Shown here: positions 1-64,000 of the stretch, piece after piece | Layout of the letters: each line of letters begins with the position of its first letter | Position numbering within the stretch: the stretch's first letter is position 1 | Assembly: GCA_025362975.1 (NCBI GenBank) | Contig: JANYES010000020.1 | Location: 1 to 64,000, forward strand | DNA length: 64,000 nucleotides | Origin: Alphaproteobacteria bacterium | Lineage (GTDB): Bacteria > Pseudomonadota > Alphaproteobacteria > Rickettsiales > SXRF01 | Direction of reading: 5' to 3' | Notes under the pieces: generated by a model | What the model saw: the letters and a program-made list of their open reading frames with translations, nothing else | Database searches by the model: none | Told to the model about the DNA's origin: nothing | Translations under genes and position numbers: made by a program

Positions 1-134
1 GTATGCGATCTTTGAATATATAGAGGTGTTCTATAACAGAATCAGAACCCATTCCGCTAACGATTACCTGTCACCAGTGGAATACGAAACCATGCAAATA
101 TCCGCTTAACAATGTGTCCGGAAAACTGTTGCCA
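1..134 (+). mobile_element. IS3-family insertion sequence, right end (3' end of OrfB transposase)
   Basis: An open frame enters from the left edge at base 2 and stops at 107-109. Its last 35 residues include [19 protein letters not shown], the usual C-terminal end of the IS3 OrfB integrase-type transposase, which is a DDE enzyme. Six bases after the stop, 115-134 reads TGTCCGGAAAACTGTTGCCA. This ends in CA and sits where the right inverted repeat of an IS3 element belongs. The left end and OrfA lie outside the window, so the repeat cannot be matched to its partner. The element appears to abut a response-regulator remnant on its right side. Confidence 0.75.
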
Positions 135-135
135 T

Positions 136-273
136 ATTATAACCGGGTGGGGAAAAAAAGAACACAGGGAGCGTTCAAAAGAAGCAGGCTTTGATTATCA
201 TCTGGTTAAGCCATTAGATATGGAAGTGCTTAAAGATATTCTTTTAGGATTGGATACCACCGGGGGAACATAG
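136..273 (+). pseudogene. Receiver-domain C-terminal remnant next to the IS3 end
   Basis: Directly after the IS end, one frame reads TGWGKKEHRERSKEAGFDYH followed by LVKPLD, and stops at 271-273. This is the C-terminal third of a CheY-like receiver: the Thr-Gly-Trp-Gly segment, then the conserved Lys-Pro of the phosphorylation site. In this spelling it is typical of receivers at the end of hybrid histidine kinases. No start or phosphoacceptor part is present, so the gene was probably cut by the insertion sequence. The rest would lie left of the window if the insertion was simple. Confidence 0.6.
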
Positions 274-379
274 GGGATAGGAGCGCACCTTGAGGTAATC
301 GTAGCGCAACCTTGCTATAGCCTTACGCTTCGCCCAAAATAGGGGCAATACTGGGACAGTTTAGGTGCTAAACTATCCG

Positions 380-442
380 GTTCAACAAGTGGAACCTTAT
401 AATTAGGAATCCGGTGCTCTATCCATCTGAGATACGGCTCCA
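380..442 (-). other. Degenerate tRNA-like 5' half
   Basis: Read on the minus strand, the stretch starts GGAGCCGTATCTCAGATGG and continues ATAGAGC, a normal acceptor 5' strand plus D-arm. It reaches an anticodon-loop-like TTCCTAA (CCT would be Arg). After that the anticodon stem no longer pairs and the 3' acceptor strand is absent. A GGTTC/GAACC stem follows where the T-arm should be. It is not a functional tRNA. It may be a tRNA half left by integration or rearrangement. Confidence 0.35.
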
Positions 443-530
443 TTTTGGCTTTCATGCGGTTACAAACCCATAGTTATAGCTTGTGGTAATATAACTCACC
501 CTCGCCATATTCTTTCGTTACAGTACTCCA

Positions 531-788
531 TCAAAATGTAAAAGAGCCAGTCCTATTACCCTTATCATCTGTAAGCGCCACACGGCTTAGCATCCATGTT
601 CCACTCGAGCATTTATTTATCATGATTGCGCGCCCATCGACCTTAGGTGCAGTTACTCCAAAGCATGTCTGGGGCTTGATTGTTTGCGTTACCCTAATTT
701 CATGCGGCAGGCAGCCATTAAGATGAATGGCAGGATTAGCAAGACCAGTATTTCATTCCTTATCCTTCGGCTTTTCAGGCTTGACCAT
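531..788 (-). pseudogene. Small ORF with in-frame stop, possible broken gene
   Basis: On the minus strand an ATG at 786-788 opens MVKPEKPKDKE, then TGA at 753-755. The same frame then stays open for 73 codons to a TGA at 531-533. The second part reads like real protein (for example HLNGCLPHEIRVTQTIKPQT and INKCSSGTWMLSR) but has no start codon of its own. It lies just downstream of the TPM gene on the same strand. The simplest reading is a small gene broken by one nonsense change. No family is recognised. Confidence 0.35.
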
Positions 789-829
789 CTTTTTCAGCTT
801 GTCGTTAACTGCGCAGTATTGCAAATATC

Positions 830-1450
830 TCAACCAAATTCAATTATGTGATTGGGCAGCGTATTTGCATTCCGTCCAGCAGTAGGGAAATGTTTTTGCT
901 GTATCGCGGCGCAGTGATTGATGGCTTTTACAAATGCGTTGCTTAGTGAAGTTTGTCGCTTATCGTTCATAAACTGATATGCGATATCCTGCCAAATACT
1001 ATCAGGTTCTTTGGTTCTGATACCGATATCGGGAATAATCTCAGCATACTCTTCAGCATGGGAAAAAAAGATCAAAATAGCGGCACGGTTTGGTGTGGTA
1101 TGCAATCCACGCTCGAAGAATTGGGCATGGGCATTGCGTGCGGCGGCGGGTATGCGCAGGCTTTGGGGAACAAGCCTGGTCACAAGGCCTGTTTCCAAAA
1201 GCAAGAAATCTGCCGTGATGAGGCCAGCAAGCTGAATAATACACAAAAGCAAATAGGAGTGAATAGCGGTAAAATACCAAATGGATAGCGAGAGCATAAA
1301 ACCAACCGCTACCGCAATAGCCAGCGATAAAGCGCGCCAATCACCGCTCTGCTCGGTAATCGCTGTCACGATCTCGCCGCTGCTATTTTGTTCAGCCTGC
1401 TCAATAGCCCTTGTGATCAATTCCTTATCCTGTGGCGTAAGTTTTACCAT
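830..1450 (-). CDS. TPM-domain membrane protein
   Basis: A 206-residue protein of the TPM (TLP18.3/Psb32/MOLO-1) family. The N-terminal part carries the SSGEIVTAI segment typical of the domain core. Two adjacent membrane segments lie around residues 40-85 (SLAIAVAVGFMLSLSIWYF and a second leucine-rich one). The second half has further TPM-like sequence (FFERGLHTTPNRAAILIFFS). The start overlaps the end of the upstream TPM gene by 7 bases, so the two are translationally coupled in a lemA-TPM-TPM operon. These proteins are thought to work at the cell envelope; the exact role is unknown. Confidence 0.8.
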   Translation of the reverse strand: MVKLTPQDKELITRAIEQAEQNSSGEIVTAITEQSGDWRALSLAIAVAVGFMLSLSIWYFTAIHSYLLLCIIQLAGLITADFLLLETGLVTRLVPQSLRIPAAARNAHAQFFERGLHTTPNRAAILIFFSHAEEYAEIIPDIGIRTKEPDSIWQDIAYQFMNDKRQTSLSNAFVKAINHCAAIQQKHFPTAGRNANTLPNHIIEFG

Positions 1451-2157
1451 CGGCCTGATGCGCCCCCACCGCCAAAACTACCGCCGCCGCCACTAAAACC
1501 ACTGAATCCACCGCTGCGGCTGCCACCACCCAGCATACTGCCAAGGATCAGCGGTGCGATTAATCCGCTGCGCCCCCGCCGGGAACTGCGGAAGATAATA
1601 AAAAATAGGAAAATTGGCAGGAGAAAACTCCAAAGAGAAATATCATCATGAGAGGAACGAGCCGTAGCAGGTTGAGTCGCACTATCGCTACCACCCAGTA
1701 TTTCTATCATAGCGTTTACGCCCTGATCGATACCGGCAGAATAGCTGCCTCGTTTAAAGTAAGGCAACATATGTTCAATAATAAGATGGCTTGTCGCATC
1801 GGTTAGCTGCCCTTCCAACCCATAGCCTACTTCGATGCGCGTTTGATGCTCTTGGGGCGCTACGATGAGCAATGCGCCGGTATTTTTACCTTTTTGACCG
1901 ATGCCCCAATGCCTGCCGAGTTGATAGCCGTAATCTTCGATTGGCATACCCTGCAAACTTGAAAGCGTAACCACTACGATTTGAATACCGGTGGATTGCT
2001 CATAGGCAGCAAGGCGGGATTCTATCTGTTCATGCGTAGCGGTGTCAATAACTGAGGCACCATCAACCACCCTTCCGGTAAGCGCTGGAAATGTGATCGC
2101 GGCATAAAGCATGCACGGCCATAGGAGCAATAATAGCAACAGGCCGCGCATATGCAT
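1444..2157 (-). CDS. TPM-domain protein with glycine-rich tail (YgcG-like)
   Basis: A 237-residue protein. The start chosen is the ATG that overlaps the lemA stop as TAATG; a second ATG lies two codons on. A signal peptide (MRGLLLLLLLWPCMLYA) is followed by a TPM domain at about residues 25-150, with VVDGASVIDTATHEQIESRL and GRHWGIGQKGKNTGALLIV. A transmembrane segment lies near 190-205. The tail is GGGSRSGGFSGFSGGGGSF, the glycine-rich end usual for YgcG proteins. It is predicted to be exported and anchored at the C-terminus. It is co-transcribed with lemA, a pairing seen across many bacteria. Confidence 0.85.
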   Translation of the reverse strand: MHMRGLLLLLLLWPCMLYAAITFPALTGRVVDGASVIDTATHEQIESRLAAYEQSTGIQIVVVTLSSLQGMPIEDYGYQLGRHWGIGQKGKNTGALLIVAPQEHQTRIEVGYGLEGQLTDATSHLIIEHMLPYFKRGSYSAGIDQGVNAMIEILGGSDSATQPATARSSHDDISLWSFLLPIFLFFIIFRSSRRGRSGLIAPLILGSMLGGGSRSGGFSGFSGGGGSFGGGGASGRW

Positions 2158-2765
2158 TAGAATTTCACCGCAGGCGCGTTTTCTGAGCCTTCCGGCGCTG
2201 CAAAGGTTTGTTTGGGTTGCGCATGGGTAATCATAGCCCAAATTACGCCGGGGAAGGTGCGGATATAGGTATTATAGGCTTGCACCGCCTGTATGAAGTC
2301 TCGCCTTGCTACGGTAATACGGTTTTCGGTACCTTCCAATTGGGATTGCAGGGTAATGAAATTTTGATTTGCTTTCAAATCAGGGTAGCTCTCAGACACT
2401 GCAAGCAAACGTGAAAGTGCCGAACTTAGCGCGCCCTGGCTTTCTTCAAAACGCTTCATGGCAGCCGGGTCACTTAGCATTTCCGGTGAAAGCGTGACAC
2501 TGGTGGCTTTGGCGCGCGCAGTGATAACGTCGGTCAGCGTTTGTTTTTCGTGTGTTGCGTAGCCTTTTACCGTTTCTACTAGATTAGGAATTAGGTCAGA
2601 TCGGCGTTTGAATTGGTTTTCTACTTCCGCCCAGCTGGCTTTCACCTGCTCATCCAGGGTAGGAATCGTGTTATAGCCACAGCCAGCAAGTAATATCAGG
2701 CTAAATAGAGCAAAGTATCTTTGGCATAAGCGCTGAAAAGATGAGCAGTAACAAATAGAAGTCAT
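2157..2765 (-). CDS. lemA: LemA family lipoprotein
   Basis: A 202-residue LemA-family protein. The N-terminus has a hydrophobic segment ending in the lipobox LLAGC at about residue 29, so it is probably a lipoprotein. The conserved core follows: VENQFKRRSDLIPNLVETVK, then SEYPDLKAN-type sequence (here SESYPDLKANQNF), QLEGTENRITVARRDF and YNTYIRTFPG. Family members are mostly alpha-helical and envelope-anchored, with no firm biochemical role. It is the first gene of the lemA-TPM-TPM operon on the minus strand. Confidence 0.9.
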   Translation of the reverse strand: MTSICYCSSFQRLCQRYFALFSLILLAGCGYNTIPTLDEQVKASWAEVENQFKRRSDLIPNLVETVKGYATHEKQTLTDVITARAKATSVTLSPEMLSDPAAMKRFEESQGALSSALSRLLAVSESYPDLKANQNFITLQSQLEGTENRITVARRDFIQAVQAYNTYIRTFPGVIWAMITHAQPKQTFAAPEGSENAPAVKF

Positions 2766-2919
2766 AGCGTATCCTTATTTGATATAAGTCTCTGAATAAA
2801 CAGGATGGCATAAAAATCCCATACGTTCTATCCAATGAATAGAGCAATAACGTTCATCGTGTCATGCTGAATCAGGCACAACATCTTTCGCACCTCTATC
2901 GTTGTCTCTCCAATAACTA

Positions 2920-3462
2920 TTAAACTGAACGCCGTAGCATCCCCAATACATCACCCGCAATAGATTGATGTTGTCCGCCTCCTAAGAAATTGGTCAGATC
3001 ACCCAGCAGACCGCTCGCCGGTTGAGCCGTTTGAAAGCTTTGCGTATTTTTCTGCTGGGTCTTTTTATACAACGCATTCATTGCCATAATAGCGACCAAT
3101 GGCAACATTTTCTTAATAATATCTGAGTTGACGCCCGTTGTCCGAGAAGTGGTTTCAGCAACGTGTCGACTAATATCTTTACTACCGAAAAGATGGCCTA
3201 AGATTCCGTTACCCGTATCGACCGCCTGTTGTTGCAATAATGCGGAATCTTGGGCGTATTGTTGATGATTGCCTGATTGCAGCATCCCTAAAAGCGATGA
3301 TAACCCATTCTGCTCCGTATGATTGGCTATACCAGAAGAAAGCGCAGGCGCTAATTGGCCTACTACATTTTGTACTTGTTCATTATTCAAACCGAAGCGT
3401 TCCGCCAGCTGCATAAGCGAACCGCTGTTTTGTTCACCCAAAAGGCTGTCTAATAAACTCAT
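2920..3462 (-). CDS. DUF937 (YidB-like) protein
   Basis: A 180-residue protein with a DUF937 domain: MSLLDSLLGEQNSGSLMQLA, then VVGQLAPALSSGI and IIKKMLPLVAIMAMNALYKK, ending GLLGDLTNFLGGG and DVLGMLRRSV. There is no signal peptide. The function of the family is unknown. It stands alone between two short intergenic gaps, and neighbouring genes on the same strand encode stress or envelope proteins. Confidence 0.8.
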   Translation of the reverse strand: MSLLDSLLGEQNSGSLMQLAERFGLNNEQVQNVVGQLAPALSSGIANHTEQNGLSSLLGMLQSGNHQQYAQDSALLQQQAVDTGNGILGHLFGSKDISRHVAETTSRTTGVNSDIIKKMLPLVAIMAMNALYKKTQQKNTQSFQTAQPASGLLGDLTNFLGGGQHQSIAGDVLGMLRRSV

Positions 3463-3547
3463 AATTTCTGTTTCCTTACTCGATCATCTGTCGCAGTGCC
3501 GGGTATCATATAAAGTTTACTGGCATTCTCCATAAAATTCCTGAATT

Positions 3548-3583
3548 GAAAAGCGGAGCATTGTTTGATCAATGCTCCGCTCA
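3548..3583 (-). terminator. Rho-independent terminator of the glycine-zipper gene
   Basis: A perfect 12-bp stem (552-563 with 570-581 in the 3,000s) and a 6-base loop lie 17 bases after the stop of the minus-strand gene ending at 3598. On the minus strand the stem is followed by a short T run. Confidence 0.75.
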
Positions 3584-3597
3584 ATCGATTACGTAAC

Positions 3598-4134
3598 TTA
3601 GCTAGCCTTCTTTACGGACTTCTCCCCGGCGGAAGAAATATCTGTCGCACCGTTTTTCTCAAGAATATCTTTAGCTTTGGCAACCCAATCGGAATCATCG
3701 CCATGCACGGAAACTAAAATGCCGCCATCGCGTACGTAACCTTCATAGCGCTTAGCTTCATATTCAGGGATACCCATACCTATTAATGCTCCGACTAAAC
3801 CACCTGCGGCAGCACCAACACCTAAACCTGCTAAAGCGCCCATGATAGGACCAGCGGCAATAAAGGGACCAACACCTGGAATGGCAATCGCGCCAATTCC
3901 GGCAAGAAGGCCTAATGTACCACCAACGACGCCACCAGTAGTCGCTCCAGCAGTAGCGCCTTCAGGAGCCTTAGTGTGTTTTTCGGTAGCAAGTTGTTTC
4001 GTGGTTTCAGAATCAGGCGCAAGAATCGATATATCCTGATTCCTGAATCCCGCAGCGATAAGCGACGTAACACAATTTTCAGCGCTCATGCGTGTTTTAA
4101 AAATTCCAAATGCAGAAGTGTTGTATTCAGCCAT
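3598..4134 (-). CDS. Glycine-zipper general-stress-like protein
   Basis: A 178-residue protein. The N-terminal 50 residues (FGIFKTRMSAENCVTSLIAA, DISILAP) resemble the alpha/beta fold of general stress protein 17M/DUF3341-type proteins. A long Gly/Ala-rich hydrophobic stretch (about 60-130) contains repeated GxxxG and can form a membrane-associated glycine zipper. A C-terminal segment (YVRDGGILVSVHGDDSDWV, AKDILEKNGATDI) completes the fold. Proteins of this type are usually stress-induced. It has its own terminator and follows a BON-domain gene on the same strand. Confidence 0.7.
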   Translation of the reverse strand: MAEYNTSAFGIFKTRMSAENCVTSLIAAGFRNQDISILAPDSETTKQLATEKHTKAPEGATAGATTGGVVGGTLGLLAGIGAIAIPGVGPFIAAGPIMGALAGLGVGAAAGGLVGALIGMGIPEYEAKRYEGYVRDGGILVSVHGDDSDWVAKAKDILEKNGATDISSAGEKSVKKAS

Positions 4135-4172
4135 AGTAAGCTCCTATTTTAAGTTAGTTGGTAATCATTTCG

Positions 4173-4574
4173 TTAGCCACGGTGAGAACGGCCTTTAACT
4201 GATATTTCATTGGTTACATTTTCCGCTCCGACAACTTCCGTTGCTTTATCCTCAATACTCCGGCGCTCTGCCTTGCTTCGAACTGGCCCCTTCAAAGTAA
4301 CTTTTCCATGCGCGGAAATGATTTTTACATTATGCGCATAGGTAGATAAGGACTTATCGGCCACAACGGATTTTCTGATTTTCTGCATCACTTGACGGTC
4401 AGATAAATTGTTTTTGGCCTGATCAGCGGTCCGCTCATTCGAATTGCGGTCACGGACGTTTACTTCCGTATTATCGGGGTTTGTAGATGTAATGGTCGCA
4501 ATATTCTGAGCTTGCGCAGCAAAGCTTAAAAAGATAGCGCATGTCGTAATATATAAGATTTTTGTATTGTTCAT
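4173..4574 (-). CDS. BON-domain periplasmic protein
   Basis: A 133-residue protein with a signal peptide (ILYITTCAIFLSFAAQA). One BON domain lies at about residues 60-125: IRKSVVADKSLSTYAHNVKI, then GKVTLKGPVRSKAERRSIED and VVGAENVTNEISVKGR. BON domains bind lipids or membranes and occur in periplasmic stress proteins such as OsmY; this copy is single. It lies 39 bases upstream of the glycine-zipper gene, so the two may form a stress operon. Confidence 0.85.
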   Translation of the reverse strand: MNNTKILYITTCAIFLSFAAQAQNIATITSTNPDNTEVNVRDRNSNERTADQAKNNLSDRQVMQKIRKSVVADKSLSTYAHNVKIISAHGKVTLKGPVRSKAERRSIEDKATEVVGAENVTNEISVKGRSHRG

Positions 4575-4769
4575 ATTGGCTTATCCTTATCTGAGAATCA
4601 TTAAGTCTTTAATGAAATCGATAGTCACAGAATTCGTGTAAGAGCGCGATTAGTTATTCTGTCCTGAATATAAACTTCCCATAGTGAACATGCAGAAAAT
4701 CCTTAGTCTTTTATGAATCTTTATGAAGGGTACAATCATAAAAGGTGGGGCTGTAATATAGCTCCGCTT

Positions 4770-5954
4770 TCATTTACCTAATTGATTACCTGAGCGGAAA
4801 ACTGCCATGTAAAAAGCAAAGACCGCAAATATTGCTCCCGCACAAAAAGTGGCGGCTGAGCCATAATGGTCCCATAGCAGTCCAGCAATCACGCTGGCAA
4901 GCAGCATGGCGATACCAGAGATAAAGTTAAAAATTCCAAACGCTGTCCCTCGTAACTCTGCGGGCGTAGTATCGATAATCAGGGCGGCGAATACGCCTTG
5001 CGTCAAGCCCATATGCAATCCCCATAAGCTTACTCCAAGTCCTAGAATCCAGATGTTTCCTGCCATAGCCAATATGATGTCGGCAACAATCAGGAAGAGA
5101 ATACCGACCAGCAATACGCTATAACGATTCTTACCATCGGAATATTTACCAGCCGGATAGGACGCAGCAGCATACACTACGTTCATGAGCACCAAGACTA
5201 AAGGCACCATCGCCACCGGCAGTCCGATAGCTTGGGCTTTTAGTATCAGAAAAGCTTCGCTAAAACGCGCCAGCGTCAGCACACCAGCAAACGTTACCAA
5301 TTGCCAATAAGGTTTGCCAATATTTCGAATTTCCCGCCAGCGAATAGGTGTTTTTATTTTCTTAGCTTGCTGGTTGGACGTAGGTTCATTGACACCGAAT
5401 ACCAAAACTGCCACAGCTACGAAAGCGGGCACCACAGCTATCCATAACACTAGCCGGATGTCACCCGAAAACCACACCATAAACAGCATGGCAAGAATGG
5501 GGCCGATAAATGCGCCAACAGTGTCCATTGACTGGCGCAGGCCAAAGCATGCTCCGCGTATTTCTTTGGGTGCGATCTCACCCATTAATGCATCCCGTGG
5601 CGCACCTCGAATACCTTTGCCGATGCGGTCAATAAAACGGGCGGTCACCACAAGACTTAAATTGCTTGCTAGTGGGAATAAAGGCTTCGTGATTGCCGCC
5701 AGCCCATATCCAATAACTGTAAGCAATTTGCGCTTGCCGAAATAATCGCTGATGGTGCCAGAAAAGATTTTGGTAATCAGCGCCGTTGCCTCAGCAGCAC
5801 CTTCTATAATACCCACGGAAGTGGCGCTGGCGCCTAATGTCGAAACCATGAAGATCGGCAGCAAACTATGAATAAGCTCAGATGACGCATCCATAAACAG
5901 GCTAACGATGCCAAGCGCCCAAATGCCTTTAGGAATTTGTTTTAGTATATTCAA
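4770..5954 (-). CDS. MFS transporter
   Basis: A 394-residue major facilitator superfamily protein with about 12 hydrophobic segments. The A-like loop motif DYFGKRK lies between segments 2 and 3, and RFIDRIGKGIRGAPRDALMG is characteristic of a widespread uncharacterised bacterial MFS subgroup. The substrate cannot be read from sequence. The gene is monocistronic, with AT-rich flanks on both sides. Confidence 0.85.
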   Translation of the reverse strand: MNILKQIPKGIWALGIVSLFMDASSELIHSLLPIFMVSTLGASATSVGIIEGAAEATALITKIFSGTISDYFGKRKLLTVIGYGLAAITKPLFPLASNLSLVVTARFIDRIGKGIRGAPRDALMGEIAPKEIRGACFGLRQSMDTVGAFIGPILAMLFMVWFSGDIRLVLWIAVVPAFVAVAVLVFGVNEPTSNQQAKKIKTPIRWREIRNIGKPYWQLVTFAGVLTLARFSEAFLILKAQAIGLPVAMVPLVLVLMNVVYAAASYPAGKYSDGKNRYSVLLVGILFLIVADIILAMAGNIWILGLGVSLWGLHMGLTQGVFAALIIDTTPAELRGTAFGIFNFISGIAMLLASVIAGLLWDHYGSAATFCAGAIFAVFAFYMAVFRSGNQLGK

Positions 5955-6293
5955 AGTCCAATCCTTATAAGATTTTTATACATAACTTATTTTTACATGC
6001 TGGAACACTTATCTATTTAAGATAGTACTATAAAGGCAGGTAAGCTTATAATCAGTATAAGGGATTTAAGTTATAAATAATAAACTTATTGGTCTAGCAA
6101 ATATCACCCTAAATCCATATTTGCCACTGTTTACCGCCATTGGTTTTAACCGAGCACGTAAAGATTCAATGATGAAATAGCTTTTCGCAGCTAACAAATT
6201 ATTAATCCAGCGGCCACGTGCAGGTAGGCATCATTGCGTTATGTTTGCCACACTACCGCAAAGTAGAGATAAACAAAATTTGAAAGGATTTTT
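5955..6293. other. AT-rich divergent intergenic region
   Basis: This 339-bp gap lies between the minus-strand MFS gene and the plus-strand secreted-protein gene, so it must hold both promoters. I see no coding frame, no tRNA and no strong hairpin. A ribosome-binding site, GAAAGGA, lies just before the ATG at 6294. Confidence 0.4.
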
Positions 6294-6683
6294 ATGAATA
6301 AGAACTATATTTTACTGGCTACTGTAGCCGCTTTTACTATGAGCGCCCCGGTATTTGCTGCCGATAAGGAAAAGTTTGAATCAAAAACCAAGATTGAAGC
6401 TGATTCCAAAGGCAATTACGATAAAAAAACCGAGACGGAAAGCACCGATACCGCTGGCACCTCAACTTCGACTAAACAAAAGGTTGACGTTGATGTAGAT
6501 GCTAACGGCAATGTTGATAAAACGGTTAAAACCGTTGAAACTAAAGACCCAAAAGGTCTTTTCAACAAAACCAAGGTGAAAACCACCGATACGGAAAAGG
6601 CTTCGGCTGACGGTACGGTCATGAAGCACAAGAAAGTCGTAAATGGCCATACCGAAGTCAATACCACTGAATCCACTAAGTAA
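6294..6683 (+). CDS. Small exported Lys/Thr/Asp-rich protein
   Basis: A 129-residue protein with a clear signal peptide (cleavage near AFTMSAPVFA-AD). The mature part is very hydrophilic, with alternating Lys, Thr, Asp and Val, and reads as imperfect repeats (KTKIEADSKGNYDKKTETES, then QKVDVDVDANGNVDKTVK, then KVKTTDTEKASADGTVMKHK). No family is recognised. The alternating pattern could form beta-rich or disordered periplasmic protein. A strong terminator follows immediately. Confidence 0.7.
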   Translation: MNKNYILLATVAAFTMSAPVFAADKEKFESKTKIEADSKGNYDKKTETESTDTAGTSTSTKQKVDVDVDANGNVDKTVKTVETKDPKGLFNKTKVKTTDTEKASADGTVMKHKKVVNGHTEVNTTESTK

Positions 6684-6694
6684 CTGATGCAAGG

Positions 6695-6727
6695 AACACG
6701 CTGGCTCAAAGCCAGCGTGTTCTTTTT
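6695..6727 (+). terminator. Rho-independent terminator
   Basis: A perfect 11-bp stem (6695-6705 with 6711-6721), a 5-base loop and a T-rich tail lie 12 bases after the stop of the exported-protein gene. It also precedes the ribosome-binding site (AGGAGG) of the next gene, so that gene may depend on readthrough or its own start. Confidence 0.9.
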
Positions 6728-6740
6728 CCTAGGAGGCACT

Positions 6741-7094
6741 ATGAAAAAGATTATTTTCTTAAGTTGCGCTTTAGTGATGGTATCGAGCGCATCGGCATAT
6801 GCACGAAGCAATATTATTATTGAGGGCAATTTCTTTGAGCCTGCACCTGCATATTATGTGCAACCACCGCCACCACAGGCTTATGTAGTTGAACCTCCGC
6901 CTGTTTACGTTCAGCAATATCCCGCTTATTATCCTTACTACGAAAGACACCATTATCACGATTGGCAATACTGGCGTGAACGCCGTGAACATGAGTGGAG
7001 AGAGCGGGAATGGCGTGAACATCATGAGCATGAGGAACACGAAGAGCGCGAAGCGCATGACCATGGAAATCATGGCCATTGGGACCGTGATTAA
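6741..7094 (+). CDS. Exported His/Glu/Arg-rich protein
   Basis: A 117-residue protein. The ATG at 6741 is chosen over the upstream one at 6687, which would run through the terminator; AGGAGG lies 8 bases before it. A signal peptide (MKKIIFLSCALVMVSSASAYA) is followed by a Pro/Tyr region (YYVQPPPPQAYVVEPPPVY) and then a tail dominated by His, Glu, Arg and Trp (about residues 70-117, with many HE and REW units). This could bind metal ions. No family is recognised. The stop codon overlaps the start of the ydbH-like gene. Confidence 0.7.
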   Translation: MKKIIFLSCALVMVSSASAYARSNIIIEGNFFEPAPAYYVQPPPPQAYVVEPPPVYVQQYPAYYPYYERHHYHDWQYWRERREHEWREREWREHHEHEEHEEREAHDHGNHGHWDRD

Positions 7095-8458
7095 TGGATG
7101 CCACATTGAATAGGCATCGATTTGTAAAATCACTTGCCTGTCTGGCAATATTCCTGGTCATAGCGGCGGTATTTCTGCCTTGGAAATCATGGGTAGGAAA
7201 TAGACTAACTTCCATGCTTGAAGCAAAGGGTTTTCAGAACGTTCATCTCACCGTTTCAACCCTAAGATTGAGTGGAATTACACTTAAAAATATCTCTGTC
7301 GGCAGCAATACGCCGCTGACATTAGAAAATGTTACTATCGGTTATTCTCTGCAAGACCTATGGCGAGGGGATATAAATACGTTAGCCATAAAAGGGCTTC
7401 CTTTCGGAGTGCATCAAGATACAGGTAAATGGGTAATGACGGGCATAGAAAATGGGTTAGGTAATGCAAATAGCAGTGCTGTAACCCTACCGGTAACATC
7501 CGAACAATTATCTGCAATTCCCGTAGGAAACATACAAGTTGAGGACAGTGGTTTGCACATCACCTCCGATGCGTGGAACATGGATATTCCTTTGCGTGTT
7601 ACATGGCAGAAAACACCCATACCCAAGCTTACCGCTGAGGCGAAAGCAGTTACATTCAAGATGCATGGGTTGGAAATCAATGCCGGGGAGGTTTTACTTG
7701 ATGCCACCTTGCGGGAAGCGGATAAAAAATGGGACGGGCAATGGCAAATAAAAGGCATCACCTCCAAAGAAGGGCCAGTTCCTATGCCTGATATGGACGG
7801 AAAAGGTTCACTCGTAGCGAAGGCTGACCATATCTCGCTGCTGGGCGAGGTTAAAAGCGCCGATAATAATTATAAGGCGAATTTCAGCATGGAATATGCA
7901 TTGAATGCACCTGAAAAATCTTTGTTCACGCTTGTGGATGCGGTCATGCCGTGGCAGAGCGGAACGTTATCGGTGCATGAGGTAAAGGTGCCGCTTTCGA
8001 GTAATCATGCTACGGAAGTCAATCTCAAGGTGCAGCATGCATCTATTGATGCGTTAATGCAGATGCTAACCGGTAAACGCGCCACGGCTACAGGGGCAGT
8101 CTCCGGTACGGTGCCCCTTACCATTGGGGCGGATGGCAGTATCACCTTTCATAAAGGCAGCTTGAAAGCGGAGGAGCCGGGAACCATCATCATGGCCGCC
8201 GATGCCATTCCAGGCGATAACGAACAGATCACGGTAGTACGTGAAGTGCTCAAGAACCTTCATTACACCAATCTTTCCATTGCTGTGAATAGCGATAAAG
8301 GAAATAAATTGTCGGTAACGCTGATACTGGAAGGCAATAATCCTGATGTGTATGAAGGACGCCCCGTTAAATTGAATGTCCATTTGACCGGCGATATGCT
8401 AGGTCTTATGCAGCAAAGCGTTATGCCATTTATGAACCCGCAGCAGCTATTGAAGTAG
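7094..8458 (+). CDS. ydbH: YdbH-like intermembrane bridge protein (AsmA-like)
   Basis: A 454-residue protein with an N-terminal membrane anchor (about 10-27) and a long beta-rich periplasmic region. The C-terminal part (NLHYTNLSIAVNSDKGNKLS, LILEGNNPDVYEGRPVKLNV, HLTGDML) matches the C-terminus of YdbH/AsmA-like proteins. In E. coli YdbH, with YnbE and YdbL, is one of the redundant bridges that move phospholipid to the outer membrane. It is only about half the E. coli length. The two downstream genes are a YnbE-like lipoprotein and a YdbL-like protein, which makes the assignment firm by context. Confidence 0.8.
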   Translation: MDATLNRHRFVKSLACLAIFLVIAAVFLPWKSWVGNRLTSMLEAKGFQNVHLTVSTLRLSGITLKNISVGSNTPLTLENVTIGYSLQDLWRGDINTLAIKGLPFGVHQDTGKWVMTGIENGLGNANSSAVTLPVTSEQLSAIPVGNIQVEDSGLHITSDAWNMDIPLRVTWQKTPIPKLTAEAKAVTFKMHGLEINAGEVLLDATLREADKKWDGQWQIKGITSKEGPVPMPDMDGKGSLVAKADHISLLGEVKSADNNYKANFSMEYALNAPEKSLFTLVDAVMPWQSGTLSVHEVKVPLSSNHATEVNLKVQHASIDALMQMLTGKRATATGAVSGTVPLTIGADGSITFHKGSLKAEEPGTIIMAADAIPGDNEQITVVREVLKNLHYTNLSIAVNSDKGNKLSVTLILEGNNPDVYEGRPVKLNVHLTGDMLGLMQQSVMPFMNPQQLLK

Positions 8459-8464
8459 GATAAA

Positions 8465-8644
8465 ATGAAATATTATTATGCCTTACTAATGCTACCTCTT
8501 TTAAGCTGTGCGCCCACAGTGCAATTGCAAGCGCCGGACAAGCCAATTGAGATCAATCTTAACGTCAATATCGAACAGCATGTCAGAGTTTCGATTGAGA
8601 AGGACGTGAAGCAGACGATTGCAAAAAATAAAGATATTTTTTAG
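8465..8644 (+). CDS. ynbE: YnbE-like small outer-membrane lipoprotein
   Basis: A 59-residue reading frame that is easily missed because of its length. It begins MKYYYALLMLPLLSC, a lipoprotein signal with Cys at residue 15, followed by KPIEINLNVNIEQHVRVSIE and KDVKQTI. The INLNVNIEH-type segment is the hallmark of YnbE proteins. These are proposed to stack on the C-terminal end of YdbH and link the bridge to the outer membrane. It sits 6 bases after ydbH and 9 bases before ydbL. Confidence 0.85.
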   Translation: MKYYYALLMLPLLSCAPTVQLQAPDKPIEINLNVNIEQHVRVSIEKDVKQTIAKNKDIF

Positions 8645-8653
8645 GAGATTCAT

Positions 8654-8980
8654 ATGAAACCACGGGTTTTAACAATATTAGCTATGTTAGGTGCATTAAT
8701 TGCCTTTCCTGCATTTGCTCTTGATCTGCATCAAGCCCGTACTTCCGGCATGGTAGGTGAAAAACTAAATGGCTATGCTGCGGCTTTAAAAGATACTCCC
8801 GAAATCGATGCGCTGGTAGCAGATGTCAATGCTAAGCGGAAACAGGAATATGCACGCATTTCCAAGCAAAATGGGCAGCCTGTGGATGTGGTTGCAAAAC
8901 TTGCAGCGGCCCAGATTATCAACGGCTTGGAAGCTGGCGGCTCTTATCAGGATGCCAACGGTAATTGGAAAACCCGATAA
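8654..8980 (+). CDS. ydbL: YdbL family (DUF1318) periplasmic protein
   Basis: A 108-residue protein with a signal peptide (ILAMLGALIAFPAFA) and a DUF1318 core: HQARTSGMVGEKLNGYAAAL, NAKRKQEYARISKQNGQPVD, then AAQIINGLEAGGSYQDANG. YdbL is the periplasmic partner in the YdbH-YnbE pathway and is thought to control YnbE multimerisation. A ribosome-binding site, AGGAG, precedes the ATG. It is the last gene of the operon. Confidence 0.9.
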   Translation: MKPRVLTILAMLGALIAFPAFALDLHQARTSGMVGEKLNGYAAALKDTPEIDALVADVNAKRKQEYARISKQNGQPVDVVAKLAAAQIINGLEAGGSYQDANGNWKTR

Positions 8981-9315
8981 TTATTCTGTAGCAGTACGGG
9001 GGTACCGCCGGGGACATGGGGGGACATTAGTGATGTTTTTAAATGTTATTGCTTGGATCTCGCTGTTACGATCCCACCGTGTAAGACACCGATTTCTATG
9101 AGGAAAATGGGATTCAGGTTGCGCCCTGACACCGTAAGCTATTGATTATTACAGGATTAAAAATCAAATTCTATATCCCGCTGAGCTACGGCTCCTCCGA
9201 GGAAACAATACCATGCCGGGCACGGTTAGCGATTAGTGTTATACACGAATTTGCGGTTGAGCATCTTTTTTGCGTTCGGGTGGTCTGGGAGGCATATACT
9301 GCTGTTTTGCTGCAC
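8981..9315. other. Gene-free stretch with tRNA-like remnant
   Basis: No convincing coding frame. At 9142-9195, read on the minus strand, the sequence starts GGAGCCGTAGCTCAGCGGG, a tRNA acceptor/D-arm half. The anticodon arm (TTTTTAA loop) does not pair and no 3' half follows. At about 9013-9032 a GGGGACAT/GGGGGACATTA motif resembles the motif just before the integrase gene at 59.3 kb. Together these look like the scar of an old integration site. Confidence 0.35.
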
Positions 9316-9350
9316 AAAAAATTAAAGGAACCCTTTTTGAGGGTTCCTTT
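9316..9350 (-). terminator. Rho-independent terminator
   Basis: A 10-bp stem AAAGGAACCC/GGGTTCCTTT (9324-9333 with 9341-9350). On the minus strand it is followed by AATTTTTTG. It lies 39 bases after the stop of the minus-strand gene ending at 9389. Confidence 0.85.
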
Positions 9351-9388
9351 GAGAAAGACCGGTAGTTATCCGGTGTTTTTAAATCGTG

Positions 9389-9733
9389 TTAGGCGGCGAG
9401 CATGCTCTTGTCGAACGAGTAGATCGCCGTAACGTGCGCACCGAATTCGGGAATGGTGGTTTGGGCTTCCACGTCACCGTTCACCTGCAAGGTGAAGGTG
9501 TAGTAGATCCCGTTGCCGTCCACATTCATGCGCTTGCCGACTTCGAGGGTCGTTTCACACACACCGGGTTCCTCGTTGAAGAGGAACTGATCGTCGTTCG
9601 AGGCGACGACCGTGGAGGTCTTGTAACCGAACAGCCGCGCAACCCAGGTGGGGTTTTTGCGGGTCAGCACGACGTTGTGCATCGCGGCAGTGTTGGTGTT
9701 GAACATGACATTGCCGACGAGGAAATTGAACAT
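9389..9733 (-). CDS. Hypothetical protein, beta-rich, 114 residues
   Basis: The ATG at 9733 is preferred over the upstream TTG because AAAGGGA precedes it at normal distance. The protein starts MFNFLVGNVMFNTNTAA and contains VLTRKNPTWVARLFGYKTST and VCETTLEVGKRMNVDGNGIY. There is no signal peptide and no recognised domain. It is a single-gene unit with its own terminator and an AT-rich upstream region holding two palindromes. Its composition matches the GC-rich core rather than the left island. Confidence 0.6.
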   Translation of the reverse strand: MFNFLVGNVMFNTNTAAMHNVVLTRKNPTWVARLFGYKTSTVVASNDDQFLFNEEPGVCETTLEVGKRMNVDGNGIYYTFTLQVNGDVEAQTTIPEFGAHVTAIYSFDKSMLAA

Positions 9734-9797
9734 GATAGTCCCTTTCAAGGACTAGTGTGTAGAGGCTGAAATTCCGAAGTGGACTCGTAAGCTGCTT

Positions 9798-9859
9798 AAT
9801 TTGAAATATCAAATTAACTGCTCCAATACCCGGGCACTATCATACTACAGAGTATGATA
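9798..9859. promoter_or_regulatory. Two operator-like palindromes upstream of the 9389-9733 gene
   Basis: First palindrome: AATTTGA-4-TCAAATT (798-804 and 809-815 in the 9,000s). Second: TATCATACT-4-AGTATGATA (838-846 and 851-859), a perfect 9-bp dyad. Both have a 4-base centre. They lie in the AT-rich leader between the kdsB end and the hypothetical gene and probably bind a dimeric regulator. The owner is unknown. Confidence 0.4.
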
Positions 9860-9935
9860 CAAGACTTGATTATTAATTTTTATTAATAAAATTATATGAA
9901 TTTTAAAATCAATAGGTTATTCTCTTTTATTGGCG

Positions 9936-10664
9936 CTATCGCAGAAGTCTTCGGGCCTCTTCCAGCGTAGTCGGCGTATCCACGCCCAGCGGAACGGTAT
10001 CGACCACGACGATTCCGATTTGCATGCCGTTATCCATCGCGCGCATCTGTTCGAGCTTGCGCGAGACTTCGTTGGCACTCGGCGGCAGGGAGACAAATCG
10101 TTCAAGCGCCGGGCGCAAATAGGCATACAGGCCAATATGATGGTAGGCGTGTCCCGTCGCCTCGTCGCGGTTGAAATCCAGCGCCCTGCCGGTGCGGTGG
10201 CCCGGATCGAACTCGATGATCGGTTTGACCACTGCCGGGTCGGTCAACTGGGCCATGTCGATGATAGGAGCGGCGAGCGTGGTCAAATCGTATTGGTTGG
10301 TGGCGAGCAGGTCAAGAGCGGCGTTGATGATGGCGGGGTCGAGCGTAGGCATGTCACCTTGCACATTGATGACGATATTATGCTGCTTATCAGGGTCGAT
10401 CTTTTCCAGTGCATGGAATATGCGGTCGGAGCCTGAGGGCAGATCCGGGTCGGTCAGCACCGCCTCGCCGCCAGCTTCGCGCACCGCGCGCGCAATCGCC
10501 TCGCCGTCACATGCCACGACCACGCGCGCAATGCCTGATTCCTGCGCGCGCTTCATCACGTGCACGATCATCGGCAGGCCGTGGATATCGGCCAGCGGTT
10601 TATCCGGCAGGCGTGTGGACGCCATGCGGGCGGGAATCAGGATAATGGGAGACATTACACCCAC
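9936..10664 (-). CDS. kdsB: 3-deoxy-manno-octulosonate cytidylyltransferase (CMP-Kdo synthetase)
   Basis: A 242-residue cytoplasmic enzyme that makes CMP-Kdo from CTP and Kdo for the inner core of LPS. The nucleotidyltransferase signature is at the N-terminus (IPARMASTRLPDKPLADIHG), followed by VVACDGEAIARAV, LTDPDLPSGSDRI and VNVQGDMPTLDP. Near the C-terminus are HHIGLYAYLRPALERFV and GVDTPTTLEEARRL. The length is normal. It follows mlaA and mlaC on the same strand, a cluster of outer-membrane biogenesis genes. Confidence 0.95.
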   Translation of the reverse strand: MGVMSPIILIPARMASTRLPDKPLADIHGLPMIVHVMKRAQESGIARVVVACDGEAIARAVREAGGEAVLTDPDLPSGSDRIFHALEKIDPDKQHNIVINVQGDMPTLDPAIINAALDLLATNQYDLTTLAAPIIDMAQLTDPAVVKPIIEFDPGHRTGRALDFNRDEATGHAYHHIGLYAYLRPALERFVSLPPSANEVSRKLEQMRAMDNGMQIGIVVVDTVPLGVDTPTTLEEARRLLR

Positions 10665-10672
10665 GCGACGGC

Positions 10673-11302
10673 TTACTTGTCGGAGTTGGCGCCAGCAGCC
10701 GATTTTTCGGCCAGTTGCTTGATCAGATAGTCGATGCCCTTGTTGTTGATCACCGAGGCGAATTCCGAGCGCTGGGTGGTCAGCAAGCTCACGCCTTCGA
10801 CGGTCACGTCGAAGATCTTGTAGCTGCCGTCCATTTTGCGGATGCGGTAGTCAACGAGCACGGGTTCGCCGTTAGACACATCGCCCGCGGTCATCTGCGT
10901 GCTGACGGTGTATTCGTTGTCGCCGTCATCGCGCGAGGAGCTGACTTTGAACGAGCCGGACGAATAGTTCGCAAAACGCGAGGTGTAGTTCAGCAGCAGG
11001 AATTTCTGGTACTGCGTCTGGTACTGGGTTTTCTGGTCGTCAGTCGCCTGTTTCCAGAAGCGGCCCATAACGAAACGGCCGACCCAGTTGAAATCAACGG
11101 CGTTGCCGAAGATTTTTTCCAGTTCCGCCTGCTTCTGCTGCTTGCCGTAGGATTTATTGCCGATGACCGCGAGGGCTTTGCTGCCGATATCCTGCACGTA
11201 TTTGCCGGCGTCGTCGTTAGCTGCGGCCATTGCTGGCGGGGTGACGAACAAACCAGTGGCGGCCACGAACATGATCGTCAGGGAGCGGAGCGGTTTCATC
11301 AA
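10673..11302 (-). CDS. mlaC: MlaC/Ttg2D family periplasmic phospholipid carrier
   Basis: A 209-residue protein with an N-terminal signal peptide (SLTIMFVAATGLFVTPPAMA). The Tol_Tol_Ttg2 fold follows: FNWVGRFVMGRFWKQATDDQ, FLLLNYTSRFANYSSGSFKV, and LVDYRIRKMDGSYKIFDVTV ending EGVSLLTTQRSEF. MlaC carries phospholipid between the outer-membrane MlaA and the inner-membrane MlaFEDB transporter to keep outer-membrane asymmetry. mlaA lies 42 bases upstream in the same operon. The ABC transporter genes are not in the window. Confidence 0.9.
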   Translation of the reverse strand: MMKPLRSLTIMFVAATGLFVTPPAMAAANDDAGKYVQDIGSKALAVIGNKSYGKQQKQAELEKIFGNAVDFNWVGRFVMGRFWKQATDDQKTQYQTQYQKFLLLNYTSRFANYSSGSFKVSSSRDDGDNEYTVSTQMTAGDVSNGEPVLVDYRIRKMDGSYKIFDVTVEGVSLLTTQRSEFASVINNKGIDYLIKQLAEKSAAGANSDK

Positions 11303-11344
11303 GGTAACATCCTATAGTTACGGGTTTTCGTACCTTACTGCGTA

Positions 11345-12118
11345 TTACTTACCGGGGGTTCGTTCAAGTGCTTTTTCGCGCGAAGCATCTGCTTTTGCGA
11401 TGTCTGCGGCACGTTTTTGCAGGTAAGCGCTGCGGAAGGTTTCATACGAGTCGATGGAATTGTCGTAAATATCGTCGATCACCTTGCCGCTGCGCGAGCG
11501 CGCGTCGGTAATCGAGACCGCCGCATACGGGATGGAAACTTCATACGGCGTGTAGGTGAACGGGTTCATCACCGCATCGCCCACGCGCCCGATGCCATCG
11601 CGAACCGAAGACGGGCCGATAAACGGCAGCACGAGGTACGGGCCGCTATCGACGCCGCACAGCGCCATCGTTTCGCCGAAATCGGCGGGACGATTATGCA
11701 AACCTGCCTGCCCGGCGAAGTCGATTACACCGCCGAGGCCGAAGGTGGTGTTGAGGATAAAGCGCCAGAGCGTGGCAAAGCTATTCTGTGGGTCGCCTTG
11801 CAGCACCGAGTTACCGAACGTCACCGGGCTATACAGGTTTTCCACCACGTTGGAGACCGCAATGCGCCCCGCCTGCGGCACGATGAAGCGGTAGCCCTGC
11901 GTGATCGGGCGGATGATGACCATATCCAGCCCGTAGTTAAATTTATACATGACGCGATTAAAACCTTCAAACGTATCGGCGGGTTCCACGTCAGCGTCTT
12001 CGGGGTTCACATGCGGGTGGGTGCGCAGCTTATCGGGCGACGAGCAGGCGCTTAAGCCCAGCATTGACGCGGCAACAAGCCATCCGAGCTTGAACTTACC
12101 CGTAGATTTTCCCGACAT
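11345..12118 (-). CDS. mlaA: MlaA (VacJ) outer-membrane lipoprotein
   Basis: A 257-residue lipoprotein: a signal ending in SMLGLSAC with Cys at residue 25. The VacJ core is clear: DTFEGFNRVMYKFNYGLDMV, RPITQGYRF, VSNVVENLYSPVTFGNSVLQ, TFGLGGVIDFAGQAGL, then FGETMALCGVDSGPYLVLPF and GPSSVRDGIGRVGD. MlaA forms a ring in the outer membrane that removes mislocalised phospholipid and passes it to MlaC. It is the first gene of the mlaA-mlaC-kdsB run. Confidence 0.95.
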   Translation of the reverse strand: MSGKSTGKFKLGWLVAASMLGLSACSSPDKLRTHPHVNPEDADVEPADTFEGFNRVMYKFNYGLDMVIIRPITQGYRFIVPQAGRIAVSNVVENLYSPVTFGNSVLQGDPQNSFATLWRFILNTTFGLGGVIDFAGQAGLHNRPADFGETMALCGVDSGPYLVLPFIGPSSVRDGIGRVGDAVMNPFTYTPYEVSIPYAAVSITDARSRSGKVIDDIYDNSIDSYETFRSAYLQKRAADIAKADASREKALERTPGK

Positions 12119-12337
12119 GTGGTACCTTTTGTAGCGTTAGCGGCTCTAAAGGACCGCTTTGTATAAGGGTTAACTCTACGGCCTATAAGTTAAACTTTTA
12201 TGAACTTGACTTAAGCAGCGGCAATGTAGTTTTCTGTGCGCCCAATACAAGGGTCTGCGCGGGTTGCGCGCGGCCGAAACCCAAGAAAACCGGGCGTGTG
12301 GTATATATACAACAGCCCCGGCCAAGGAGTGCGCCTA

Positions 12338-13243
12338 GTGCTAGCCCAGCCGACCGCGATGGAACAGGTGTTCAGCCCTGATAACCGGCATGTGCGGATT
12401 TCCTTCGAATTTTTCCCGCCTAAAACGCTTGAAATGGAAAAAAAGCTCTGGGATTCGATCAGCGCGCTCGAACCCTTAAGCCCCAGCTTCGTCTCCGTCA
12501 CCTACGGTGCTGGCGGCACCACGCGCGAACGCACGCACCACACGGTGCGCCGCATCGTGGAAGAAACCAGCCTTAAACCCGCGGCGCATTTAACCTGCGT
12601 GGGTGCCACGCGCGACGAAGTCGACGAAGTCGCCCGCGGCTATTGGGATGCGGGCGTGCGCCATATCGTAGCCCTTCGCGGCGATGCGCCGCCAAACTCA
12701 GGGAAATCGGGTAACGAAGGTGCCGTGCCCACCGGCGGATACCAGTATTCCAGCGATCTGGTCGCAGGTTTGAAAAAAGTCGCCGATTTTGAAATCACCG
12801 TCGCCGCCTTCCCGGAAAAACATCCCGACTCCAAAAGTTTCGACGACGACATCGATTACCTGAAACAGAAAATCGACGCCGGTGCCACCCGCGCCATCAC
12901 CCAGTATTTCTTCGACGTGGAGCATTATTTCCGCTTCATCGAGCGCATTCGCGCCAAGGGTATTACCATTCCGGTAATTCCGGGCCTGCTGCCGGTGAGC
13001 AACGTCGCCCAGCTGCAGAAATTCTCCATCATGTGCGGGGCCAGCGTGCCGCCGTGGCTTATGGAGCTGTTCGACGGTCTGGATAACGACCCGCTGAAGC
13101 GAAATGCCATCGCCATATCGGTTGCCGCCGAGCAGGCGAGGCGTTTGATGCAATTTGGGGTTGAGGATCTTCACTTTTATACCCTAAACCGGGCCGATCT
13201 GACCGCCGCAATCGCCCATATGCTGGGTGTCCGCCCCGCCTGA
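12338..13243 (+). CDS. metF: 5,10-methylenetetrahydrofolate reductase
   Basis: A 301-residue FAD enzyme that reduces 5,10-methylene-THF to 5-methyl-THF for methionine synthesis. The start is taken as GTG at 12338 because AAGGAG lies 8 bases upstream; an ATG at 12359 is the alternative. Family motifs: VRISFEFFPPKT at the N-terminus, FVSVTYGAGGTTRERT, HLTCVGATRDEV, GVRHIVALRGDAPP, ITQYFFDVEHYFRFIERIRA, VIPGLLPVSN. The methionine synthase part it would feed is the truncated MetH at 50.3-52.2 kb. Confidence 0.93.
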   Translation: MLAQPTAMEQVFSPDNRHVRISFEFFPPKTLEMEKKLWDSISALEPLSPSFVSVTYGAGGTTRERTHHTVRRIVEETSLKPAAHLTCVGATRDEVDEVARGYWDAGVRHIVALRGDAPPNSGKSGNEGAVPTGGYQYSSDLVAGLKKVADFEITVAAFPEKHPDSKSFDDDIDYLKQKIDAGATRAITQYFFDVEHYFRFIERIRAKGITIPVIPGLLPVSNVAQLQKFSIMCGASVPPWLMELFDGLDNDPLKRNAIAISVAAEQARRLMQFGVEDLHFYTLNRADLTAAIAHMLGVRPA

Positions 13244-13273
13244 AACCCGCGCAAATCCTTGGTTAATTGTCTG

Positions 13274-13340
13274 TGTGACAATTGAGTGAAATCGATTGTG
13301 ACAGTTCTGTGACAATTGCCGTATTGGTTAATTATATAAT
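13274..13340 (+). promoter_or_regulatory. Repeat-bearing promoter of the curli-like operon
   Basis: TGTGACAATTG occurs at 13274-13284 and 13308-13318, with TGTGACAGTT at 13297-13306. A perfect -10 box TATAAT is at 13335-13340, and the third repeat overlaps the expected -35 position (GACAAT with an 18-base spacer). This is what a class II activator site looks like. A long leader of about 280 bases follows before the curlin-like ATG; it contains an AGTGA/TCACT dyad near 13374-13398 and no ORF. Confidence 0.45.
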
Positions 13341-13625
13341 GCATTTTAGGCAAATTTATTGTAAACTTTTATTAGTGATTCACTTTGATGACTCACTATT
13401 TCAGATCAGTGCACCATGATGCGCTTAATTGGTAAAATCTACAAAATCAGGAGCCTATATGTTCTCATTTCCGGTTTACTTACATTATGAAGACTCACCT
13501 TAGCTCTTATAATCCTACCTGACGCAGCCATACTTTAATCATTCCATCCATCCAAATAGTTAATATTGGAGAGGTGCTGCCTGACTTCAAAAAATTGAGA
13601 TCAACGATTAACAAGGGGATTTTTT

Positions 13626-14732
13626 ATGCAAAATTTTAGCTTTACGTTACTGACTACCACCGTGTTCACCTTAGTCGCATCCACGGCAATGGCTGGCGGT
13701 GTCGTTGGCGGCCAGAACACCATCGATTTCAGCCATATCGCGCCGACCACCTCACCGCTTACCCTTAATATCACCCAGGCAGGCAGCGGTAATAGCATCA
13801 ATTCCGGGGCCTCCGCGGGTAGCACGGGCTATATGTCGGGTTCCAACGACACCTTCACTATTTCCCAGCTCAACGACAACAACCAGGTCAATATCAATGC
13901 GGGCGTCAACCTCGCCTATGCCAAAGCCCAGCCGGTGACCAACTCCAGTGTAACGGTGCTGGAAAAAGGCCCTGCCGGCACGGGTAACAACAAAGTCAAC
14001 ATCGACCTGTATGGCGGCGACCACACCACGGCTAACGTGAGCATCGTCAACGCCACCGGCGGTAACGATCAGGCCTACGGTTACACTCAGGGCAATAACA
14101 ACACACGCACCCAGAGCATGGTCGACATGGGAGCAGGCAACAACCAGGAGGCCATGTATCTCAATGGCAACAACAATAACGGCTCGCAGAACGCTTACGG
14201 CGATAACAGCAATCTCTACCAGGCCACGTACGGCAACAACAACAACACCTCCCAGATGGCGTATAACGGCGGCAATATCGTGCAATCGTATATTGGTTCG
14301 GGCGGCAACTACAACAGTGTCAGCCAGTATGCCAATGGCGCGAGCAACTACGAGAACGTCGGTATCTATAACGGCAGCAGCTCCGACACCGTCTCTAACT
14401 ACGCGCTTGGCAATAGCAACAACCTCAACGTCGCCATTGGCGCCACTACCAGCGGCAGCAACAACAACTATGTAGGGCTGATGGCAACCGGCAATAGCAA
14501 CACGCTGTCCGGTACGGTCAACGGCAGCAACAACTACATGAGCGTGTCCGTTACGGGTAACTCCAACGGCCTGTCCAACAACCAGAGCGGCAACAGCAAC
14601 TTCCTGAGCGAAAACGTCACTGGTTCTAACAACTTCGTCAACATCGGGCAGTCCGGTGGTAAAACGCTGACCTTCAACTATACCGGCAGCAACCTGGGTT
14701 CGCAGTATAGTCCTGTCACGATCAATCAGTAA
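13626..14732 (+). CDS. Curlin-like repeat protein (major fibre subunit candidate)
   Basis: A 368-residue protein with a signal peptide (TTTVFTLVASTAMA-GG). From about residue 45 to 350 it is built of short Asn/Gly/Ser/Gln-rich repeats of roughly 10-12 residues, such as YGYTQGNNNTRTQ, YLNGNNNNGSQN, YQATYGNNNNTSQ and MATGNSNTLSGTVNGSNN. This fits a curlin-type beta-solenoid amyloid. It lies directly upstream of csgF and csgG homologues, the curli assembly and secretion genes, so the role as the secreted fibre protein is a strong inference. The ribosome-binding site is AAGGGG. It is much longer than E. coli CsgA (about 150 residues). Confidence 0.75.
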   Translation: MQNFSFTLLTTTVFTLVASTAMAGGVVGGQNTIDFSHIAPTTSPLTLNITQAGSGNSINSGASAGSTGYMSGSNDTFTISQLNDNNQVNINAGVNLAYAKAQPVTNSSVTVLEKGPAGTGNNKVNIDLYGGDHTTANVSIVNATGGNDQAYGYTQGNNNTRTQSMVDMGAGNNQEAMYLNGNNNNGSQNAYGDNSNLYQATYGNNNNTSQMAYNGGNIVQSYIGSGGNYNSVSQYANGASNYENVGIYNGSSSDTVSNYALGNSNNLNVAIGATTSGSNNNYVGLMATGNSNTLSGTVNGSNNYMSVSVTGNSNGLSNNQSGNSNFLSENVTGSNNFVNIGQSGGKTLTFNYTGSNLGSQYSPVTINQ

Positions 14733-14747
14733 TCGAGCTAAATCGCG

Positions 14748-14779
14748 ATTGTTCCCTCCCCGCAACGGGAGGGAACAAT
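14748..14779 (+). terminator. Strong intercistronic hairpin between curlin-like gene and csgF
   Basis: A perfect 13-bp stem (14748-14760 with 14767-14779) and a 6-base loop lie 15 bases after the curlin-like stop. No T run follows, so it may be a partial terminator or a 3' stabiliser of the upstream mRNA rather than a full stop. Either would give more fibre subunit than assembly factor. Confidence 0.6.
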
Positions 14780-14845
14780 ACGATAAATCAGCCGCTTATA
14801 TGATTATTCGTTTGTTAATCCCCTTTCGTTAGAATGGAGACTGTT

Positions 14846-15310
14846 ATGTTTTTCGCCAAAGGACTCACCTTTACCATGACCGTAGCAATGCTCAGCGCCA
14901 CCTCCGCTTATGCGGCTCCCATCAGCTGGAGCGGCCCGGCAGGCCTGTCCGTGCTCAACGGCAGCAATCCGAATTCGCAGAGCGTCATGAGCTCGACCAT
15001 CCTTGCGCCGCAGAACACATTGCTACAGACGCAATCCAGCAAAAAACAATCCGATGCCGCCAACAACGCCGCCGCCAACCCGAATTCCAATTCGACGGCG
15101 CTGCTCATCCAGCAGCAGGTGGAATCCAGCATCGCCTCGCAGATTTCGTCCAGCATCACCGGCGCCAACGGTTCAGCCAGCAGCGGGCTGTTCGATCTGG
15201 GCAACGGCCAGAGCATCAGCTATAACCGCGGCGCTTCGACCACCACCGTCAGCATCATCAACCCGTCAAGCGGCTTGCCGCTTAACCTAAGCTTCCCGAA
15301 CATCCACTGA
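14846..15310 (+). CDS. csgF: CsgF-like curli assembly protein
   Basis: A 154-residue protein. The ATG at 14846 is preferred over 14834 because GGAG is well spaced before it. A signal peptide (LTFTMTVAMLSATSAYA) is followed by SWSGPAGLSVLNGSNPNS, a Gln/Asn/Ser-rich middle, SIASQISSSITG, and a C-terminus GQSISYNRGASTTTVSIINP then SGLPLNLSFP. The final part matches the end of CsgF proteins. CsgF docks in the CsgG pore and couples secretion to fibre nucleation. csgG starts 4 bases after its stop. Confidence 0.8.
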   Translation: MFFAKGLTFTMTVAMLSATSAYAAPISWSGPAGLSVLNGSNPNSQSVMSSTILAPQNTLLQTQSSKKQSDAANNAAANPNSNSTALLIQQQVESSIASQISSSITGANGSASSGLFDLGNGQSISYNRGASTTTVSIINPSSGLPLNLSFPNIH

Positions 15311-15314
15311 CCCT

Positions 15315-16400
15315 ATGCCCACACGCCACGCGCTGCTTACACTTTTGCTACTGGCGTTACCGACGATGAGCTGCTCGCAACACGATCTGTTCGATTCGAA
15401 AGCCATCGAACAGCCTAAGATCACGCAGGTCACGCAGTCGACCCGCCGCCTCGCCTCGCTGCCACCGTCCAAAATGCCGCTGGTAGTCGCCGTCTATGAT
15501 TTTCAGGACCAGACCGGCCAGCTTAAGCCCAACAACACCTTCGCCGAGTATTCGCACGCCGTGACACAGGGCGGCCTTGCCCTTCTCAACAAAGCCCTGC
15601 TCAACGCAGGCAACGGCACGTGGTTCACCGTGGCCGAACGCGGCGGCCTCAAGGATTTGTTGCAGGAACGCCAGATCATCACCGCCATGCGCGAGCAGTA
15701 TAAAGCCCCCAACCAGCCCAACGTCGAGCGCCTGCCGCCGCTGCTCTTCTCAGGCATGCTCATCGAAGGCGGCATCGTCGGCTACGATTCCAACGTCGTC
15801 ACCGGCGGGGCCGGGGCCAATTATTTAGGCATCGGCGGCAACGTGACGCACCAGCGCGACATCGTCACCGTCGATTTGCGTGCTGTCAGCATCGCCAACG
15901 GGCAGGTCGTGCTCAGCGTGTCGTCTGAAAAAACCATTTACTCCACCGGCATCACTGGCAACGTGTTCAAATATGTCTCGCTCGACCATCTCCTCGAAGC
16001 CGAATCGGGCTTTACCATGAACGAACCGCCCCATCTCGCCGTGCGTCAGGCCATCGAAACCGCCGTCTATGAACTCATCATGGAAGGTGCGCGTAAAGGC
16101 ATCTGGCAATTCGCCGACCCGCAGGCGGGCAATCTCGCGCTCAACGATTACATGCAGCACTGGGAAGGTGCTAACATGGTTGCCCAGCCCGCGCTGATCT
16201 CGGCCGCACTCACCACTAACCCGCAACTGCCGCCCTCTTCCGTTCCCGCCGCCCAACCCATCAACGCCTCCGACCCGAAAGCTGAAAAACAGGCGATCAT
16301 CGGAAAAACCTCCGATTTCCTTTCCTCGGGCGACGCCAACGCACCCGCGGCAGCGCCTAATTCACAGTTCCCGCCCATTCCCGCCCCGATACGGCACTGA
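15315..16400 (+). CDS. csgG: CsgG curli secretion channel lipoprotein
   Basis: A 361-residue protein. The N-terminal signal ends near MSC (Cys 20), a weak lipobox. The CsgG core is unmistakable: VVAVYDFQDQTGQLKPNNTF, AVTQGGLALLNKALLNAG, WFTVAERGGLKDLLQERQII, FSGMLIEGGIVGYDSNVVTG, GIGGNVTHQRDIVTVDLRAV, and AVRQAIETAVYELIMEG. It forms the nonameric outer-membrane pore for curli subunits. About 80 extra C-terminal residues are low-complexity. No csgE, csgD or second curlin gene is in the window. Confidence 0.95.
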   Translation: MPTRHALLTLLLLALPTMSCSQHDLFDSKAIEQPKITQVTQSTRRLASLPPSKMPLVVAVYDFQDQTGQLKPNNTFAEYSHAVTQGGLALLNKALLNAGNGTWFTVAERGGLKDLLQERQIITAMREQYKAPNQPNVERLPPLLFSGMLIEGGIVGYDSNVVTGGAGANYLGIGGNVTHQRDIVTVDLRAVSIANGQVVLSVSSEKTIYSTGITGNVFKYVSLDHLLEAESGFTMNEPPHLAVRQAIETAVYELIMEGARKGIWQFADPQAGNLALNDYMQHWEGANMVAQPALISAALTTNPQLPPSSVPAAQPINASDPKAEKQAIIGKTSDFLSSGDANAPAAAPNSQFPPIPAPIRH

Positions 16401-16598
16401 CCTCCTAAACGCCGCATTCGCTTGAAGAAAAGCGCTACCGTGCTTATGCTCTCATTGATCTTTTACGGGGCTTGCGGCATGTATGCAGGCATGATTCGCG
16501 CCCACCCTACCTAATACTCGGTATTAAATGTCTTTTTACAATCCCGTGTTATAATTGAATAAACCGGCCTCACTTTACATGTAGTAAAACAGCAATTT
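16401..16598. other. Short gap after csgG
   Basis: A 198-bp gap with no ORF or strong hairpin. It should contain the promoter of the downstream two-domain regulator. Confidence 0.3.
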
Positions 16599-17687
16599 AT
16601 GGCACCTAAATTAACCGAACTTGAAAAGCCGTCGCTGCTGACGACAAGTTCGTTATTCGCCAAAATTAACATCGTGATCGCCGATGCGGACCACAAAGTG
16701 GCCGTGCTGGTCAAAAAAATCCTCGCCACGTTGGGCTGCAACCGCATCTTCATCGTCACCGACGGCAACGACGTGCTGCATCTGATGAAGGAAGAAAAGA
16801 TCGATGTCATCATCACCAACTGGGCGCTCAAAAATTTAAACGGCATCGAGCTGGCCACGCATCTGCGCCGCTCCCTCGACTCCCCCGACCGTATGATCCC
16901 CATCATCATGCTCACCGCCCGTAACGACCAGAAGGACATCTCGCAGGCCCGCGACGCTGGCATCACCGAATACCTCGTCAAACCCTTCTCCAGAAAAACC
17001 TTGCTAGAACGCCTCTACGCCATCGTCGAAGAGCCCCGCAGCTTCATCCTGTGCGAAAGCTTCGTCGGCCCAGACCGCCGCCGCGTCAGCTCCTTCACCT
17101 TGCCGCCCGACCCCGACACCAACCGCACCTATTTCGAGCGCCGCCCGCCGATCATCGTACCCAAGGAACAGCTCAAGCAGATCGTCTTCGACGACACGCC
17201 GCGCATGATCATGCCGGATTATTCCATGAAGAAAAAAATCGGCCTCGAAGTGCCCGTCGAGCTGCTCATCAACCCGATGACCGTCTCACATTCTGACGAC
17301 GAGCTGCAAAAGATGCAGGAAGAGTTTTTAAAAACCATCATGAAGGACGTCGAGCAGCTCGAAACGTCCTATCAGATACTGATCACCAGCCCCGACAACG
17401 CGCGCGAACTGATCGCTCGCATTCAGGAAGCCGCCGAGTCGGTCAAAGCCCGCGCTGGTATTTTTGGCTACGTGCGCGCCACGGAAGTGGCCAACCAGCT
17501 TTCCAATTTCTGCCGCCGCTATTACGACCGCGAAAACAAATACCACCTCATCATTTTAGAAAAACACATCCAGACCATCTCGGCCATTTTCGCCAATAAA
17601 ATTACCGGCGACGGCGGCGAAACCGGCAAGGAGCTGATGCGCGACCTTGCACGCCTCATCCAGAAATATTTAAAGCGGCCGGAGTAG
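16599..17687 (+). CDS. Receiver plus HPt-like protein with both phosphoacceptors replaced
   Basis: A 362-residue protein. A CheY-like receiver covers about 22-145, with acidic residues in IADADHK, Thr in MLTAR and LVKPF. The phosphoacceptor position (usually Asp in a TDW context) reads ITNW, so it is Asn 74. A linker with GPDRRR and FERRPP, seen in alphaproteobacterial receiver proteins, follows. The C-terminal 120 residues resemble an HPt-like helical domain (IQEAAESVKARAGIFGY). Glu 280 sits where this family normally has the phospho-His. It probably works by protein binding rather than phosphotransfer. It is monocistronic and converges on glnD. Confidence 0.75.
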   Translation: MAPKLTELEKPSLLTTSSLFAKINIVIADADHKVAVLVKKILATLGCNRIFIVTDGNDVLHLMKEEKIDVIITNWALKNLNGIELATHLRRSLDSPDRMIPIIMLTARNDQKDISQARDAGITEYLVKPFSRKTLLERLYAIVEEPRSFILCESFVGPDRRRVSSFTLPPDPDTNRTYFERRPPIIVPKEQLKQIVFDDTPRMIMPDYSMKKKIGLEVPVELLINPMTVSHSDDELQKMQEEFLKTIMKDVEQLETSYQILITSPDNARELIARIQEAAESVKARAGIFGYVRATEVANQLSNFCRRYYDRENKYHLIILEKHIQTISAIFANKITGDGGETGKELMRDLARLIQKYLKRPE

Positions 17688-17690
17688 CCG

Positions 17691-20405
17691 CTAATCGCGC
17701 TGCGATACCACTTTCAACAACGCTTCACGCACCTGCTTGAGCTTGGTATCGTGTCCGATTTTCATGCCAAACACGTCCTTCACGTAAAATACGTCAGCGA
17801 CCTGCGAGCCGTAGGTCGTGATATGCGCCGTGGCAATCGACAAGCCGAGTTCGGCGATGGCTTTCGTCACCTGATACAGCAGCCCCGGCCTGTCCTGCCC
17901 GGTCAGTTCAATCACGCTGCAAATGTTGCTCGCGTTGTTTTCGATGAACACCTGCCCCGGCACGGGCAGCGCATGCAGGCTGGCATTGCCGTAGGATTTC
18001 ACGCGTTTTTCAAACGACTCGCCGAGATCCAACTCGCCCGATAAAGCTTGTTCCATATACACCGACATTTTCGCCATGCGGTCCGGCCGGTCGAACACCT
18101 GTCCGGTCACATCCTGCACCTGAAACACATCGACGATCATGCCGTTTTTCAGCGTAAAAATTTTCGCCGTAATAATATTCGCCCCCGACAGCGCCATCGC
18201 GCCGGCGATCTTCGAGAACAGACCCTGCTGGTCCTGCGTCGCCACAATGATTTCGGTCACGGAACGTTCGTAATCGTGATACGTGTCCACCAGCAGCGGC
18301 AGCGGCATCGTGCGTGCCTGTCGCATCATGCGCGCGGTCACCGCGTGGCGCGCAAGGTCCAGATTGGCCCAGAAATTATGGTTGCCCTGCTCCATGTAAT
18401 CGTTGATGTCATCGGCCGTCCAGCCGGGCAGGCGCTTGAGCAGATCCTCGCGGAACTGTCCTGTCTGGTTGCTTTTCATCGCCACTTCGCCCGTGCCCAT
18501 GCACTGCTCGGCGCGCCGGTACAGCTCTCGCAAAAGCTCCGCTTTCCACGCATTCCACGCCGTCGGCCCCACCGCCCGGATATCCGCCACGGTGAGTACG
18601 AGCAACAGTTTCAAACGCTCCGGCGTGCGCACCAGCGACACGAAATCGAGTATCGTTTTCCCATCGTCTATATCGCGTTTAAACGCCGTGTTTGAAAACA
18701 GCAAATGATAGCGCACCAGCCACGCGCAGGTTTCGATTTCATCCTGCTCAAACCCGAAGCGCGCCGCCAAGCGCTCCACCACTTTCTCTCCCAATTCCGA
18801 ATGGTCCCCGCGTCTGCCCTTCGCGATATCGTGGCAGAACAGCGACAGATACAGCACCCGGCGCATGAACACGCGGTCCATGATGCTCGACACCACCGGC
18901 ACTTCCTTGCGCAGCTCGCCTTTTTCAATGCTGTATAAAATCCCCATCGCCACCAGCGTATGCTCGTCGACGGTGAACACGTGGTACATGTTGAACTGCG
19001 TCTGCCCGATAATGCGCCCGAAATCCGGGATGAAATTCCCCAGCACCCCCGAATCGCTCATGCGCTTCAGCGCGATCTCCGGCTCGTCGCCGAGCAGGAT
19101 TTCCATAAACAGCGCATTGGCGCGCGCGTTGTGGCGCATCTCGTCATCCACCAGATGCAGGCTGCGCCCGATAAGCTGCAACGCATGCGGATGGATGTCG
19201 AGCGCATATTGCTGCGCCACACGAAACAGCTCCACCATCAGCACCGGGTTATGCTCGAACGCCGCCTCGCTGCGCACGGATAATCGCTGCCCGTCCAGTT
19301 TAAACGCGCCCAGCTTCCACGGCATATGCCACAGCCACGCCAGTGATTTCTTAGGTTTTCGTTTTTTTTCTTCTTCCAGCAGCGCGCAGAACACACGCGT
19401 CATGCTACCCACCGTGCGCACCGCCACGAAATAGCGGCGCATGAAACGCGAAATCGAATGGTTCGGCGACGGATGCTTAAACCCCATCGCCTCGGCAAGC
19501 GCTTGCTGGCGGTCGAAGGTGAGCCGGTCCTCGCAACGCCCGGCGATGTAATGCAGATACACGCGCACGCGGTTTAAAAACTGCCTCGCCTGATCGAAAG
19601 TTTTGTATTCATCCGCCGTCAGCAGTTGCATGCCCACCAGATCGGAAATCGCGTCGATCGGATAAATATACCGTGCCATCCACCATAGCGTGTGCAAATC
19701 GCGCAAGCCCCCCTTGCCTTCCTTCACGTTCGGCTCCAGCATGTAGCGCGATTCGCCGAATTTTTGCAGCCGCGTATCGCGCTCGGCGAGTTTGGCTTCG
19801 ACGAATTCCAGCTCCGAGCCTTCCACCAGATCTTCCTTGAAGCGTTTCCACATCGACTCGAATACTGTTTTATCCCCCGCAATAAATCGCGCGTCGAGCA
19901 TGTTGGTGCGGATGGTGATGTCTTCTTTGGCTTTATTCAGCGTGTCGTCGACATCGCGGTGGGCCTGCCCCACTTTCAGCCCTAAATCCCATAGGATATA
20001 GAGAATCGATTCAGCCGCCTTGCCCGCATCTTTGGAATGCTTCGCATCATACAAAAACACAAGGTCGATATCCGAATATGGAAACAATTCCTGCCGCCCG
20101 TAACCGCCCACGGCAAGGATGGAAATCCCCGACACCTGCCTCGGCGCATAAAACTCGAACAACGCGCCGAGCAACGTATCCATCGCGCGCGAATAGCTAT
20201 CGAGCATGCGCCGACTGTCGCCCTTGCCGGGCGCGGCCCCCATGAACGCCGTTTTGATTTCCTCGCGCTGTTTATCCAGCCATGTTTTGCAGATGGCGAG
20301 CACTTTCGCCTTGAGCAGTTTCTTGTCGCCACCGCGCAGTTCTTCCAGCGCCATTTTCAGGGTATGGGCATCGGGTTCGGGTTTTTTTACGGTGGATTTG
20401 GACAT
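17691..20405 (-). CDS. glnD: PII uridylyltransferase / uridylyl-removing enzyme
   Basis: A 904-residue bifunctional nitrogen sensor that adds UMP to PII protein at low glutamine and removes it at high glutamine. Domain order is standard: nucleotidyltransferase near residues 95-120 (GGYGRQELFPYSDIDLVFLY), a GlnD helical region (EGKGGLRDLHTLWW), the HD hydrolase domain (HTLVAMGILYSIEKG, SLFCHDIAKGRRGDHSELG), and two C-terminal ACT domains (VTEIIVATQDQQGLFSKIAG and VIELTGQDRPGLLYQVTKAI). All catalytic motifs seem intact. No PII or glnA gene is in the window. Confidence 0.97.
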   Translation of the reverse strand: MSKSTVKKPEPDAHTLKMALEELRGGDKKLLKAKVLAICKTWLDKQREEIKTAFMGAAPGKGDSRRMLDSYSRAMDTLLGALFEFYAPRQVSGISILAVGGYGRQELFPYSDIDLVFLYDAKHSKDAGKAAESILYILWDLGLKVGQAHRDVDDTLNKAKEDITIRTNMLDARFIAGDKTVFESMWKRFKEDLVEGSELEFVEAKLAERDTRLQKFGESRYMLEPNVKEGKGGLRDLHTLWWMARYIYPIDAISDLVGMQLLTADEYKTFDQARQFLNRVRVYLHYIAGRCEDRLTFDRQQALAEAMGFKHPSPNHSISRFMRRYFVAVRTVGSMTRVFCALLEEEKKRKPKKSLAWLWHMPWKLGAFKLDGQRLSVRSEAAFEHNPVLMVELFRVAQQYALDIHPHALQLIGRSLHLVDDEMRHNARANALFMEILLGDEPEIALKRMSDSGVLGNFIPDFGRIIGQTQFNMYHVFTVDEHTLVAMGILYSIEKGELRKEVPVVSSIMDRVFMRRVLYLSLFCHDIAKGRRGDHSELGEKVVERLAARFGFEQDEIETCAWLVRYHLLFSNTAFKRDIDDGKTILDFVSLVRTPERLKLLLVLTVADIRAVGPTAWNAWKAELLRELYRRAEQCMGTGEVAMKSNQTGQFREDLLKRLPGWTADDINDYMEQGNHNFWANLDLARHAVTARMMRQARTMPLPLLVDTYHDYERSVTEIIVATQDQQGLFSKIAGAMALSGANIITAKIFTLKNGMIVDVFQVQDVTGQVFDRPDRMAKMSVYMEQALSGELDLGESFEKRVKSYGNASLHALPVPGQVFIENNASNICSVIELTGQDRPGLLYQVTKAIAELGLSIATAHITTYGSQVADVFYVKDVFGMKIGHDTKLKQVREALLKVVSQRD

Positions 20406-20487
20406 AGCCCTATTCTAAACCCTTCCGGGCGCAGTTCCAGCAGATATTATGGTTGATCTGGGCGATAAATACGCCGAAAATCGCGCC

Positions 20488-21396
20488 ATGAAGCAATTAT
20501 CCGACACTGCGGCTGCGATTGCCATCATGCTGGTGGCCATGATGTGCTTTTCGGCGATGAATATCGCCATCCGCATTTTGGCGAAAACCATGCCGTCGAC
20601 AGAGATGGTGCTGCTGCGCAATCTCGTAAGTCTCGGCGTCATCATTGTCTGGGAAACCCTGCGCACCCGCGCCCGCCCCACCTTCCCCACCACCCGAATC
20701 AAGGGCCATTTCTGGCGCGCGAGTGTCGGCATCGTCGCGATGGAGTTATGGTTCCACGCCGTCACCTTGCTACCGCTCACACTTGCCACGGCGCTGAGTT
20801 TCACCACGCCGATTTTCTCCACTATTTTCGCCATAATCTTTCTCGGCGAAAAAGCGGGGCTTCGCCGCTGGAGCGCCATCGCCATCGGGTTTTTAGGCGT
20901 GCTCATCATCCTGCGCCCCGGCACCGGAAGCATCGGCGCGGACGCGCTGTTCGTCATCGCGTCGTCGATGATGATGGCGGTTGCCGGCGTGCTGGTCAAA
21001 ACGCTGTCGCGCACGGAAAAGCCCGAAACCATCGTGTTTTACATGGCGCTGTTCATGGTGCCGTGGTCGGCCCCGCTGGCGATCATGAACTGGCACGGTG
21101 TCACCGCGCGTGAGTTGTGGTTGCTGCTCTGGGTCGCTATCACCTCCACGGGCGCGCATCTGCTGATGGCGCGCGCCTATAAGCGCGCCGACATGGTGCT
21201 GCTGATGCCGTTCGATTTCTCCCGTCTCGTTTTCACTGCGCTAATGGCTTACGTCATCTTCGGTGAAACCTTAGATTCCGCCACCGTCACTGGCTCGCTC
21301 ATCATCGTCGCCAGCACCGTCTACATCGCCCACCGCGAAGCGCGGCTGCGCCGGGTGGTCGCCCTGGAAGCGCTCAGGGAAGCCGAAACACAATAA
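20488..21396 (+). CDS. DMT-superfamily (EamA) exporter
   Basis: About 302 residues from the ATG at 20488; an ATG at 20449 is also in frame. There are ten hydrophobic segments in two EamA repeats. The first includes MMCFSAMNIAIRILAKTMPS and FTTPIFSTIFAIIFLGE; the second VLVKTLSRTEKPETIVFYMA and the closing YVIFGETLD. This family exports metabolites or amino acids; the substrate is not readable. It is divergent from glnD with an 82-bp gap. Confidence 0.85.
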   Translation: MKQLSDTAAAIAIMLVAMMCFSAMNIAIRILAKTMPSTEMVLLRNLVSLGVIIVWETLRTRARPTFPTTRIKGHFWRASVGIVAMELWFHAVTLLPLTLATALSFTTPIFSTIFAIIFLGEKAGLRRWSAIAIGFLGVLIILRPGTGSIGADALFVIASSMMMAVAGVLVKTLSRTEKPETIVFYMALFMVPWSAPLAIMNWHGVTARELWLLLWVAITSTGAHLLMARAYKRADMVLLMPFDFSRLVFTALMAYVIFGETLDSATVTGSLIIVASTVYIAHREARLRRVVALEALREAETQ

Positions 21397-21530
21397 CAAG
21401 CGAATATATAAAAAATTATACATCTACTATTTAGAAAATTGCCGCTTAAAATGCGTGCGCTTATGCGTTGACTTTAATTTATTGCCGCATGTCGAGTCGC
21501 TCGCAAAACCGACGCGTCCGGCATGCAGCT

Positions 21531-22676
21531 TTAACGGCTCTTTCCCGCCACGTGCTGCTGTAACGTCTCCACCAATCCCACACGCTTCTTCGCATCGTCC
21601 CCGTTGATTTCCTGCGCGGCCAACTTGTGCTTGGCCGACGCCTTAAGCGTCATCGCAAGCGCATCGTGCGGCACTACGTGCTGGCGGCTGGCAAGCTGCG
21701 GCGCATACATCTGCGCGACATCTTCGAAACGTTTCGCCATGATCGGATAGTCCTGCGCATTGGGCAGCTTGCTCACGCCCGCCGAGCAGTCGACGGCGGT
21801 AACAAGCGCGCCTGCGGCTTCCAGCTGGCGCTGCATTTCCGGCACGTGCACCGCGCCTAAAATCGCCACGCAGGATTTCTTTTTTTCCTGCGCGATGTCG
21901 GCCACGGCCTTCACCATCGCGATTTCGAATTTCGGATCGAACACCAGTTTTTCATCCATCGCACCGCCATCGGTCGGCGTGACTTTTTTACGTTCCATGT
22001 GCAGCGGATCCGCGCCGTGGAATCGCATGCCGAGGTATTTGCCCTGCATCATGGCAATAAAATCGTTCGGCATTTCGATTTTCTGCTGCAGGCGGAATAT
22101 TTTCTTGTGCGGCTGCGCGCTTAAATCGGGAATCATCTGACTGATATTGACAAACGCCGCCTCGTCTTTACCCATGCCGTCGGTTTTAATGCGCACCGGC
22201 CCTTTTTCCATGCGGTCCATGCGCGTGCGCGCCTTGGCGTCGATACCGCGCACGCCTGGGCCGTCCTGTTCGATCAACGCGTCTTCAATGCCGAGGCGCG
22301 AGGCGATGTCGGTAATCATCAGATCCGCAATCAGCGAGTTGCGGTTATTGTGCACTTCGGCGGCGAGGATGATCAGCGGTTTTTGCGCTTTATCGGCGGC
22401 GTCTTTCGCATTTTTGAGATGCGTGTACAGCTCGACATATTGCTTATCGACCACGTCCTGCGTCAGCGGCGCCGACGGCAATTGCAGTTCGATATCGTCT
22501 TCCGCCACCGGCGCTTTTTTACCCAGCAGATAATAACCCGCCGCAATCCCCGCACCGCCCACCAGCGCAGCGATTGCCGCATCCCTGCGGCTCGGCATCC
22601 ACGATCCTGATTCCGGCGTCGCCGGGGGCATTTTTTTTGGCGGCTGTAGATCGCCCTGGTTTTTGCGTTTGCTCAT
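21531..22676 (-). CDS. Membrane-anchored protein with TIKI/ChaN/EreA-like motifs
   Basis: A 381-residue protein. After a Pro-rich cytoplasmic start, one membrane segment lies at about 33-50 (AAIAALVGGAGIAAGYYLLG). The outer part has LIILAAEVHNNRNSLIADLM near residue 95 and, near the end, CVAILGAVHVPEMQRQL. A Glu-x-His early and a Gly-x-x-His late are the paired motifs of the EreA/ChaN/TraB (TIKI) fold, which includes proteases and haem-binding proteins. This assignment is an inference from two motifs. It lies 10 bases after dctA on the same strand. Confidence 0.5.
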   Translation of the reverse strand: MSKRKNQGDLQPPKKMPPATPESGSWMPSRRDAAIAALVGGAGIAAGYYLLGKKAPVAEDDIELQLPSAPLTQDVVDKQYVELYTHLKNAKDAADKAQKPLIILAAEVHNNRNSLIADLMITDIASRLGIEDALIEQDGPGVRGIDAKARTRMDRMEKGPVRIKTDGMGKDEAAFVNISQMIPDLSAQPHKKIFRLQQKIEMPNDFIAMMQGKYLGMRFHGADPLHMERKKVTPTDGGAMDEKLVFDPKFEIAMVKAVADIAQEKKKSCVAILGAVHVPEMQRQLEAAGALVTAVDCSAGVSKLPNAQDYPIMAKRFEDVAQMYAPQLASRQHVVPHDALAMTLKASAKHKLAAQEINGDDAKKRVGLVETLQQHVAGKSR

Positions 22677-22686
22677 TGTGGCATCT

Positions 22687-24003
22687 TTACAGCGGTTTCA
22701 GCACCGCTTCAACTCGTCCCGACAGCACGGCTTGCGCCTTGTTGTGGTCGAGTTCGTTTTCCCATTTGGCCAGCATCACCGTGGTCATACCATTGCCGAT
22801 TAGGTTGATGATGGCGCGCCCCGTCGACATGAAGCGGTCGATGGCGAAGATCAACTGCAAGCCCACTTCAAGGCTCGGTTCCGGCATCAGATTCATCGAC
22901 GACATCGTCGCCGCCAGCACGAGGAACGCGCTGCCCGTCACCCCCGCCGCGCCCTTAGATGTGACCAGCAACACAGCAAGCAACGTCATCTGCTGCCAGA
23001 AGGAAATCGGCGTGCCGGTTGCATAGGTGATGAACAACGCGCCCATCGTGAAATAGATGCACGAGCCGACAAGGTTAAACGAATACCCGGCCGGAATCAC
23101 CAGCCCCACCACCGGCTTTGAACAGCCCAGCGCCACCAGCTTTTCCATCATGCGCGGCAGCACGGTTTCCGAAGACGCCGTGCCCAGCACGATCAGCAAT
23201 TCTTCGCGGATGTATTTGAGGAATTGCCACGTGCTTAAGTGGCAATAATAACGCATCACCGGCGCTAGCACGACGAGGATAAAAACTGCGCCCGTCGCGT
23301 AAAACAGCAAGATCAATTCGCCCAGATCCTTCAGCGACCCGACACCGAATTTACCGACCGTATACGCCATCGCGCCGAACGCGCCGATGGGGGCGACCTT
23401 GGTGATAAGATCGACCATTTTGAACAGTACGTGCGAGAAGGATTCGATCACCTCAATCACCGCTTTGGCTTTATGCGAACCGACTGCCGCCAAGGCCCAT
23501 GCGAACAAAATCGCGACCACCAGCACTTGCAGGATTTCGCCTTCGGAAAACGCGCTCACCAAGGTGTTGGGAATCATGCCCATCAGGAAGTCAGTCGTCG
23601 AATGCATGGCGGCACCCGCATGCTGCATTTTTTCGTGCACGGCGGTGGTGTCCACGGAACCGGCGTCAATGTGCAGATTTGAACCGGGCTTGTAAAATTC
23701 CACCAGCACCCAGCCGATGATCAGCGCCAGCGTGGTGGTGATTTCAAACACCAGCAGCGCTTTAGCGCCCACGCGCCCGACCTGTTTCATGTTGCCCATG
23801 CCCGCGATGCCCGACACCATCGTGCAGAAAATAATCGGCGCGATGAGCATTTTGATCAGCTTGATGAACGCGTCCCCGAGCGGTTTCATCTCTACCGCCG
23901 ATTTCGGCGCGACCATGCCCCAGACGATGCCGATGATGATGGCAACGATCACCTGGAAGAACAGGCCCTTGTAAAACGGTTTATTGGCGGTATCGGCAGT
24001 CAT
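22687..24003 (-). CDS. dctA: C4-dicarboxylate:cation symporter (DctA/GltP family)
   Basis: A 438-residue inner-membrane transporter of the dicarboxylate/amino acid:cation symporter (DAACS) family. Signature stretches: GDAFIKLIKMLIAPIIFCTM, VSGIAGM, the serine-rich hairpin region (LGTASSETVLPRMMEKL), PAGYSFNLVGSCIYF and GAAGVTGSAFLVLAATMSSM. It imports succinate, fumarate or malate, or glutamate/aspartate; DctA is favoured by overall resemblance. The TIKI-like gene follows it closely. Confidence 0.88.
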   Translation of the reverse strand: MTADTANKPFYKGLFFQVIVAIIIGIVWGMVAPKSAVEMKPLGDAFIKLIKMLIAPIIFCTMVSGIAGMGNMKQVGRVGAKALLVFEITTTLALIIGWVLVEFYKPGSNLHIDAGSVDTTAVHEKMQHAGAAMHSTTDFLMGMIPNTLVSAFSEGEILQVLVVAILFAWALAAVGSHKAKAVIEVIESFSHVLFKMVDLITKVAPIGAFGAMAYTVGKFGVGSLKDLGELILLFYATGAVFILVVLAPVMRYYCHLSTWQFLKYIREELLIVLGTASSETVLPRMMEKLVALGCSKPVVGLVIPAGYSFNLVGSCIYFTMGALFITYATGTPISFWQQMTLLAVLLVTSKGAAGVTGSAFLVLAATMSSMNLMPEPSLEVGLQLIFAIDRFMSTGRAIINLIGNGMTTVMLAKWENELDHNKAQAVLSGRVEAVLKPL

Positions 24004-24182
24004 TGGTCTCGTCCCGGTCGTTTATTGGTTAATTTTTTTGCAGACCAGTGTTTTAAGGGAAAACCGCCTCCTTGACCACCACAAAATGGGGGCACCCGCC
24101 CCGGGGGATTTTTTAGGGGGATGGAGCGCGTGGTGATGGCGGCCTAACCTATTGATAGACTGCACTCGATTTGCTTTGGTGG

Positions 24183-24700
24183 CTATTTCTGAAGTCCGGC
24201 GGCTTCCTGCCGTTTTTTGAGGCTCTTGGCAGCCGAGACGGCGGCGCTTTCCATCTTCGTCATGCCCGTGCCTTCGCGCTCGGGCTTTTCGTCGTTAAAC
24301 TTCGTATCTTTATCGAACATGAAGCGCGGGTCTTCGGGCACGAACATGGTGTAGCCCACCAAATTGGTGAGCACGCCAACATAGGCCTGCGTCAAATCGA
24401 CACCGGAAAAATCCAGCCCGGTGAAGATATCGCGCAGCTGGGTCACGTCGCCGACCACTTTAGCGCCCGGCTCCAGCACTTCGGCGAGCTTGATGCGCTC
24501 GCCTACCAGCGGATTGACGCGTTGGTGCAGCTTGCGGATGTCATCGGGCGTGAACATGTTACTTTTTTTGAAATCGGCCAGCACTTTTTCGTATTGCTTG
24601 CTGTGGTCGCGCTCTTTTTCGCTCGCGTCTTTATCGGCAGCGGTAGCATCCGTGCCATCCGCCTTGCCACGCTTGAGCTTTTTAGTTTTATCCGGAGCCA

Positions 24701-24701
<1 letters not shown>
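24183..24701 (-). CDS. Hypothetical protein coupled to glpX
   Basis: A 172-residue hydrophilic protein. The ATG overlaps the glpX stop as TAATG, so translation is coupled. The N-terminal 35 residues are Lys/Asp-rich and probably disordered (KTKKLKRGKADGTDATAADK). The rest is likely globular: MFTPDDIRKLHQRVNPLVGE, VGDVTQLRDIFTGLDFSGVD, TNLVGYTMFVPEDPRFMFDK. No family is recognised and no membrane segment is seen. The coupling hints at a link to sugar-phosphate metabolism, but that is speculation. Confidence 0.65.
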
Positions 24702-25744
<1,043 letters not shown>

Positions 25745-25774
25745 ACGGTTTTCCCGGTTGATTTTGTAAGGCAC

Positions 25775-26029
25775 TAGCTATGCTCCGTCAGCCCCGGCGG
25801 GTCAAGTTTTTTTACGCTTTAGCGCGGCAAATCAGGGCTCGGATGCAAAAGTTACCAGCATGGGAGAATTTAAGGTTTCGCAGTAAAAAATTGATTAATA
25901 AAGGCATATTAGGTAAGTTTTACAAATGCTGCGCGAAGCGTTCACCAAGGACCAAGCGTCAAGCATTCCGGCCTTATGCCCCCGCGATAATTATAAAAAA
26001 AGCGTCCATACCGACCGTCTCGGTGGGCG
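25775..26029. other. Gap between glpX and hom
   Basis: A 255-bp stretch, AT-richer than its flanks, with no supportable gene on either strand. It should carry the glpX promoter, read leftwards. I see no strong terminator for hom. Confidence 0.3.
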
Positions 26030-27322
26030 CTAAAGCGTTTCGATACGAATCATGTAGGGTGTCTCGCTGACGGTGGCGAGTTTGGCGATGGCGTCAACGG
26101 CGCGCAGCATCGAAGATTCCTGCGTGTCATGAGTGGTCACGACCACGTTCACCGGCTCGCCGGGCTTGTGCGAATGTTGCAGGAAGGAGCGCAGGGAAAT
26201 CTGCTCTTGTTTGAAAATCCCCGTCACTTCCGACAGCACGCCGGGCTTGTCGATCACACGCAGGCGCAGGTAATACGAGCTTTTTAAATGCTCCATCGTG
26301 GAAAACGGCAGCGGATTGAGCTGCGACACCGGCAGCGTAAACGGCTTATACGCCACGCCGCGCGCGATATCCATAATGTCGGCCACGACCGAAGACGCCG
26401 TCGGCCCCGCCCCCGCCCCGCGCCCTTCAAACAGCACGGTGCCCACCGAGTCCCCCTCAGCTAAAATCGCGTTGAACACGCCCGGCACAGTGCCCAGCGG
26501 CGAATCCATGCGCACCATGCACGGATGCACGCGTTGTTCCACGCCGGTTGGGGTCTGCGAGGTGATGCCCAGCAGCTTGATGCTGTAGCCGAGTTCTGCG
26601 GCGAATTCCATGTCGCGAAGCGTCACGCGGCGGATGCCTTCGATATACACGTCGCCGATGGAGGGCGCGCAGCCGAAGGCGAGGCTGGTTAAAATCGCCA
26701 GCTTATGCGCGGTGTCGATGCCGTCGACATCGAAGCTCGGCTCCGCCTCCGCGTAGCCTTTTTCCTGCGCTTCTTTCAGCACGTCGTCAAAGCTGCGTTT
26801 GCTTTCCCACATCGAAGTCAGGATGTAGTTGCAAGTGCCGTTTAAAATTCCCACGACGCGCTTGAAATTATTGGCCGCCAGGCCGTCGCGCAGCGCCTTG
26901 ATGATCGGGATGCCGCCAGCTACCGCCGCTTCGAACGCCAGAAGCGCGCCGGATTGCTCCGCCATCGCGGCCAGCGCAATGCCGTGATGGGCGATGAGTG
27001 CCTTATTGGCAGTCACCACCGATTTCCCATTTTTAAGCGCCGTTTCAACCAACTCGCGGGCCACCCCTTCAGCCCCGCCGATCAGCTCGACGACCACGTC
27101 GACTTGCGCGTCAGAAGCGATTGCCACGGGATTGTCAAACCAGCGTAAGCCACTGATATCCGTGCTGCGGGTTTTGTTTTTCGTGCGCGCGGAAAGCGCC
27201 GTAATCACGATCTCGCGCCCGGTTCGGGCTTTGAGCATCGCGGTGTGTTCGCTCAGGATTTTAAGGGTGCCGCCGCCGACGGTGCCGAGGCCGGCGATGC
27301 CGACGCGAAGTGGTGTAGTCAT
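26030..27322 (-). CDS. hom: Homoserine dehydrogenase
   Basis: A 430-residue enzyme that reduces aspartate semialdehyde to homoserine with NAD(P)H, the branch point to Met, Thr and Ile. The NAD-binding start is VGIAGLGTVGGGTLKIL. The catalytic part has VVTANKALIAHHG, FEAAVAGGIPIIKALRDGLA, NGTCNYILTSMWE, and EAEPSFDVDGIDTAHKLAIL. The C-terminal ACT domain (YYLRLRVIDKPGVLSEVTGI) allows feedback inhibition. It follows alaC and a hypothetical gene on the same strand. Confidence 0.97.
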   Translation of the reverse strand: MTTPLRVGIAGLGTVGGGTLKILSEHTAMLKARTGREIVITALSARTKNKTRSTDISGLRWFDNPVAIASDAQVDVVVELIGGAEGVARELVETALKNGKSVVTANKALIAHHGIALAAMAEQSGALLAFEAAVAGGIPIIKALRDGLAANNFKRVVGILNGTCNYILTSMWESKRSFDDVLKEAQEKGYAEAEPSFDVDGIDTAHKLAILTSLAFGCAPSIGDVYIEGIRRVTLRDMEFAAELGYSIKLLGITSQTPTGVEQRVHPCMVRMDSPLGTVPGVFNAILAEGDSVGTVLFEGRGAGAGPTASSVVADIMDIARGVAYKPFTLPVSQLNPLPFSTMEHLKSSYYLRLRVIDKPGVLSEVTGIFKQEQISLRSFLQHSHKPGEPVNVVVTTHDTQESSMLRAVDAIAKLATVSETPYMIRIETL

Positions 27323-27340
27323 GCGTTTAAATCCTTGCTA

Positions 27341-28243
27341 TCACTTCGATTTGCCCTTGGAGGTGCTGCCGGTCTGGGCGCCTTCTTGTTGCTGGCGCTG
27401 GATGCGGCGCTGTTCTTCGCGCTCGCGGTGCGCGGCGGAGCCGGGAATGGGCGCATGCATCGGGTCGGGGCCGATATCATCGGCGAAATCGCCTTCCCTG
27501 CTTTTGATTTCCTGCACGTCGCCGCCTGTTTTATTGGCTGCCCTGTACATTTCGTAAGCCGCTTTACCGCCGAAGCCGATGCCGGTGAGCAACGTCAGCC
27601 CAAGTGTCCATTTGGCCACCAACCACGCGCGGTCGACCGTGCGCCCGCCGTTATCTTTGGTGGCCCATTTGCCGAGCTGTTCGTCGGTCATGCCCCTGTC
27701 GATAGCGGCTTGCAGAATGAGACGGCCCGCTTCCGACCCCTTGGTATGCTGCATGCCGCGCCCGCCGGGTCCGAGTTCGCCTGCGGGTCTTTTTTTCTTT
27801 TCTCCGTCTTCTTCTTCGCGTTGCGGTTCTTCGGCAGGTTCTTCAAGGTGCGGTTTTTTTGGCGTTTTGGCGCGCGGTTTTTTGGTCGGTTCTTCTGTGG
27901 GGCGGCCGCGGCCTTCGAGTTCGGCGCGCGCGAAGGCATAAAACGAGCCGGAATCGCCGCTGCCGCTTAAATCCTGATCGAGGGGGCTTTCGTTATCCTG
28001 CCTGCCCGCTGCTGCGGCCTTGGTTTTTTCCTCATGCTTCCAGCAGACAAAAACTTCGCCGAGGCTTGGATATTGCGCAAAATGCGCGTAGGTCGCGGGC
28101 AAATCCCTCTGGTCTTGCAACGGCACGAGATGGGTTTGCGCGAAACCTTCGAGGAAAGCTTTGTCGTCAATGGTGCGTCTGCTTTCGTCGCGGCGGAAGA
28201 GAGTCAGCGCCCGTGCGAGGTCGTCATGTTCAATCGGTTCCAT
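27341..28243 (-). CDS. Hypothetical single-pass protein between alaC and hom
   Basis: A 300-residue protein. The ATG at 28243 is chosen because it lies one base after the alaC stop; the longer frame upstream only overlaps alaC. The N-terminal 75 residues look globular (HDDLARALTLFRRDESRRTI). A long charged Glu/Lys/Pro-rich stretch follows (about 120-180), then LILQAAIDRGMTDEQLGKWA and a membrane segment (LTLLTGIGFGGKAAYEM). The tail is Gln/Arg-rich. No family is recognised. It is embedded in the alaC-hom operon. Confidence 0.65.
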   Translation of the reverse strand: MEPIEHDDLARALTLFRRDESRRTIDDKAFLEGFAQTHLVPLQDQRDLPATYAHFAQYPSLGEVFVCWKHEEKTKAAAAGRQDNESPLDQDLSGSGDSGSFYAFARAELEGRGRPTEEPTKKPRAKTPKKPHLEEPAEEPQREEEDGEKKKRPAGELGPGGRGMQHTKGSEAGRLILQAAIDRGMTDEQLGKWATKDNGGRTVDRAWLVAKWTLGLTLLTGIGFGGKAAYEMYRAANKTGGDVQEIKSREGDFADDIGPDPMHAPIPGSAAHREREEQRRIQRQQQEGAQTGSTSKGKSK

Positions 28244-28244
28244 G

Positions 28245-29459
28245 TTACCCCGCCCGTTCAAGCTCGAAGATCTGCTTCTCAGCATCGCCATGCAGGAACT
28301 GGCGAATATTGCGCACGGCCTGACGGATGCGATGTTTATTCTCCACCAGCGCGATGCGCACGAAGCCTTCGCCGCCCGGGCCAAAGCCGATGCCTGGGGC
28401 TACGGCCACGTCGGCGTGCTTGAGCAGGAGTTTGGAGAATTCAAGGCAGCCGATTTTGGAATAGGCCTTGGGAACCGGCGCCCAGAGGAACATCGACGCG
28501 TCCGGCACGGTGATATCCCAGCCCGCGTCGATCAACCCCTCGGCGAGGATGTCGCGGCGTTCCTTGTACATGCCGCGAAGGGTTTCGACGTAGTCCTGCG
28601 GGCCATTGAGCGCGGCCGTGGCGGCCACCTGAATCGGCAGGAATGTGCCATAATCGAGGTAGGATTTGATTTTGGTAAGTGCGGCGATGAGTTTCTGGTT
28701 GCCTACCGCATAGCCTATGCGCCAACCGGCCATCGAGTAGGTTTTGCTCATGGTGGTGAATTCAACAGCGATGTCTTTTGCGCCTTTGACCTGCAAGATG
28801 GACGGCGGCGGATTGCCGTCGAAATATAGCTCACAATAGGCAAGGTCCGACAGCACGTAAATGCCGTAATGCCGGCACACGTCGATCACCTGTTCGTAGA
28901 ACGCAAGGTCAACCGACATGGCCGTCGGGTTGCAAGGGTAGTTGACGACCAGCGCAACGGGTTTGCGTGCGGAAGTTTCAATGACTTGTTTGAGCGCGGT
29001 GAAAAAATTCTGGTCGGGAATATTGGGAATCGACACCACGTCGGCACCCGCGATCACGAACCCCCATGTGTGAATCGGATACGACGGATCGGGCACGATG
29101 AACGAGTCGCCGGGGCCGGAAATCGCTTCGGCCATGTTGGCCAAGCCTTCTTTAGAGCCGATAGTCACGACCACTTCCGTTTCGGGATCCAGCTCGACGC
29201 CGAAGCGGCGCTGGTAATACGCCACCTGCGCCTTGCGTAAACCCTGAATCCCCCGCGACAGCGAATAACGATGCACCTTCGGGTCTTTCAGCGTTTCGCG
29301 CATTTTGTCGACGACGTGGTGCGGGGGGGCGGAATCGGGATTGCCCATGCCGAAATCGATGATGTCGTGGCCGGAGGCGCGAGCGGCTGCCTTCATTTTG
29401 TTCACTTCGGCGAACACGTAAGGGGGGAGCCGCTTGATGCGATAAAAATCTTCACTCAT
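28245..29459 (-). CDS. alaC: AlaC-type alanine/glutamate aminotransferase
   Basis: A 404-residue class I/II PLP aminotransferase, normal length. Motifs: DIIDFGMGNPDSAPP, GSKEGLANMAEAI, NYPCNPTAMSVDLAFYEQVI, DLAYCELYFDG, and the PLP lysine in TTMSKTYSMAGWRIGYAVG (Lys 239). It is predicted to make alanine from pyruvate and glutamate. A homologue is typically found just before hom in alphaproteobacteria, as here. Confidence 0.93.
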   Translation of the reverse strand: MSEDFYRIKRLPPYVFAEVNKMKAAARASGHDIIDFGMGNPDSAPPHHVVDKMRETLKDPKVHRYSLSRGIQGLRKAQVAYYQRRFGVELDPETEVVVTIGSKEGLANMAEAISGPGDSFIVPDPSYPIHTWGFVIAGADVVSIPNIPDQNFFTALKQVIETSARKPVALVVNYPCNPTAMSVDLAFYEQVIDVCRHYGIYVLSDLAYCELYFDGNPPPSILQVKGAKDIAVEFTTMSKTYSMAGWRIGYAVGNQKLIAALTKIKSYLDYGTFLPIQVAATAALNGPQDYVETLRGMYKERRDILAEGLIDAGWDITVPDASMFLWAPVPKAYSKIGCLEFSKLLLKHADVAVAPGIGFGPGGEGFVRIALVENKHRIRQAVRNIRQFLHGDAEKQIFELERAG

Positions 29460-29480
29460 GATCGGTATCTTTCAAATTTT

Positions 29481-32400
29481 TTAGTTGTCGTCCGAATGTT
29501 GCTTGACGGCCTGACTGCGCGCGGAATAGCGCGAGGTCGGCATCATCTTTACCTGATCCAGCAACTTGGTGGACGGAAGAGCCGAGCTATCGGTCGATAC
29601 GCTTATGACCGGAGCAGACGTTGCAGAGACCAGGGGTACAGCAGGCAGCGGGGCGCTTGCGGGCGCACCCGCCGCGACGGCGGCCGCGTTGGCTGCGGCA
29701 TCGGTAGTCGCTGCCGGGGTGGCGTCCGCCTGGTCGGGAGTGATGAATTCGTCGGCGTTTTTTTTGAACAGGCGCGAGAAGAAGGAGGAATGCGGGGGTG
29801 CCGGTTCTTCGGCCGGGGCTTGCGCTTGCGCGGTTGGCTCTGCCGGGGTTTCGGTTTCAGCCTTGCCAGCGGCTGGGGCAAGCTGCGACGGGGATGGCAG
29901 GATGGTATCTTGCTTGGTTTTCACCGGTTCGGATTTTTTTGGTACGGGAGCGGCGACCGGGGTTTCGTTGACGGCTTCTTTGGCGGCTTCTGTGGCGGGT
30001 TCGGGCTTATCCGCTTCCGGCTGTTCGGTTTTGGTGAGCAGGCGCGAGAAGAAGGACGGGTGACGCATGCCCGAGGATGATTCCGGGGCCTGAACGGGTT
30101 CTTCTTTTGCGATTTTTTCCTCAGGCGCGGCAACGGCGTCGTTTGCGGGTTTTTCTTCGGTTTTTGCGACGTCTTCCGGCTTCGCCGCGGTTGCATCTTT
30201 TTTCAACGAGGCGGTATTTTCTTGGACTGGCATGATTTTAGCGGGGGTGGCGAGCGTCGTGCTCGGCGCGGATGTCTGGGCGCTTTCGGATGGCGGCGGC
30301 AGCGGGATGGGGGCTTCGGTTTTGTCGGCGTCTGGCGCGTGGTGGCTGCGCATCAGGCGCGACAGGAACGACACGTGCTTGGTGGTGGGTTTGTGTTCTT
30401 CTTCGGCTGCGGCGGGTTCGGCATTCGGGTCGATCAGCTCGGCTTTAGGGGCTAGGTCGGGTTTGGCGTCGCCTTTGGCCTGTTCGATTTCGGCTTTGGT
30501 CGGCTGGATATCAGCTTGTGCCTGCGCGCCGCCCGAGGACGGCGAGAGCGAAGCGGCGGATTGGGTTTCGCTGCTGCTGTCGTTGGATTTATCCGATTTG
30601 AACATCCCGCCGACAACCGAGAAGAACGATTCGCGCTTTGGCGCGTCGGATGCGATTTTTTCGACGGGAGCCGTGGCGGGCACGGTGACGGGTGGTGCTT
30701 CGGCGGCGGCTTTGTTGTCGGCTTTCGCTTCGGAGGCGGCATCAGCTATGGCTTCGGTTTTAGTTTCCAGCGGCGGTGTGCCATCGGCGACAGGTTTCGC
30801 TTCGGAATTCTGCGATGGGATGTCGGATTTTGCTTCCGGGGCGGCGGCGATGTCGGTGACAAACTTCGCGTCCGGCGTTTTTTCTGCGACGATTTCAGAT
30901 TTTACTGCCGGTGCGGAAGCGAGATCAAGCATGGCGGGATCGGAGATCTGGCCGAGGATTTGTGCGTGGCTGGCAACCGGTTTGCTATCGGTGGCGGGCG
31001 CGGCCTGCGCGTCGGAGACAATGGATTGCAGCCAGTCTGATTTTTCAACCGGTTTTTCGGCAGCCGCGTCAACGACAGGCTTTTCCGGCGTGGTATCGAC
31101 AGTTTTGGAAGCGCCCCATTTGTTTACCCAGTCAGGCTGTTTCCGGGCGAGGGTTTCGCCGGAAAAATCCGCTGGTTTAGGCGCCGGAGTCGGCTCCCCC
31201 AGCAATCGTCCGAAAAAAGGCGGGCGTCCGAAAAAAGGCGGGCGATTTTCGGCTACCTCCGCGGCGGGCGCTATGTCGGTAGTAGAAGGCAGCGCTTCGG
31301 CGACGGGTTTTGCTTCGGATTTATTTTCCGGAGGGGTGGTTTCGGCGATGGGTTTTGATTCAGTTGGAAGCGCGGATTGCGGTTGCGGCTGTACGTTATC
31401 GGGCTGCGTCACGACGTTAGGCGTAGGCTGCATGCTATCTGACGGGCGCTGGACGCCCCAGCCTTCCCACCAGTTGGTGGGGCGAGCAGCGGGTGGCTGC
31501 GTTTGCTGTTGCGGGGCGTCGGGAACGAGCGTGGTGTTGCCGCCCGGGGCTTGATACGGCTGCTCGGGCATGCTGGTCTGCGATGCGTCGGGGGTGACCG
31601 GCGAGGTCGGTTCCGGCGTGGACGAGCGCTGGGCGCGGGCGCGCTGCATGGTTTCCCACTGGTCCTGCGTCATGATGTCGACGCCGCGGCGCGGCACGGG
31701 TACGCCGTTTTGGGTGTCGGGGATGCTGGTGGTGGTTTGGGTGGTGGTTTGTTGCGTGTAGGTGGCGCTCGGCGCTTCTAAGCTGGCAGCGGGATTGGCT
31801 GGTTGCGGCGGGGTGGGGGCGCGCTCGATTGTGGTGGTGGTCGTGGTTTGCTCAACCGTTGTTTTGGCGGGCATTTCAATCGGGGTGACGGATTGCACCT
31901 GCGTGGTCGGCTCGGTGGAAAGCATCTGGCGCTGCGACTGGGCAGCATCATGATCGTTCTGCAAATCCTGAATCTGCTGATCGCGGGAAGATTTGATGCT
32001 GCGGAATTCCGAAGGGGTGGCGGGCACTGAACTCAGCGGCGCGTATGCCGCGTTTTTCTCTTCGTTGCTGATCGGGTCCGGCGCGGGTTCGGCGCGGGCT
32101 TTCCACGGGGCTTCAGATTCGTCGGATGTTTTTTTGCCGTCGGCGGGGCCGAACAGGCGGGCGAAGAAGCCGGGGCGTTCCCTGGTTTCGCCGTCAGCTT
32201 CAGGCGCGGTTGCAGCGGCTGCCACCGGAGCGGCAACCACTTCGGAGGTGGAGACGGTGGCGGGTGCCGAGCGCAGCGGTTCATTCGACGCGTAGGTCGT
32301 AGTGGTGGTCGTGGTCTGAGAGTACGCAGGTGAAGCGACGGGCGCTTGAACGGTGGCGGGCTGCAGCGCGAGGTTCGCGCTGGCGGCGTCACGCGCGGCG

Positions 32401-32906
32401 GTGTTCTGGGCGATGCGGCCATTATAGACGTTTTCGCGGAGCGGTTTGCGGATCGGGGCGATGTCGGTTTTAACCGGCGCGGGATTCAGGCTACCCAACG
32501 ACGATGCAGGCGATGAAGGTGTGGCGGGCGCGCCGCCCGGCGGCGTGGCGGCGGCGTAATAATCATACGGGTCGGCTTTCATTTCGTCGGCCGTCGGCGC
32601 GGGTTTTGCCGGAATCGGCGCCATCATGGACGGCAACTGGGTAATGGGCGCGGACACCTGGTTGCGCTGGGCGCTGGCCATTTTCTGAATATCGGCGGTG
32701 TTGTACACCGGCACGCGACGTTCGCCAGTGACGTTTTGGTCCGGGCGCGAACTGCCGAAAGGATTTTTGACGTCCGACAGGCCGCAACCGGTGAGCAGCG
32801 CGATGCCGGACACGCCGGTGAGCACCAAGGTCGCGTATCTGCTGGAGCGTTTGCGGGAGTTGCGGGAGTGCTTCAAGGCCGGGCTCTTTACTGAATGCGT
32901 TGTCAT
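29481..32906 (-). CDS. Very large disordered lipoprotein with repeated FFxRL motifs
   Basis: A 1,141-residue protein. The signal has a lipobox GIALLTGC (Cys 41). Nearly all of the rest is Ala/Pro/Thr/Glu/Lys-rich and predicted disordered. Recurrent short aromatic motifs stand out: PGFFARLFGP (about 245), PPFFGRPPFFGRLLG (about 562), ESFFSVVGGMF (about 760), VSFLSRLMRSHH (about 847), PSFFSRLLTKTEQ (about 951) and SSFFSRLFKKNADEF (about 1,043). Each is followed by a charged stretch. These look like docking motifs for a partner protein or membrane. No family is recognised. It is monocistronic and divergent from phaC. Confidence 0.75.
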   Translation of the reverse strand: MTTHSVKSPALKHSRNSRKRSSRYATLVLTGVSGIALLTGCGLSDVKNPFGSSRPDQNVTGERRVPVYNTADIQKMASAQRNQVSAPITQLPSMMAPIPAKPAPTADEMKADPYDYYAAATPPGGAPATPSSPASSLGSLNPAPVKTDIAPIRKPLRENVYNGRIAQNTAARDAASANLALQPATVQAPVASPAYSQTTTTTTTYASNEPLRSAPATVSTSEVVAAPVAAAATAPEADGETRERPGFFARLFGPADGKKTSDESEAPWKARAEPAPDPISNEEKNAAYAPLSSVPATPSEFRSIKSSRDQQIQDLQNDHDAAQSQRQMLSTEPTTQVQSVTPIEMPAKTTVEQTTTTTTIERAPTPPQPANPAASLEAPSATYTQQTTTQTTTSIPDTQNGVPVPRRGVDIMTQDQWETMQRARAQRSSTPEPTSPVTPDASQTSMPEQPYQAPGGNTTLVPDAPQQQTQPPAARPTNWWEGWGVQRPSDSMQPTPNVVTQPDNVQPQPQSALPTESKPIAETTPPENKSEAKPVAEALPSTTDIAPAAEVAENRPPFFGRPPFFGRLLGEPTPAPKPADFSGETLARKQPDWVNKWGASKTVDTTPEKPVVDAAAEKPVEKSDWLQSIVSDAQAAPATDSKPVASHAQILGQISDPAMLDLASAPAVKSEIVAEKTPDAKFVTDIAAAPEAKSDIPSQNSEAKPVADGTPPLETKTEAIADAASEAKADNKAAAEAPPVTVPATAPVEKIASDAPKRESFFSVVGGMFKSDKSNDSSSETQSAASLSPSSGGAQAQADIQPTKAEIEQAKGDAKPDLAPKAELIDPNAEPAAAEEEHKPTTKHVSFLSRLMRSHHAPDADKTEAPIPLPPPSESAQTSAPSTTLATPAKIMPVQENTASLKKDATAAKPEDVAKTEEKPANDAVAAPEEKIAKEEPVQAPESSSGMRHPSFFSRLLTKTEQPEADKPEPATEAAKEAVNETPVAAPVPKKSEPVKTKQDTILPSPSQLAPAAGKAETETPAEPTAQAQAPAEEPAPPHSSFFSRLFKKNADEFITPDQADATPAATTDAAANAAAVAAGAPASAPLPAVPLVSATSAPVISVSTDSSALPSTKLLDQVKMMPTSRYSARSQAVKQHSDDN

Positions 32907-32923
32907 ACTATCCTAATCAATTA

Positions 32924-33108
32924 GCAATTAGCCGCAATTACGCAAGCTCCAATTGCGGCCAAAACCAAATAGATGGTCTTGCCTTATCCAAACCTGCGCC
33001 AGCCCTCGGTTAGCGGCGCAAAGTCAGTCTTGCAATTAGCAGTTGCATCAGTATGTCTAACCTGCTTAGGTGTATAGGTATATCTTAGCGCACCGCGTTG
33101 TGCAATTA
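32924..33108. promoter_or_regulatory. Divergent promoter region with GCAATTA repeats
   Basis: GCAATTA occurs at 32924-32930, 32934-32940, 33032-33038 and 33102-33108; the first pair is 10 bp apart, one helical turn. CAATTGC also occurs near 32950. The repeats fill the 248-bp gap between the disordered lipoprotein and phaC and may bind a common regulator. Confidence 0.35.
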
Positions 33109-33154
33109 ACTAATTTGCCAAAACCCCTTTAAATCCAAATGATCGTTTCTTCCC

Positions 33155-35017
33155 ATGACCACTAAAGGCACCAAGCAAACCACCGGCGCTAGCCCGGGCG
33201 AGCAATCGGAACATAACGCGGCGGAATTTGCGCAGAATATGGCCAAGGCGGCGGAAAAATGCCAGCTGATCATGCAGGAATTCCTGTCGCGTCAGGCTGT
33301 GGACCTGACCAAATCGCCGCTGGACCCGCTGAATATGGGCGGGGCGTTTTTGGAATTATGCGCGCGGTTGATGAGCGATCCGGTGAAATTGTGGGAAAAA
33401 CAGTTCGTGCTGTGGCAGGATTATATGCATCTGTGGCAGAACGCCGCGCACCGCCTGATGGGCGACGAACAGGCGCCGATGATCGAGCCGGACAGCAAGG
33501 ATAAACGCTTCAAAGACGAGGCGTGGGAACAAAACGCCGTGTTCGATTTCCTCAAGCAATCCTATCTGCTCACCGCGCGCTGGTTGCAGCATTCGGTGAA
33601 GGACGTTTCAGGCATGGACGCGCACACCTCGCGCAAGATCGATTTTTACACGCGCCAGTTTGTCGATGCGCTGTCGCCGAGTAACTTCCTCGTGACCAAC
33701 CCGGAAGTGCTTAAGGCAACCATCAACAGCAACGGCGAAAACCTTGTGCACGGGCTGGAAAACCTGCTCGAAGACATCGAGCGCGGCAACGGGCAGATAC
33801 GTATCAGCATGACAGACCGCAGCGCGTTCGAGGTGGGCAAGAACTTAGCGCTCACCAAGGGTAAGGTGATTTTCAAAAACGATTTGATGGAACTGATCCA
33901 ATATGAGCCGAGCACCAAGGAGGTGTTTAAGACGCCGCTGCTGGTAATGCCAGCGTGGATTAATAAGTTTTACATCCTCGATTTACAGCCGGAAAATTCG
34001 TATGTTAAATGGCTGGTGGATCAGGGATACACAGTGTTTGTAGTGTCGTGGGTCAATCCGGACGAAAACCTGAGCCAGAAGAATTTTGACGATTACATGG
34101 CCGAAGGCCCGCTGGCCGCGCTCGACGCGATTGAAAAAGCGACCGGCGAGACGGAAGTGAGTTTAACCGGGTATTGCTTAGGCGGTACGTTGCAGTCGAT
34201 TACGCTAGCATGGCTGCATGCCAATAAGCAGCAGCACCGCGTGAAATCGGCGACATATCTGACGACCATGATCGATTTCGCGGAATCGGGCGAATTGTCG
34301 GTGTTTATCGATGAAGAGCAGTTGAAGGCGATGGAAGCCAAAATGTCGCAGACCGGCTATCTCGAGGGCGCGGACATGGCGATGACGTTCAACATGCTGC
34401 GCGCCAACGATTTGATCTGGTCGTTCGTGGTGAATAATTATCTGCTGGGCAAGGACCCCTTCCCGTTCGACCTGCTGTACTGGAATTCGGATTCGACGCG
34501 CATGCCCGCGACGATGCATAGCTTCTATTTGCGCAACATGTACCAGAAAAATTTGCTGATCAAGCCGGGTGAGCTGGTGATTGGCGGGGTGCCGATTGAC
34601 CTCACCACCATCAAAACGCCGACCTATATCCTGTCGACACGCGAAGACCATATCGCACCGTGGAAATCGACGTATACGGCGACGCAGACCTACTCGGGGG
34701 AAATCCGCTTTGTGCTGGCGGCTTCGGGACATATTGCTGGCGTTATTAATGCGCCGTATAAAACGAAATATGCCCATTGGGTGGATTTCAACGAATCGCT
34801 GTTTCCGGAAGAAAAGGTGCATGGCGGGAAAAAATATCCCAAATCGCCAGATAAATGGGTAGAGAACGCCACTGAAGTGCCTGGCTCTTGGTGGGGCGAC
34901 TGGATTACGTGGCATAAGAAATTCGCAGGGCCGAAAGTGCCCGCGCGCCAGCCGGGCGACGGCAAGTTGAAGCCGATCGAGAATGCGCCGGGCAGCTACG
35001 TGAAGGTCAACGTTTAA
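33155..35017 (+). CDS. phaC: Class I poly(3-hydroxyalkanoate) synthase
   Basis: A 620-residue synthase that polymerises 3-hydroxyacyl-CoA into PHA storage granules. The N-terminal domain has DPLNMGGAFLELCARLMSDP and FNDEAWE-type sequence (KRFKDEAWEQNAVFDFLKQS). The alpha/beta-hydrolase core carries the lipase-like box GYCLGG with catalytic Cys near residue 341, SWVNPDENLSQKNFDDYMAE, then the catalytic Asp in LSTREDHIAPW and His in AASGHIAGVIN. No phaA, phaB, phaR or phasin gene is seen nearby. It converges on the next gene with a 2-base gap. Confidence 0.96.
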   Translation: MTTKGTKQTTGASPGEQSEHNAAEFAQNMAKAAEKCQLIMQEFLSRQAVDLTKSPLDPLNMGGAFLELCARLMSDPVKLWEKQFVLWQDYMHLWQNAAHRLMGDEQAPMIEPDSKDKRFKDEAWEQNAVFDFLKQSYLLTARWLQHSVKDVSGMDAHTSRKIDFYTRQFVDALSPSNFLVTNPEVLKATINSNGENLVHGLENLLEDIERGNGQIRISMTDRSAFEVGKNLALTKGKVIFKNDLMELIQYEPSTKEVFKTPLLVMPAWINKFYILDLQPENSYVKWLVDQGYTVFVVSWVNPDENLSQKNFDDYMAEGPLAALDAIEKATGETEVSLTGYCLGGTLQSITLAWLHANKQQHRVKSATYLTTMIDFAESGELSVFIDEEQLKAMEAKMSQTGYLEGADMAMTFNMLRANDLIWSFVVNNYLLGKDPFPFDLLYWNSDSTRMPATMHSFYLRNMYQKNLLIKPGELVIGGVPIDLTTIKTPTYILSTREDHIAPWKSTYTATQTYSGEIRFVLAASGHIAGVINAPYKTKYAHWVDFNESLFPEEKVHGGKKYPKSPDKWVENATEVPGSWWGDWITWHKKFAGPKVPARQPGDGKLKPIENAPGSYVKVNV

Positions 35018-35019
35018 AC

Positions 35020-35628
35020 TCAGCGCGAGGCATGCCGCATTTTGGCGGGGATGTCGTGCGCCATATCGGCAATCGTTTCGGCGAGCTTTTCTTTATCATT
35101 GGTGTGGAAATAGAGCGTGTGGCGTTCGCAGAAATGGTGCGGCTCGCGGTGGCCTTGCATGTCGGTGACGATGTAGTATTCGCCGCGCATGACTTCGGGA
35201 GTTCCATCATCCATTTCCCAGCGTAAACGTGCGGCATCGCTGACATTGGTCAGCCCGGCATGCTGGGCGATGCGGGCGAGCGCGCTGGTCGTGCCGGTGG
35301 TTTGAATGCTGCGACCTTCGGTAAAATAATCCTCAGGAATAGCGATGGTGATGCCAACCATGCCAGCGATATGTTCGGCGCCTTTGGGGGGCACGAATTC
35401 CGCCTGCACCTGCACCGGCACGCTACAGATCTCGCGCCACGAGTGTTTGAAATGCGTTGGCTCACGCACCAACGCGCCGATATCCAGCGGCTGCGAATAG
35501 GAAGCGACGTAGGAGGTGCGGTTGTGGGGGTCGTGGCGGCTTAGAGGTCGCTGACGCGCCTGGTTGAATAGCCCGTCGATCTGTGAAACGATTTCCTGTT
35601 CAAGCATAGTATCGTCAAGTCGCGCCAT
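35020..35628 (-). CDS. Hypothetical cytoplasmic protein
   Basis: About 202 residues from the ATG at 35628 (MARLDDTMLEQEIVSQIDGL); a longer frame begins at 35664. Features: YVASYSQPLDIGALVREPTH, VQAEFVPPKGAEHIAGMVGI, and a His/Cys-containing segment HREPHHFCERHTLYFHT. There is no signal or membrane segment. The His-x-His cluster could bind metal. No family is recognised. Convergent with phaC. Confidence 0.65.
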   Translation of the reverse strand: MARLDDTMLEQEIVSQIDGLFNQARQRPLSRHDPHNRTSYVASYSQPLDIGALVREPTHFKHSWREICSVPVQVQAEFVPPKGAEHIAGMVGITIAIPEDYFTEGRSIQTTGTTSALARIAQHAGLTNVSDAARLRWEMDDGTPEVMRGEYYIVTDMQGHREPHHFCERHTLYFHTNDKEKLAETIADMAHDIPAKMRHASR

Positions 35629-36099
35629 ACATTCTCCCCCGAGTGCGGTTACTGACCGATACAAGCTAGCACGGCCATACGAAAGCGATATAAAAATCGC
35701 TTAGGACAAAGCGCGAAGCTTGATTACTGCAGAATTTCATCGGGTTATTATTTGCGAGCAGCTCAGGCCGATGCGATTGACGCTAGATTTTATTAATAGA
35801 AGTTAACCTGTTTTTTTACTCTTGCACATGACGTGACTGGAATTTTCTGTTTCAGCGCTTAGCTGAACAGCAGTCCCGGCTGATGCGCAGATCGACACGC
35901 TCAAGGCCAGCCTGCCCGCGCCAGTGCCGCAGATGCTCGTGACGATCAAGACCCACTACGAAAAATAGTGCGGTATCTGTTATAAAGCGTCTTCCATGAC
36001 GCGAAGGAGAGGCCAGCCCCAGCGGGGCGGGCTTTTTTCTTTTGGCCCCAACCGGGGCGGAAGTTTTTTTCTTCTGTGTGCCTGTTTTCCTTAAGTATC
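35629..36099. other. Gene-poor stretch with a coding remnant and tandem hairpins
   Basis: A 32-codon plus-strand frame without a start ends at 35968 (ADAQIDTLKASLPAPVPQML), probably the tail of a lost gene. Two GC-rich hairpins with T runs follow on the plus strand: GCCCC-AGC-GGGGC at 36016-36028 with T run 36033-36038, and GCCCC-AACC-GGGGC at 36045-36058 with T run 36064-36070. They look like tandem terminators. The rest shows nothing recognisable. Confidence 0.4.
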
Positions 36100-36290
36100 G
36101 AATAAAAAGGTGGGAGCTCCCATGCAGTTGTTCTTGGGCGTAATGAAAGAGTACGTGAGGTGCGTGCCGGACAAAAACTTTCGCCCACGGGTTCCCTGGT
36201 ACAGTTTCCCCGTGTTTTTATGTCCGACCCCGGCAGGTACGATTCCCTGCCGTGTCGCCAAGTCTTTCATGCCTTCCTAAGGTGCTACAA
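36100..36290 (-). ncRNA. Candidate structured RNA (unassigned)
   Basis: Read on the minus strand, three hairpins follow each other. The first is CGGCAGG/CCTGCCG (252-246 with 237-231 in the 36,000s). The second is a long arm pairing 228-214 with 178-166, with an inner CACGGG/CCCGTG stem (214-209 with 191-186). The third is a GGGAGCTCCC palindrome followed by TTTTT (36108-36104). One mismatch on the plus strand becomes G-U on the minus strand, which supports this strand. A 59-codon frame (36091-36270) overlaps, so a small protein is the alternative. No Rfam-type family is recognised. Confidence 0.35.
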
Positions 36291-36472
36291 AACCGTTGGA
36301 AGATCTGGGTATCAGGCCTGATAAAACCCATTATGGCTTGGATTGCGTGTCCAGGAAGTGGGAAAATGATAAACCATATCGAGTGCAGTATTTCAATGGG
36401 TTAGCGGCTGTCACAATCTGGTTCACAGGATTGTCATTGGCCCGGAACCCTAATTTTTTGCTATGATTTGGT

Positions 36473-36847
36473 ATGGAAAAATTCTTTAAACCCGAGCTTG
36501 AAAGCCTGGATGAACGCCTAACGCGCTCGACGAAGCTGAATTTTGCGCTGCCAATGGCGACGCATGCTCCCGGCGAAGCGGTGGTGACATCCGTTAAATT
36601 GCCTTCCAGCCTCTTGAACCCGCTGGGTGTAAAACGCGATAAAGAAGTTGATCGCATAGACGTGCGCACGCCGCAGGAAAAAACGATGGCTGCCAGTGGC
36701 GGCGGTCCGGACGGCGACGAGAAGCTGCGGGGCCACGCCCGCAAAACAAAGAAGGGTTACGCCGACATGGTTGAAGATGATCATAGCGACAATACAAAAT
36801 TGACACGCTTGACTCCTTGTCTTAACCCGTTCCCATTCTTTTTTTAG
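36473..36847 (+). CDS. Possible small hypothetical protein, overlapping antisense gene
   Basis: A 124-residue frame (MEKFFKPELESLDERLTRST, FALPMATHAPGEAVVTSVKL, LPSSLLNPLGVKRDKEVDRI). It reads like a genuine soluble protein up to about residue 105. It then enters the 3' part of the opposite-strand gene, where the sequence becomes Phe/Pro-rich and unlikely (LNPFPFFF). It overlaps the minus-strand gene 36518-37384 over its whole second half. One of the two ends is probably not native. Confidence 0.4.
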   Translation: MEKFFKPELESLDERLTRSTKLNFALPMATHAPGEAVVTSVKLPSSLLNPLGVKRDKEVDRIDVRTPQEKTMAASGGGPDGDEKLRGHARKTKKGYADMVEDDHSDNTKLTRLTPCLNPFPFFF

Positions 36848-37384
36848 AATTAGCTGCATATGATTAATGACATTTTTCTTTGCAGATATGAATTCACGAA
36901 CAACCTTTTGTACCAGTTCTGGAGTTTCATTAGGTTGAGGATCTATACACGTCGCTTGAAGTTGGTCCATCAACTTAACTAGTTCGTTATGGTCGTTTTC
37001 GTTTGGATTCAATCTTAGCTTGATACGTATTGACAGCTCAATCACAACATCCGTCTTTTCATCAAACATCTTTTTTTGCTCCCCCATTGCTAAAAGTGGA
37101 TGAGGCCTTTTCAATTCTTCTATCCTACCTATTGCCGTTAGCAGTTCTGAAAATTCTTTTCTAAGCTCGTCAATCCATACTTGCCTTTTAGTGGAGATAT
37201 TAGAGGCTATTTGCTTGCTCGCAATTCCCCATTGCAATAAGGTACTGACAATAACGGCGAACAATGCTGTCATTGCTGTAATAATTTGGGCCCAGTCTTT
37301 CACTTCATAATGCGGCAGTTTGCCGTAGGGAAACCAAAGTAAAGCCGTTAAAACAATAAGAAAAAATAAACAACAATACTTCAT
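36518..37384 (-). CDS. Hypothetical two-TM coiled-coil protein with suspect C-terminus
   Basis: A 288-residue frame. The first ~195 residues look native and AT-richer: two membrane segments (MKYCCLFFLIVLTALLWFPY and WAQIITAMTALFAVIVSTLL), then helical sequence (KRQVWIDELRKEFSELLTAI, IKLRLNPNENDHNELVKLMD) ending ILKKEWERVKTRS, a typical end for such proteins. The following ~90 residues (QACQFCIVAMIIF onward, then Arg/His-rich) lie antisense to the 36473 frame and look like run-on. The natural stop seems lost by a junction near 36,800. Confidence 0.55.
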   Translation of the reverse strand: MKYCCLFFLIVLTALLWFPYGKLPHYEVKDWAQIITAMTALFAVIVSTLLQWGIASKQIASNISTKRQVWIDELRKEFSELLTAIGRIEELKRPHPLLAMGEQKKMFDEKTDVVIELSIRIKLRLNPNENDHNELVKLMDQLQATCIDPQPNETPELVQKVVREFISAKKNVINHMQLILKKEWERVKTRSQACQFCIVAMIIFNHVGVTLLCFAGVAPQLLVAVRTAATGSHRFFLRRAHVYAINFFIAFYTQRVQEAGRQFNGCHHRFAGSMRRHWQRKIQLRRAR

Positions 37385-37429
37385 AGGAAATCTTTAGCTC
37401 ACGAATCAATGACGAATTAACACTTTAAT

Positions 37430-38407
37430 TTATATCGCTTCGTTGCCTTCGGGGTAGCCGCCGAGGATGGAGCCGCGAATGCCCATGTTGCCGCCGGTGT
37501 AATACAGGTATTTGGTGAAGCGCTTTTTGCGGAAAACGTCGCGGTAGCGGATTTCACCGTAAACGTAGAGCGCGTGGGTGCCAGCGAGCATTTTGGCGAT
37601 CTGGTCTTCGTTGAGGGGCACGAGGGCATATTCCCATTTGTAGCGCTCGGAACCGGGGCCGAGGTTTTCTTTGGTGAGCTGCGGGTCGGAGAAGACGAGT
37701 TCGGGCAGATCGCGCTTTAAGGGGAATTCATCGAAGATCATGTTGCCGTAGACCATGACGTCATGGGCGGGGGTCTGGCCAGTGTTGCGGATGACGAGTT
37801 GCGAAACAGGCTGGGTGGCTGCGCTAGCGCCGTTGATTTCGGTTTGGGTGATGAAGACGTAGGCGCGAAGCTGGCGACGGGCGGTAGCCCCCGCGACGTA
37901 GACATGGTAGCCGCCGGCTAGGGCGAGCATGAAGGTGAAGAAGGCGATGGCGGCGGTGAAAACGGCGGTCGGGTCTTTAGTCCATTGATACCAGCCGTTG
38001 GCTTCGGCGGCGATCATTTCGGCGGGGTCGTTGGCGGGTGCTACGTCGTGAACTTCACGCGGAACGGGCACGGCGGCGGGGGTTTGTGCGGGGGTGGCGA
38101 CGGGTGCGGGTTTTTCTGTGGCGGTGGCTTCGCGGGGGAGCTGTACCGGGGTGGGCGGTGCGGCGGCGGCGGAGGGCATGACGAGGATGGTTTGCGGGGG
38201 GCTGACCGGTTTGGGGTCGGCGGTGCGCAGATCGGCGTCGTCTTTGTCGAGGATGGCTTGCAGCTTGCGCGTGTCGCTGCTGACTTCGGGAGTGTTGAGC
38301 TGCTTGGTATAAACCGGCCTTGTGGGCGCGGCGGTGGCGGCTTGCGCGGAGACGGTGCCAAGGAGCACGAAAGCAACGCAGGTGACGCTTAGACAGGCGT
38401 TTTTCAT
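37430..38407 (-). CDS. Hypothetical membrane protein with conserved C-terminal domain
   Basis: A 325-residue protein from the ATG at 38407, 4 bases after the surA stop. A signal-like N-terminus (VTCVAFVLLGTVSAQAATAA) is followed by a Pro/Ala-rich region. A membrane segment (FTAAIAFFTFMLALAGGYHV) precedes a conserved domain: ARRQLRAYVFITQTEINGAS, LVIRNTGQTPAHDVMVYGNM, VYGEIRYRDVFRKKRFTKYL and YYTGG. The last domain recurs in many uncharacterised proteobacterial membrane proteins. It probably shares an operon with lptD and surA. Confidence 0.75.
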   Translation of the reverse strand: MKNACLSVTCVAFVLLGTVSAQAATAAPTRPVYTKQLNTPEVSSDTRKLQAILDKDDADLRTADPKPVSPPQTILVMPSAAAAPPTPVQLPREATATEKPAPVATPAQTPAAVPVPREVHDVAPANDPAEMIAAEANGWYQWTKDPTAVFTAAIAFFTFMLALAGGYHVYVAGATARRQLRAYVFITQTEINGASAATQPVSQLVIRNTGQTPAHDVMVYGNMIFDEFPLKRDLPELVFSDPQLTKENLGPGSERYKWEYALVPLNEDQIAKMLAGTHALYVYGEIRYRDVFRKKRFTKYLYYTGGNMGIRGSILGGYPEGNEAI

Positions 38408-38411
38408 GCGG

Positions 38412-39770
38412 TCAGCGGATGTCGATGTAGACTTCACGGTGCAGGTTGCGCATGTATTTCTGCGCTTCAAGCTCCATTTTCTGCTGGGTCAGCAAGCGGT
38501 AGACTTCTTCGTGATCGGGGGCTTTGGCTTCGACTTCCTTCTTTTCGCACAGCATGTAGAGGCGGATACCTTCAAGACTTGCAAACGGGCTGGAAATTTC
38601 GCCGGGTTTTAAGTTGTTGGCGATGATTTTGATCGCGGGCGGGAGTTCGGAAAGCATGGATTTCTTGAAATTGACCTGGATGTCGAAATCTTCGGCGTCC
38701 TTCAGGCCGGCGACACCCTTGTCCTCGCAGCTGCCGGGGTTTTTGGCGACTTCTTCGCCGACGTGCAACATCATGTCGGCTTCTTTGGCCTGGGCGTCGG
38801 GCTTGAGTTTGAGGAGGATTTCTTTCATCAGCACTTCGGTGTCCTGCGGCTTTGCTTCCGTCTCAGGCGCGGGTTTGGCGGCTTTTTTGGCCATTGTGTG
38901 GACGTCGTAGACTTTGATGATGGTGAAGCCTTCGTTGAAACGTAAGGGGTCGGTGATCTGGCCGGCTTGCGCGTAGGCCAGAAGCTTGGCGATATTGGGG
39001 TCGAGCTGGCCGATTTTGATCCAGAAGGCTTCGACCTTGCCGCCGTTATTGGCGGTGGCCGATGAGAAGTGGCGCGAGACCTCTTCAAAGTCGGCGCCGC
39101 CGCGGACTTCCTTCACCAGTTTCTCACCTAACTTCTTGATTTCCTGCTCGTGACCCGCCTTATCCACAGGCAAGATGATGACCGAAATTTTAAGCTCCAT
39201 GACCTGCGCGCCGGGCTCGGCAGCTGCGGGTTTTTTGGCGGGGGGGACGAAATGATGCGAGGCGAGCGCGATCTCGGCGTCGCTCACGCGCACCTGCGGG
39301 CGGATTTTTTTGCCGACGATCTGGCTCCATGCCAGCTGGGCGCGAATCTGGTTGGTGAAAGTTTCGCGCGGGATGTGGTTGTCGTCGAGGAGATGGTAGA
39401 CGGTGTCCTTGGGCATGCCGTGCTGCTGCTCGATACCGGCGATGGCGTCGGCGATGTCGGCGTCGGTGACGGTGATGTCGAGTTTTTTGGCTTCCTGCAA
39501 TTGCAGTTTTTCATCAATCATCGAGCGCATGATCTGCGGGCGGATTTTTTCGATCACGTCGGGCGTGTTGGACAGACGCGCGTTGGCGATCAGGAAGCGG
39601 ATGCGGTTATCGAGGTCGATGGACGAAATCGCATCGCCGCCGACGACGGCGACGATGCCGACGTCTCTGCCGGAGGCGTGTTGCGGGGCGATCATGTGCG
39701 GGGCAGCAAGCACGGCGGGCGCGCTGAGCATGGTAGTAGCGAGGAGCAGGAAGATGATGCGTTTGGCCAT
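38412..39770 (-). CDS. surA: Periplasmic chaperone/peptidyl-prolyl isomerase SurA
   Basis: About 452 residues from the ATG at 39770, 4 bases after the lptD stop. The signal peptide is MAKRIIFLLLATTMLSAPAV. A SurA N-terminal chaperone domain follows (VAVVGGDAISSIDLDNRIRF, IDEKLQLQEAKKLDITVTDA). The parvulin regions are ISVIILPVDKAGHEQEIKKL with ADFEEVSRHFSSATANNGGK, and a degenerate later one. It helps outer-membrane beta-barrels such as LptD to fold. The order lptD-surA is conserved across proteobacteria. Confidence 0.88.
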   Translation of the reverse strand: MAKRIIFLLLATTMLSAPAVLAAPHMIAPQHASGRDVGIVAVVGGDAISSIDLDNRIRFLIANARLSNTPDVIEKIRPQIMRSMIDEKLQLQEAKKLDITVTDADIADAIAGIEQQHGMPKDTVYHLLDDNHIPRETFTNQIRAQLAWSQIVGKKIRPQVRVSDAEIALASHHFVPPAKKPAAAEPGAQVMELKISVIILPVDKAGHEQEIKKLGEKLVKEVRGGADFEEVSRHFSSATANNGGKVEAFWIKIGQLDPNIAKLLAYAQAGQITDPLRFNEGFTIIKVYDVHTMAKKAAKPAPETEAKPQDTEVLMKEILLKLKPDAQAKEADMMLHVGEEVAKNPGSCEDKGVAGLKDAEDFDIQVNFKKSMLSELPPAIKIIANNLKPGEISSPFASLEGIRLYMLCEKKEVEAKAPDHEEVYRLLTQQKMELEAQKYMRNLHREVYIDIR

Positions 39771-39774
39771 TTTT

Positions 39775-41976
39775 TTATTCCAGATTTTTGAGCGACACCC
39801 TGAACCAGAACGACAAGGACGGCTTGATATCAAGCAGGTTAATATAATCCTTGCCGGCGACGGTTGTCAAAGTGATGCATTCGTTTTTGTAAATAAGCCC
39901 ACCATAGGCCGTAACCATTTGATCATTGCGCAGGTCGCGGCTGCTCGACGCGGTGACGCTCCACTCGTCGGTCAGGTTGATGGCACCGTTGCCGTTGATA
40001 ACCTCGCGGTTGCCGAGGATGGGGTCGTTATGCAGCGAAAGGTAGGAGGCGTTGATACTGTAGGGGTTTTTGTTGTAACCGGCGTCCCACTCGGAGCGGT
40101 TGGGCTTGAAGTCGGAATCGTCGAGGCGGAATCGGTAGCCGAAATTGAATGGCGCGTAGATGAAGGCCATTTTGCCGACATAGTCGGAGAAGTGACTGGT
40201 CAGATCGTTGGAAATCGGGAAGATCGGGTCGTTGTTGACGCGGTATTCCTGACCGACGAGGAAGTCGACATATTGCTCGGATTTGAGCTGGGCCTGGCCG
40301 CGGATACCATAGCTCATGCGGGGGCCGTTTTCGATGCGGTCGTATCCGGCGAAGCGGTCGGAAGAGAATAAATTCGCGTCGGTAAATTCAGGCAGGAGCG
40401 AATCTTCGTTCGGGATTTTTTCCGGGTTGCCGCCGCCGGGGCTGACGGTCAGGTTGACCACCGGCTCGATGGTGATGGAAGATGATTGCAGGCGGTTGAT
40501 GAGCGGGTAGCGCCATGTAACGGAAACCTCGGGGATTTCGCGCCCCGTCACGCCGTTATAGTGAGTGCCGTTGCCCAAGAGCACGTTGCTTACGCTGTAG
40601 ACGTCGGTTCGCAGCTGTGCCTGGAACTCGATGGACTGGCCGTTGGCGGTGATGTAAGGCAGGTTCCAGCGCGCGGTGCCGGAGAGGCGGCGGGATTCGT
40701 CGCCGGTGACGCGGTAGAGCGCCATTGTGTTGCCTTCTAAGGTCACGCGGGAGTTGTATTCAAGCGGGTTGGACTGCCATGTGGCAAAGCCCAGCGGGGC
40801 GACGACGGGGATGAGCTTGGAATTGTCCTGTCCGGTTAGGCCTTGGAACGACAGGCCCTGCACGCTGGCATACATGCGGTCTGAGTCGCCGACGAAATTG
40901 AAGCCTTCGGCGTAGATTTTCGAGGTGAGCAGGGTTTCGTTGCTGAAATTGTAGAGGTGTAGATAGGTGTCGTCGGTGGCGCGCTGGGCGCGGAAGCCCC
41001 AGTCGAAATTCTGGTCGATAATGAAGTCGCCCTTAGCGTCGTAATTGCCGCGCACCTGATGGCCGTAGGTTTCGTTGCCGGCGGCGTCGGTGTTGGGCGA
41101 CGAGGTGATGGAACCTTGAAAATTCATGGCGCCGGAGTCAAATTTCTGGCGGTAATTTCCTTCCATGACAGCGCCTACTTTGCTGGTCAGGATCGGGGTG
41201 AGCGTGATGTCTTTGTCCTGCGCGATCGAGTAGTAGACAGGTTGTTTGTAGACTTCGCCTAAATTGCGCGAGCGCAGGAAGGACGGGGTGAGCAGGCCCG
41301 ATTCGTTTTCGGCGCCGGGGGTGGAATGCGAAAAATACGGCGAATAGATGACGGGCGTGTCCCAGAGGGCGAGTTGGGCGTCTTCGTACCGAACTTCCTG
41401 CTTTTCGTTATCGATGGTGGCTTCTTTGGCTTTGATTGACCAGAGCGGAGATTTGTTATTGCCGTTTTCGTCGTGGCAATTGCACGGCGTGTAGGCGGCG
41501 CGGAAGAGTTTGGTGACGTCTTCGCTCACGCGGTGGGCGGCGTTGGCCACGAGCACGGAATTGTCGGACAGGCGCATTTTTACCTGATGGATGACGCCGG
41601 CTTTTAAATCGTCCTGGAATTCTAGTTTGTCGGCGAAATAGACGTCGCCGGAGGGGGTGAGCATGCTGATATTGCCAGCGGCGTTGACGGTGTTCTGGGC
41701 TTGGTCGTAGACGAGCTGGTCGGTGACGATGACGGTGTCGCCTTGCGTGATTTCCACGTGGCCGGTGGCGGTGACGATGTCGTTATTCTGGTCGTATTCG
41801 AGTTTGTCGGCGATGAGTAATACCGGCTGTTTTTGCGAGAAAACGGGCTCTTCGCGTATTTTTTTGGCGGGCTGCTCGGGGTCTTTCTGAAATTTGAAAT
41901 TAGCGTAGGCGTCGGGCGATGCGGTGCACAGCAGGACGGACGCCAACGCGAAGGCGGCAGCGCGCGGATATTTCAT
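39775..41976 (-). CDS. lptD: LPS-assembly outer-membrane protein LptD
   Basis: About 733 residues from the ATG at 41976 (MKYPRAAAFALASVLLCTAS signal). The N-terminal OstA/LptA-like domain is at about 50-170 (LLIADKLEYDQNNDIVTATG, HVEITQGDTVIVTDQLVYDQ). The barrel domain starts with sequence such as PVIYSPYFSHSTPGAENESG and LLTPSFLRSRNLGEVY. A Cys pair in YTPCNCHDENG and a Cys near the end (NECITLTTVAG) could form the interdomain disulphides. It inserts LPS in the outer leaflet with LptE. First gene of the lptD-surA unit. Confidence 0.95.
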   Translation of the reverse strand: MKYPRAAAFALASVLLCTASPDAYANFKFQKDPEQPAKKIREEPVFSQKQPVLLIADKLEYDQNNDIVTATGHVEITQGDTVIVTDQLVYDQAQNTVNAAGNISMLTPSGDVYFADKLEFQDDLKAGVIHQVKMRLSDNSVLVANAAHRVSEDVTKLFRAAYTPCNCHDENGNNKSPLWSIKAKEATIDNEKQEVRYEDAQLALWDTPVIYSPYFSHSTPGAENESGLLTPSFLRSRNLGEVYKQPVYYSIAQDKDITLTPILTSKVGAVMEGNYRQKFDSGAMNFQGSITSSPNTDAAGNETYGHQVRGNYDAKGDFIIDQNFDWGFRAQRATDDTYLHLYNFSNETLLTSKIYAEGFNFVGDSDRMYASVQGLSFQGLTGQDNSKLIPVVAPLGFATWQSNPLEYNSRVTLEGNTMALYRVTGDESRRLSGTARWNLPYITANGQSIEFQAQLRTDVYSVSNVLLGNGTHYNGVTGREIPEVSVTWRYPLINRLQSSSITIEPVVNLTVSPGGGNPEKIPNEDSLLPEFTDANLFSSDRFAGYDRIENGPRMSYGIRGQAQLKSEQYVDFLVGQEYRVNNDPIFPISNDLTSHFSDYVGKMAFIYAPFNFGYRFRLDDSDFKPNRSEWDAGYNKNPYSINASYLSLHNDPILGNREVINGNGAINLTDEWSVTASSSRDLRNDQMVTAYGGLIYKNECITLTTVAGKDYINLLDIKPSLSFWFRVSLKNLE

Positions 41977-42164
41977 CCCGTTCCTTGCTGGAGCTAACAG
42001 CTCACTGGCTTGCAATGCACATTTCCTTTGAGTTCTGCGAATCCGTTGGTAAGCGACGCTGCTATTTTGGGTGATGCAACTTTCGCCTGTTGTTTTGTAC
42101 ATGGTGGCGGGGGGTTCGTAAACAGGGTTTTGCGGGTTTCGTGATTACCCGCCCTCACCTCTTT

Positions 42165-42274
42165 CGTCATTCCCACGAAGGCGGGAATCTAATTTCGCCT
42201 CGCGGTAGCGAGGATAAAGTTCTTTGTCGCGCAGACGGGTTTTGAATTGGATTCACACCTCCGGGGGAATGACG
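42165..42274. repeat. Palindromic intergenic repeat element (MITE/REP-like)
   Basis: The 110-bp element begins CGTCATTCCCACGAAGGCGG and ends with the inverse CCGGGGGAATGACG, so its termini are inverted repeats (42165-42174 with 42264-42274). The CGTCATTCCC...GGGAATGACG form is a dispersed repeat seen in many proteobacterial genomes. It sits between lptD and petC, where two minus-strand units meet. Other copies would be outside the window. Confidence 0.6.
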
Positions 42275-42287
42275 GGGAAATATGGGC

Positions 42288-42327
42288 AAAAAAAATCCCC
42301 GGTGCTTTCGCGACCGGAGATTTTTTT
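42288..42327 (-). terminator. Terminator of the petABC operon
   Basis: A stem of about 14 bp (AAAAAATCCCCGGT side, 42288-42303, with ACCGGAGATTTTTTT, 42312-42327) flanked by A and T runs lies 12 bases after the petC stop. It would work in both directions. Confidence 0.85.
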
Positions 42328-42338
42328 CGTTTATAATC

Positions 42339-43112
42339 CTAGTGGAGCTTGTTCCACAAATTGCGTTTGGCGAGGTACATGAACACGGTGAAGATGGCGA
42401 GGAAGAGCATCACTTTGATGCCCATTTCCTTGCGTGCATCCATTTCCGGTTCAGCGGCCCACTGCATGAAGTTGACGACGTCACGCGACATCTGGTCGAC
42501 TGAGGCGGTCGTGCCGTCGGCGTAGGTCACGGCACCGTCGGTCAGCGGCGGCGGCATGGCGAGGCGGCCACCGGCGATGTACGGGTTATAGTACTGGCCG
42601 TCGGCGAGTTTGACTTCTGGTGGCGGCGATGCGTAGCCGGTCAAAAGCGAATAGATGTAGTTCGCGCCGTCGTGGCGGGCTTTGAATAGCAGGCTGAAAT
42701 CAGGCGGGTACGCGCCGTTATTCGCGGCGCGAGCGGCTTGCTCGTTGGCGTGAGGCGGGACGAAGGTGTCTTGCGGTTTGCCGGGGCGCTGGAACATGTC
42801 GCCGGCGTCGTTCGGGCCGTCGGTCACCTGATAGCTCGAGGCCAGCACTTTGACTTCGGATTCGGAGAAGCCGAGATCGGTCAACTGGCGGAAGGCGACG
42901 CGGTTCAGGCTGTGGCAAGCGGAGCAGACTTCCTTATAAACCTGGAAGCCGCGCTGGGCCGCTTGCTTGTCGACTTTGCCGAAGACGCCGTCGAACGACC
43001 ATTCCTGCTTGCGCGGGGCTTTCTGGTCGCCTTCAGCGTAGGCGACGGTGGCCGCCGCGATGGAAACGAGGGAGGTAAAAATCAGAAGGCTTTTTTTCAT
43101 GGTCGATTCCAT
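42339..43112 (-). CDS. petC: Cytochrome c1 of the bc1 complex
   Basis: A 257-residue protein. The ATG at 43112 overlaps the petB stop as TAATG; an ATG at 43100 is also possible. The signal peptide (KKSLLIFTSLVSIAAATVAY) is followed by the haem c site CSACH (Cys63, Cys66, His67). PDFSLLFKARHDGANYIYSL and PPEVKLADGQYYNPYIAGGR with LAMPPPLTDG (Met axial-ligand region) follow. A C-terminal membrane anchor is MGIKVMLFLAIFTVFMYLAK. It passes electrons from the Rieske centre to soluble cytochrome c. Last gene of petABC. Confidence 0.96.
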   Translation of the reverse strand: MESTMKKSLLIFTSLVSIAAATVAYAEGDQKAPRKQEWSFDGVFGKVDKQAAQRGFQVYKEVCSACHSLNRVAFRQLTDLGFSESEVKVLASSYQVTDGPNDAGDMFQRPGKPQDTFVPPHANEQAARAANNGAYPPDFSLLFKARHDGANYIYSLLTGYASPPPEVKLADGQYYNPYIAGGRLAMPPPLTDGAVTYADGTTASVDQMSRDVVNFMQWAAEPEMDARKEMGIKVMLFLAIFTVFMYLAKRNLWNKLH

Positions 43113-44431
43113 TAGTGGGCGTGGCTTTGCGCAAGTACGGCCTTGCTGATGCTTTCCGGCAGCGGCAGGGTTTTTTCGTACTTTGGCAGGAACCAGAGAA
43201 TGAAGAAATGGGCGATGTAATAGGCAAGGCCGACGCGGCCGATGAACAGGTAGATGCCTTCTGGCGGCTGCGAGCCGATATAGCCGAGCAGCACGCAGTC
43301 GAACGCGAAGACCCAGAAGAGGATCTTATAGATCGGACGGAAGGAGGCCGAGCGGACTTTCGAACGATCGATCCACGGCAGGAAGAAGAACACGATGATC
43401 GAGCCGAACATGCCGATGACACCGGCGAGTTTGGAGGAGACGAACACGATGTTGGTGAACGGGATGCCGATATCGGGCATGGAACGCAAGATGGCGTAGA
43501 ACGGCAGGAAGTACCATTCAGGCACGATATGCGCGGGCGTGACCATCGCGTTTGCCGGGATGTAGTTATCCGGGTGGCCCAGCGAGTTCGGGGAGAAGAA
43601 CACGAACCACGCGAAGACCATGAAGAACAGGCCGAAGGTGAAGGAGTCTTTCACCGTGTAGTACGGGTGGAAGGGGATGGTGTCCTGCGGGGTTTTGACG
43701 TCGATGCCCAACGGGTTGTTGGAGCCGTGGGTGTGCAGCGCCCAGACGTGGAGCACGACGACGCCGACGATGACGAACGGCAGCAGGAAATGCAGCGCGT
43801 AGAAACGGTTGAGCGTCGGGTTGTCGACGGAGAAACCGCCCCAGAGCCAGTGAACGATGGACTCGCCTACGCCCGGGATGGCGGAGAAGAGGTTGGTGAT
43901 GACGGTGGCGCCCCAGAAGGACATCTGGCCCCACGGGAGCACGTAGCCCATGAATGCGGTGGCCATCATGAGAAGCAAGATGACGATGCCGAACCACCAG
44001 AGGATTTCGCGCGGGGATTTGTACGAACCGTAGTAGAGGCCCCGGAAGATATGGATGTAGACGACGGTGAAGAACATGGACGCGCCGACGGCATGGGCGT
44101 AACGGAGCAGCCAGCCGTAGTTGATGTTGCGCATGATATTTTCGACGGAGTCGAAGGCCATGCCTGCATGCGCGGTGTAGTGCATGGCGAGGAACAGGCC
44201 GGTCAGGATTTGCAAGATGAGGCAGACGCCAGCCATCGCGCCGAAATTCCACCAGTAGTTCAGGTTGCGCGGCGCGTAGTATTGGCTGCCGAGCGAGTGG
44301 TCGATAAAGGAGAAGATCGGCAAGCGATATTCAATCCAGTCCTTGACGGCGTTGGTTTTCGGGGCACCCTGATCGGTCACTTTATTTTGACCAGTTTGGC
44401 CACGGTTTAAATCATCTTTCATGCCTGCCAT
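43112..44431 (-). CDS. petB: Cytochrome b of the bc1 complex
   Basis: A 439-residue inner-membrane protein carrying haems bL and bH and the quinone sites. It has eight or more membrane segments. Motifs: [60 protein letters not shown], the Qo PEWY ([20 protein letters not shown]), and haem-ligand histidines in helices B and D. It extends about 20 residues at the N-terminus. It is translationally coupled to petC and follows petA after 30 bases. Confidence 0.97.
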
Positions 44432-44461
44432 AGTCTTTCTTTCTAGTAATAGCGGAAACGC

Positions 44462-45040
44462 TTAGCCGATCTTGACGCGGCTGTCGGTTAAGAAGCTGTA
44501 TTGGGGAACGGTGAGGTTTTTCGGGGCGGGACCTTTGCGGATGCGGCCCGACGTGTCGTATTGCGAGCCGTGGCACGGGCAGAACAGGCCGCCCTTGTCG
44601 GAGCCGCCGAATTCGCCTTCGCCGGTGAGCGGAATGCAGCCCAGATGGGTGCAGACACCGACCATGATCAGCCACTGGTCGTGGCCTTTTTTTACGCGAG
44701 CTTCGTCGGTTTCGGGGTCTTTCAATTCGCCCATCGGGACTTTGCGGGCTTCTTCGATGTCGCCGGGAGTGCGGTGGCGGATGAAGAGCGGCACGCCGCG
44801 CCATTTCACTTTGATGGTCTGGCCGACCTGAATCGGAGCCAAATCGACTTCGATCGACGAGGCAGCAAGCACGCCGGCATCCGGGTTCATGCTGTTGATG
44901 AACGGCCATGCGGCGGACGCTGCACCGACGCCAGCGAGGCCGCAGGCGGTCAGCATCATGAAGTCGCGGCGGCTGGGGTCGTGGCTTTCGGGGGTGGTGT
45001 GAGTCGTGGCGGGGGTGGCGGCGGTGGGTTTTTGGCTCAT
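44462..45040 (-). CDS. petA: Rieske iron-sulfur subunit of the bc1 complex
   Basis: A 192-residue protein from the ATG at 45040 ([10 protein letters not shown]); an upstream frame to 45118 has no support. The N-terminus has a twin-arginine-like [20 protein letters not shown] with the membrane anchor. The Rieske cluster ligands are CTHLGC (Cys130, His132) and CPCHGS (Cys154, His157), with Cys135 and Cys156 for the disulphide. It oxidises quinol and hands electrons to cytochrome c1. First gene of petABC. Confidence 0.97.
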
Positions 45041-45172
45041 GAATCTACTCAATAAATAATAAGTCGAGCCTGTTTCTAACCAAAATACTGCATCGTTGCA
45101 AGTGGCAAGATGTTGCAAGGCGTTCGCAAGGGATAAGTCACGGCGTTTACTCAGATTTTTAAGAGTTTTGGC

Positions 45173-45907
45173 TTAACTTGCCCACTGCTGGTGTTGCTGC
45201 TGGAGATCGAGGCTGCGTTGCAATTGCGCGAGGGCCGCTTCGGCGACTTGCCGCGTGGCGGGTTTTTCGCTGTTGTTTAAGGGGATGGGCTTGGTGTGGG
45301 GCTCCTGCCCTTTTGCGGCGATGGAAAGGAAGGCGTTATCGGGGCCGTCGCTGAAGGCGCTGACGACGAGGCTGGCGGGGGAATGGGCGAGCACATACGC
45401 GGCGGCAAGGGGCGCGTTTTCTTGGGGCGAAGCGGCGGGGTCGAGGTGGAGAAGCTGGGTTTGCATGGTGGCACGCGGCAGGATGTAAGCGCGGTCGACA
45501 ACGCGCGAGGAGCCGTTGAGGGCGGTGCCGCCATCGATATGGCGCGAGGGGTCGCCCCATGCGCCTGCATAGCCGGTGACGGCGACGCTGATATGGGCGC
45601 CGGAAGTGGTGAGTGCACCTTGCGCCATCTGGCGGGCGACGGATTCGCTGACGGCTTCGTAAGTTTCGAGGTCGGCGCGGCTGACGCCGAGCATGTCGGC
45701 TTTGGCGTTGTTGTTATAGACGGCCTGGCCGCTGGCGAGCACTTCATGGGTGGTATCGAAGCTGCCGATGAGATGAGCGATGGCACCGGCGGTGAGCGAC
45801 TCGGCGGTGGCGATGGTGACGTGGTGGTGCTTCGCTTTGGCGACGAGGGTTTTGGCGCGGGTGATAAGGTCACTGCCGTAGCGGTGCGCCTGCGTCTTCG
45901 GTGGAAA
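45173..45907 (-). pseudogene. CinA C-terminal-domain (NMN deamidase-like) gene with damaged 5' end
   Basis: The open frame carries TIATAESLTAGAIAHLIGSF, then YNNNAKADMLGVSRADLETY and ISVAVTGYAGAWGD, the CinA/PncC signatures. A TGA at 45908-45910 precedes the coherent coding region, and no ATG, GTG or TTG occurs before the catalytic ATAES. The first GTG in frame, at 45742, would remove the active-site start. A GTG 1 base out of frame (45911) suggests a single-base frameshift near the start. The C-terminus is longer than usual. If intact elsewhere in the species, it deamidates nicotinamide mononucleotide. Confidence 0.55.
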
Positions 45908-45911
45908 TCAC

Positions 45912-46130
45912 TTACTGCCTGAAGGCGGCGTGGCCGAGGGCGAAGGCCCATGCGATCAGATGGTCGCCCATGTCTTTGAACACGCCGACCCAGCTATTGG
46001 CGACGTTGACGCAAGCGTCGACGGTGTCGAGATTAAACAGGCACACGCCGAACCCGGAGGCGAATGTCATGAACGTCACGCCAGTTAACAAGTAAAAGGC
46101 GTTAAACCGTGGATCGACTGGTGAGGGCAT
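45912..46130 (-). CDS. Small two-TM hypothetical protein
   Basis: A 72-residue protein (MPSPVDPRFNAFYLLTGVTF start) with two likely membrane segments, about 11-33 and 48-66. Asp and Asn residues lie between them. No family is recognised. Its stop is directly upstream of the damaged cinA on the same strand, so the two may have formed an operon. Confidence 0.45.
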   Translation of the reverse strand: MPSPVDPRFNAFYLLTGVTFMTFASGFGVCLFNLDTVDACVNVANSWVGVFKDMGDHLIAWAFALGHAAFRQ

Positions 46131-46288
46131 GGTGTGCGTTTTTTCGTAGTTGCTTGAGCTCTGGCGATGCTTGGGTTAGAAACACACCGAAACTCTATCT
46201 CTTAATTGTGCCAAATTTAGCGTCCGCCCGAAACCTGTTTTTTGAGTTGATTTTAATTATTTGGCTTAACATATTGAATTATAAGTTA

Positions 46289-46747
46289 ATGTTGATTGCT
46301 TTATTTGAGCCGGATATTCCGCAAAACACCGGCAGCCTGCTTCGGCTTGCCGCGTGCACGGGAGTGGCACTGCATATCATCGAGCCATGCGGATTTCCAT
46401 TTGATAACAAAGAGTTACGGCGCGTGGCGATGGATTATGTCGACCTTGCAAGTCTTACACGGCACGTGTCTTGGAATCAATTTCTTGTTTATAAACAAGA
46501 ACAAGGACTTAGGCTGGTGTTGTTGACGACGCGTGCGACAACCTATCATACGATCTTCGAGTTCCAGCGCAATGACGTGCTGCTTTTTGGGCGCGAATCC
46601 AGCGGTGTGCCGCAGGCGGTGCACGATGTGGTAGATGCGTCGGTGAAAATTCCGCTGGCGCCGGGCGCGCGGTCGTTGAACCTTGTGCAGGCGGCGAGTA
46701 TGGTCGTCGGCGAAGCATTGAAGCAGACGGATTTATGGCCAGCATAG
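46289..46747 (+). CDS. trmL: tRNA (cytidine/uridine-34-2'-O)-methyltransferase
   Basis: A 152-residue SPOUT methyltransferase; the ATG at 46289 gives the usual start [20 protein letters not shown]. Motifs: [31 protein letters not shown], and the knot [20 protein letters not shown]. TrmL methylates the wobble position of tRNA-Leu isoacceptors using S-adenosylmethionine. The longer frame upstream is not conserved. It overlaps hemF by 13 bases. Confidence 0.93.
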
Positions 46748-47580
46748 ACGTTTATAAACAGACGGCGCAAACGTGGTTCAGCGAATTGCGGGACCGGATC
46801 TGCGCGGAGCTGGAAGCGATCGAGACCGAAATATCGCCTGACGGCGCCGGTCGTTTTGTGCGTACGCCGTGGCAGCGCGCCGAAGGCGGCGGCGGGGAAA
46901 TGTCGGTGATTAAAGGCAAGGTGTTTGAGAAGGGCGGGGTGAATATTTCCACCGTACATGGGGAATTTTCAGACGTCATGCGCAAGGAAATTCCGGGTGC
47001 CAGTGAAGACCCGCGCTTTTGGGCGAGTGGGATTTCGCTGGTGATCCATCCGGTGTCGCCGCTGGTGCCAGCGGTGCATATGAACACGCGCATGATCGTG
47101 GTGGGGGATGGGACGAAACACTGGTTCGGCGGCGGGGCGGATTTGACGCCGGTGGTGCCGGTGGAGCGCGACACGCAGGATTTCCATGCGGCATTCCAGC
47201 GCGTGTGCGATGCGGCGGACCCGGCGTATTACGCTAAATTTAAAAAATGGTGCGACGAGTATTTTTTCCTGAAGCATCGCAATGAAGCGCGCGGCATCGG
47301 CGGGATTTTTTACGATTATGTGAATACCGGCGAGTGGGGGAAGGATTTTGCGTTTACGCAGGAGGTGGGTAAAGCCTTAGCGACTATTTACCCGGCGCTG
47401 GTGAAGCGCCATATGCATGAAACATGGGATGATGAGGACCGCCAGCGGCAGCTTATAAAGCGCGGGCGCTATGTGGAGTTTAACCTGCTGTATGATCGCG
47501 GCACGCGGTTTGGACTTATGACCGGCGGGAATGTCGAGGCGATTTTGATGTCGTTACCGCCGGTAGTCCACTGGGGCTGA
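46735..47580 (+). CDS. hemF: Oxygen-dependent coproporphyrinogen III oxidase
   Basis: A 281-residue enzyme that converts coproporphyrinogen III to protoporphyrinogen IX with O2 in haem synthesis. Family signatures: [78 protein letters not shown]-type [20 protein letters not shown], and the closing [20 protein letters not shown]. Its end overlaps the convergent hypothetical gene by 27 bases. An oxygen-requiring haem step fits with the bc1 complex next door and an aerobic lifestyle. Confidence 0.96.
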
Positions 47581-48171
47581 GAATTTTACGTCTTCGACTT
47601 CCATGGCGCTGCGAAGCCCGCTTTCATGCCATGCTTTCATCACGCAGTCGATGCCTTGGAGCAAGGCATCGTTGACGGCGCAGTCCGGGGCGGCGGCTTT
47701 GATGTGGTGTTTGAGGATTTCCTGCCAGTCTTGCAGTTTGCCGTAAGAGCCTTCGATGCTGTCGAGCAGGCGCATGTTTTTGTAGGGCACGGTGGCAACG
47801 GTTTCGAGACGCGCGATGGCCTCCGAGAGCAGGTAACGCAAGGTATGGACGCGTTTCTTCGTGTCGGGGTGATGGCCTTCGGGCAGCTCGTCGGATGAGG
47901 AGAGTAAATAGCTGGCGCGCAATGTGTCGACGGCTGCATCGCTCGACAGCGCGGTCAATAACGTATGCGCGCTTTCGTGGGTGTTGTCCTGAATGCGGCG
48001 GAGTTTGACCTGCGGAGATTCATTGTCGCGCAGCATTTCGTAGGAGAATTTGCTGGGGCGCAGGCGGTTAGCGGCGTGTTCTTCTTTGATGAAAGCAGTT
48101 TCGAAATCCTGCGGACGTTTTTGCGCGTCGTGCGGGTCGGTTTCGGGGATCTGGTTGTAGTCATTGGACAT
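47554..48171 (-). CDS. Hypothetical soluble helical protein
   Basis: About 205 residues from the ATG at 48171 ([20 protein letters not shown]); an ATG at 48183 is the alternative. Mostly helical: [60 protein letters not shown]. No signal, membrane segment or recognised domain. Convergent with and overlapping hemF. Confidence 0.6.
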
Positions 48172-48340
48172 GGCTGCCTCCATGATTTCTTATTATTATC
48201 AGTATACTGGAAATTTATTAATTAATATCAAACGGCTAATATTTTGTTATTATTATAGATATTATAAAAAATTATTCGTTATTGATGGCTTGGGGAAAAA
48301 ATGCCATCGCAATCCTATGTGGGGCTTGCACAATAGGAGC

Positions 48341-48601
48341 ATGAAAACGATTCCGATGCTGATTTCAATGATGGTGCTATCCGGGTGTAGCTGCGTGGGC
48401 TGCGACGAATGGGCGAATTTGGATTATACGCTTGCGGAATGCGGCACGAAGAATGCGATCCTGACCACCACCGGTTGCCAGAAAAACCCGGCGATGACGA
48501 CGCACGCCGGACAGGTGAAGGCGGTGAGTAATGTCGACAATGTTGACAATGTCCATAATGATGCGTCGCATACGCAGGAAAATCAGGCGATGAAACGCTA
48601 G
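48341..48601 (+). CDS. Small Cys-containing lipoprotein
   Basis: An 86-residue protein from the ATG at 48341 with AGGAG just upstream. The lipobox is MMVLSGC (Cys 16), followed by three more Cys within 25 residues and one further on. An Asn/Asp/Val repeat (VSNVDNVDNVHND) fills the C-terminal part. It ends where the convergent ampG gene ends (4-base overlap). No family is recognised; it may be a small outer-membrane lipoprotein. Confidence 0.55.
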   Translation: MKTIPMLISMMVLSGCSCVGCDEWANLDYTLAECGTKNAILTTTGCQKNPAMTTHAGQVKAVSNVDNVDNVHNDASHTQENQAMKR

Positions 48602-49875
48602 TCGTTCTTCTGGTGATCTAAATCCATTTTTTTCGACAACCACCACAATAAAGCCAATCCCGGAAGGGCCAGCAGCGAGGCGAAGGTGAAGAAACCTTCC
48701 CAGCCAAGGGCTTCGGCGATGCGGCCTGAGGGCGTGGACAGCCATGTGCGCCCAAAAGCGGCGAAGGAACTCAGCAGTGCGTATTGCGTGGCGGTGAAGC
48801 GGACATGGGTCAGGCTGCTCATGAAGGCGACGAAGGCGGCGGTGCCCATGCCGCCGCTGATGTTTTCGAGCGTCACGGAGAGTATCAGGAAATGGACGTC
48901 GGCACCGAGGCGGGCCTGCACCACGAACATCAGGTTGGTGAACATATGGGCGATGCCGCAGATCCACAGGGTGCGGGTGATACCGAGGCGGAAGACCAGC
49001 GCGCCGCCGAAAAAGCTGCCGACGATGGTGGCGATGACGCCGTAGAGCTTCATGACGGTGGCGAGCTGCTCGCCGGTAAAGCCAGTGTGCAGCAGGAAGG
49101 GCGTGGTCATGACGCCCATGAAGGCGTCGGCGAATTTATAAAGCACGATGAAGAGCAAAAGCGCCAGCCAGTGTGGGCGAGTCATGAAATCGGCAAAGGG
49201 GAGCACGACGTGCTCGCGCAGCCACAGCGGGGCGCTGAGCCGGGTTTGGGTTGCTTCCACGGCGGCGCTCTGGGGAGGTTCTCTGGCGATGAGCGTGGTG
49301 AGGATGCCGACGCCGACGAGGGTGGACATGATGAGGTAAATCGCGTGCCAGCTGATGTGGTCGGACAGGTAAAGCGGCAAGGCGGTGGAGGCGATCATGC
49401 CGAAGCGGTAGCCGAGGACGACAGCGGCGGCCCCTGCCCCGTATTGTTCTGGTTTTAAGCTTTCGACGCGGTAAGCGTCGATGACGATATCCTGTGAGGC
49501 GGAGAAGATGGCGACCAGCAACGCCATGAAGGCGGTGTTCCAGACGTTGATTGCGGGGTCGGTGAGGCTTAAGGCGAGCAGGCTGGCTACGAGGGCGAAT
49601 TGCGTGGCGAGCAGCCAACCGCGGCGGCGGCCGAAGAGCTTGCACAGAACCGGGAAATGCACGGCGTCGATCAGCGGCGACCAGAGGAATTTAAGCGCGT
49701 AGGGAGTGCCGATAGCAGCGAACAGGCCGATGGATTTCATGTCAAGCCCGGCTTTGGTCAGCCACGCGCCGAGGGTGGTGGCCGTGAGCGCCAACGGTAA
49801 GCCGGAGGAAAAACCCAGCGCGAAGACGATGAGGATGGCGGGTTTAGAATAGACGGAGAAAAAGTTTTTAAGCAC
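48598..49875 (-). CDS. ampG: AmpG-like muropeptide MFS permease
   Basis: About 425 residues from GTG 49875 (AAGGAA lies 7 bases upstream); an ATG at 49926 also fits. AmpG signatures: FALGFSSGLPLALTATTLGA, AAIGTPYALKFLWSPLIDAV, FGRRRGWLLATQFALVASLL and FSASQDIVIDAYRVE. It imports GlcNAc-anhydroMurNAc peptides for cell-wall recycling and affects beta-lactamase induction in some species. It is on its own. Confidence 0.88.
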   Translation of the reverse strand: MLKNFFSVYSKPAILIVFALGFSSGLPLALTATTLGAWLTKAGLDMKSIGLFAAIGTPYALKFLWSPLIDAVHFPVLCKLFGRRRGWLLATQFALVASLLALSLTDPAINVWNTAFMALLVAIFSASQDIVIDAYRVESLKPEQYGAGAAAVVLGYRFGMIASTALPLYLSDHISWHAIYLIMSTLVGVGILTTLIAREPPQSAAVEATQTRLSAPLWLREHVVLPFADFMTRPHWLALLLFIVLYKFADAFMGVMTTPFLLHTGFTGEQLATVMKLYGVIATIVGSFFGGALVFRLGITRTLWICGIAHMFTNLMFVVQARLGADVHFLILSVTLENISGGMGTAAFVAFMSSLTHVRFTATQYALLSSFAAFGRTWLSTPSGRIAEALGWEGFFTFASLLALPGLALLWWLSKKMDLDHQKND

Positions 49876-50025
49876 TGGGTGGTTCCTTGGGTTCAAGGAG
49901 CCACCATAGGCAATCGAGTGCAGCAAATCAAACTCTTAGCGGCCCGGAAACGTTAGCTTTTGTGGTTTCGCGCTCGGGGTCAGGCGCGGATGCCGTGAAT
50001 GGCTTCGTCGGAAACCGTGGGGAAT

Positions 50026-50340
50026 ATGCCTTCGAAAGTACTGACCACGATGTTTACCGGCGTAAACGTAGGCTATGCCGATGCGGGGATTACCACGCAT
50101 GCAGAAGCGATTGAGCTGGTCGACAATACGCTGTCGTTTGCCAAGCGCAGCGGCGGGACGGACCGTAATGAGTACACGCCGCACCCGGCATTGGTGGTGT
50201 ATGACCCGGCGCTGCAATGCCCGGTGGGCGGTAAGCTGGCGGTGGCGCTGGAGCAGCAGCTGGAACCGGTGATCTCAGAGCCGGGATTCCATTATTTGTG
50301 CGCAAAAGAAACGGCGAATTCTCGCGGCGAGTCGTTCTAA
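50026..50340 (+). CDS. Possible small hypothetical protein
   Basis: About 104 residues from ATG 50026 (MPSKVLTTMFTGVNVGYADA); an ATG at 49999 is also in frame. Sequence such as ELVDNTLSFAKRSGGTDRNE and HPALVVYDPALQCPVGGKLA looks coding. No domain is recognised. It is the only plus-strand gene between two minus-strand genes and ends 9 bases from the metH stop. Confidence 0.4.
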   Translation: MPSKVLTTMFTGVNVGYADAGITTHAEAIELVDNTLSFAKRSGGTDRNEYTPHPALVVYDPALQCPVGGKLAVALEQQLEPVISEPGFHYLCAKETANSRGESF

Positions 50341-50349
50341 ACAATCAAT

Positions 50350-52182
50350 TTAAGCAGCTTCGGACTCGCGGCGGTCGTAGATGAGGTCTTCGGCGGCGGA
50401 GACTTCGTGCGCGGGTATTTTGTGCAGCGGGGTGATTTTGCTTACGTGGATGATGGCACCCGTGAGGCCGCGCTTGATGGCGTGGTCGAGGTAGACGGAG
50501 TTGAGCACGTGGCGGGCCGCCGGGTTCAGGCCGAAGGAGATGTTGGAAAGGCCCAGGATGATCTGGATGTCGGGGAGTTCCCTGTGGATGCGCTCGATGG
50601 CATCGAGCGTCCACACACCTAGTTTGCGGTCGTCTTCGTTGCCGGTGCAGATGGTGAAGGTGAGCGGGTCGATCATTAAATCCGATGACGGCATGCCGTA
50701 ACCTTTACAGCAGAAATCGTGCAGGCGGTGGGCGATAGCGAGTTTGCGGTCGACATCTTTGGCCATGCCTTCTTCGTCGATGGTGAGCGCGATGACGGCA
50801 GCACCATATTTCATGGCGAGTTCCATGCGCTGGTGCGCGGGTTTTTCGCCGTCTTCGAAGTTGATGGAATTGATGATGGCTTTGCCACCGTAGAGTTTCA
50901 GCGCCGCTTCCAAGACGATAAGTTCGGTGGAGTCGATGACCAGCGGGGCGGTGATGGTGCCGCGGGTGCGCGAGACCATTTCGGTCATGTCGTGGATTTC
51001 ATTGCGGCCGACGAAAGCGGTGCAGATGTCGAGCGTGTGCGAGCCTTCGCGCTGTTGTTCTTTGGCCATGTCGACACAGGTGTCCCAATCTTCGCTGTCT
51101 TGGGCGAGGCGGAATTTTTTCGAGCCGTTGGCGTTGCAGCGTTCACCGATGGCGAGGATTGCGTTTTCCTGACGCAGTTCCACCTGCTGGAAGAGCGAGG
51201 CGACGGAAGGCACCCAGTGGTGTTTGCGGGCGACGGGGGCGGGGCGTTTTTTGGCGCCGTCCTGACGCTCCAGCATGGCGTTGATGGCGGTGATGTGGTT
51301 TTCGTTGGTGCCGCAGCAGCCGCCGATAATGTTGATGCCGTCTTCTTTTAAGAAACGTTCGAGCCAGCGGGCCATTTCGTCGGGGCCTAACGGGAAGTGG
51401 ACGTGGCCGTTATGAAGTTCCGGGAGGCCAGCGTTAGGGAGCACGGAAATTAAGCGCGGCCAGTTGGAAGAAATCCAGCGTACATGATCGGCCATTTCCT
51501 GCGGGCCGGTGGCGCAGTTGAGGCCCATTGAGTCGACACCCAGCGCATGGATGACGGTGGCGGCGGCGGCGATGTCGGAGCCGACGAGCAGCGTGCCGGT
51601 GGTTTCAACGGTGACCTGCACCATGATGGGCAGCGTCACGCCGGTTTTTTTCATGGCGATTTTGCAGGCGTTGACGGCGGCTTTGACCTGCAGCGGGTCT
51701 TGCGAGGTCTCGATGAGAAAACAATCGGCGCGGCCAGCGATGAGGCCTTCGCACTGGAGCACGAAAGACTCTTCAAGCGCGTCATAGCCGACATGCCCTA
51801 AGCTTGGCAGCTTGGTGCCGGGGCCGATGGCGCCGACGACGAAACGCTTGCGGCCGTCATGGGCGAATTCGGCGATTGCTTCGTGCGCGAGTTCGCAGGC
51901 GCGGCGGTTGATTTCCAAGGTTTTGTCTTCGAGGCCGAATTCGCCGAGGGTCAGGATGGAACCGCCGAAGGTGTTGGTTTCCACCGCGTCGGAACCGGCG
52001 GCGAAGTATTTCATGTGCACGTCGCGGATGAAATCGGGGCGCGAGAGGTTCAGGATTTCGGAACAGTTTTCCTGGCCCCAATAGTCTTTTTCGACTTCGA
52101 GGGTGGCGCCTTGAATTTGGGTGCCCATAGCGCCGTCGAGCAGGAGGACTTGTTTGCTTACGAAATCGAGAAAATTGCTCAT
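50350..52182 (-). CDS. metH: Methionine synthase, N-terminal half only (homocysteine and pterin domains)
   Basis: A 610-residue protein. The homocysteine-binding domain comes first (LLDGAMGTQIQGATLEVEKD, ETNTFGGSILTLGEFGLED, zinc ligands in GLNCATG and GGCCGTNENHI). The pterin-binding domain follows (AILAIGERCNANGSKKFRLA, LVIDSTELIVLEAALKLYGG, INSINFEDGE, ILGLSNISFGLNPAARHVLN). It stops at DLIYDRRESEAA, where a full MetH of about 1,200 residues goes on into the cobalamin and SAM-reactivation domains. No cobalamin part is downstream. Split MetH systems are known, so it may need a partner encoded elsewhere. Confidence 0.9.
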   Translation of the reverse strand: MSNFLDFVSKQVLLLDGAMGTQIQGATLEVEKDYWGQENCSEILNLSRPDFIRDVHMKYFAAGSDAVETNTFGGSILTLGEFGLEDKTLEINRRACELAHEAIAEFAHDGRKRFVVGAIGPGTKLPSLGHVGYDALEESFVLQCEGLIAGRADCFLIETSQDPLQVKAAVNACKIAMKKTGVTLPIMVQVTVETTGTLLVGSDIAAAATVIHALGVDSMGLNCATGPQEMADHVRWISSNWPRLISVLPNAGLPELHNGHVHFPLGPDEMARWLERFLKEDGINIIGGCCGTNENHITAINAMLERQDGAKKRPAPVARKHHWVPSVASLFQQVELRQENAILAIGERCNANGSKKFRLAQDSEDWDTCVDMAKEQQREGSHTLDICTAFVGRNEIHDMTEMVSRTRGTITAPLVIDSTELIVLEAALKLYGGKAIINSINFEDGEKPAHQRMELAMKYGAAVIALTIDEEGMAKDVDRKLAIAHRLHDFCCKGYGMPSSDLMIDPLTFTICTGNEDDRKLGVWTLDAIERIHRELPDIQIILGLSNISFGLNPAARHVLNSVYLDHAIKRGLTGAIIHVSKITPLHKIPAHEVSAAEDLIYDRRESEAA

Positions 52183-52363
52183 TGCGAAATCAATCTAATT
52201 TGGTTATTCGCTATTATATAGGCTTTTTAGCGGCAGACTCAACAGATTAAGGACATTGCTTTATGATGTGGCTTGAGCGCGTTAACATATTGTTAATCAA
52301 AGAAATTTTTCCGAGCATGCGCGGGGTTTCCTGCATTCGGAAAAAATGACTTTCGCGTTTTGA

Positions 52364-52609
52364 GGGATTGATGCCGGGTTTGAGCTGCATGAGCACGGGC
52401 ACAAGGCCGAGCAGGTGGCGCATATGATCGAAGTCACGTTTGTACTGACCGTGAACGGCGAGGCGAAGCTGCTTGAAACGGGCGCGATGACGATTATTCC
52501 GAGCAATGTGCCGCATAACGGCAAGGCGATTACCAATTGCCGGATTCTGGATATTTTTTACCCGAAGCGCGACGAATATGTGTTCGATAAGGTCGAAGCC
52601 GTGGGATGA
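52364..52609 (+). pseudogene. Cupin-domain fragment lacking a start
   Basis: The frame after TGA 52361-52363 reads FELHEHGHKAEQ, then VTFVLTVNGEAKLLETGAMT, IIPSNVPHNGKA and FYPKRDEYV. This is the double-stranded beta-helix core of a single-domain cupin, with HxHxxxxE metal ligands. No start codon precedes the first His, so the 5' end is missing. It is probably a remnant. A GTG at 52415 would make a shorter piece without the metal site. Confidence 0.45.
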
Positions 52610-52653
52610 TGTTTCGATAGTGTTTGGATTCGGACAGTGGCATAATCGACGCT

Positions 52654-54066
52654 ATGGTTAAATCCACTTCCCAGTTTGTCTGTCAGGCATGCGGCGCGAT
52701 TCATTCGAAATGGTCGGGCAAGTGCGACGATTGCGGCGGCTGGAATACGATTAGCGAAGAAGCGGCGGTGCAAACCACGCCCAAAGGACTGACGTCCGGC
52801 AAGGGCAAGAAGGTCGAGATGGTGACGCTCGATGCCAACACACAGGATGCGGCGAGGACGTCGACCGGAATTCATGAGCTGGACCGCGTTTTGGGCGGCG
52901 GACTCGTGGCGGGAAGCGCAGTGCTGATCGGCGGTGACCCGGGGATTGGCAAGTCGACGCTGCTGTTGCAGGCGGTGGTGGCGATTGGCAATAAAGGCGT
53001 TAGCTGTTCGTATATTTCCGGTGAGGAATCGGTGGCGCAGGTGAGCTTGCGAGCAAAGCGGTTGGGGTTGACTAGCCCGAAAGTGGGGCTGGCATCGGCA
53101 ACGTCAGTACGCGATATTATCGCCTCGATCGATGGCGGAGATGCGCCGCAGGTGGTGATTATCGATTCGATTCAGACGATGTATCTGGACAATCTGGACG
53201 CGGCGCCGGGAACGGTTTCACAAGTGCGCGCGGCGAGCCATGAGTTGATTAAGCTGGCCAAGAAGCGCGGGATTACGCTGTTTTTAGTGGGGCATGTCAC
53301 CAAGGACGGGCAGATCGCGGGGCCGCGGGTGCTGGAGCATATGGTCGATACGGTGCTGTATTTTGAAGGCGAGCGCGGACATGAATTCCGGATTTTGCGG
53401 GCGGTGAAGAACCGCTTTGGCGGAACGGACGAGATCGGCGTGTTTGAAATGGGCGGCGACGGGTTGCGCGAGATTGCCAACCCTTCGGCGCTGTTCCTTT
53501 CGGGGCGCGAAGGCTCGGTGTCGGGCGCGTGCGTGTTTGCGGGCATGGAGGGGTCGAGGCCGCTGCTGGTAGAAATTCAGGCGCTGGTGGCGCCGTCATA
53601 TATGAGCAGCCCGCGCAGGGCTGTGGTCGGTTGGGACGGTGGGCGGCTTGCGATGGTGCTGGCGGTGTTGGAGACGCGCTGCGGGATTCGGTTTTCGGAC
53701 AAGGAAGTGTATCTGAGCGTGGCGGGCGGGATTCGCATCAGCGAACCGGCGGCGGACATGGCGGTGGCGGCGGCTTTGCTGTCGGCGCTGTACGATATGC
53801 CCCTGCCCGCTTCCAGCGTGATGTTCGGCGAAATCGGGCTTTCCGGTGAGATTCGCGCTGTGTCGCGCACGGAATCGAGGCTGCGGGAGGCGGAAAAATT
53901 AGGATTTTCAAGTTGCTATATCCCGGATCAGACGGGCAAAAATAGTGTGTTTAAAGGTTTGACGCTCGCGTTAAAACATGTAGAAACTGTATCCACGTTG
54001 GCGCGCCAGCTTTTCGGCGCTGTTGACAAATCTGCGGCCCAGAAAAAAGTTGGCGAATATGCTTGA
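52654..54066 (+). CDS. radA: DNA repair protein RadA
   Basis: About 470 residues from the ATG at 52654. Order of parts: C4 zinc finger (Cys10, Cys13, Cys24, Cys27), RecA-like ATPase with Walker A IGGDPGIGKST (about 92-102), the RadA motif KNRFGG, and a Lon-like C-terminal domain (MAVAAALLSALYDMPLPASS, FGEIGLSGEIRAVSR). It drives branch migration in recombinational repair. Followed by cvpA with an 8-base overlap, then purF, a common alphaproteobacterial order. Confidence 0.97.
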   Translation: MVKSTSQFVCQACGAIHSKWSGKCDDCGGWNTISEEAAVQTTPKGLTSGKGKKVEMVTLDANTQDAARTSTGIHELDRVLGGGLVAGSAVLIGGDPGIGKSTLLLQAVVAIGNKGVSCSYISGEESVAQVSLRAKRLGLTSPKVGLASATSVRDIIASIDGGDAPQVVIIDSIQTMYLDNLDAAPGTVSQVRAASHELIKLAKKRGITLFLVGHVTKDGQIAGPRVLEHMVDTVLYFEGERGHEFRILRAVKNRFGGTDEIGVFEMGGDGLREIANPSALFLSGREGSVSGACVFAGMEGSRPLLVEIQALVAPSYMSSPRRAVVGWDGGRLAMVLAVLETRCGIRFSDKEVYLSVAGGIRISEPAADMAVAAALLSALYDMPLPASSVMFGEIGLSGEIRAVSRTESRLREAEKLGFSSCYIPDQTGKNSVFKGLTLALKHVETVSTLARQLFGAVDKSAAQKKVGEYA

Positions 54067-54757
54067 GACCCACCTGAATATTTTCGACGCAGGCGTTATC
54101 GGTGTGATGGCGCTTTCATGTTTGTTCGCGTTTTTCCGTGGGTTTATCCGCGAGGTGCTGAGCCTTGGCGCGTGGATCGGCGCTGCCATCATCACGATTT
54201 ATTATTTCCCGGAAGTGTCGGCGAAATTGCAGCCGCATTTTAAAAGCCAGGTGGGTGCGACCGGCGTAGGCACGCTGATTATTTATACCGTGGCGCTGAT
54301 CGGGTTTTCGATCATCAATTCGATTATTTTGAAATACGTGCGCAGCGGCACGGAAGTCGGCATGCTGGATAATGGCATGGGTTTTATCTTCGGGGCGGCG
54401 CGCGGCGCGCTTATCGTGTCGCTGGGGTATTTCCTGATGACCATCGCGATTCCGGCGGAAAAAGAATATCCCGACTGGCTGAAAAAATCGGTGACGCGGC
54501 CTTACGCGGAAATGGGCGCGATCAAGCTGGCTAAAGTGGCGCCAGATTATTTACGCGAAATTTCGACACTGGAGAAAAAAGCCGTGGCGGAAATGGCCGA
54601 TGCCAAGAAAACCAGCGATAGCGCGCACAGCGACGGCGACGCGCCGCACCAAGCAGATATCATCGATAAAAGCGGCGCAGATAAGAACGCCGGATACAGC
54701 CGCACCAGCGAAAACCAGCTCGATCGCCTGATCGGCAGCAGCTCGAGCTCGCATTAA
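54059..54757 (+). CDS. cvpA: CvpA family inner-membrane protein
   Basis: About 232 residues from the ATG at 54059, which overlaps the radA end. Four membrane segments in the CvpA domain (FDAGVIGVMALSCLFAFFRG, FIREVLSLGAWIGAAIITIY, VGTLIIYTVALIGFSIINSI, FGAARGALIVSLGYFLMTIA). The C-terminal 60 residues are hydrophilic and Ser/Asp-rich. CvpA is needed for colicin V export in E. coli and sits next to purF in many genomes. Confidence 0.92.
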   Translation: MLETHLNIFDAGVIGVMALSCLFAFFRGFIREVLSLGAWIGAAIITIYYFPEVSAKLQPHFKSQVGATGVGTLIIYTVALIGFSIINSIILKYVRSGTEVGMLDNGMGFIFGAARGALIVSLGYFLMTIAIPAEKEYPDWLKKSVTRPYAEMGAIKLAKVAPDYLREISTLEKKAVAEMADAKKTSDSAHSDGDAPHQADIIDKSGADKNAGYSRTSENQLDRLIGSSSSSH

Positions 54758-54863
54758 TGGTACACTCGCTGGCACTTCGTTCGGGGGCGCTACGGATATT
54801 TAAACAACATCGCCGGACCAAGATGACGGCGACTCGCACCGCGTTCGCGAGCGAGCCCAAAGG

Positions 54864-56342
54864 ATGGATTCTATGATGATGGACGCAAGCAATCACCCGT
54901 TCGACGACGACAAGCTGCATGAGGAGTGCGGCGTGTTCGGGATTTTCTCGCATGCGGATGCGGCGGCGCACGTGGCTCTGGGCCTGCACGCGCTGCAACA
55001 TCGGGGGCAAGAAGCGGCGGGGATTGTGAGCCATGACAGCACGCATTTCTTCTCGCATCGCGCACTCGGGCTGGTGGGCGATAATTTCAATTCGGCGGAG
55101 ATTATCAATAAGCTTAGGGGGCATATTGCCATCGGGCATAACCGGTATTCAACCACCGGGGACACGCTGCTGCGCAACGTGCAGCCGCTGTATGGGGATT
55201 TCAGTTTCGGCGGGCTGGCGGTGGCGCATAACGGCAATCTGACCAATGCCATGCGTCTGCGCAAACAACTGATTGATATCGGGTGTTTGTTCCAGTCGAC
55301 GTCGGATACAGAAGTGATTATTCATTTGATCGCGCTATCGAAACAGGCGTCGGTTGAAGACCGGCTGATCGATGCGCTGTCGCGTATTGAGGGCGCTTAC
55401 TCGCTCGTGGTGCTGGCGCAGGACCGCATGATCGGCGTGCGTGACCCGCACGGTGTGCGCCCGCTGGTAATGGGTAAGTTGAACGATTCGATTATTTTCG
55501 CGTCGGAAACCTGTGCGCTGGATATCGTAGGTGCGCAATATGTGCGCGATCTGGACCCGGGAGAAATCGTAATTGTGGACCCCACGGGCATTCGTTCGCT
55601 GAAACCGTTTACACCGACGAAGAAGCGTTTCTGCATTTTTGAATACGTGTATTTCTCGCGGCCCGATTCGCTCTCCGAAGGGGCGAACGTGTACGAGGTG
55701 CGCCAGCGCATCGGTGCGCAGCTCTCGCGCGAAGCGCCGGTGGATGCGGATGTGGTGGTGCCGGTGCCGGATTCGGGGATTCCGGGGGCGCTGGGCTATG
55801 CGAAAGCATCGGGGATTCCTTTTGAGCTGGGGATTATTCGAAACCATTACGTGGGCCGCACGTTTATCGAGCCCAGCGACCATGTACGCCATCTGGGTGT
55901 AAAGCTGAAGCATAACGGCAACCGGGCGATGCTGGAAGGCAAGCGCGTGATTCTTGTAGACGATTCGATCGTGCGCGGGACGACGTCGAAGAAAATCGTC
56001 AACATGGTGCGTGACGCGGGCGCGAAAGAGATTCACATGCGCATCGCTTCGCCGCCGACGACGAATCCGTGTTTCTATGGCGTGGATACACCGACGAAGG
56101 AACATCTGCTGGCGGCGCGTTACGATATAGCGCAGATGGCCAAGCTGATCGGGGTGGACAGCCTTGCGTTTATTACGCTGAACGGAATGTATCAGGCGGT
56201 GGCGCAGATCAACCGCGATAACGCTTCGCCGCAATATTGCGATGCGTGCTTCTCGGGGGATTACCCGATTCCGCTGACCGATGCGGGCAACATCGCCAAT
56301 GAGCATCTGAAAGATTCCCGCTCCATCGTGCAGGATGTGTAG
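54864..56342 (+). CDS. purF: Amidophosphoribosyltransferase
   Basis: A 492-residue enzyme of the first committed step of purine synthesis (PRPP plus glutamine to phosphoribosylamine). After a short propeptide the nucleophile is Cys22 in EECGVFGIFS, with HALQHRGQEAAGI and HNRYSTTG. The PRPP loop is VILVDDSIVRGTTSKKIV. Cysteines near the end (NASPQYCDACFSG) could hold a 4Fe-4S cluster, as in B. subtilis-type PurF. Several in-frame Met codons at the start (residues 1, 4, 5, 6) leave the exact start open. Confidence 0.96.
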   Translation: MDSMMMDASNHPFDDDKLHEECGVFGIFSHADAAAHVALGLHALQHRGQEAAGIVSHDSTHFFSHRALGLVGDNFNSAEIINKLRGHIAIGHNRYSTTGDTLLRNVQPLYGDFSFGGLAVAHNGNLTNAMRLRKQLIDIGCLFQSTSDTEVIIHLIALSKQASVEDRLIDALSRIEGAYSLVVLAQDRMIGVRDPHGVRPLVMGKLNDSIIFASETCALDIVGAQYVRDLDPGEIVIVDPTGIRSLKPFTPTKKRFCIFEYVYFSRPDSLSEGANVYEVRQRIGAQLSREAPVDADVVVPVPDSGIPGALGYAKASGIPFELGIIRNHYVGRTFIEPSDHVRHLGVKLKHNGNRAMLEGKRVILVDDSIVRGTTSKKIVNMVRDAGAKEIHMRIASPPTTNPCFYGVDTPTKEHLLAARYDIAQMAKLIGVDSLAFITLNGMYQAVAQINRDNASPQYCDACFSGDYPIPLTDAGNIANEHLKDSRSIVQDV

Positions 56343-56351
56343 GGCTGGCTT

Positions 56352-57059
56352 ATGGCTTTACTGACAGGACGAATTGCGCTGATTACCGGGGCGTCACGCG
56401 GGATTGGCGCGGCGGTGGCGCAAGCTTACGCGCGCGAGGGCGCGCATGTGATTCTGGTGGCGCGCGATAGCAAGGGACTGGAAGCGACAGACGATCTTGT
56501 GCGCGCGGCGGGTGGTACGGCGACGCTGGTGCCGGTGGATTTGCGCGATTATGAGAAAATCCAGATGCTGGCGATGAATGTGGCGCAGCGCTTCGGTAAG
56601 CTCGATATTTTAGTTGGCAATGCGGGGATGCTGGGCGAGCTGACGCCCCTGCCCCATGTTACACCCGAGGACTGGGATAAGATCATGGGGCTGAACGTGA
56701 CGGCGAATTGGCATTTACTGCGCTGTTTTGATGCGGTGTTGAAACAATCCGATGCGCCGCGAGCGCTGTTCGTGACTTCGGGAGTGACCAAGCGGGCCAG
56801 CCCTTACTGGGGCGCCTATGCGGTTAGTAAGGCAGCACTTGAGTCGATGGTAAAACTTTACGCGGCGGAAAACGAGAAACAGGCGTTGCGCGTCAGTCTG
56901 ATCGACCCCGGCCGGGTGCGCACGCGCATGCGCGCGCAGGCCTATCCGGGCGAAGACCCGGCGAGTTTGCCGGAAGCGTCGACGATTACGGATGTATTCG
57001 TGAAGGCGGCAAGCCCGAGCTGCATGCAGACGGGCGAAACATTTGGAACGGGTGGCTGA
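56352..57059 (+). CDS. Short-chain dehydrogenase/reductase
   Basis: A 235-residue classical SDR. NAD(P)-binding TGASRGIGAAVAQAYAREGA, NAG motif ILVGNAGMLGE, and the catalytic region with Ser in FVTSGVTK and YxxxK in YWGAYAVSKAALESMVKLYA. The substrate is unknown. This gene follows purF in many alphaproteobacteria. Its stop codon overlaps the next start. Confidence 0.9.
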   Translation: MALLTGRIALITGASRGIGAAVAQAYAREGAHVILVARDSKGLEATDDLVRAAGGTATLVPVDLRDYEKIQMLAMNVAQRFGKLDILVGNAGMLGELTPLPHVTPEDWDKIMGLNVTANWHLLRCFDAVLKQSDAPRALFVTSGVTKRASPYWGAYAVSKAALESMVKLYAAENEKQALRVSLIDPGRVRTRMRAQAYPGEDPASLPEASTITDVFVKAASPSCMQTGETFGTGG

Positions 57060-57748
57060 TGGAAAACTTGCTGGTATGCGCCGTCAAGGCGCTTAATTCG
57101 TTATTTGCACCGGGGATGTTCGTGGTGTTTTTCCAGTCGATTGCACTGGCCATTGCGGTGCTGTTCGCATTTGTGGCGGGGGCGGGGTATTTTTTCTGGT
57201 GGTTGCAGCATGCGATGGGTATCGGGCTGCCGTGGTGGCTGGGCGACATGGCGTCGGCGGTGGTGGCGTTTATGTTCTTCCCCGGGATTATGCCGGTGAT
57301 TGTGAGTTTCTTCGATTACAAGATCGCGTCTCTGATCGAGCGACAGGATTATCCGGGCACTACACCAGTAGTGCAAGCGGCGTTCTGGCCGGATTTCTGG
57401 CATGATGTGCGGTTTTCGCTGTGGGCGGCGGTGCTTAATATCATCGTATTGCCGCTGTATTTGATCCCGGGGCTGAACCTGGTGCTGTTTTATGTGCTCA
57501 ACGGCTATTTGCTGGGGCGGGAGTTTTTCGGCATGATGGCGCGCCGGCATGTGAGCCTTGAGGCCAGCCGGACGCTCTATCGCAGCCACAATACGCTGGT
57601 GATCAGCGCGGGCATTCTGCTGACGTTACTGGCAACCATTCCGGTGATCAACCTGATCGCGCCGTTCTGGGGGATGGCGATGATGGTGCATCTGTATCAC
57701 AAGGTAAAGTTGCCGGACCCTGTGGTTAGCTACAGGCAAATTCTTTAA
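57059..57748 (+). CDS. EI24/CysZ-like membrane protein, copy 1
   Basis: A 229-residue inner-membrane protein of the EI24 domain (CysZ-related) family, with 5-6 membrane segments. Signature part: LPLYLIPGLNLVLFYVLNGY, LLGREFFGMMARRHVSLEAS and the closing INLIAPFWGMAMMVHLYHKV. CysZ transports sulfate, but this subgroup is not characterised. Translationally coupled to the SDR gene. A paralogue follows. Confidence 0.85.
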   Translation: MENLLVCAVKALNSLFAPGMFVVFFQSIALAIAVLFAFVAGAGYFFWWLQHAMGIGLPWWLGDMASAVVAFMFFPGIMPVIVSFFDYKIASLIERQDYPGTTPVVQAAFWPDFWHDVRFSLWAAVLNIIVLPLYLIPGLNLVLFYVLNGYLLGREFFGMMARRHVSLEASRTLYRSHNTLVISAGILLTLLATIPVINLIAPFWGMAMMVHLYHKVKLPDPVVSYRQIL

Positions 57749-57871
57749 TTTCAAAAGGATAACTCCGCTGCGCGTCGCGCATTTTTTGTTAAGCAATATT
57801 AAGTATACTAGAGCATGCAAGCTGCGGCTTAAGTAACTGTAGTAACAAAAAATTTCGCTGAATGGATTGGG

Positions 57872-58564
57872 ATGGATGCGCTGATTACCTCCGCCATACG
57901 CGCTCTTCATTCCCTGGCGGCACCGGGGATGCTGGAGATTTTTGTGAAGTCCGTCGGCGTGACGGTGCTGTCGCTGATTGGGTTCATCATGGCCAACACC
58001 CTGTTCTTTGCATGGCTGGCGCATACGCTTGCCGGCACCGCGGCCTCCAATTTCATGCCGTGGCTGGGCAGTCTGCCGCCGAGCCAGATCGCGTGGGTTT
58101 TATTTCCGGGGCTGATGCCGGTGATTATCCATTTCTTCGTCGACATCATCGCGCTACTGATCGAGGAGCGGGATTACCCGAAATCGATGCATGTAGGCGA
58201 GCAGGCGTTCTGGCCGAAGATGGCGCACGATCTTAAATTCTCGCTGTTTGCGATGACGCTTAACCTGCTTGTGCTGCCGTTATACCTGTTGCCGGGGCTG
58301 AACCTTGTACTGTTTTACCTGCTCAACGGCTATCTGCTCGGGCGGGAATTTTTCAGCATGGCGGCGCGAAGGCATATCCCGGCGCGTGAAATCAATGATT
58401 TATACCACCGCCATTCGACGGTGATCTTCCTTGCCGGGATTGTGCTGGCCGTTATGGCCACGATTCCGATTGCCAATCTGCTGGCGCCATTCTGGGGCAT
58501 TGCGGTGATGGTGCATCTGTATCACCGGCTGAAGCGGCCGGTCGTGCTTGAACGGGTGTTATGA
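57872..58564 (+). CDS. EI24/CysZ-like membrane protein, copy 2
   Basis: A 230-residue paralogue of the preceding gene. It shares LPLYLLPGLNLVLFYLLNGY, LLGREFFSMAARRHIPAREI, and LLAPFWGIAVMVHLYHRLK. The N-terminal third differs more. The two copies form a tandem duplication with a 123-bp gap that has no gene but room for a promoter. Confidence 0.85.
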   Translation: MDALITSAIRALHSLAAPGMLEIFVKSVGVTVLSLIGFIMANTLFFAWLAHTLAGTAASNFMPWLGSLPPSQIAWVLFPGLMPVIIHFFVDIIALLIEERDYPKSMHVGEQAFWPKMAHDLKFSLFAMTLNLLVLPLYLLPGLNLVLFYLLNGYLLGREFFSMAARRHIPAREINDLYHRHSTVIFLAGIVLAVMATIPIANLLAPFWGIAVMVHLYHRLKRPVVLERVL

Positions 58565-59144
58565 ACCTCTAGGGCGGTGCCATGCCAATCACACCTTTGC
58601 GCGATAAGCCGCTCTGGTTAAACGTGGTGTACAGGCCGTTCAGCGTGTCGGACAAAAGCCTCGATCGTTTTAGCATCCCTGATGCTTGCTTATAAGCAGG
58701 CATTCGATGCGCGAGGACCGAAACAGATGATGAATGTGCTGGTGAAGGTCGTAGGCGTACTGGATACGCTGGTGGGTATCTGTTTCCACTGGAACGAGGA
58801 TTACCAGAAGGCATTCCGCGAAGGGTTCAACGAGGCCCTATCTCGACCCCAGCAATCTACGCATGAAACTACCGTTCAACGCGCCGAGTGCACCGTTCAC
58901 GGGCCCCTGCGCCGACATGATCCGCGACCAGTTCGAGATCTTAAAAGGACGCCGCAGCGACGACGGCATCGAAGATAAGCCAGGCTAACGCCATAAAATC
59001 GCCCGCGATGCCCGTCAGGCGGTCGAACGAAAATAAGGAAAATCTATATATTATGAAAACTTGACTAGGACGGCACCGATGTACGCCAATTTTTGATTGA
59101 CTAAGGGGCGTCCAGTCGCGATAGTACGCCTCTTTTCAAGGCTA
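58565..59144. other. Gene-poor boundary upstream of tRNA-Glu
   Basis: Only fragments are seen: a 38-codon plus frame from ATG 58581 (MPITPLRDKPLWLNVVYRPF), and an open frame 58682-58978 whose first 60 residues (VLVKVVGVLDTLVGICFHWN) might be coding and whose end is Arg/Pro-rich noise. They look like decayed genes. GC content falls across this stretch towards the integrated element. The tRNA-Glu promoter should lie near the right end. Confidence 0.4.
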
Positions 59145-59219
59145 GACCCCTTCATCTAGCGGTTAGGATACCGCCCTTTCACGGCGGGTGCACGGGTTCG
59201 ATTCCCGTAGGGGTCACCA
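59145..59219 (+). tRNA. tRNA-Glu (anticodon TTC)
   Basis: A complete 75-base tRNA with CCA encoded. Acceptor GACCCCT pairs with AGGGGTC; D-arm CATCTAGCGGTTAGGATA; anticodon arm CCGCC-CTTTCAC-GGCGG with TTC; T-arm CGGGTTCGATTCCCG. Its 3' end is the likely attachment site of the element carrying the adjacent integrase. Confidence 0.97.
59194..59219 (+). other. Probable left attachment site (attL) in tRNA-Glu
   Basis: The T-arm and acceptor 3' end of tRNA-Glu, 165 bases before a tyrosine integrase that reads away from it. Integrases of this class recombine into tRNA 3' ends and keep the tRNA intact. The matching attR would be a direct repeat of these bases beyond the right edge of the window. 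Confidence 0.6.
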
Positions 59220-59341
59220 TTCCTTCTTCCGAGAAGGTTCAAAATCATCCAAACCACTTTATTTTTCATCGGTTTTAGGCTATGTTCACTCCATAGCCTT
59301 CCTAGGATGTTTTGCAAAATCCGGCCTTACTGGGGACATAA

Positions 59342-59382
59342 TTGGGGGCATGACATAAAATAGCTAAAGGAGATGCCCCCAA
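59342..59382 (+). promoter_or_regulatory. Hairpin enclosing the integrase ribosome-binding site
   Basis: TTGGGGGCAT (59342-59351) pairs perfectly with ATGCCCCCAA (59373-59382), and the loop holds the ribosome-binding site AAAGGAG (59366-59372). The ATG is at 59384. The fold could limit ribosome access to the integrase mRNA or be a binding site on DNA. Confidence 0.45.
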
Positions 59383-59383
59383 A

Positions 59384-60616
59384 ATGAAGCTCTCAAATTT
59401 AGACTGCAAAAACGCCAAGCCAACTGAAAAGCCTAGAAAAATGGCTGATGGTGGTGGGTTGTACCTAGAGGTAGCGCCCAACGGCAGTAAGTACTGGCGG
59501 ATGAAATACCGCTTCAATGGCAAGGAGAGCCGCCTCTCCTTTGGTCTTTATCCGGATGTATCCCTAGCAGAGGCGCGTGAAAAACGCCGTCTTGCCAAGA
59601 AAACGCTAGATGAAGGAAAGAACCCTAATGAAGAGAAGCGAATCGAGAAGCTCGAACGCCAGGTTAGCTATGAGAACAATTTTGAGAACATTGCACGCGA
59701 ATGGCATAAGGAAAAATATCATACATGGAAGCCGCTTCATGCTGCGCGGATTTTAACGAGGCTGGAAAAAGATGTTTTCCCGTCCGTGGGGGCACGACCT
59801 ATTAAGGCGATAAAGCCTATTGAGCTTTTGGCAGCCATTAGAAGAGTTGAAGATCGCGGTGCACACGACCTTGCTCACCGTACTATGCAGACCTGTAGCC
59901 AGATATTCCGCTATGGCGTTGCCACGGGCAGGGTTGAGCGTGATCCTACCGTTGATCTTCGCGGTGCATTAAAGCCGGTAAAGAGCGAAAACTATGCTTA
60001 CCTTGCTGAAGATGATTTGCCGCCGTTCCTAAAAAAACTTGAATGCTATGACTCGCATTACAACGGCCAACCACTCACCAAGCTAGCCTTTAAGCTGCTG
60101 TTGCTGACCTTCGTGCGTAGCGGCGAAATTCGTGGCGCACTATGGAAAGAGATTGATTGGGATAAAGCGCAATGGAAAATACCAGCTGAGCGCATGAAAA
60201 TGAAAGAACAGCATATTGTGCCACTTTCAAAGCAAAGCGTGGCTATATTGAAAGAGATACAGAAACTCACGGGTGATAGCTATGGTGGTTTCTTGTTCCC
60301 CAGCCAGCAGAACCCGCGAAAGATCATGAGTGAAAATACCTTCCTGCGTGTACTGGAAATTTTAGGCTACAAAGGCAAGGCAACGGCACATGGTTTCCGC
60401 TCAACTGCATCAACCATTTTAAACGAAAACGGATTTCGTTCCGATGTGATAGAGCGCCAATTAGCTCATGGTGAACGTGATCAGGTTCGCGCAGCATATA
60501 ATTATGCGCAATATCTTCCTGAACGAAAAGAAATGATGCATTGGTGGGCAAACTATATCGATAGCATCGCCATTTCTAACAAACGCCGTGTTAATAAGAT
60601 GAAACAGGGTAGCTGA
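59384..60616 (+). CDS. Tyrosine integrase (P4-like, DUF4102 N-terminus)
   Basis: A 410-residue site-specific recombinase. The N-terminal arm-binding domain (DUF4102-type) has KMADGGGLYLEVAPNGSKYW and ESRLSFGLYPDVSLAEAREK. A SAM-like core-binding region follows at about 95-190. The catalytic domain (about 205-390) has Arg in TFVRSGEIRGALWKEID, Lys in PLSKQS-type turn, HGFRSTAST (His and Arg), and the nucleophile Tyr in AAYNYAQYLPERKEMMHWW. It integrates the element into the adjacent tRNA-Glu. Confidence 0.95.
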   Translation: MKLSNLDCKNAKPTEKPRKMADGGGLYLEVAPNGSKYWRMKYRFNGKESRLSFGLYPDVSLAEAREKRRLAKKTLDEGKNPNEEKRIEKLERQVSYENNFENIAREWHKEKYHTWKPLHAARILTRLEKDVFPSVGARPIKAIKPIELLAAIRRVEDRGAHDLAHRTMQTCSQIFRYGVATGRVERDPTVDLRGALKPVKSENYAYLAEDDLPPFLKKLECYDSHYNGQPLTKLAFKLLLLTFVRSGEIRGALWKEIDWDKAQWKIPAERMKMKEQHIVPLSKQSVAILKEIQKLTGDSYGGFLFPSQQNPRKIMSENTFLRVLEILGYKGKATAHGFRSTASTILNENGFRSDVIERQLAHGERDQVRAAYNYAQYLPERKEMMHWWANYIDSIAISNKRRVNKMKQGS

Positions 60617-60653
60617 TTTGGTTTAATGTCGGTGCAACTGAACTGGGTCGCTA

Positions 60654-60863
60654 TTACCGGTTGCGACTGGCTTGCACGCGAGATTCTATCCAATCTTCAA
60701 TTTCTCTTTCCAGCCATCCTACGCTTCGTGCGCCAAGGCTAATATTTTCCGGAAAGCGATGTTCCTTTATAAGAGCATATATACTTGAGCGACTCAAACC
60801 CGTGCGGGTTTTTACATTTTCCAGGCGCAAAATACGTGTATTGGTTTGATTGGTCATGTGCAT
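60654..60863 (-). CDS. AlpA family regulator (excisionase-like)
   Basis: A 69-residue protein from ATG 60863 (GGAG lies 6 bases upstream; the longer frame begins at a TTG). Winged-helix core: ILRLENVKTRTGLSRSSIYA, LIKEHRFPENISLGARSVGW and LEREIEDWIESRV. AlpA proteins bind DNA and control integrase or excision in P4-like and CP4-57 elements. It converges on the integrase gene. Confidence 0.85.
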   Translation of the reverse strand: MHMTNQTNTRILRLENVKTRTGLSRSSIYALIKEHRFPENISLGARSVGWLEREIEDWIESRVQASRNR

Positions 60864-60950
60864 ACTAATCTCCAACAAAAATCAGTCAATATAATGTGTG
60901 GGAGCAACCTGTAGCTATTAGCTGCTTAGATGTTCACACAAAACCATCAT

Positions 60951-60968
60951 GATAGGAATTATCCTATC
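60951..60968. promoter_or_regulatory. Repressor operator upstream of the AlpA-like gene
   Basis: GATAGGA-ATTA-TCCTATC is a perfect 7-4-7 dyad, 88 bases before the AlpA ATG. The same geometry and half-site occur between the S24 repressor and the Cro-like gene, so this is likely an operator of that repressor. Confidence 0.6.
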
Positions 60969-61003
60969 AATCAACCAATCATCCGTCGGTTGCATCCTAT
61001 TTC

Positions 61004-61669
61004 TCATACTCGACGTCCTAACCATAATACTCTCCCTGCAATACGAAGGTCGTCCGGATCGATGTCCTCCATGGGCGCATACGCGGGATTGTCACTGATG
61101 ATCGCCACCTTACCTTTGGCCGGATTCATCAGGAGTCGTTTTACATAGAGATAATTGTCGAATTGCAGCACATAAATGCCATCCGTGCGCGAGGCATTTT
61201 GGGTGCCGTCTACTAATACCGTATCACCATTTGAAAGTGTCGGCTCCATAGAGTCGCCATCCACTCTGATTACAGAAAGCTTGTCGAAAGGTGCGCTGCT
61301 AATCATACGCAGCCATTCCCTCCGAAAACTTAGGAAATGAAGGACGGATTCACGATCAGTAAGTGCACCATGTCCTGCGGATGCTTCAACATCGAACACT
61401 GGAATATGCACAAATTCTTCCGGCTTTGGAGTGTAATCAAGCTCTCTGTGCGGTGAATCTGAGGGCAATAATTCATGCGCCTGGATACCAAGATGCTTAG
61501 CCAGATTTTTTCTGACTTCTTCATCCAGTTTTTTAGGCACACCCTTATAAAGATACTGATGCAGATAGGCAGCATTGCGCCCAATAGCAAGCGATGCTTT
61601 CTTTAAATCCGTGACATCCGAACGCTCTTCAAAAATGTCTTTCAGACGTTTTCTTGCTGAATCTTTCAT
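61004..61669 (-). CDS. S24-type phage repressor (XRE HTH plus LexA-like peptidase)
   Basis: A 221-residue repressor. N-terminal HTH at about 10-60 (DVTDLKKASLAIGRNAAYLH). C-terminal S24 domain with the cleavage site region (VEASAGHGALTD), catalytic Ser in VDGDSMEPTLSNGDTVLVDG and Lys in YLYVKRLLMNPAKG. Such repressors hold the lysogenic state and cleave themselves with RecA after DNA damage. Divergent from the Cro-like gene over an 84-bp operator region. Confidence 0.92.
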   Translation of the reverse strand: MKDSARKRLKDIFEERSDVTDLKKASLAIGRNAAYLHQYLYKGVPKKLDEEVRKNLAKHLGIQAHELLPSDSPHRELDYTPKPEEFVHIPVFDVEASAGHGALTDRESVLHFLSFRREWLRMISSAPFDKLSVIRVDGDSMEPTLSNGDTVLVDGTQNASRTDGIYVLQFDNYLYVKRLLMNPAKGKVAIISDNPAYAPMEDIDPDDLRIAGRVLWLGRRV

Positions 61670-61689
61670 GGTTTCAATTGCTTTCTAAA

Positions 61690-61753
61690 AATAGGCTATG
61701 TCCTACGGATTAGCATATTGACCGATAGGAATCAACTCAGTAATTTACCTATC
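61690..61753. promoter_or_regulatory. Lysogeny-switch operator region
   Basis: Between the divergent repressor and Cro-like genes. Site 1 at 61690-61707 is AATAGGC-tatg-TCCTACG, an imperfect copy of the 7-4-7 dyad at 60951. Further half-sites are GATAGGA (61724-61730) and CCTATC (61748-61753), the last touching the Cro-like start codon. Confidence 0.5.
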
Positions 61754-61972
61754 ATGCTAAATGAACAATTTAAAACACAGATCGAAGAATTCATCCTGCG
61801 CGTGGGCATTACGCCTACGACCTTTGGCCGTATGGCGTTGGGCGATCCTAATTTTATATCGCAGCTGCGCAATGGGCGCGTCTGCTCGCTGAGAACAGCG
61901 GAAAAAATCTGCACATTTATGGAATCCTACGATCAAAAATGGGGAGCACATCGCCATGCAGCACATAAATAG
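61754..61972 (+). CDS. Cro-like small DNA-binding protein
   Basis: A 72-residue protein from ATG 61754 (MLNEQFKTQIEEFILRVGIT); an upstream ATG at 61718 would cover the operators. HTH-like core: ITPTTFGRMALGDPNFISQL, RNGRVCSLRTAEKICTFMES. The pattern is common in early regions of alphaproteobacterial prophages. Its place opposite the S24 repressor fits a Cro role. Confidence 0.65.
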   Translation: MLNEQFKTQIEEFILRVGITPTTFGRMALGDPNFISQLRNGRVCSLRTAEKICTFMESYDQKWGAHRHAAHK

Positions 61973-62351
61973 CCAGAATCCATGTTCCATTTCACCCATT
62001 ATCTTGCAACCCGCTTTTGCGGAAGGAGCGGAAAGAGGTGCCACTGTCCAGTCTCATTGCAAGCAAAGAATCTTCGTCGATGCAATGCCACATGATGATC
62101 CAGAAACTGAGCACCGCCATGCCTTGTGGCGCGCGGTGATCAGCCAGCAAATCATGGATGCAAAAAACATATCCCTTAAGCCTGAAAAACAAGCGCTCAA
62201 AAAGCAAGCCATGGACTGGCTTTTCTACAATGAGAGCGATTTTACCATGGTGTGCGACTTAGCAGGATGGGAGCCGGACTACGTGCGCTCATTATGCATT
62301 ATTGCGCAATCGAATGCCTTTAACAAAGTAGTGCAAGTGAAGCATCTATGA
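61956..62351 (+). CDS. Hypothetical prophage early protein
   Basis: A 131-residue protein overlapping the end of the Cro-like gene by 17 bases. The N-terminal 40 residues are low-complexity. The C-terminal part (HALWRAVISQQIMDAKNISL, KQAMDWLFYNESDFTMVCDL, AGWEPDYVRSLC) resembles a small family frequent in alphaproteobacterial phage early regions. Function unknown. Overlaps the next start as ATGA. Confidence 0.65.
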   Translation: MQHINSQNPCSISPIILQPAFAEGAERGATVQSHCKQRIFVDAMPHDDPETEHRHALWRAVISQQIMDAKNISLKPEKQALKKQAMDWLFYNESDFTMVCDLAGWEPDYVRSLCIIAQSNAFNKVVQVKHL

Positions 62352-62707
62352 ACGACATATGCTTTTTCGATTCGGATTTCCAGTTTTTTTGTATGTCTGC
62401 CTCCATAGAGAGCGTGCGCAATGCCGTCACGGCGCGGGAGCAAATTTTTAGAGCCATTATGCGGCGTGGTGGGACTGGTGCTACCTCTTCCGAGTTAGCC
62501 GATATGCTAGGGTTTTCCTACGACATCGTGCAGTTTCGAATCTCTGAATTACATGAGCGGGACAGAATTATGGATTCTGGTCTCCGCCGCTTAAACGCCA
62601 GTCATGACAAGTGCACCATCGTATGGGTGCTTGCCTCTTATTCATATTCACCAGTCAGTGGAGCATTTTATGGCAAAGAAAAAGCAATCCAGTCAGCAAT
62701 TTGGTAA
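62348..62707 (+). CDS. Small winged-helix protein
   Basis: A 119-residue protein. The middle is a winged-helix fold: AREQIFRAIMRRGGTGATSS, ELADMLGFSYDIVQFRISEL, HERDRIMDSGLRR. ATGA overlap with the upstream gene shows translational coupling. An internal ATG at 62393 (MSASIESVRNAVTAREQI) is a possible start. Likely a DNA-binding early protein of the element. Confidence 0.65.
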   Translation: MNDICFFDSDFQFFCMSASIESVRNAVTAREQIFRAIMRRGGTGATSSELADMLGFSYDIVQFRISELHERDRIMDSGLRRLNASHDKCTIVWVLASYSYSPVSGAFYGKEKAIQSAIW

Positions 62708-62870
62708 TATTGTCAGTGATCTTTCCTGTTTCTTTGAAGTGGAAACCAGCCAATCGTACCATGACCAGGGCATCAGCCCTTACGGGCGCGGCTACCGTGC
62801 AGCATTGCAAACGGTGCAGGTGAAATTGCAGGAGTCGTTCGAGGCAGCGGGACTTCTGCCAGGCGCTTAA
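62670..62870 (+). CDS. Small hypothetical protein
   Basis: A 66-residue protein from ATG 62670 (MAKKKQSSQQFGNIVSDLSC), overlapping the winged-helix gene by 38 bases. It contains SYHDQGISPYGRGYRAALQT and ends QESFEAAGLLPGA. No domain is recognised. It directly precedes the replication gene with a 42-bp gap. Confidence 0.55.
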   Translation: MAKKKQSSQQFGNIVSDLSCFFEVETSQSYHDQGISPYGRGYRAALQTVQVKLQESFEAAGLLPGA

Positions 62871-62912
62871 TTACAAAGAAAATATTCCGCTTAAGCTTTA
62901 AGGATCGCGCTT

Positions 62913-64000
62913 ATGAAAGTCTGGATCTGGCGACAGGCCATTTTGCGCGCGCGATTGGAACCAAGCAGCAAATTGCTGCTGTTGGCGCTCTCCACGTACA
63001 TGAATGATCATGGCGAAGGCTGCTATCCAAGTGTTGAGCAGTTATGCAAAGACACAAGCCTCAGCGAGCGAACGGTCTTTTATCACCTTAAAAAAGCCGA
63101 ATCAGAAGGTTTTCTCATCAAAGACAAGCGCGAATTGCCTGGCAAGAAATGGGCAGCCAATGAGTACCGTGCCGCAATTCCGGAATTGCCCGCTGCTGCA
63201 ATAGTTGCAGTAGATAGCTCAGAGGTGCAGTCAATGCACCCCATAGAAAGGGCTGCAATAGATGCACCCCATGACGCAAAGTGGGATGCAACCATTGCAG
63301 TTGAGGGGTGCAATGGTTGCAGCGATGGGGTGCAACCATTGCATACTAACTCTTCAGAGAACTCTCCACTTAACTCTCCAATAGAATTATCCCCGAAAGG
63401 CAAAAAATCTTATCCACCGGAATTCGAGCAGTTCTGGTCGGCGTGGCCAGCAGTTCGCCGCTGCGAAAAGCCGAATGCTTACACAGCATGGCGAGATGCT
63501 TGTAAGAAAATCACACCGGTTTCCCTGATGGCAGCACTACGGCGGTATGTACTGACCAAAGAAGCTACGGACGGCTTTGCCCCATACCCGGCTAAATGGC
63601 TTAAGCGCGAACGCTGGCTGGAATTCACATCAGCAGAAAGTATACCCCCTCCCCCTATTTGTATAAATGCCAGCGATACGCTGGAAAATGCAGAATGGCT
63701 CGTCATTCTACAGCATTTGCGCAGCAAACATGGCGAAGCGGTCTGCCGCAGCTGGTTTAGCCAGCTGCGGCAGATGAATAAACAAGACGGCCAGCTGACG
63801 CTGCAGGCACCGACACGCTTTGTAGCTGAATGGATAAAGAGTCACTATGCAGCTGACATCTTGCAAGCGGTGCAAAGCGTATGGCCAGACATTACCGCTG
63901 TTCGTATCGAAGGCAGCCCTGCGCCTCAAACAAATAGGCAATTTCCTACGGAAAAGACCACTCCTGCCACTCCCGCATGGAGCGATTCCGGGCAACAATA
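62913..64000 (+). CDS. Phage-type replication initiator: HTH_36 plus DnaA domain-I-like module (partial)
   Basis: At least 362 residues; the frame runs to the window edge. The N-terminal winged helix (about 1-90: SSKLLLLALSTYMNDHGEGC, YPSVEQLCKDTSLSERTVFY, HLKKAESEGFLI) is of the HTH_36 replication-protein type. A low-complexity linker (about 95-160) is followed by FEQFWSAWPAVRRCEKPNAY and PYPAKWLKRERWLE, seen in lambda O-like proteins. Residues about 257-333 (CRSWFSQLRQMNKQDGQLTL, FVAEWIKSHYAADILQAV) resemble DnaA domain I, which recruits DnaB helicase. The linker DNA contains iteron-like repeats. The start has a weak ribosome-binding site (AAGGA). Confidence 0.8.
   Translation, partial: MKVWIWRQAILRARLEPSSKLLLLALSTYMNDHGEGCYPSVEQLCKDTSLSERTVFYHLKKAESEGFLIKDKRELPGKKWAANEYRAAIPELPAAAIVAVDSSEVQSMHPIERAAIDAPHDAKWDATIAVEGCNGCSDGVQPLHTNSSENSPLNSPIELSPKGKKSYPPEFEQFWSAWPAVRRCEKPNAYTAWRDACKKITPVSLMAALRRYVLTKEATDGFAPYPAKWLKRERWLEFTSAESIPPPPICINASDTLENAEWLVILQHLRSKHGEAVCRSWFSQLRQMNKQDGQLTLQAPTRFVAEWIKSHYAADILQAVQSVWPDITAVRIEGSPAPQTNRQFPTEKTTPATPAWSDSGQQ
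63197..63418. other. Candidate replication origin inside the initiator gene
   Basis: Six 13-mers of the form TGCA-N5-TGCA start at 63197, 63226, 63254, 63287, 63309 and 63331; the last three are 22 bp apart, two helical turns. Four are TGCAA-N3-TTGCA palindromes. They fall in all three codon phases, so protein repeats do not explain them. Next come three 12-bp direct repeats starting AACTCT at 63348, 63360 and 63372, in a less GC-rich stretch. TTATCCACC at 63410-63418 matches a DnaA box at 8 of 9 bases. The layout is that of lambda ori inside gene O. Confidence 0.6.

Follow-up and report, generated by a model that had tools for sequence, protein, structure and literature searches.

The last gene of a 64,000-nucleotide stretch of DNA (the window) very probably contains the replication origin of the ICE that carries it, as ori-lambda lies inside gene O. 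This replication initiator gene (62913–64000, forward strand, its stop codon ending at 64001, one base beyond the window) encodes a 362-residue protein with HTH_36 and DnaA_N domains, matching PHROG_270. An origin of lambda type is well supported by the anatomy of the segment as read from its letters. Six TGCA-N5-TGCA iterons (63197–63343, forward strand) start at 63197, 63226, 63254, 63287, 63309 and 63331, the last three at 22-bp spacing, and are followed on the same strand by a presumed unwinding element (63348–63392) of 12-bp direct repeats, AACTCT(T/C)C at 63348, 63360 and 63372 plus a looser AATTATCC at 63385, and by an A-rich stretch (63393–63418) ending in the DnaA-box-like TTATCCACC (63410–63418). 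The six 13-mers and the three AACTCT repeats had been reported in an earlier sequence-only reading; all six 13-mers were recovered at the same starts, the AACTCT repeats were confirmed by reading the sequence, and the dyads do occupy all three codon phases (2, 1, 2, 2, 0 and 1). In the whole window the exact TGCA-N5-TGCA pattern was observed 12 times against 1.85 expected from 100 dinucleotide shuffles, of which the largest count was 6. GC content is 0.39 over the 75 bp beyond the last clustered dyad compared with 0.51 for the whole initiator gene, and the proposed lambda-like order of dyad iterons, direct repeats and low GC inside an initiator gene is supported. TTATCCACC had been singled out as well and is indeed present, but its conservation as a DnaA box is not borne out: in genome G492 the sister gene has TTATCCAGC and no DnaA box was found in the corresponding 75 bp of the homologue in genome G484, so a conserved DnaA box beside the iterons was rejected. 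An extra TGCAAACGGTGCA at 62806–62818, 107 bp 5' of the initiator start codon, may be an autoregulatory site or may be there by chance.

Lambda O binds DNA through its N-terminal part and makes the helicase-loading contact through its C-terminal part. In the window protein, Pfam identified an HTH_36 winged helix at residues 14–68 (62952–63116, forward strand; 6.4e-13), presumably the iteron-binding domain, and a DnaA_N domain resembling DnaA domain I at residues 261–321 (63693–63875, forward strand; 1.1e-15), presumably the contact to host DnaB. The siting of the repeats between the winged helix and the C-terminal domains is supported by both Pfam and AlphaFold. The AlphaFold model has a confident winged helix at the N-terminus (block-mean pLDDT 82–97 over residues 11–70), a linker predicted to be disordered (pLDDT under 50, residues 98–172) and a C-terminus modelled with low to moderate confidence, with a mean pLDDT of 56.6 for the whole model. 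The C-terminus is a DnaA domain I by sequence and by fold, with a match of the DnaA_N half to 2e0g (E 0.0014) and a DnaA domain I fold match to 4tps (Z 9.4, 3.1 A over 81 residues). The closest solved folds also include winged helices, with replication-initiator entries among them: 4pt7, 'Structure of initiator' (Z 8.3, 3.5 A over 92 residues), and RctB domain 1 (5ube; Z 8.3, 2.7 A over 86), scores that are equalled by many unrelated winged helices. A PDB sequence search with the N-terminal profile gave nothing significant (best E 0.38). Among PHROGs the protein matched phrog_270, a replication initiation protein (5.7e-32), phrog_1032 (3.6e-18) and the O-like phrog_391 (1.3e-12); Phage_rep_O, which we take to be the Pfam name for comparison with lambda O, was absent among the six Pfam families matching at E ≤ 1.

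The host element is a Trb-type ICE and not, as the sequence-only reading had supposed, a prophage, since the initiator gene is flanked by a tyrosine integrase on one side and, on the other, by a Trb conjugation operon with relaxase and oriT. Upstream of the initiator lie a tRNA-Glu gene (59145–59219, forward strand), presumably the ICE integration site, the tyrosine integrase gene (59384–60616, forward strand; Phage_integrase 1.4e-23), an AlpA-type regulator (60654–60878, reverse strand; 5.8e-22) and a CI-like S24 peptidase repressor (61004–61669, reverse strand; Pfam and PHROGs). Directly 3' of the initiator on the same contig (C3) are TrbB- (T2SSE), TrbE-, VirB8/TrbF-, CagX/TrbG-, TrbI- and TrbL-like genes together with genes for a TraF-type peptidase and a TraG-type coupling protein, and beyond this operon lie a relaxase gene (Pfam 1.2e-35), a NikA-like gene and an oriT at C3:80005–80069. 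On the left side the tRNA-Glu gene stands beside the integrase; no right end was found before the contig ends at 82695. Reading of the open reading frames of G492 revealed a sister ICE with an initiator at the equivalent site beside trbB. A second Trb-type ICE in the same genome as the window, on contig C16 (L320, L340), has an oriT, a MobC-like gene, a relaxase and a TraG-like gene and carries a WYL-domain regulator gene in the initiator's place, directly before trbB, indicating that the module is not present in every such ICE.

When the whole protein was searched against genomes of the class, 79 of 385 matched; among the matches listed, all but the window's own started at residue 226 or later, in the DnaA_N half, as those of DnaA would, and the N-terminal 250 residues were therefore used as the later query. 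These matched seven of the 262 genomes of the order, counting that of the window. With an N-terminal-domain profile, 14 viral loci encoding 11 distinct proteins were identified, and all 14 have at least one TGxA-N5-TxCA dyad inside the gene beyond the HTH, x being mostly A. One layout is common to the window gene, the viral contigs, the sister genomes and Pseudomonas phage JBD68. Dyads of the form TGxA-N5-TxCA, with x varying by lineage (C in the window, A in most, T in one), lead into a junction TxCA-NN-CTAA that is exact in 12 of 18 genes and then into short repeats at steps of about 12 bp. GC content drops after the dyads in 16 of the 18 genes, several of the drops being small, and is not lower in the other two (L283 and L297). 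The sequence-only reading had made its proposal depend on TGCA-N5-TGCA clusters in homologous linkers; taken literally this did not hold, as most homologues examined lack that 13-mer, but as a class their linkers carry TGAA- or TGTA-type dyads. Similarly, its suggestion of a separate initiator-origin class was only partly right, since in PHROGs the protein falls among replication initiation and O-like families and the same layout occurs in viral contigs and JBD68. ICE genes surround the window and G492 copies and phage terminase and portal genes lie near the G484 and G469 relatives; ICEs and phages thus both carry this initiator class.

The palindromic 13-mer was present in three of eight named relatives (JBD68, CF183a and LittleTokyo) and absent from the other five (pAtCFBP5507b, Cafasso, KS9, BgVeeders33 and ctRVW222). 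The Agrobacterium phage-plasmid pAtCFBP5507b has other iterons yet retains AACTCTCC-type 12-mers, and KS9 and BgVeeders33 have ACTAAC/ACTAAT at the expected junction position. DnaA_N scored above the Pfam cut-off in G492, G484, L281 and L284 and just below it in L283, and was not found by Pfam in L282, L276, JBD68, pAtCFBP5507b or L291. The window gene has TGCA dyads; G492, L282 and the viral loci have TGAA, L283 has TGTA, and G484 mixes TGAA with TGCA. At residue 57, in the recognition helix, the window protein and JBD68 (both TGCA) carry Y, the TGAA genes and the mixed G484 encode T, and the TGTA gene encodes D; LittleTokyo (N with TGCA) and L296 (D with one TGAA dyad) break the pattern, and a rule linking residue 57 to the iteron base is suggestive only. 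More distant HTH_36 initiators have different linker repeats. The HTH_36 initiators L281, L284 and L326 carry ACCCACCCC-like, TGACA/TGTCA-like and GGGGGCGCTGCGCCCC-like linker repeats, and L281 keeps 57% identity over window residues 155–240, as if winged helix and iterons had been swapped jointly.

The linker segment is selected as DNA, and on this earlier claim codon shuffles and synonymous-codon conservation agree. The initiator gene contains seven palindromic TGxA-N5-TxCA sites, the six clustered dyads and one at 63862, compared with a mean of 0.82 and a maximum of 4 in 2000 codon shuffles that kept protein and codon usage constant (p = 0.0005). The same test gave p ≤ 0.0205 in 14 of 16 genes and failed in L296 (p 0.41) and L297 (p 0.11). 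This set of 16 omitted the order matches with other linker repeats (L281 and L284), L289 and L290 (on contigs shared with L276 and L277), L298–L300 (identical in protein to L297) and the eight named relatives above. At residues shared with G484, codons were identical at 9 of 10 positions in the linker and 12 of 13 in the AACTCT stretch, as against 12 of 42 in the HTH, 17 of 45 in the middle part and 8 of 25 in DnaA_N. The corresponding values for G492 were 9/11 and 20/22, as against 32/61, 35/55 and 43/56.

The 12-mer pattern AACTCT-N6-AACTCT-N6-AACYCT was also scanned for alone in viral and genome contigs, giving 119 stretches in the former and at least 116 in the latter. Many of the stretches listed are 12-bp tandem repeats and no match to the initiator was found by phmmer among the longest open reading frames over these sites, so the pattern alone was rejected as an origin marker for want of specificity. 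Across the class it occurred in 3 of 385 genomes, those other than the window's having single one-mismatch sites (G048 and G269), and the reversed-pattern control also gave matches. Across the order, 10 of 262 genomes had sites with up to three mismatches; the five sites with none are the window, two copies on contig C23 of the same genome, G492 and G484, and the seven with two or three were fewer than the matches of the reversed-pattern control. In viral loci such as L021, L049, L056, L075 and L082, AACTCT/TCTCTC 12-mers lie antisense within open reading frames of about 300–350 codons, in some cases followed by TGTCC/GGACA repeats, and are perhaps embedded origins of another phage group.

Within the 3.26-Mb genome, the triple AACTCT pattern with at most one mismatch has three sites, the window and two on C23 (reversed-pattern control, 0). 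The C23 copies lie on an island of about 7 kb with an integrase, two unknown genes, a Type IIG restriction enzyme, AlpA and two oriT copies in inverted orientation, 90–94% identical to that of the ICE; neither relaxase nor initiator was found on it. With an integrase, a helper-like oriT and no relaxase found, C23 is a putative mobilizable island. Both orphan modules are non-coding and stand in tandem just past the integrase gene, which ends at 2447, the first dyad following after 58 bp. Module 1 has TGTA-type dyads at 2505 and 2549, repeats at 2566–2595 and an open linker frame, which aligns to the linker protein with 40.6% identity over residues 120–182; G484 is its nearest match overall (74.6% over 126 bp), although the TGTA type of its dyads is that of L283. 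In module 2 there are four TGAA dyads, the first at 2649, repeats at 2743–2772 and a linker frame broken by two stops; over 127 bp it matches the origin of the G492 sister ICE at 83.5% identity (E 5e-36). Of the 21 mismatches between these two, a single one affects the 32 half-site positions (Fisher p 0.025), and at that position the dyad is perfect in the orphan. No trace of a winged helix or DnaA_N was found by tblastn beside the modules in the first 9 kb of C23, and no other initiator of the class was found in the genome, so any helpers for the TGTA and TGAA modules would have to be supplied from elsewhere, as in the sister species G492. The right end of the island may lie at C23:8246, where 11 bp of the tRNA-Pro end are repeated; the tRNA-Pro genes of C23 and G492 share 99% identity. 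No empty site was found in five relatives: the flank beyond the island was unmatched, and the tRNA-Pro flank matched over the tRNA alone. As the assembly consists of 28 contigs with 3.56% estimated contamination, placement of C23 in the same cell as C3 rests on the assembly. Three islands in the window's genome (G000), on C20 (L319:5352 and 14165), C16 (L321:5119 and 13784) and C23 (L285:3127 and 7614), each have two inverted copies of the same oriT bracketing cargo: two-component and other genes, as judged by reading, on C20, Zorya ZorABCD on C16 and the Type IIG restriction enzyme on C23; the C20 and C16 islands also hold a NikA-like gene.

We tentatively interpret the orphan modules as borrowed origins of a satellite that also borrows its helpers' oriT. 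They could equally be functionless remnants of initiator genes left by earlier ICEs or phages at the tRNA-Pro site, a quite plausible reading if still short of probable: module 1 has kept its linker frame open and aligns to the linker protein, only a single island with such copies was found and no further initiator of the class turned up in the genome. Remnants would not be expected to lack any winged-helix or DnaA_N trace nearby, to place two modules with different iterons in tandem so close to the integrase gene, or to spare the half-sites of module 2 and keep a perfect dyad. The copies might instead serve as decoys, capturing incoming initiators and thereby shielding the island or its host from competing ICEs or phages. 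Plasmid copies of ori-lambda block lambda replication, according to the available part of PMC4488673, and the island also has a restriction enzyme; iterons alone would suffice for a decoy, yet the 12-mers and A-rich part are retained, and this function seems unlikely.

For the window itself, the initiator might use the dyads as operators, repressing or tuning transcription inside its own gene with no start of replication. It is a winged-helix DNA binder by Pfam and a further dyad stands 107 bp before the start codon at 62806, but operators leave unexplained the fixed junction to the 12-mer repeats (12/18 genes), the lower GC after the dyads (16/18), the DnaA domain I and the module copies without a gene, making this account very improbable. 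Even harder to credit is a protein-level account of the repeats, in which the linker is of low complexity and its repeated codons merely resemble DNA sites. The linker is predicted to be disordered (pLDDT under 50 for residues 98–172) and the AACTCT repeats translate to NSSENSPLNS; against this, the dyads occupy all three phases, codon shuffles fail to reproduce them, synonymous codons are conserved mainly at the linker repeats and a C23 copy is interrupted by stops, so that the codon tests and this copy already contradict it.

If the segment is an origin embedded in its own initiator gene, the winged helix would bind TGCA-N5-TGCA as a dimer, the adjoining 12-mer and A-rich stretch would melt, and DnaA domain I would recruit host DnaB without a phage loader; the excised ICE would therefore, we propose, replicate as a circle, by theta mode. 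The module may also act in trans, the C23 island being replicated by initiators of other elements. As in lambda O/ori-lambda and Stx relatives, the iterons lie inside the initiator gene; those of lambda and Stx phages are bound by the initiator, and of six repeats in the Stx ori four are bound strongly, as given in the available part of PMC7466680. The window initiator differs from lambda O in having HTH_36 instead of Phage_rep_O, a C-terminal DnaA domain I and an ICE host, and its origin differs from ori-lambda in iteron sequence and 12-mer repeat array. JBD68 gp54, annotated as a hypothetical protein, shares HTH_36, three palindromic TGCA-type dyads (two of them overlapping) and GGGGTGC starts at 22-bp steps inside the gene, but has no DnaA_N.

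The ICEs ICEBs1 and SXT/R391 likewise have a plasmid-like phase and, in the portion of PMC4489591 at hand, replicate using relaxase and oriT; unlike the elements as described there, the window ICE also encodes a dedicated iteron origin and its own initiator. Like MGIVflInd1, a relaxase-less mobilizable island copying its helper's oriT in the text available from PMC5704250, the C23 island has an integrase, no relaxase that was found and oriT copies resembling those of the ICE; it differs from that description in also having two orphan replication-origin modules. Each of SGI1 and PLE has an initiator gene of its own, according to the available parts of PMC7433901 and PMC7145576, and if C23 is a satellite it would share with them helper-dependent replication of a small integrated element, although no initiator of its own was found. 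Neither the initiator architecture nor borrowed origins were described in any open-access title or abstract opening searched, subscription journals being mostly outside this scope.

With an iteron origin inside an ICE's own initiator gene, whether an ICE can replicate by theta mode becomes open to direct test. Functional orphan modules would exemplify a satellite strategy in which the helper's origin of replication is borrowed along with its oriT; origin borrowing by satellites is not described in the available parts of PMC7433901, PMC7145576 and PMC5704250. Variation of the x base on a near-identical layout provides a natural series for studying joint change in initiator and origin specificity. 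It is possible, though we suggest it with some reserve, that the origin module is a transferable unit: satellites lacking both initiator and relaxase genes would capture stand-alone iteron variants beside copied oriT sites and be replicated and transferred by any active helper ICE or phage, with small changes in the recognition helix (residue 57: Y for TGCA, T for TGAA, D for TGTA) switching one base per half-site.
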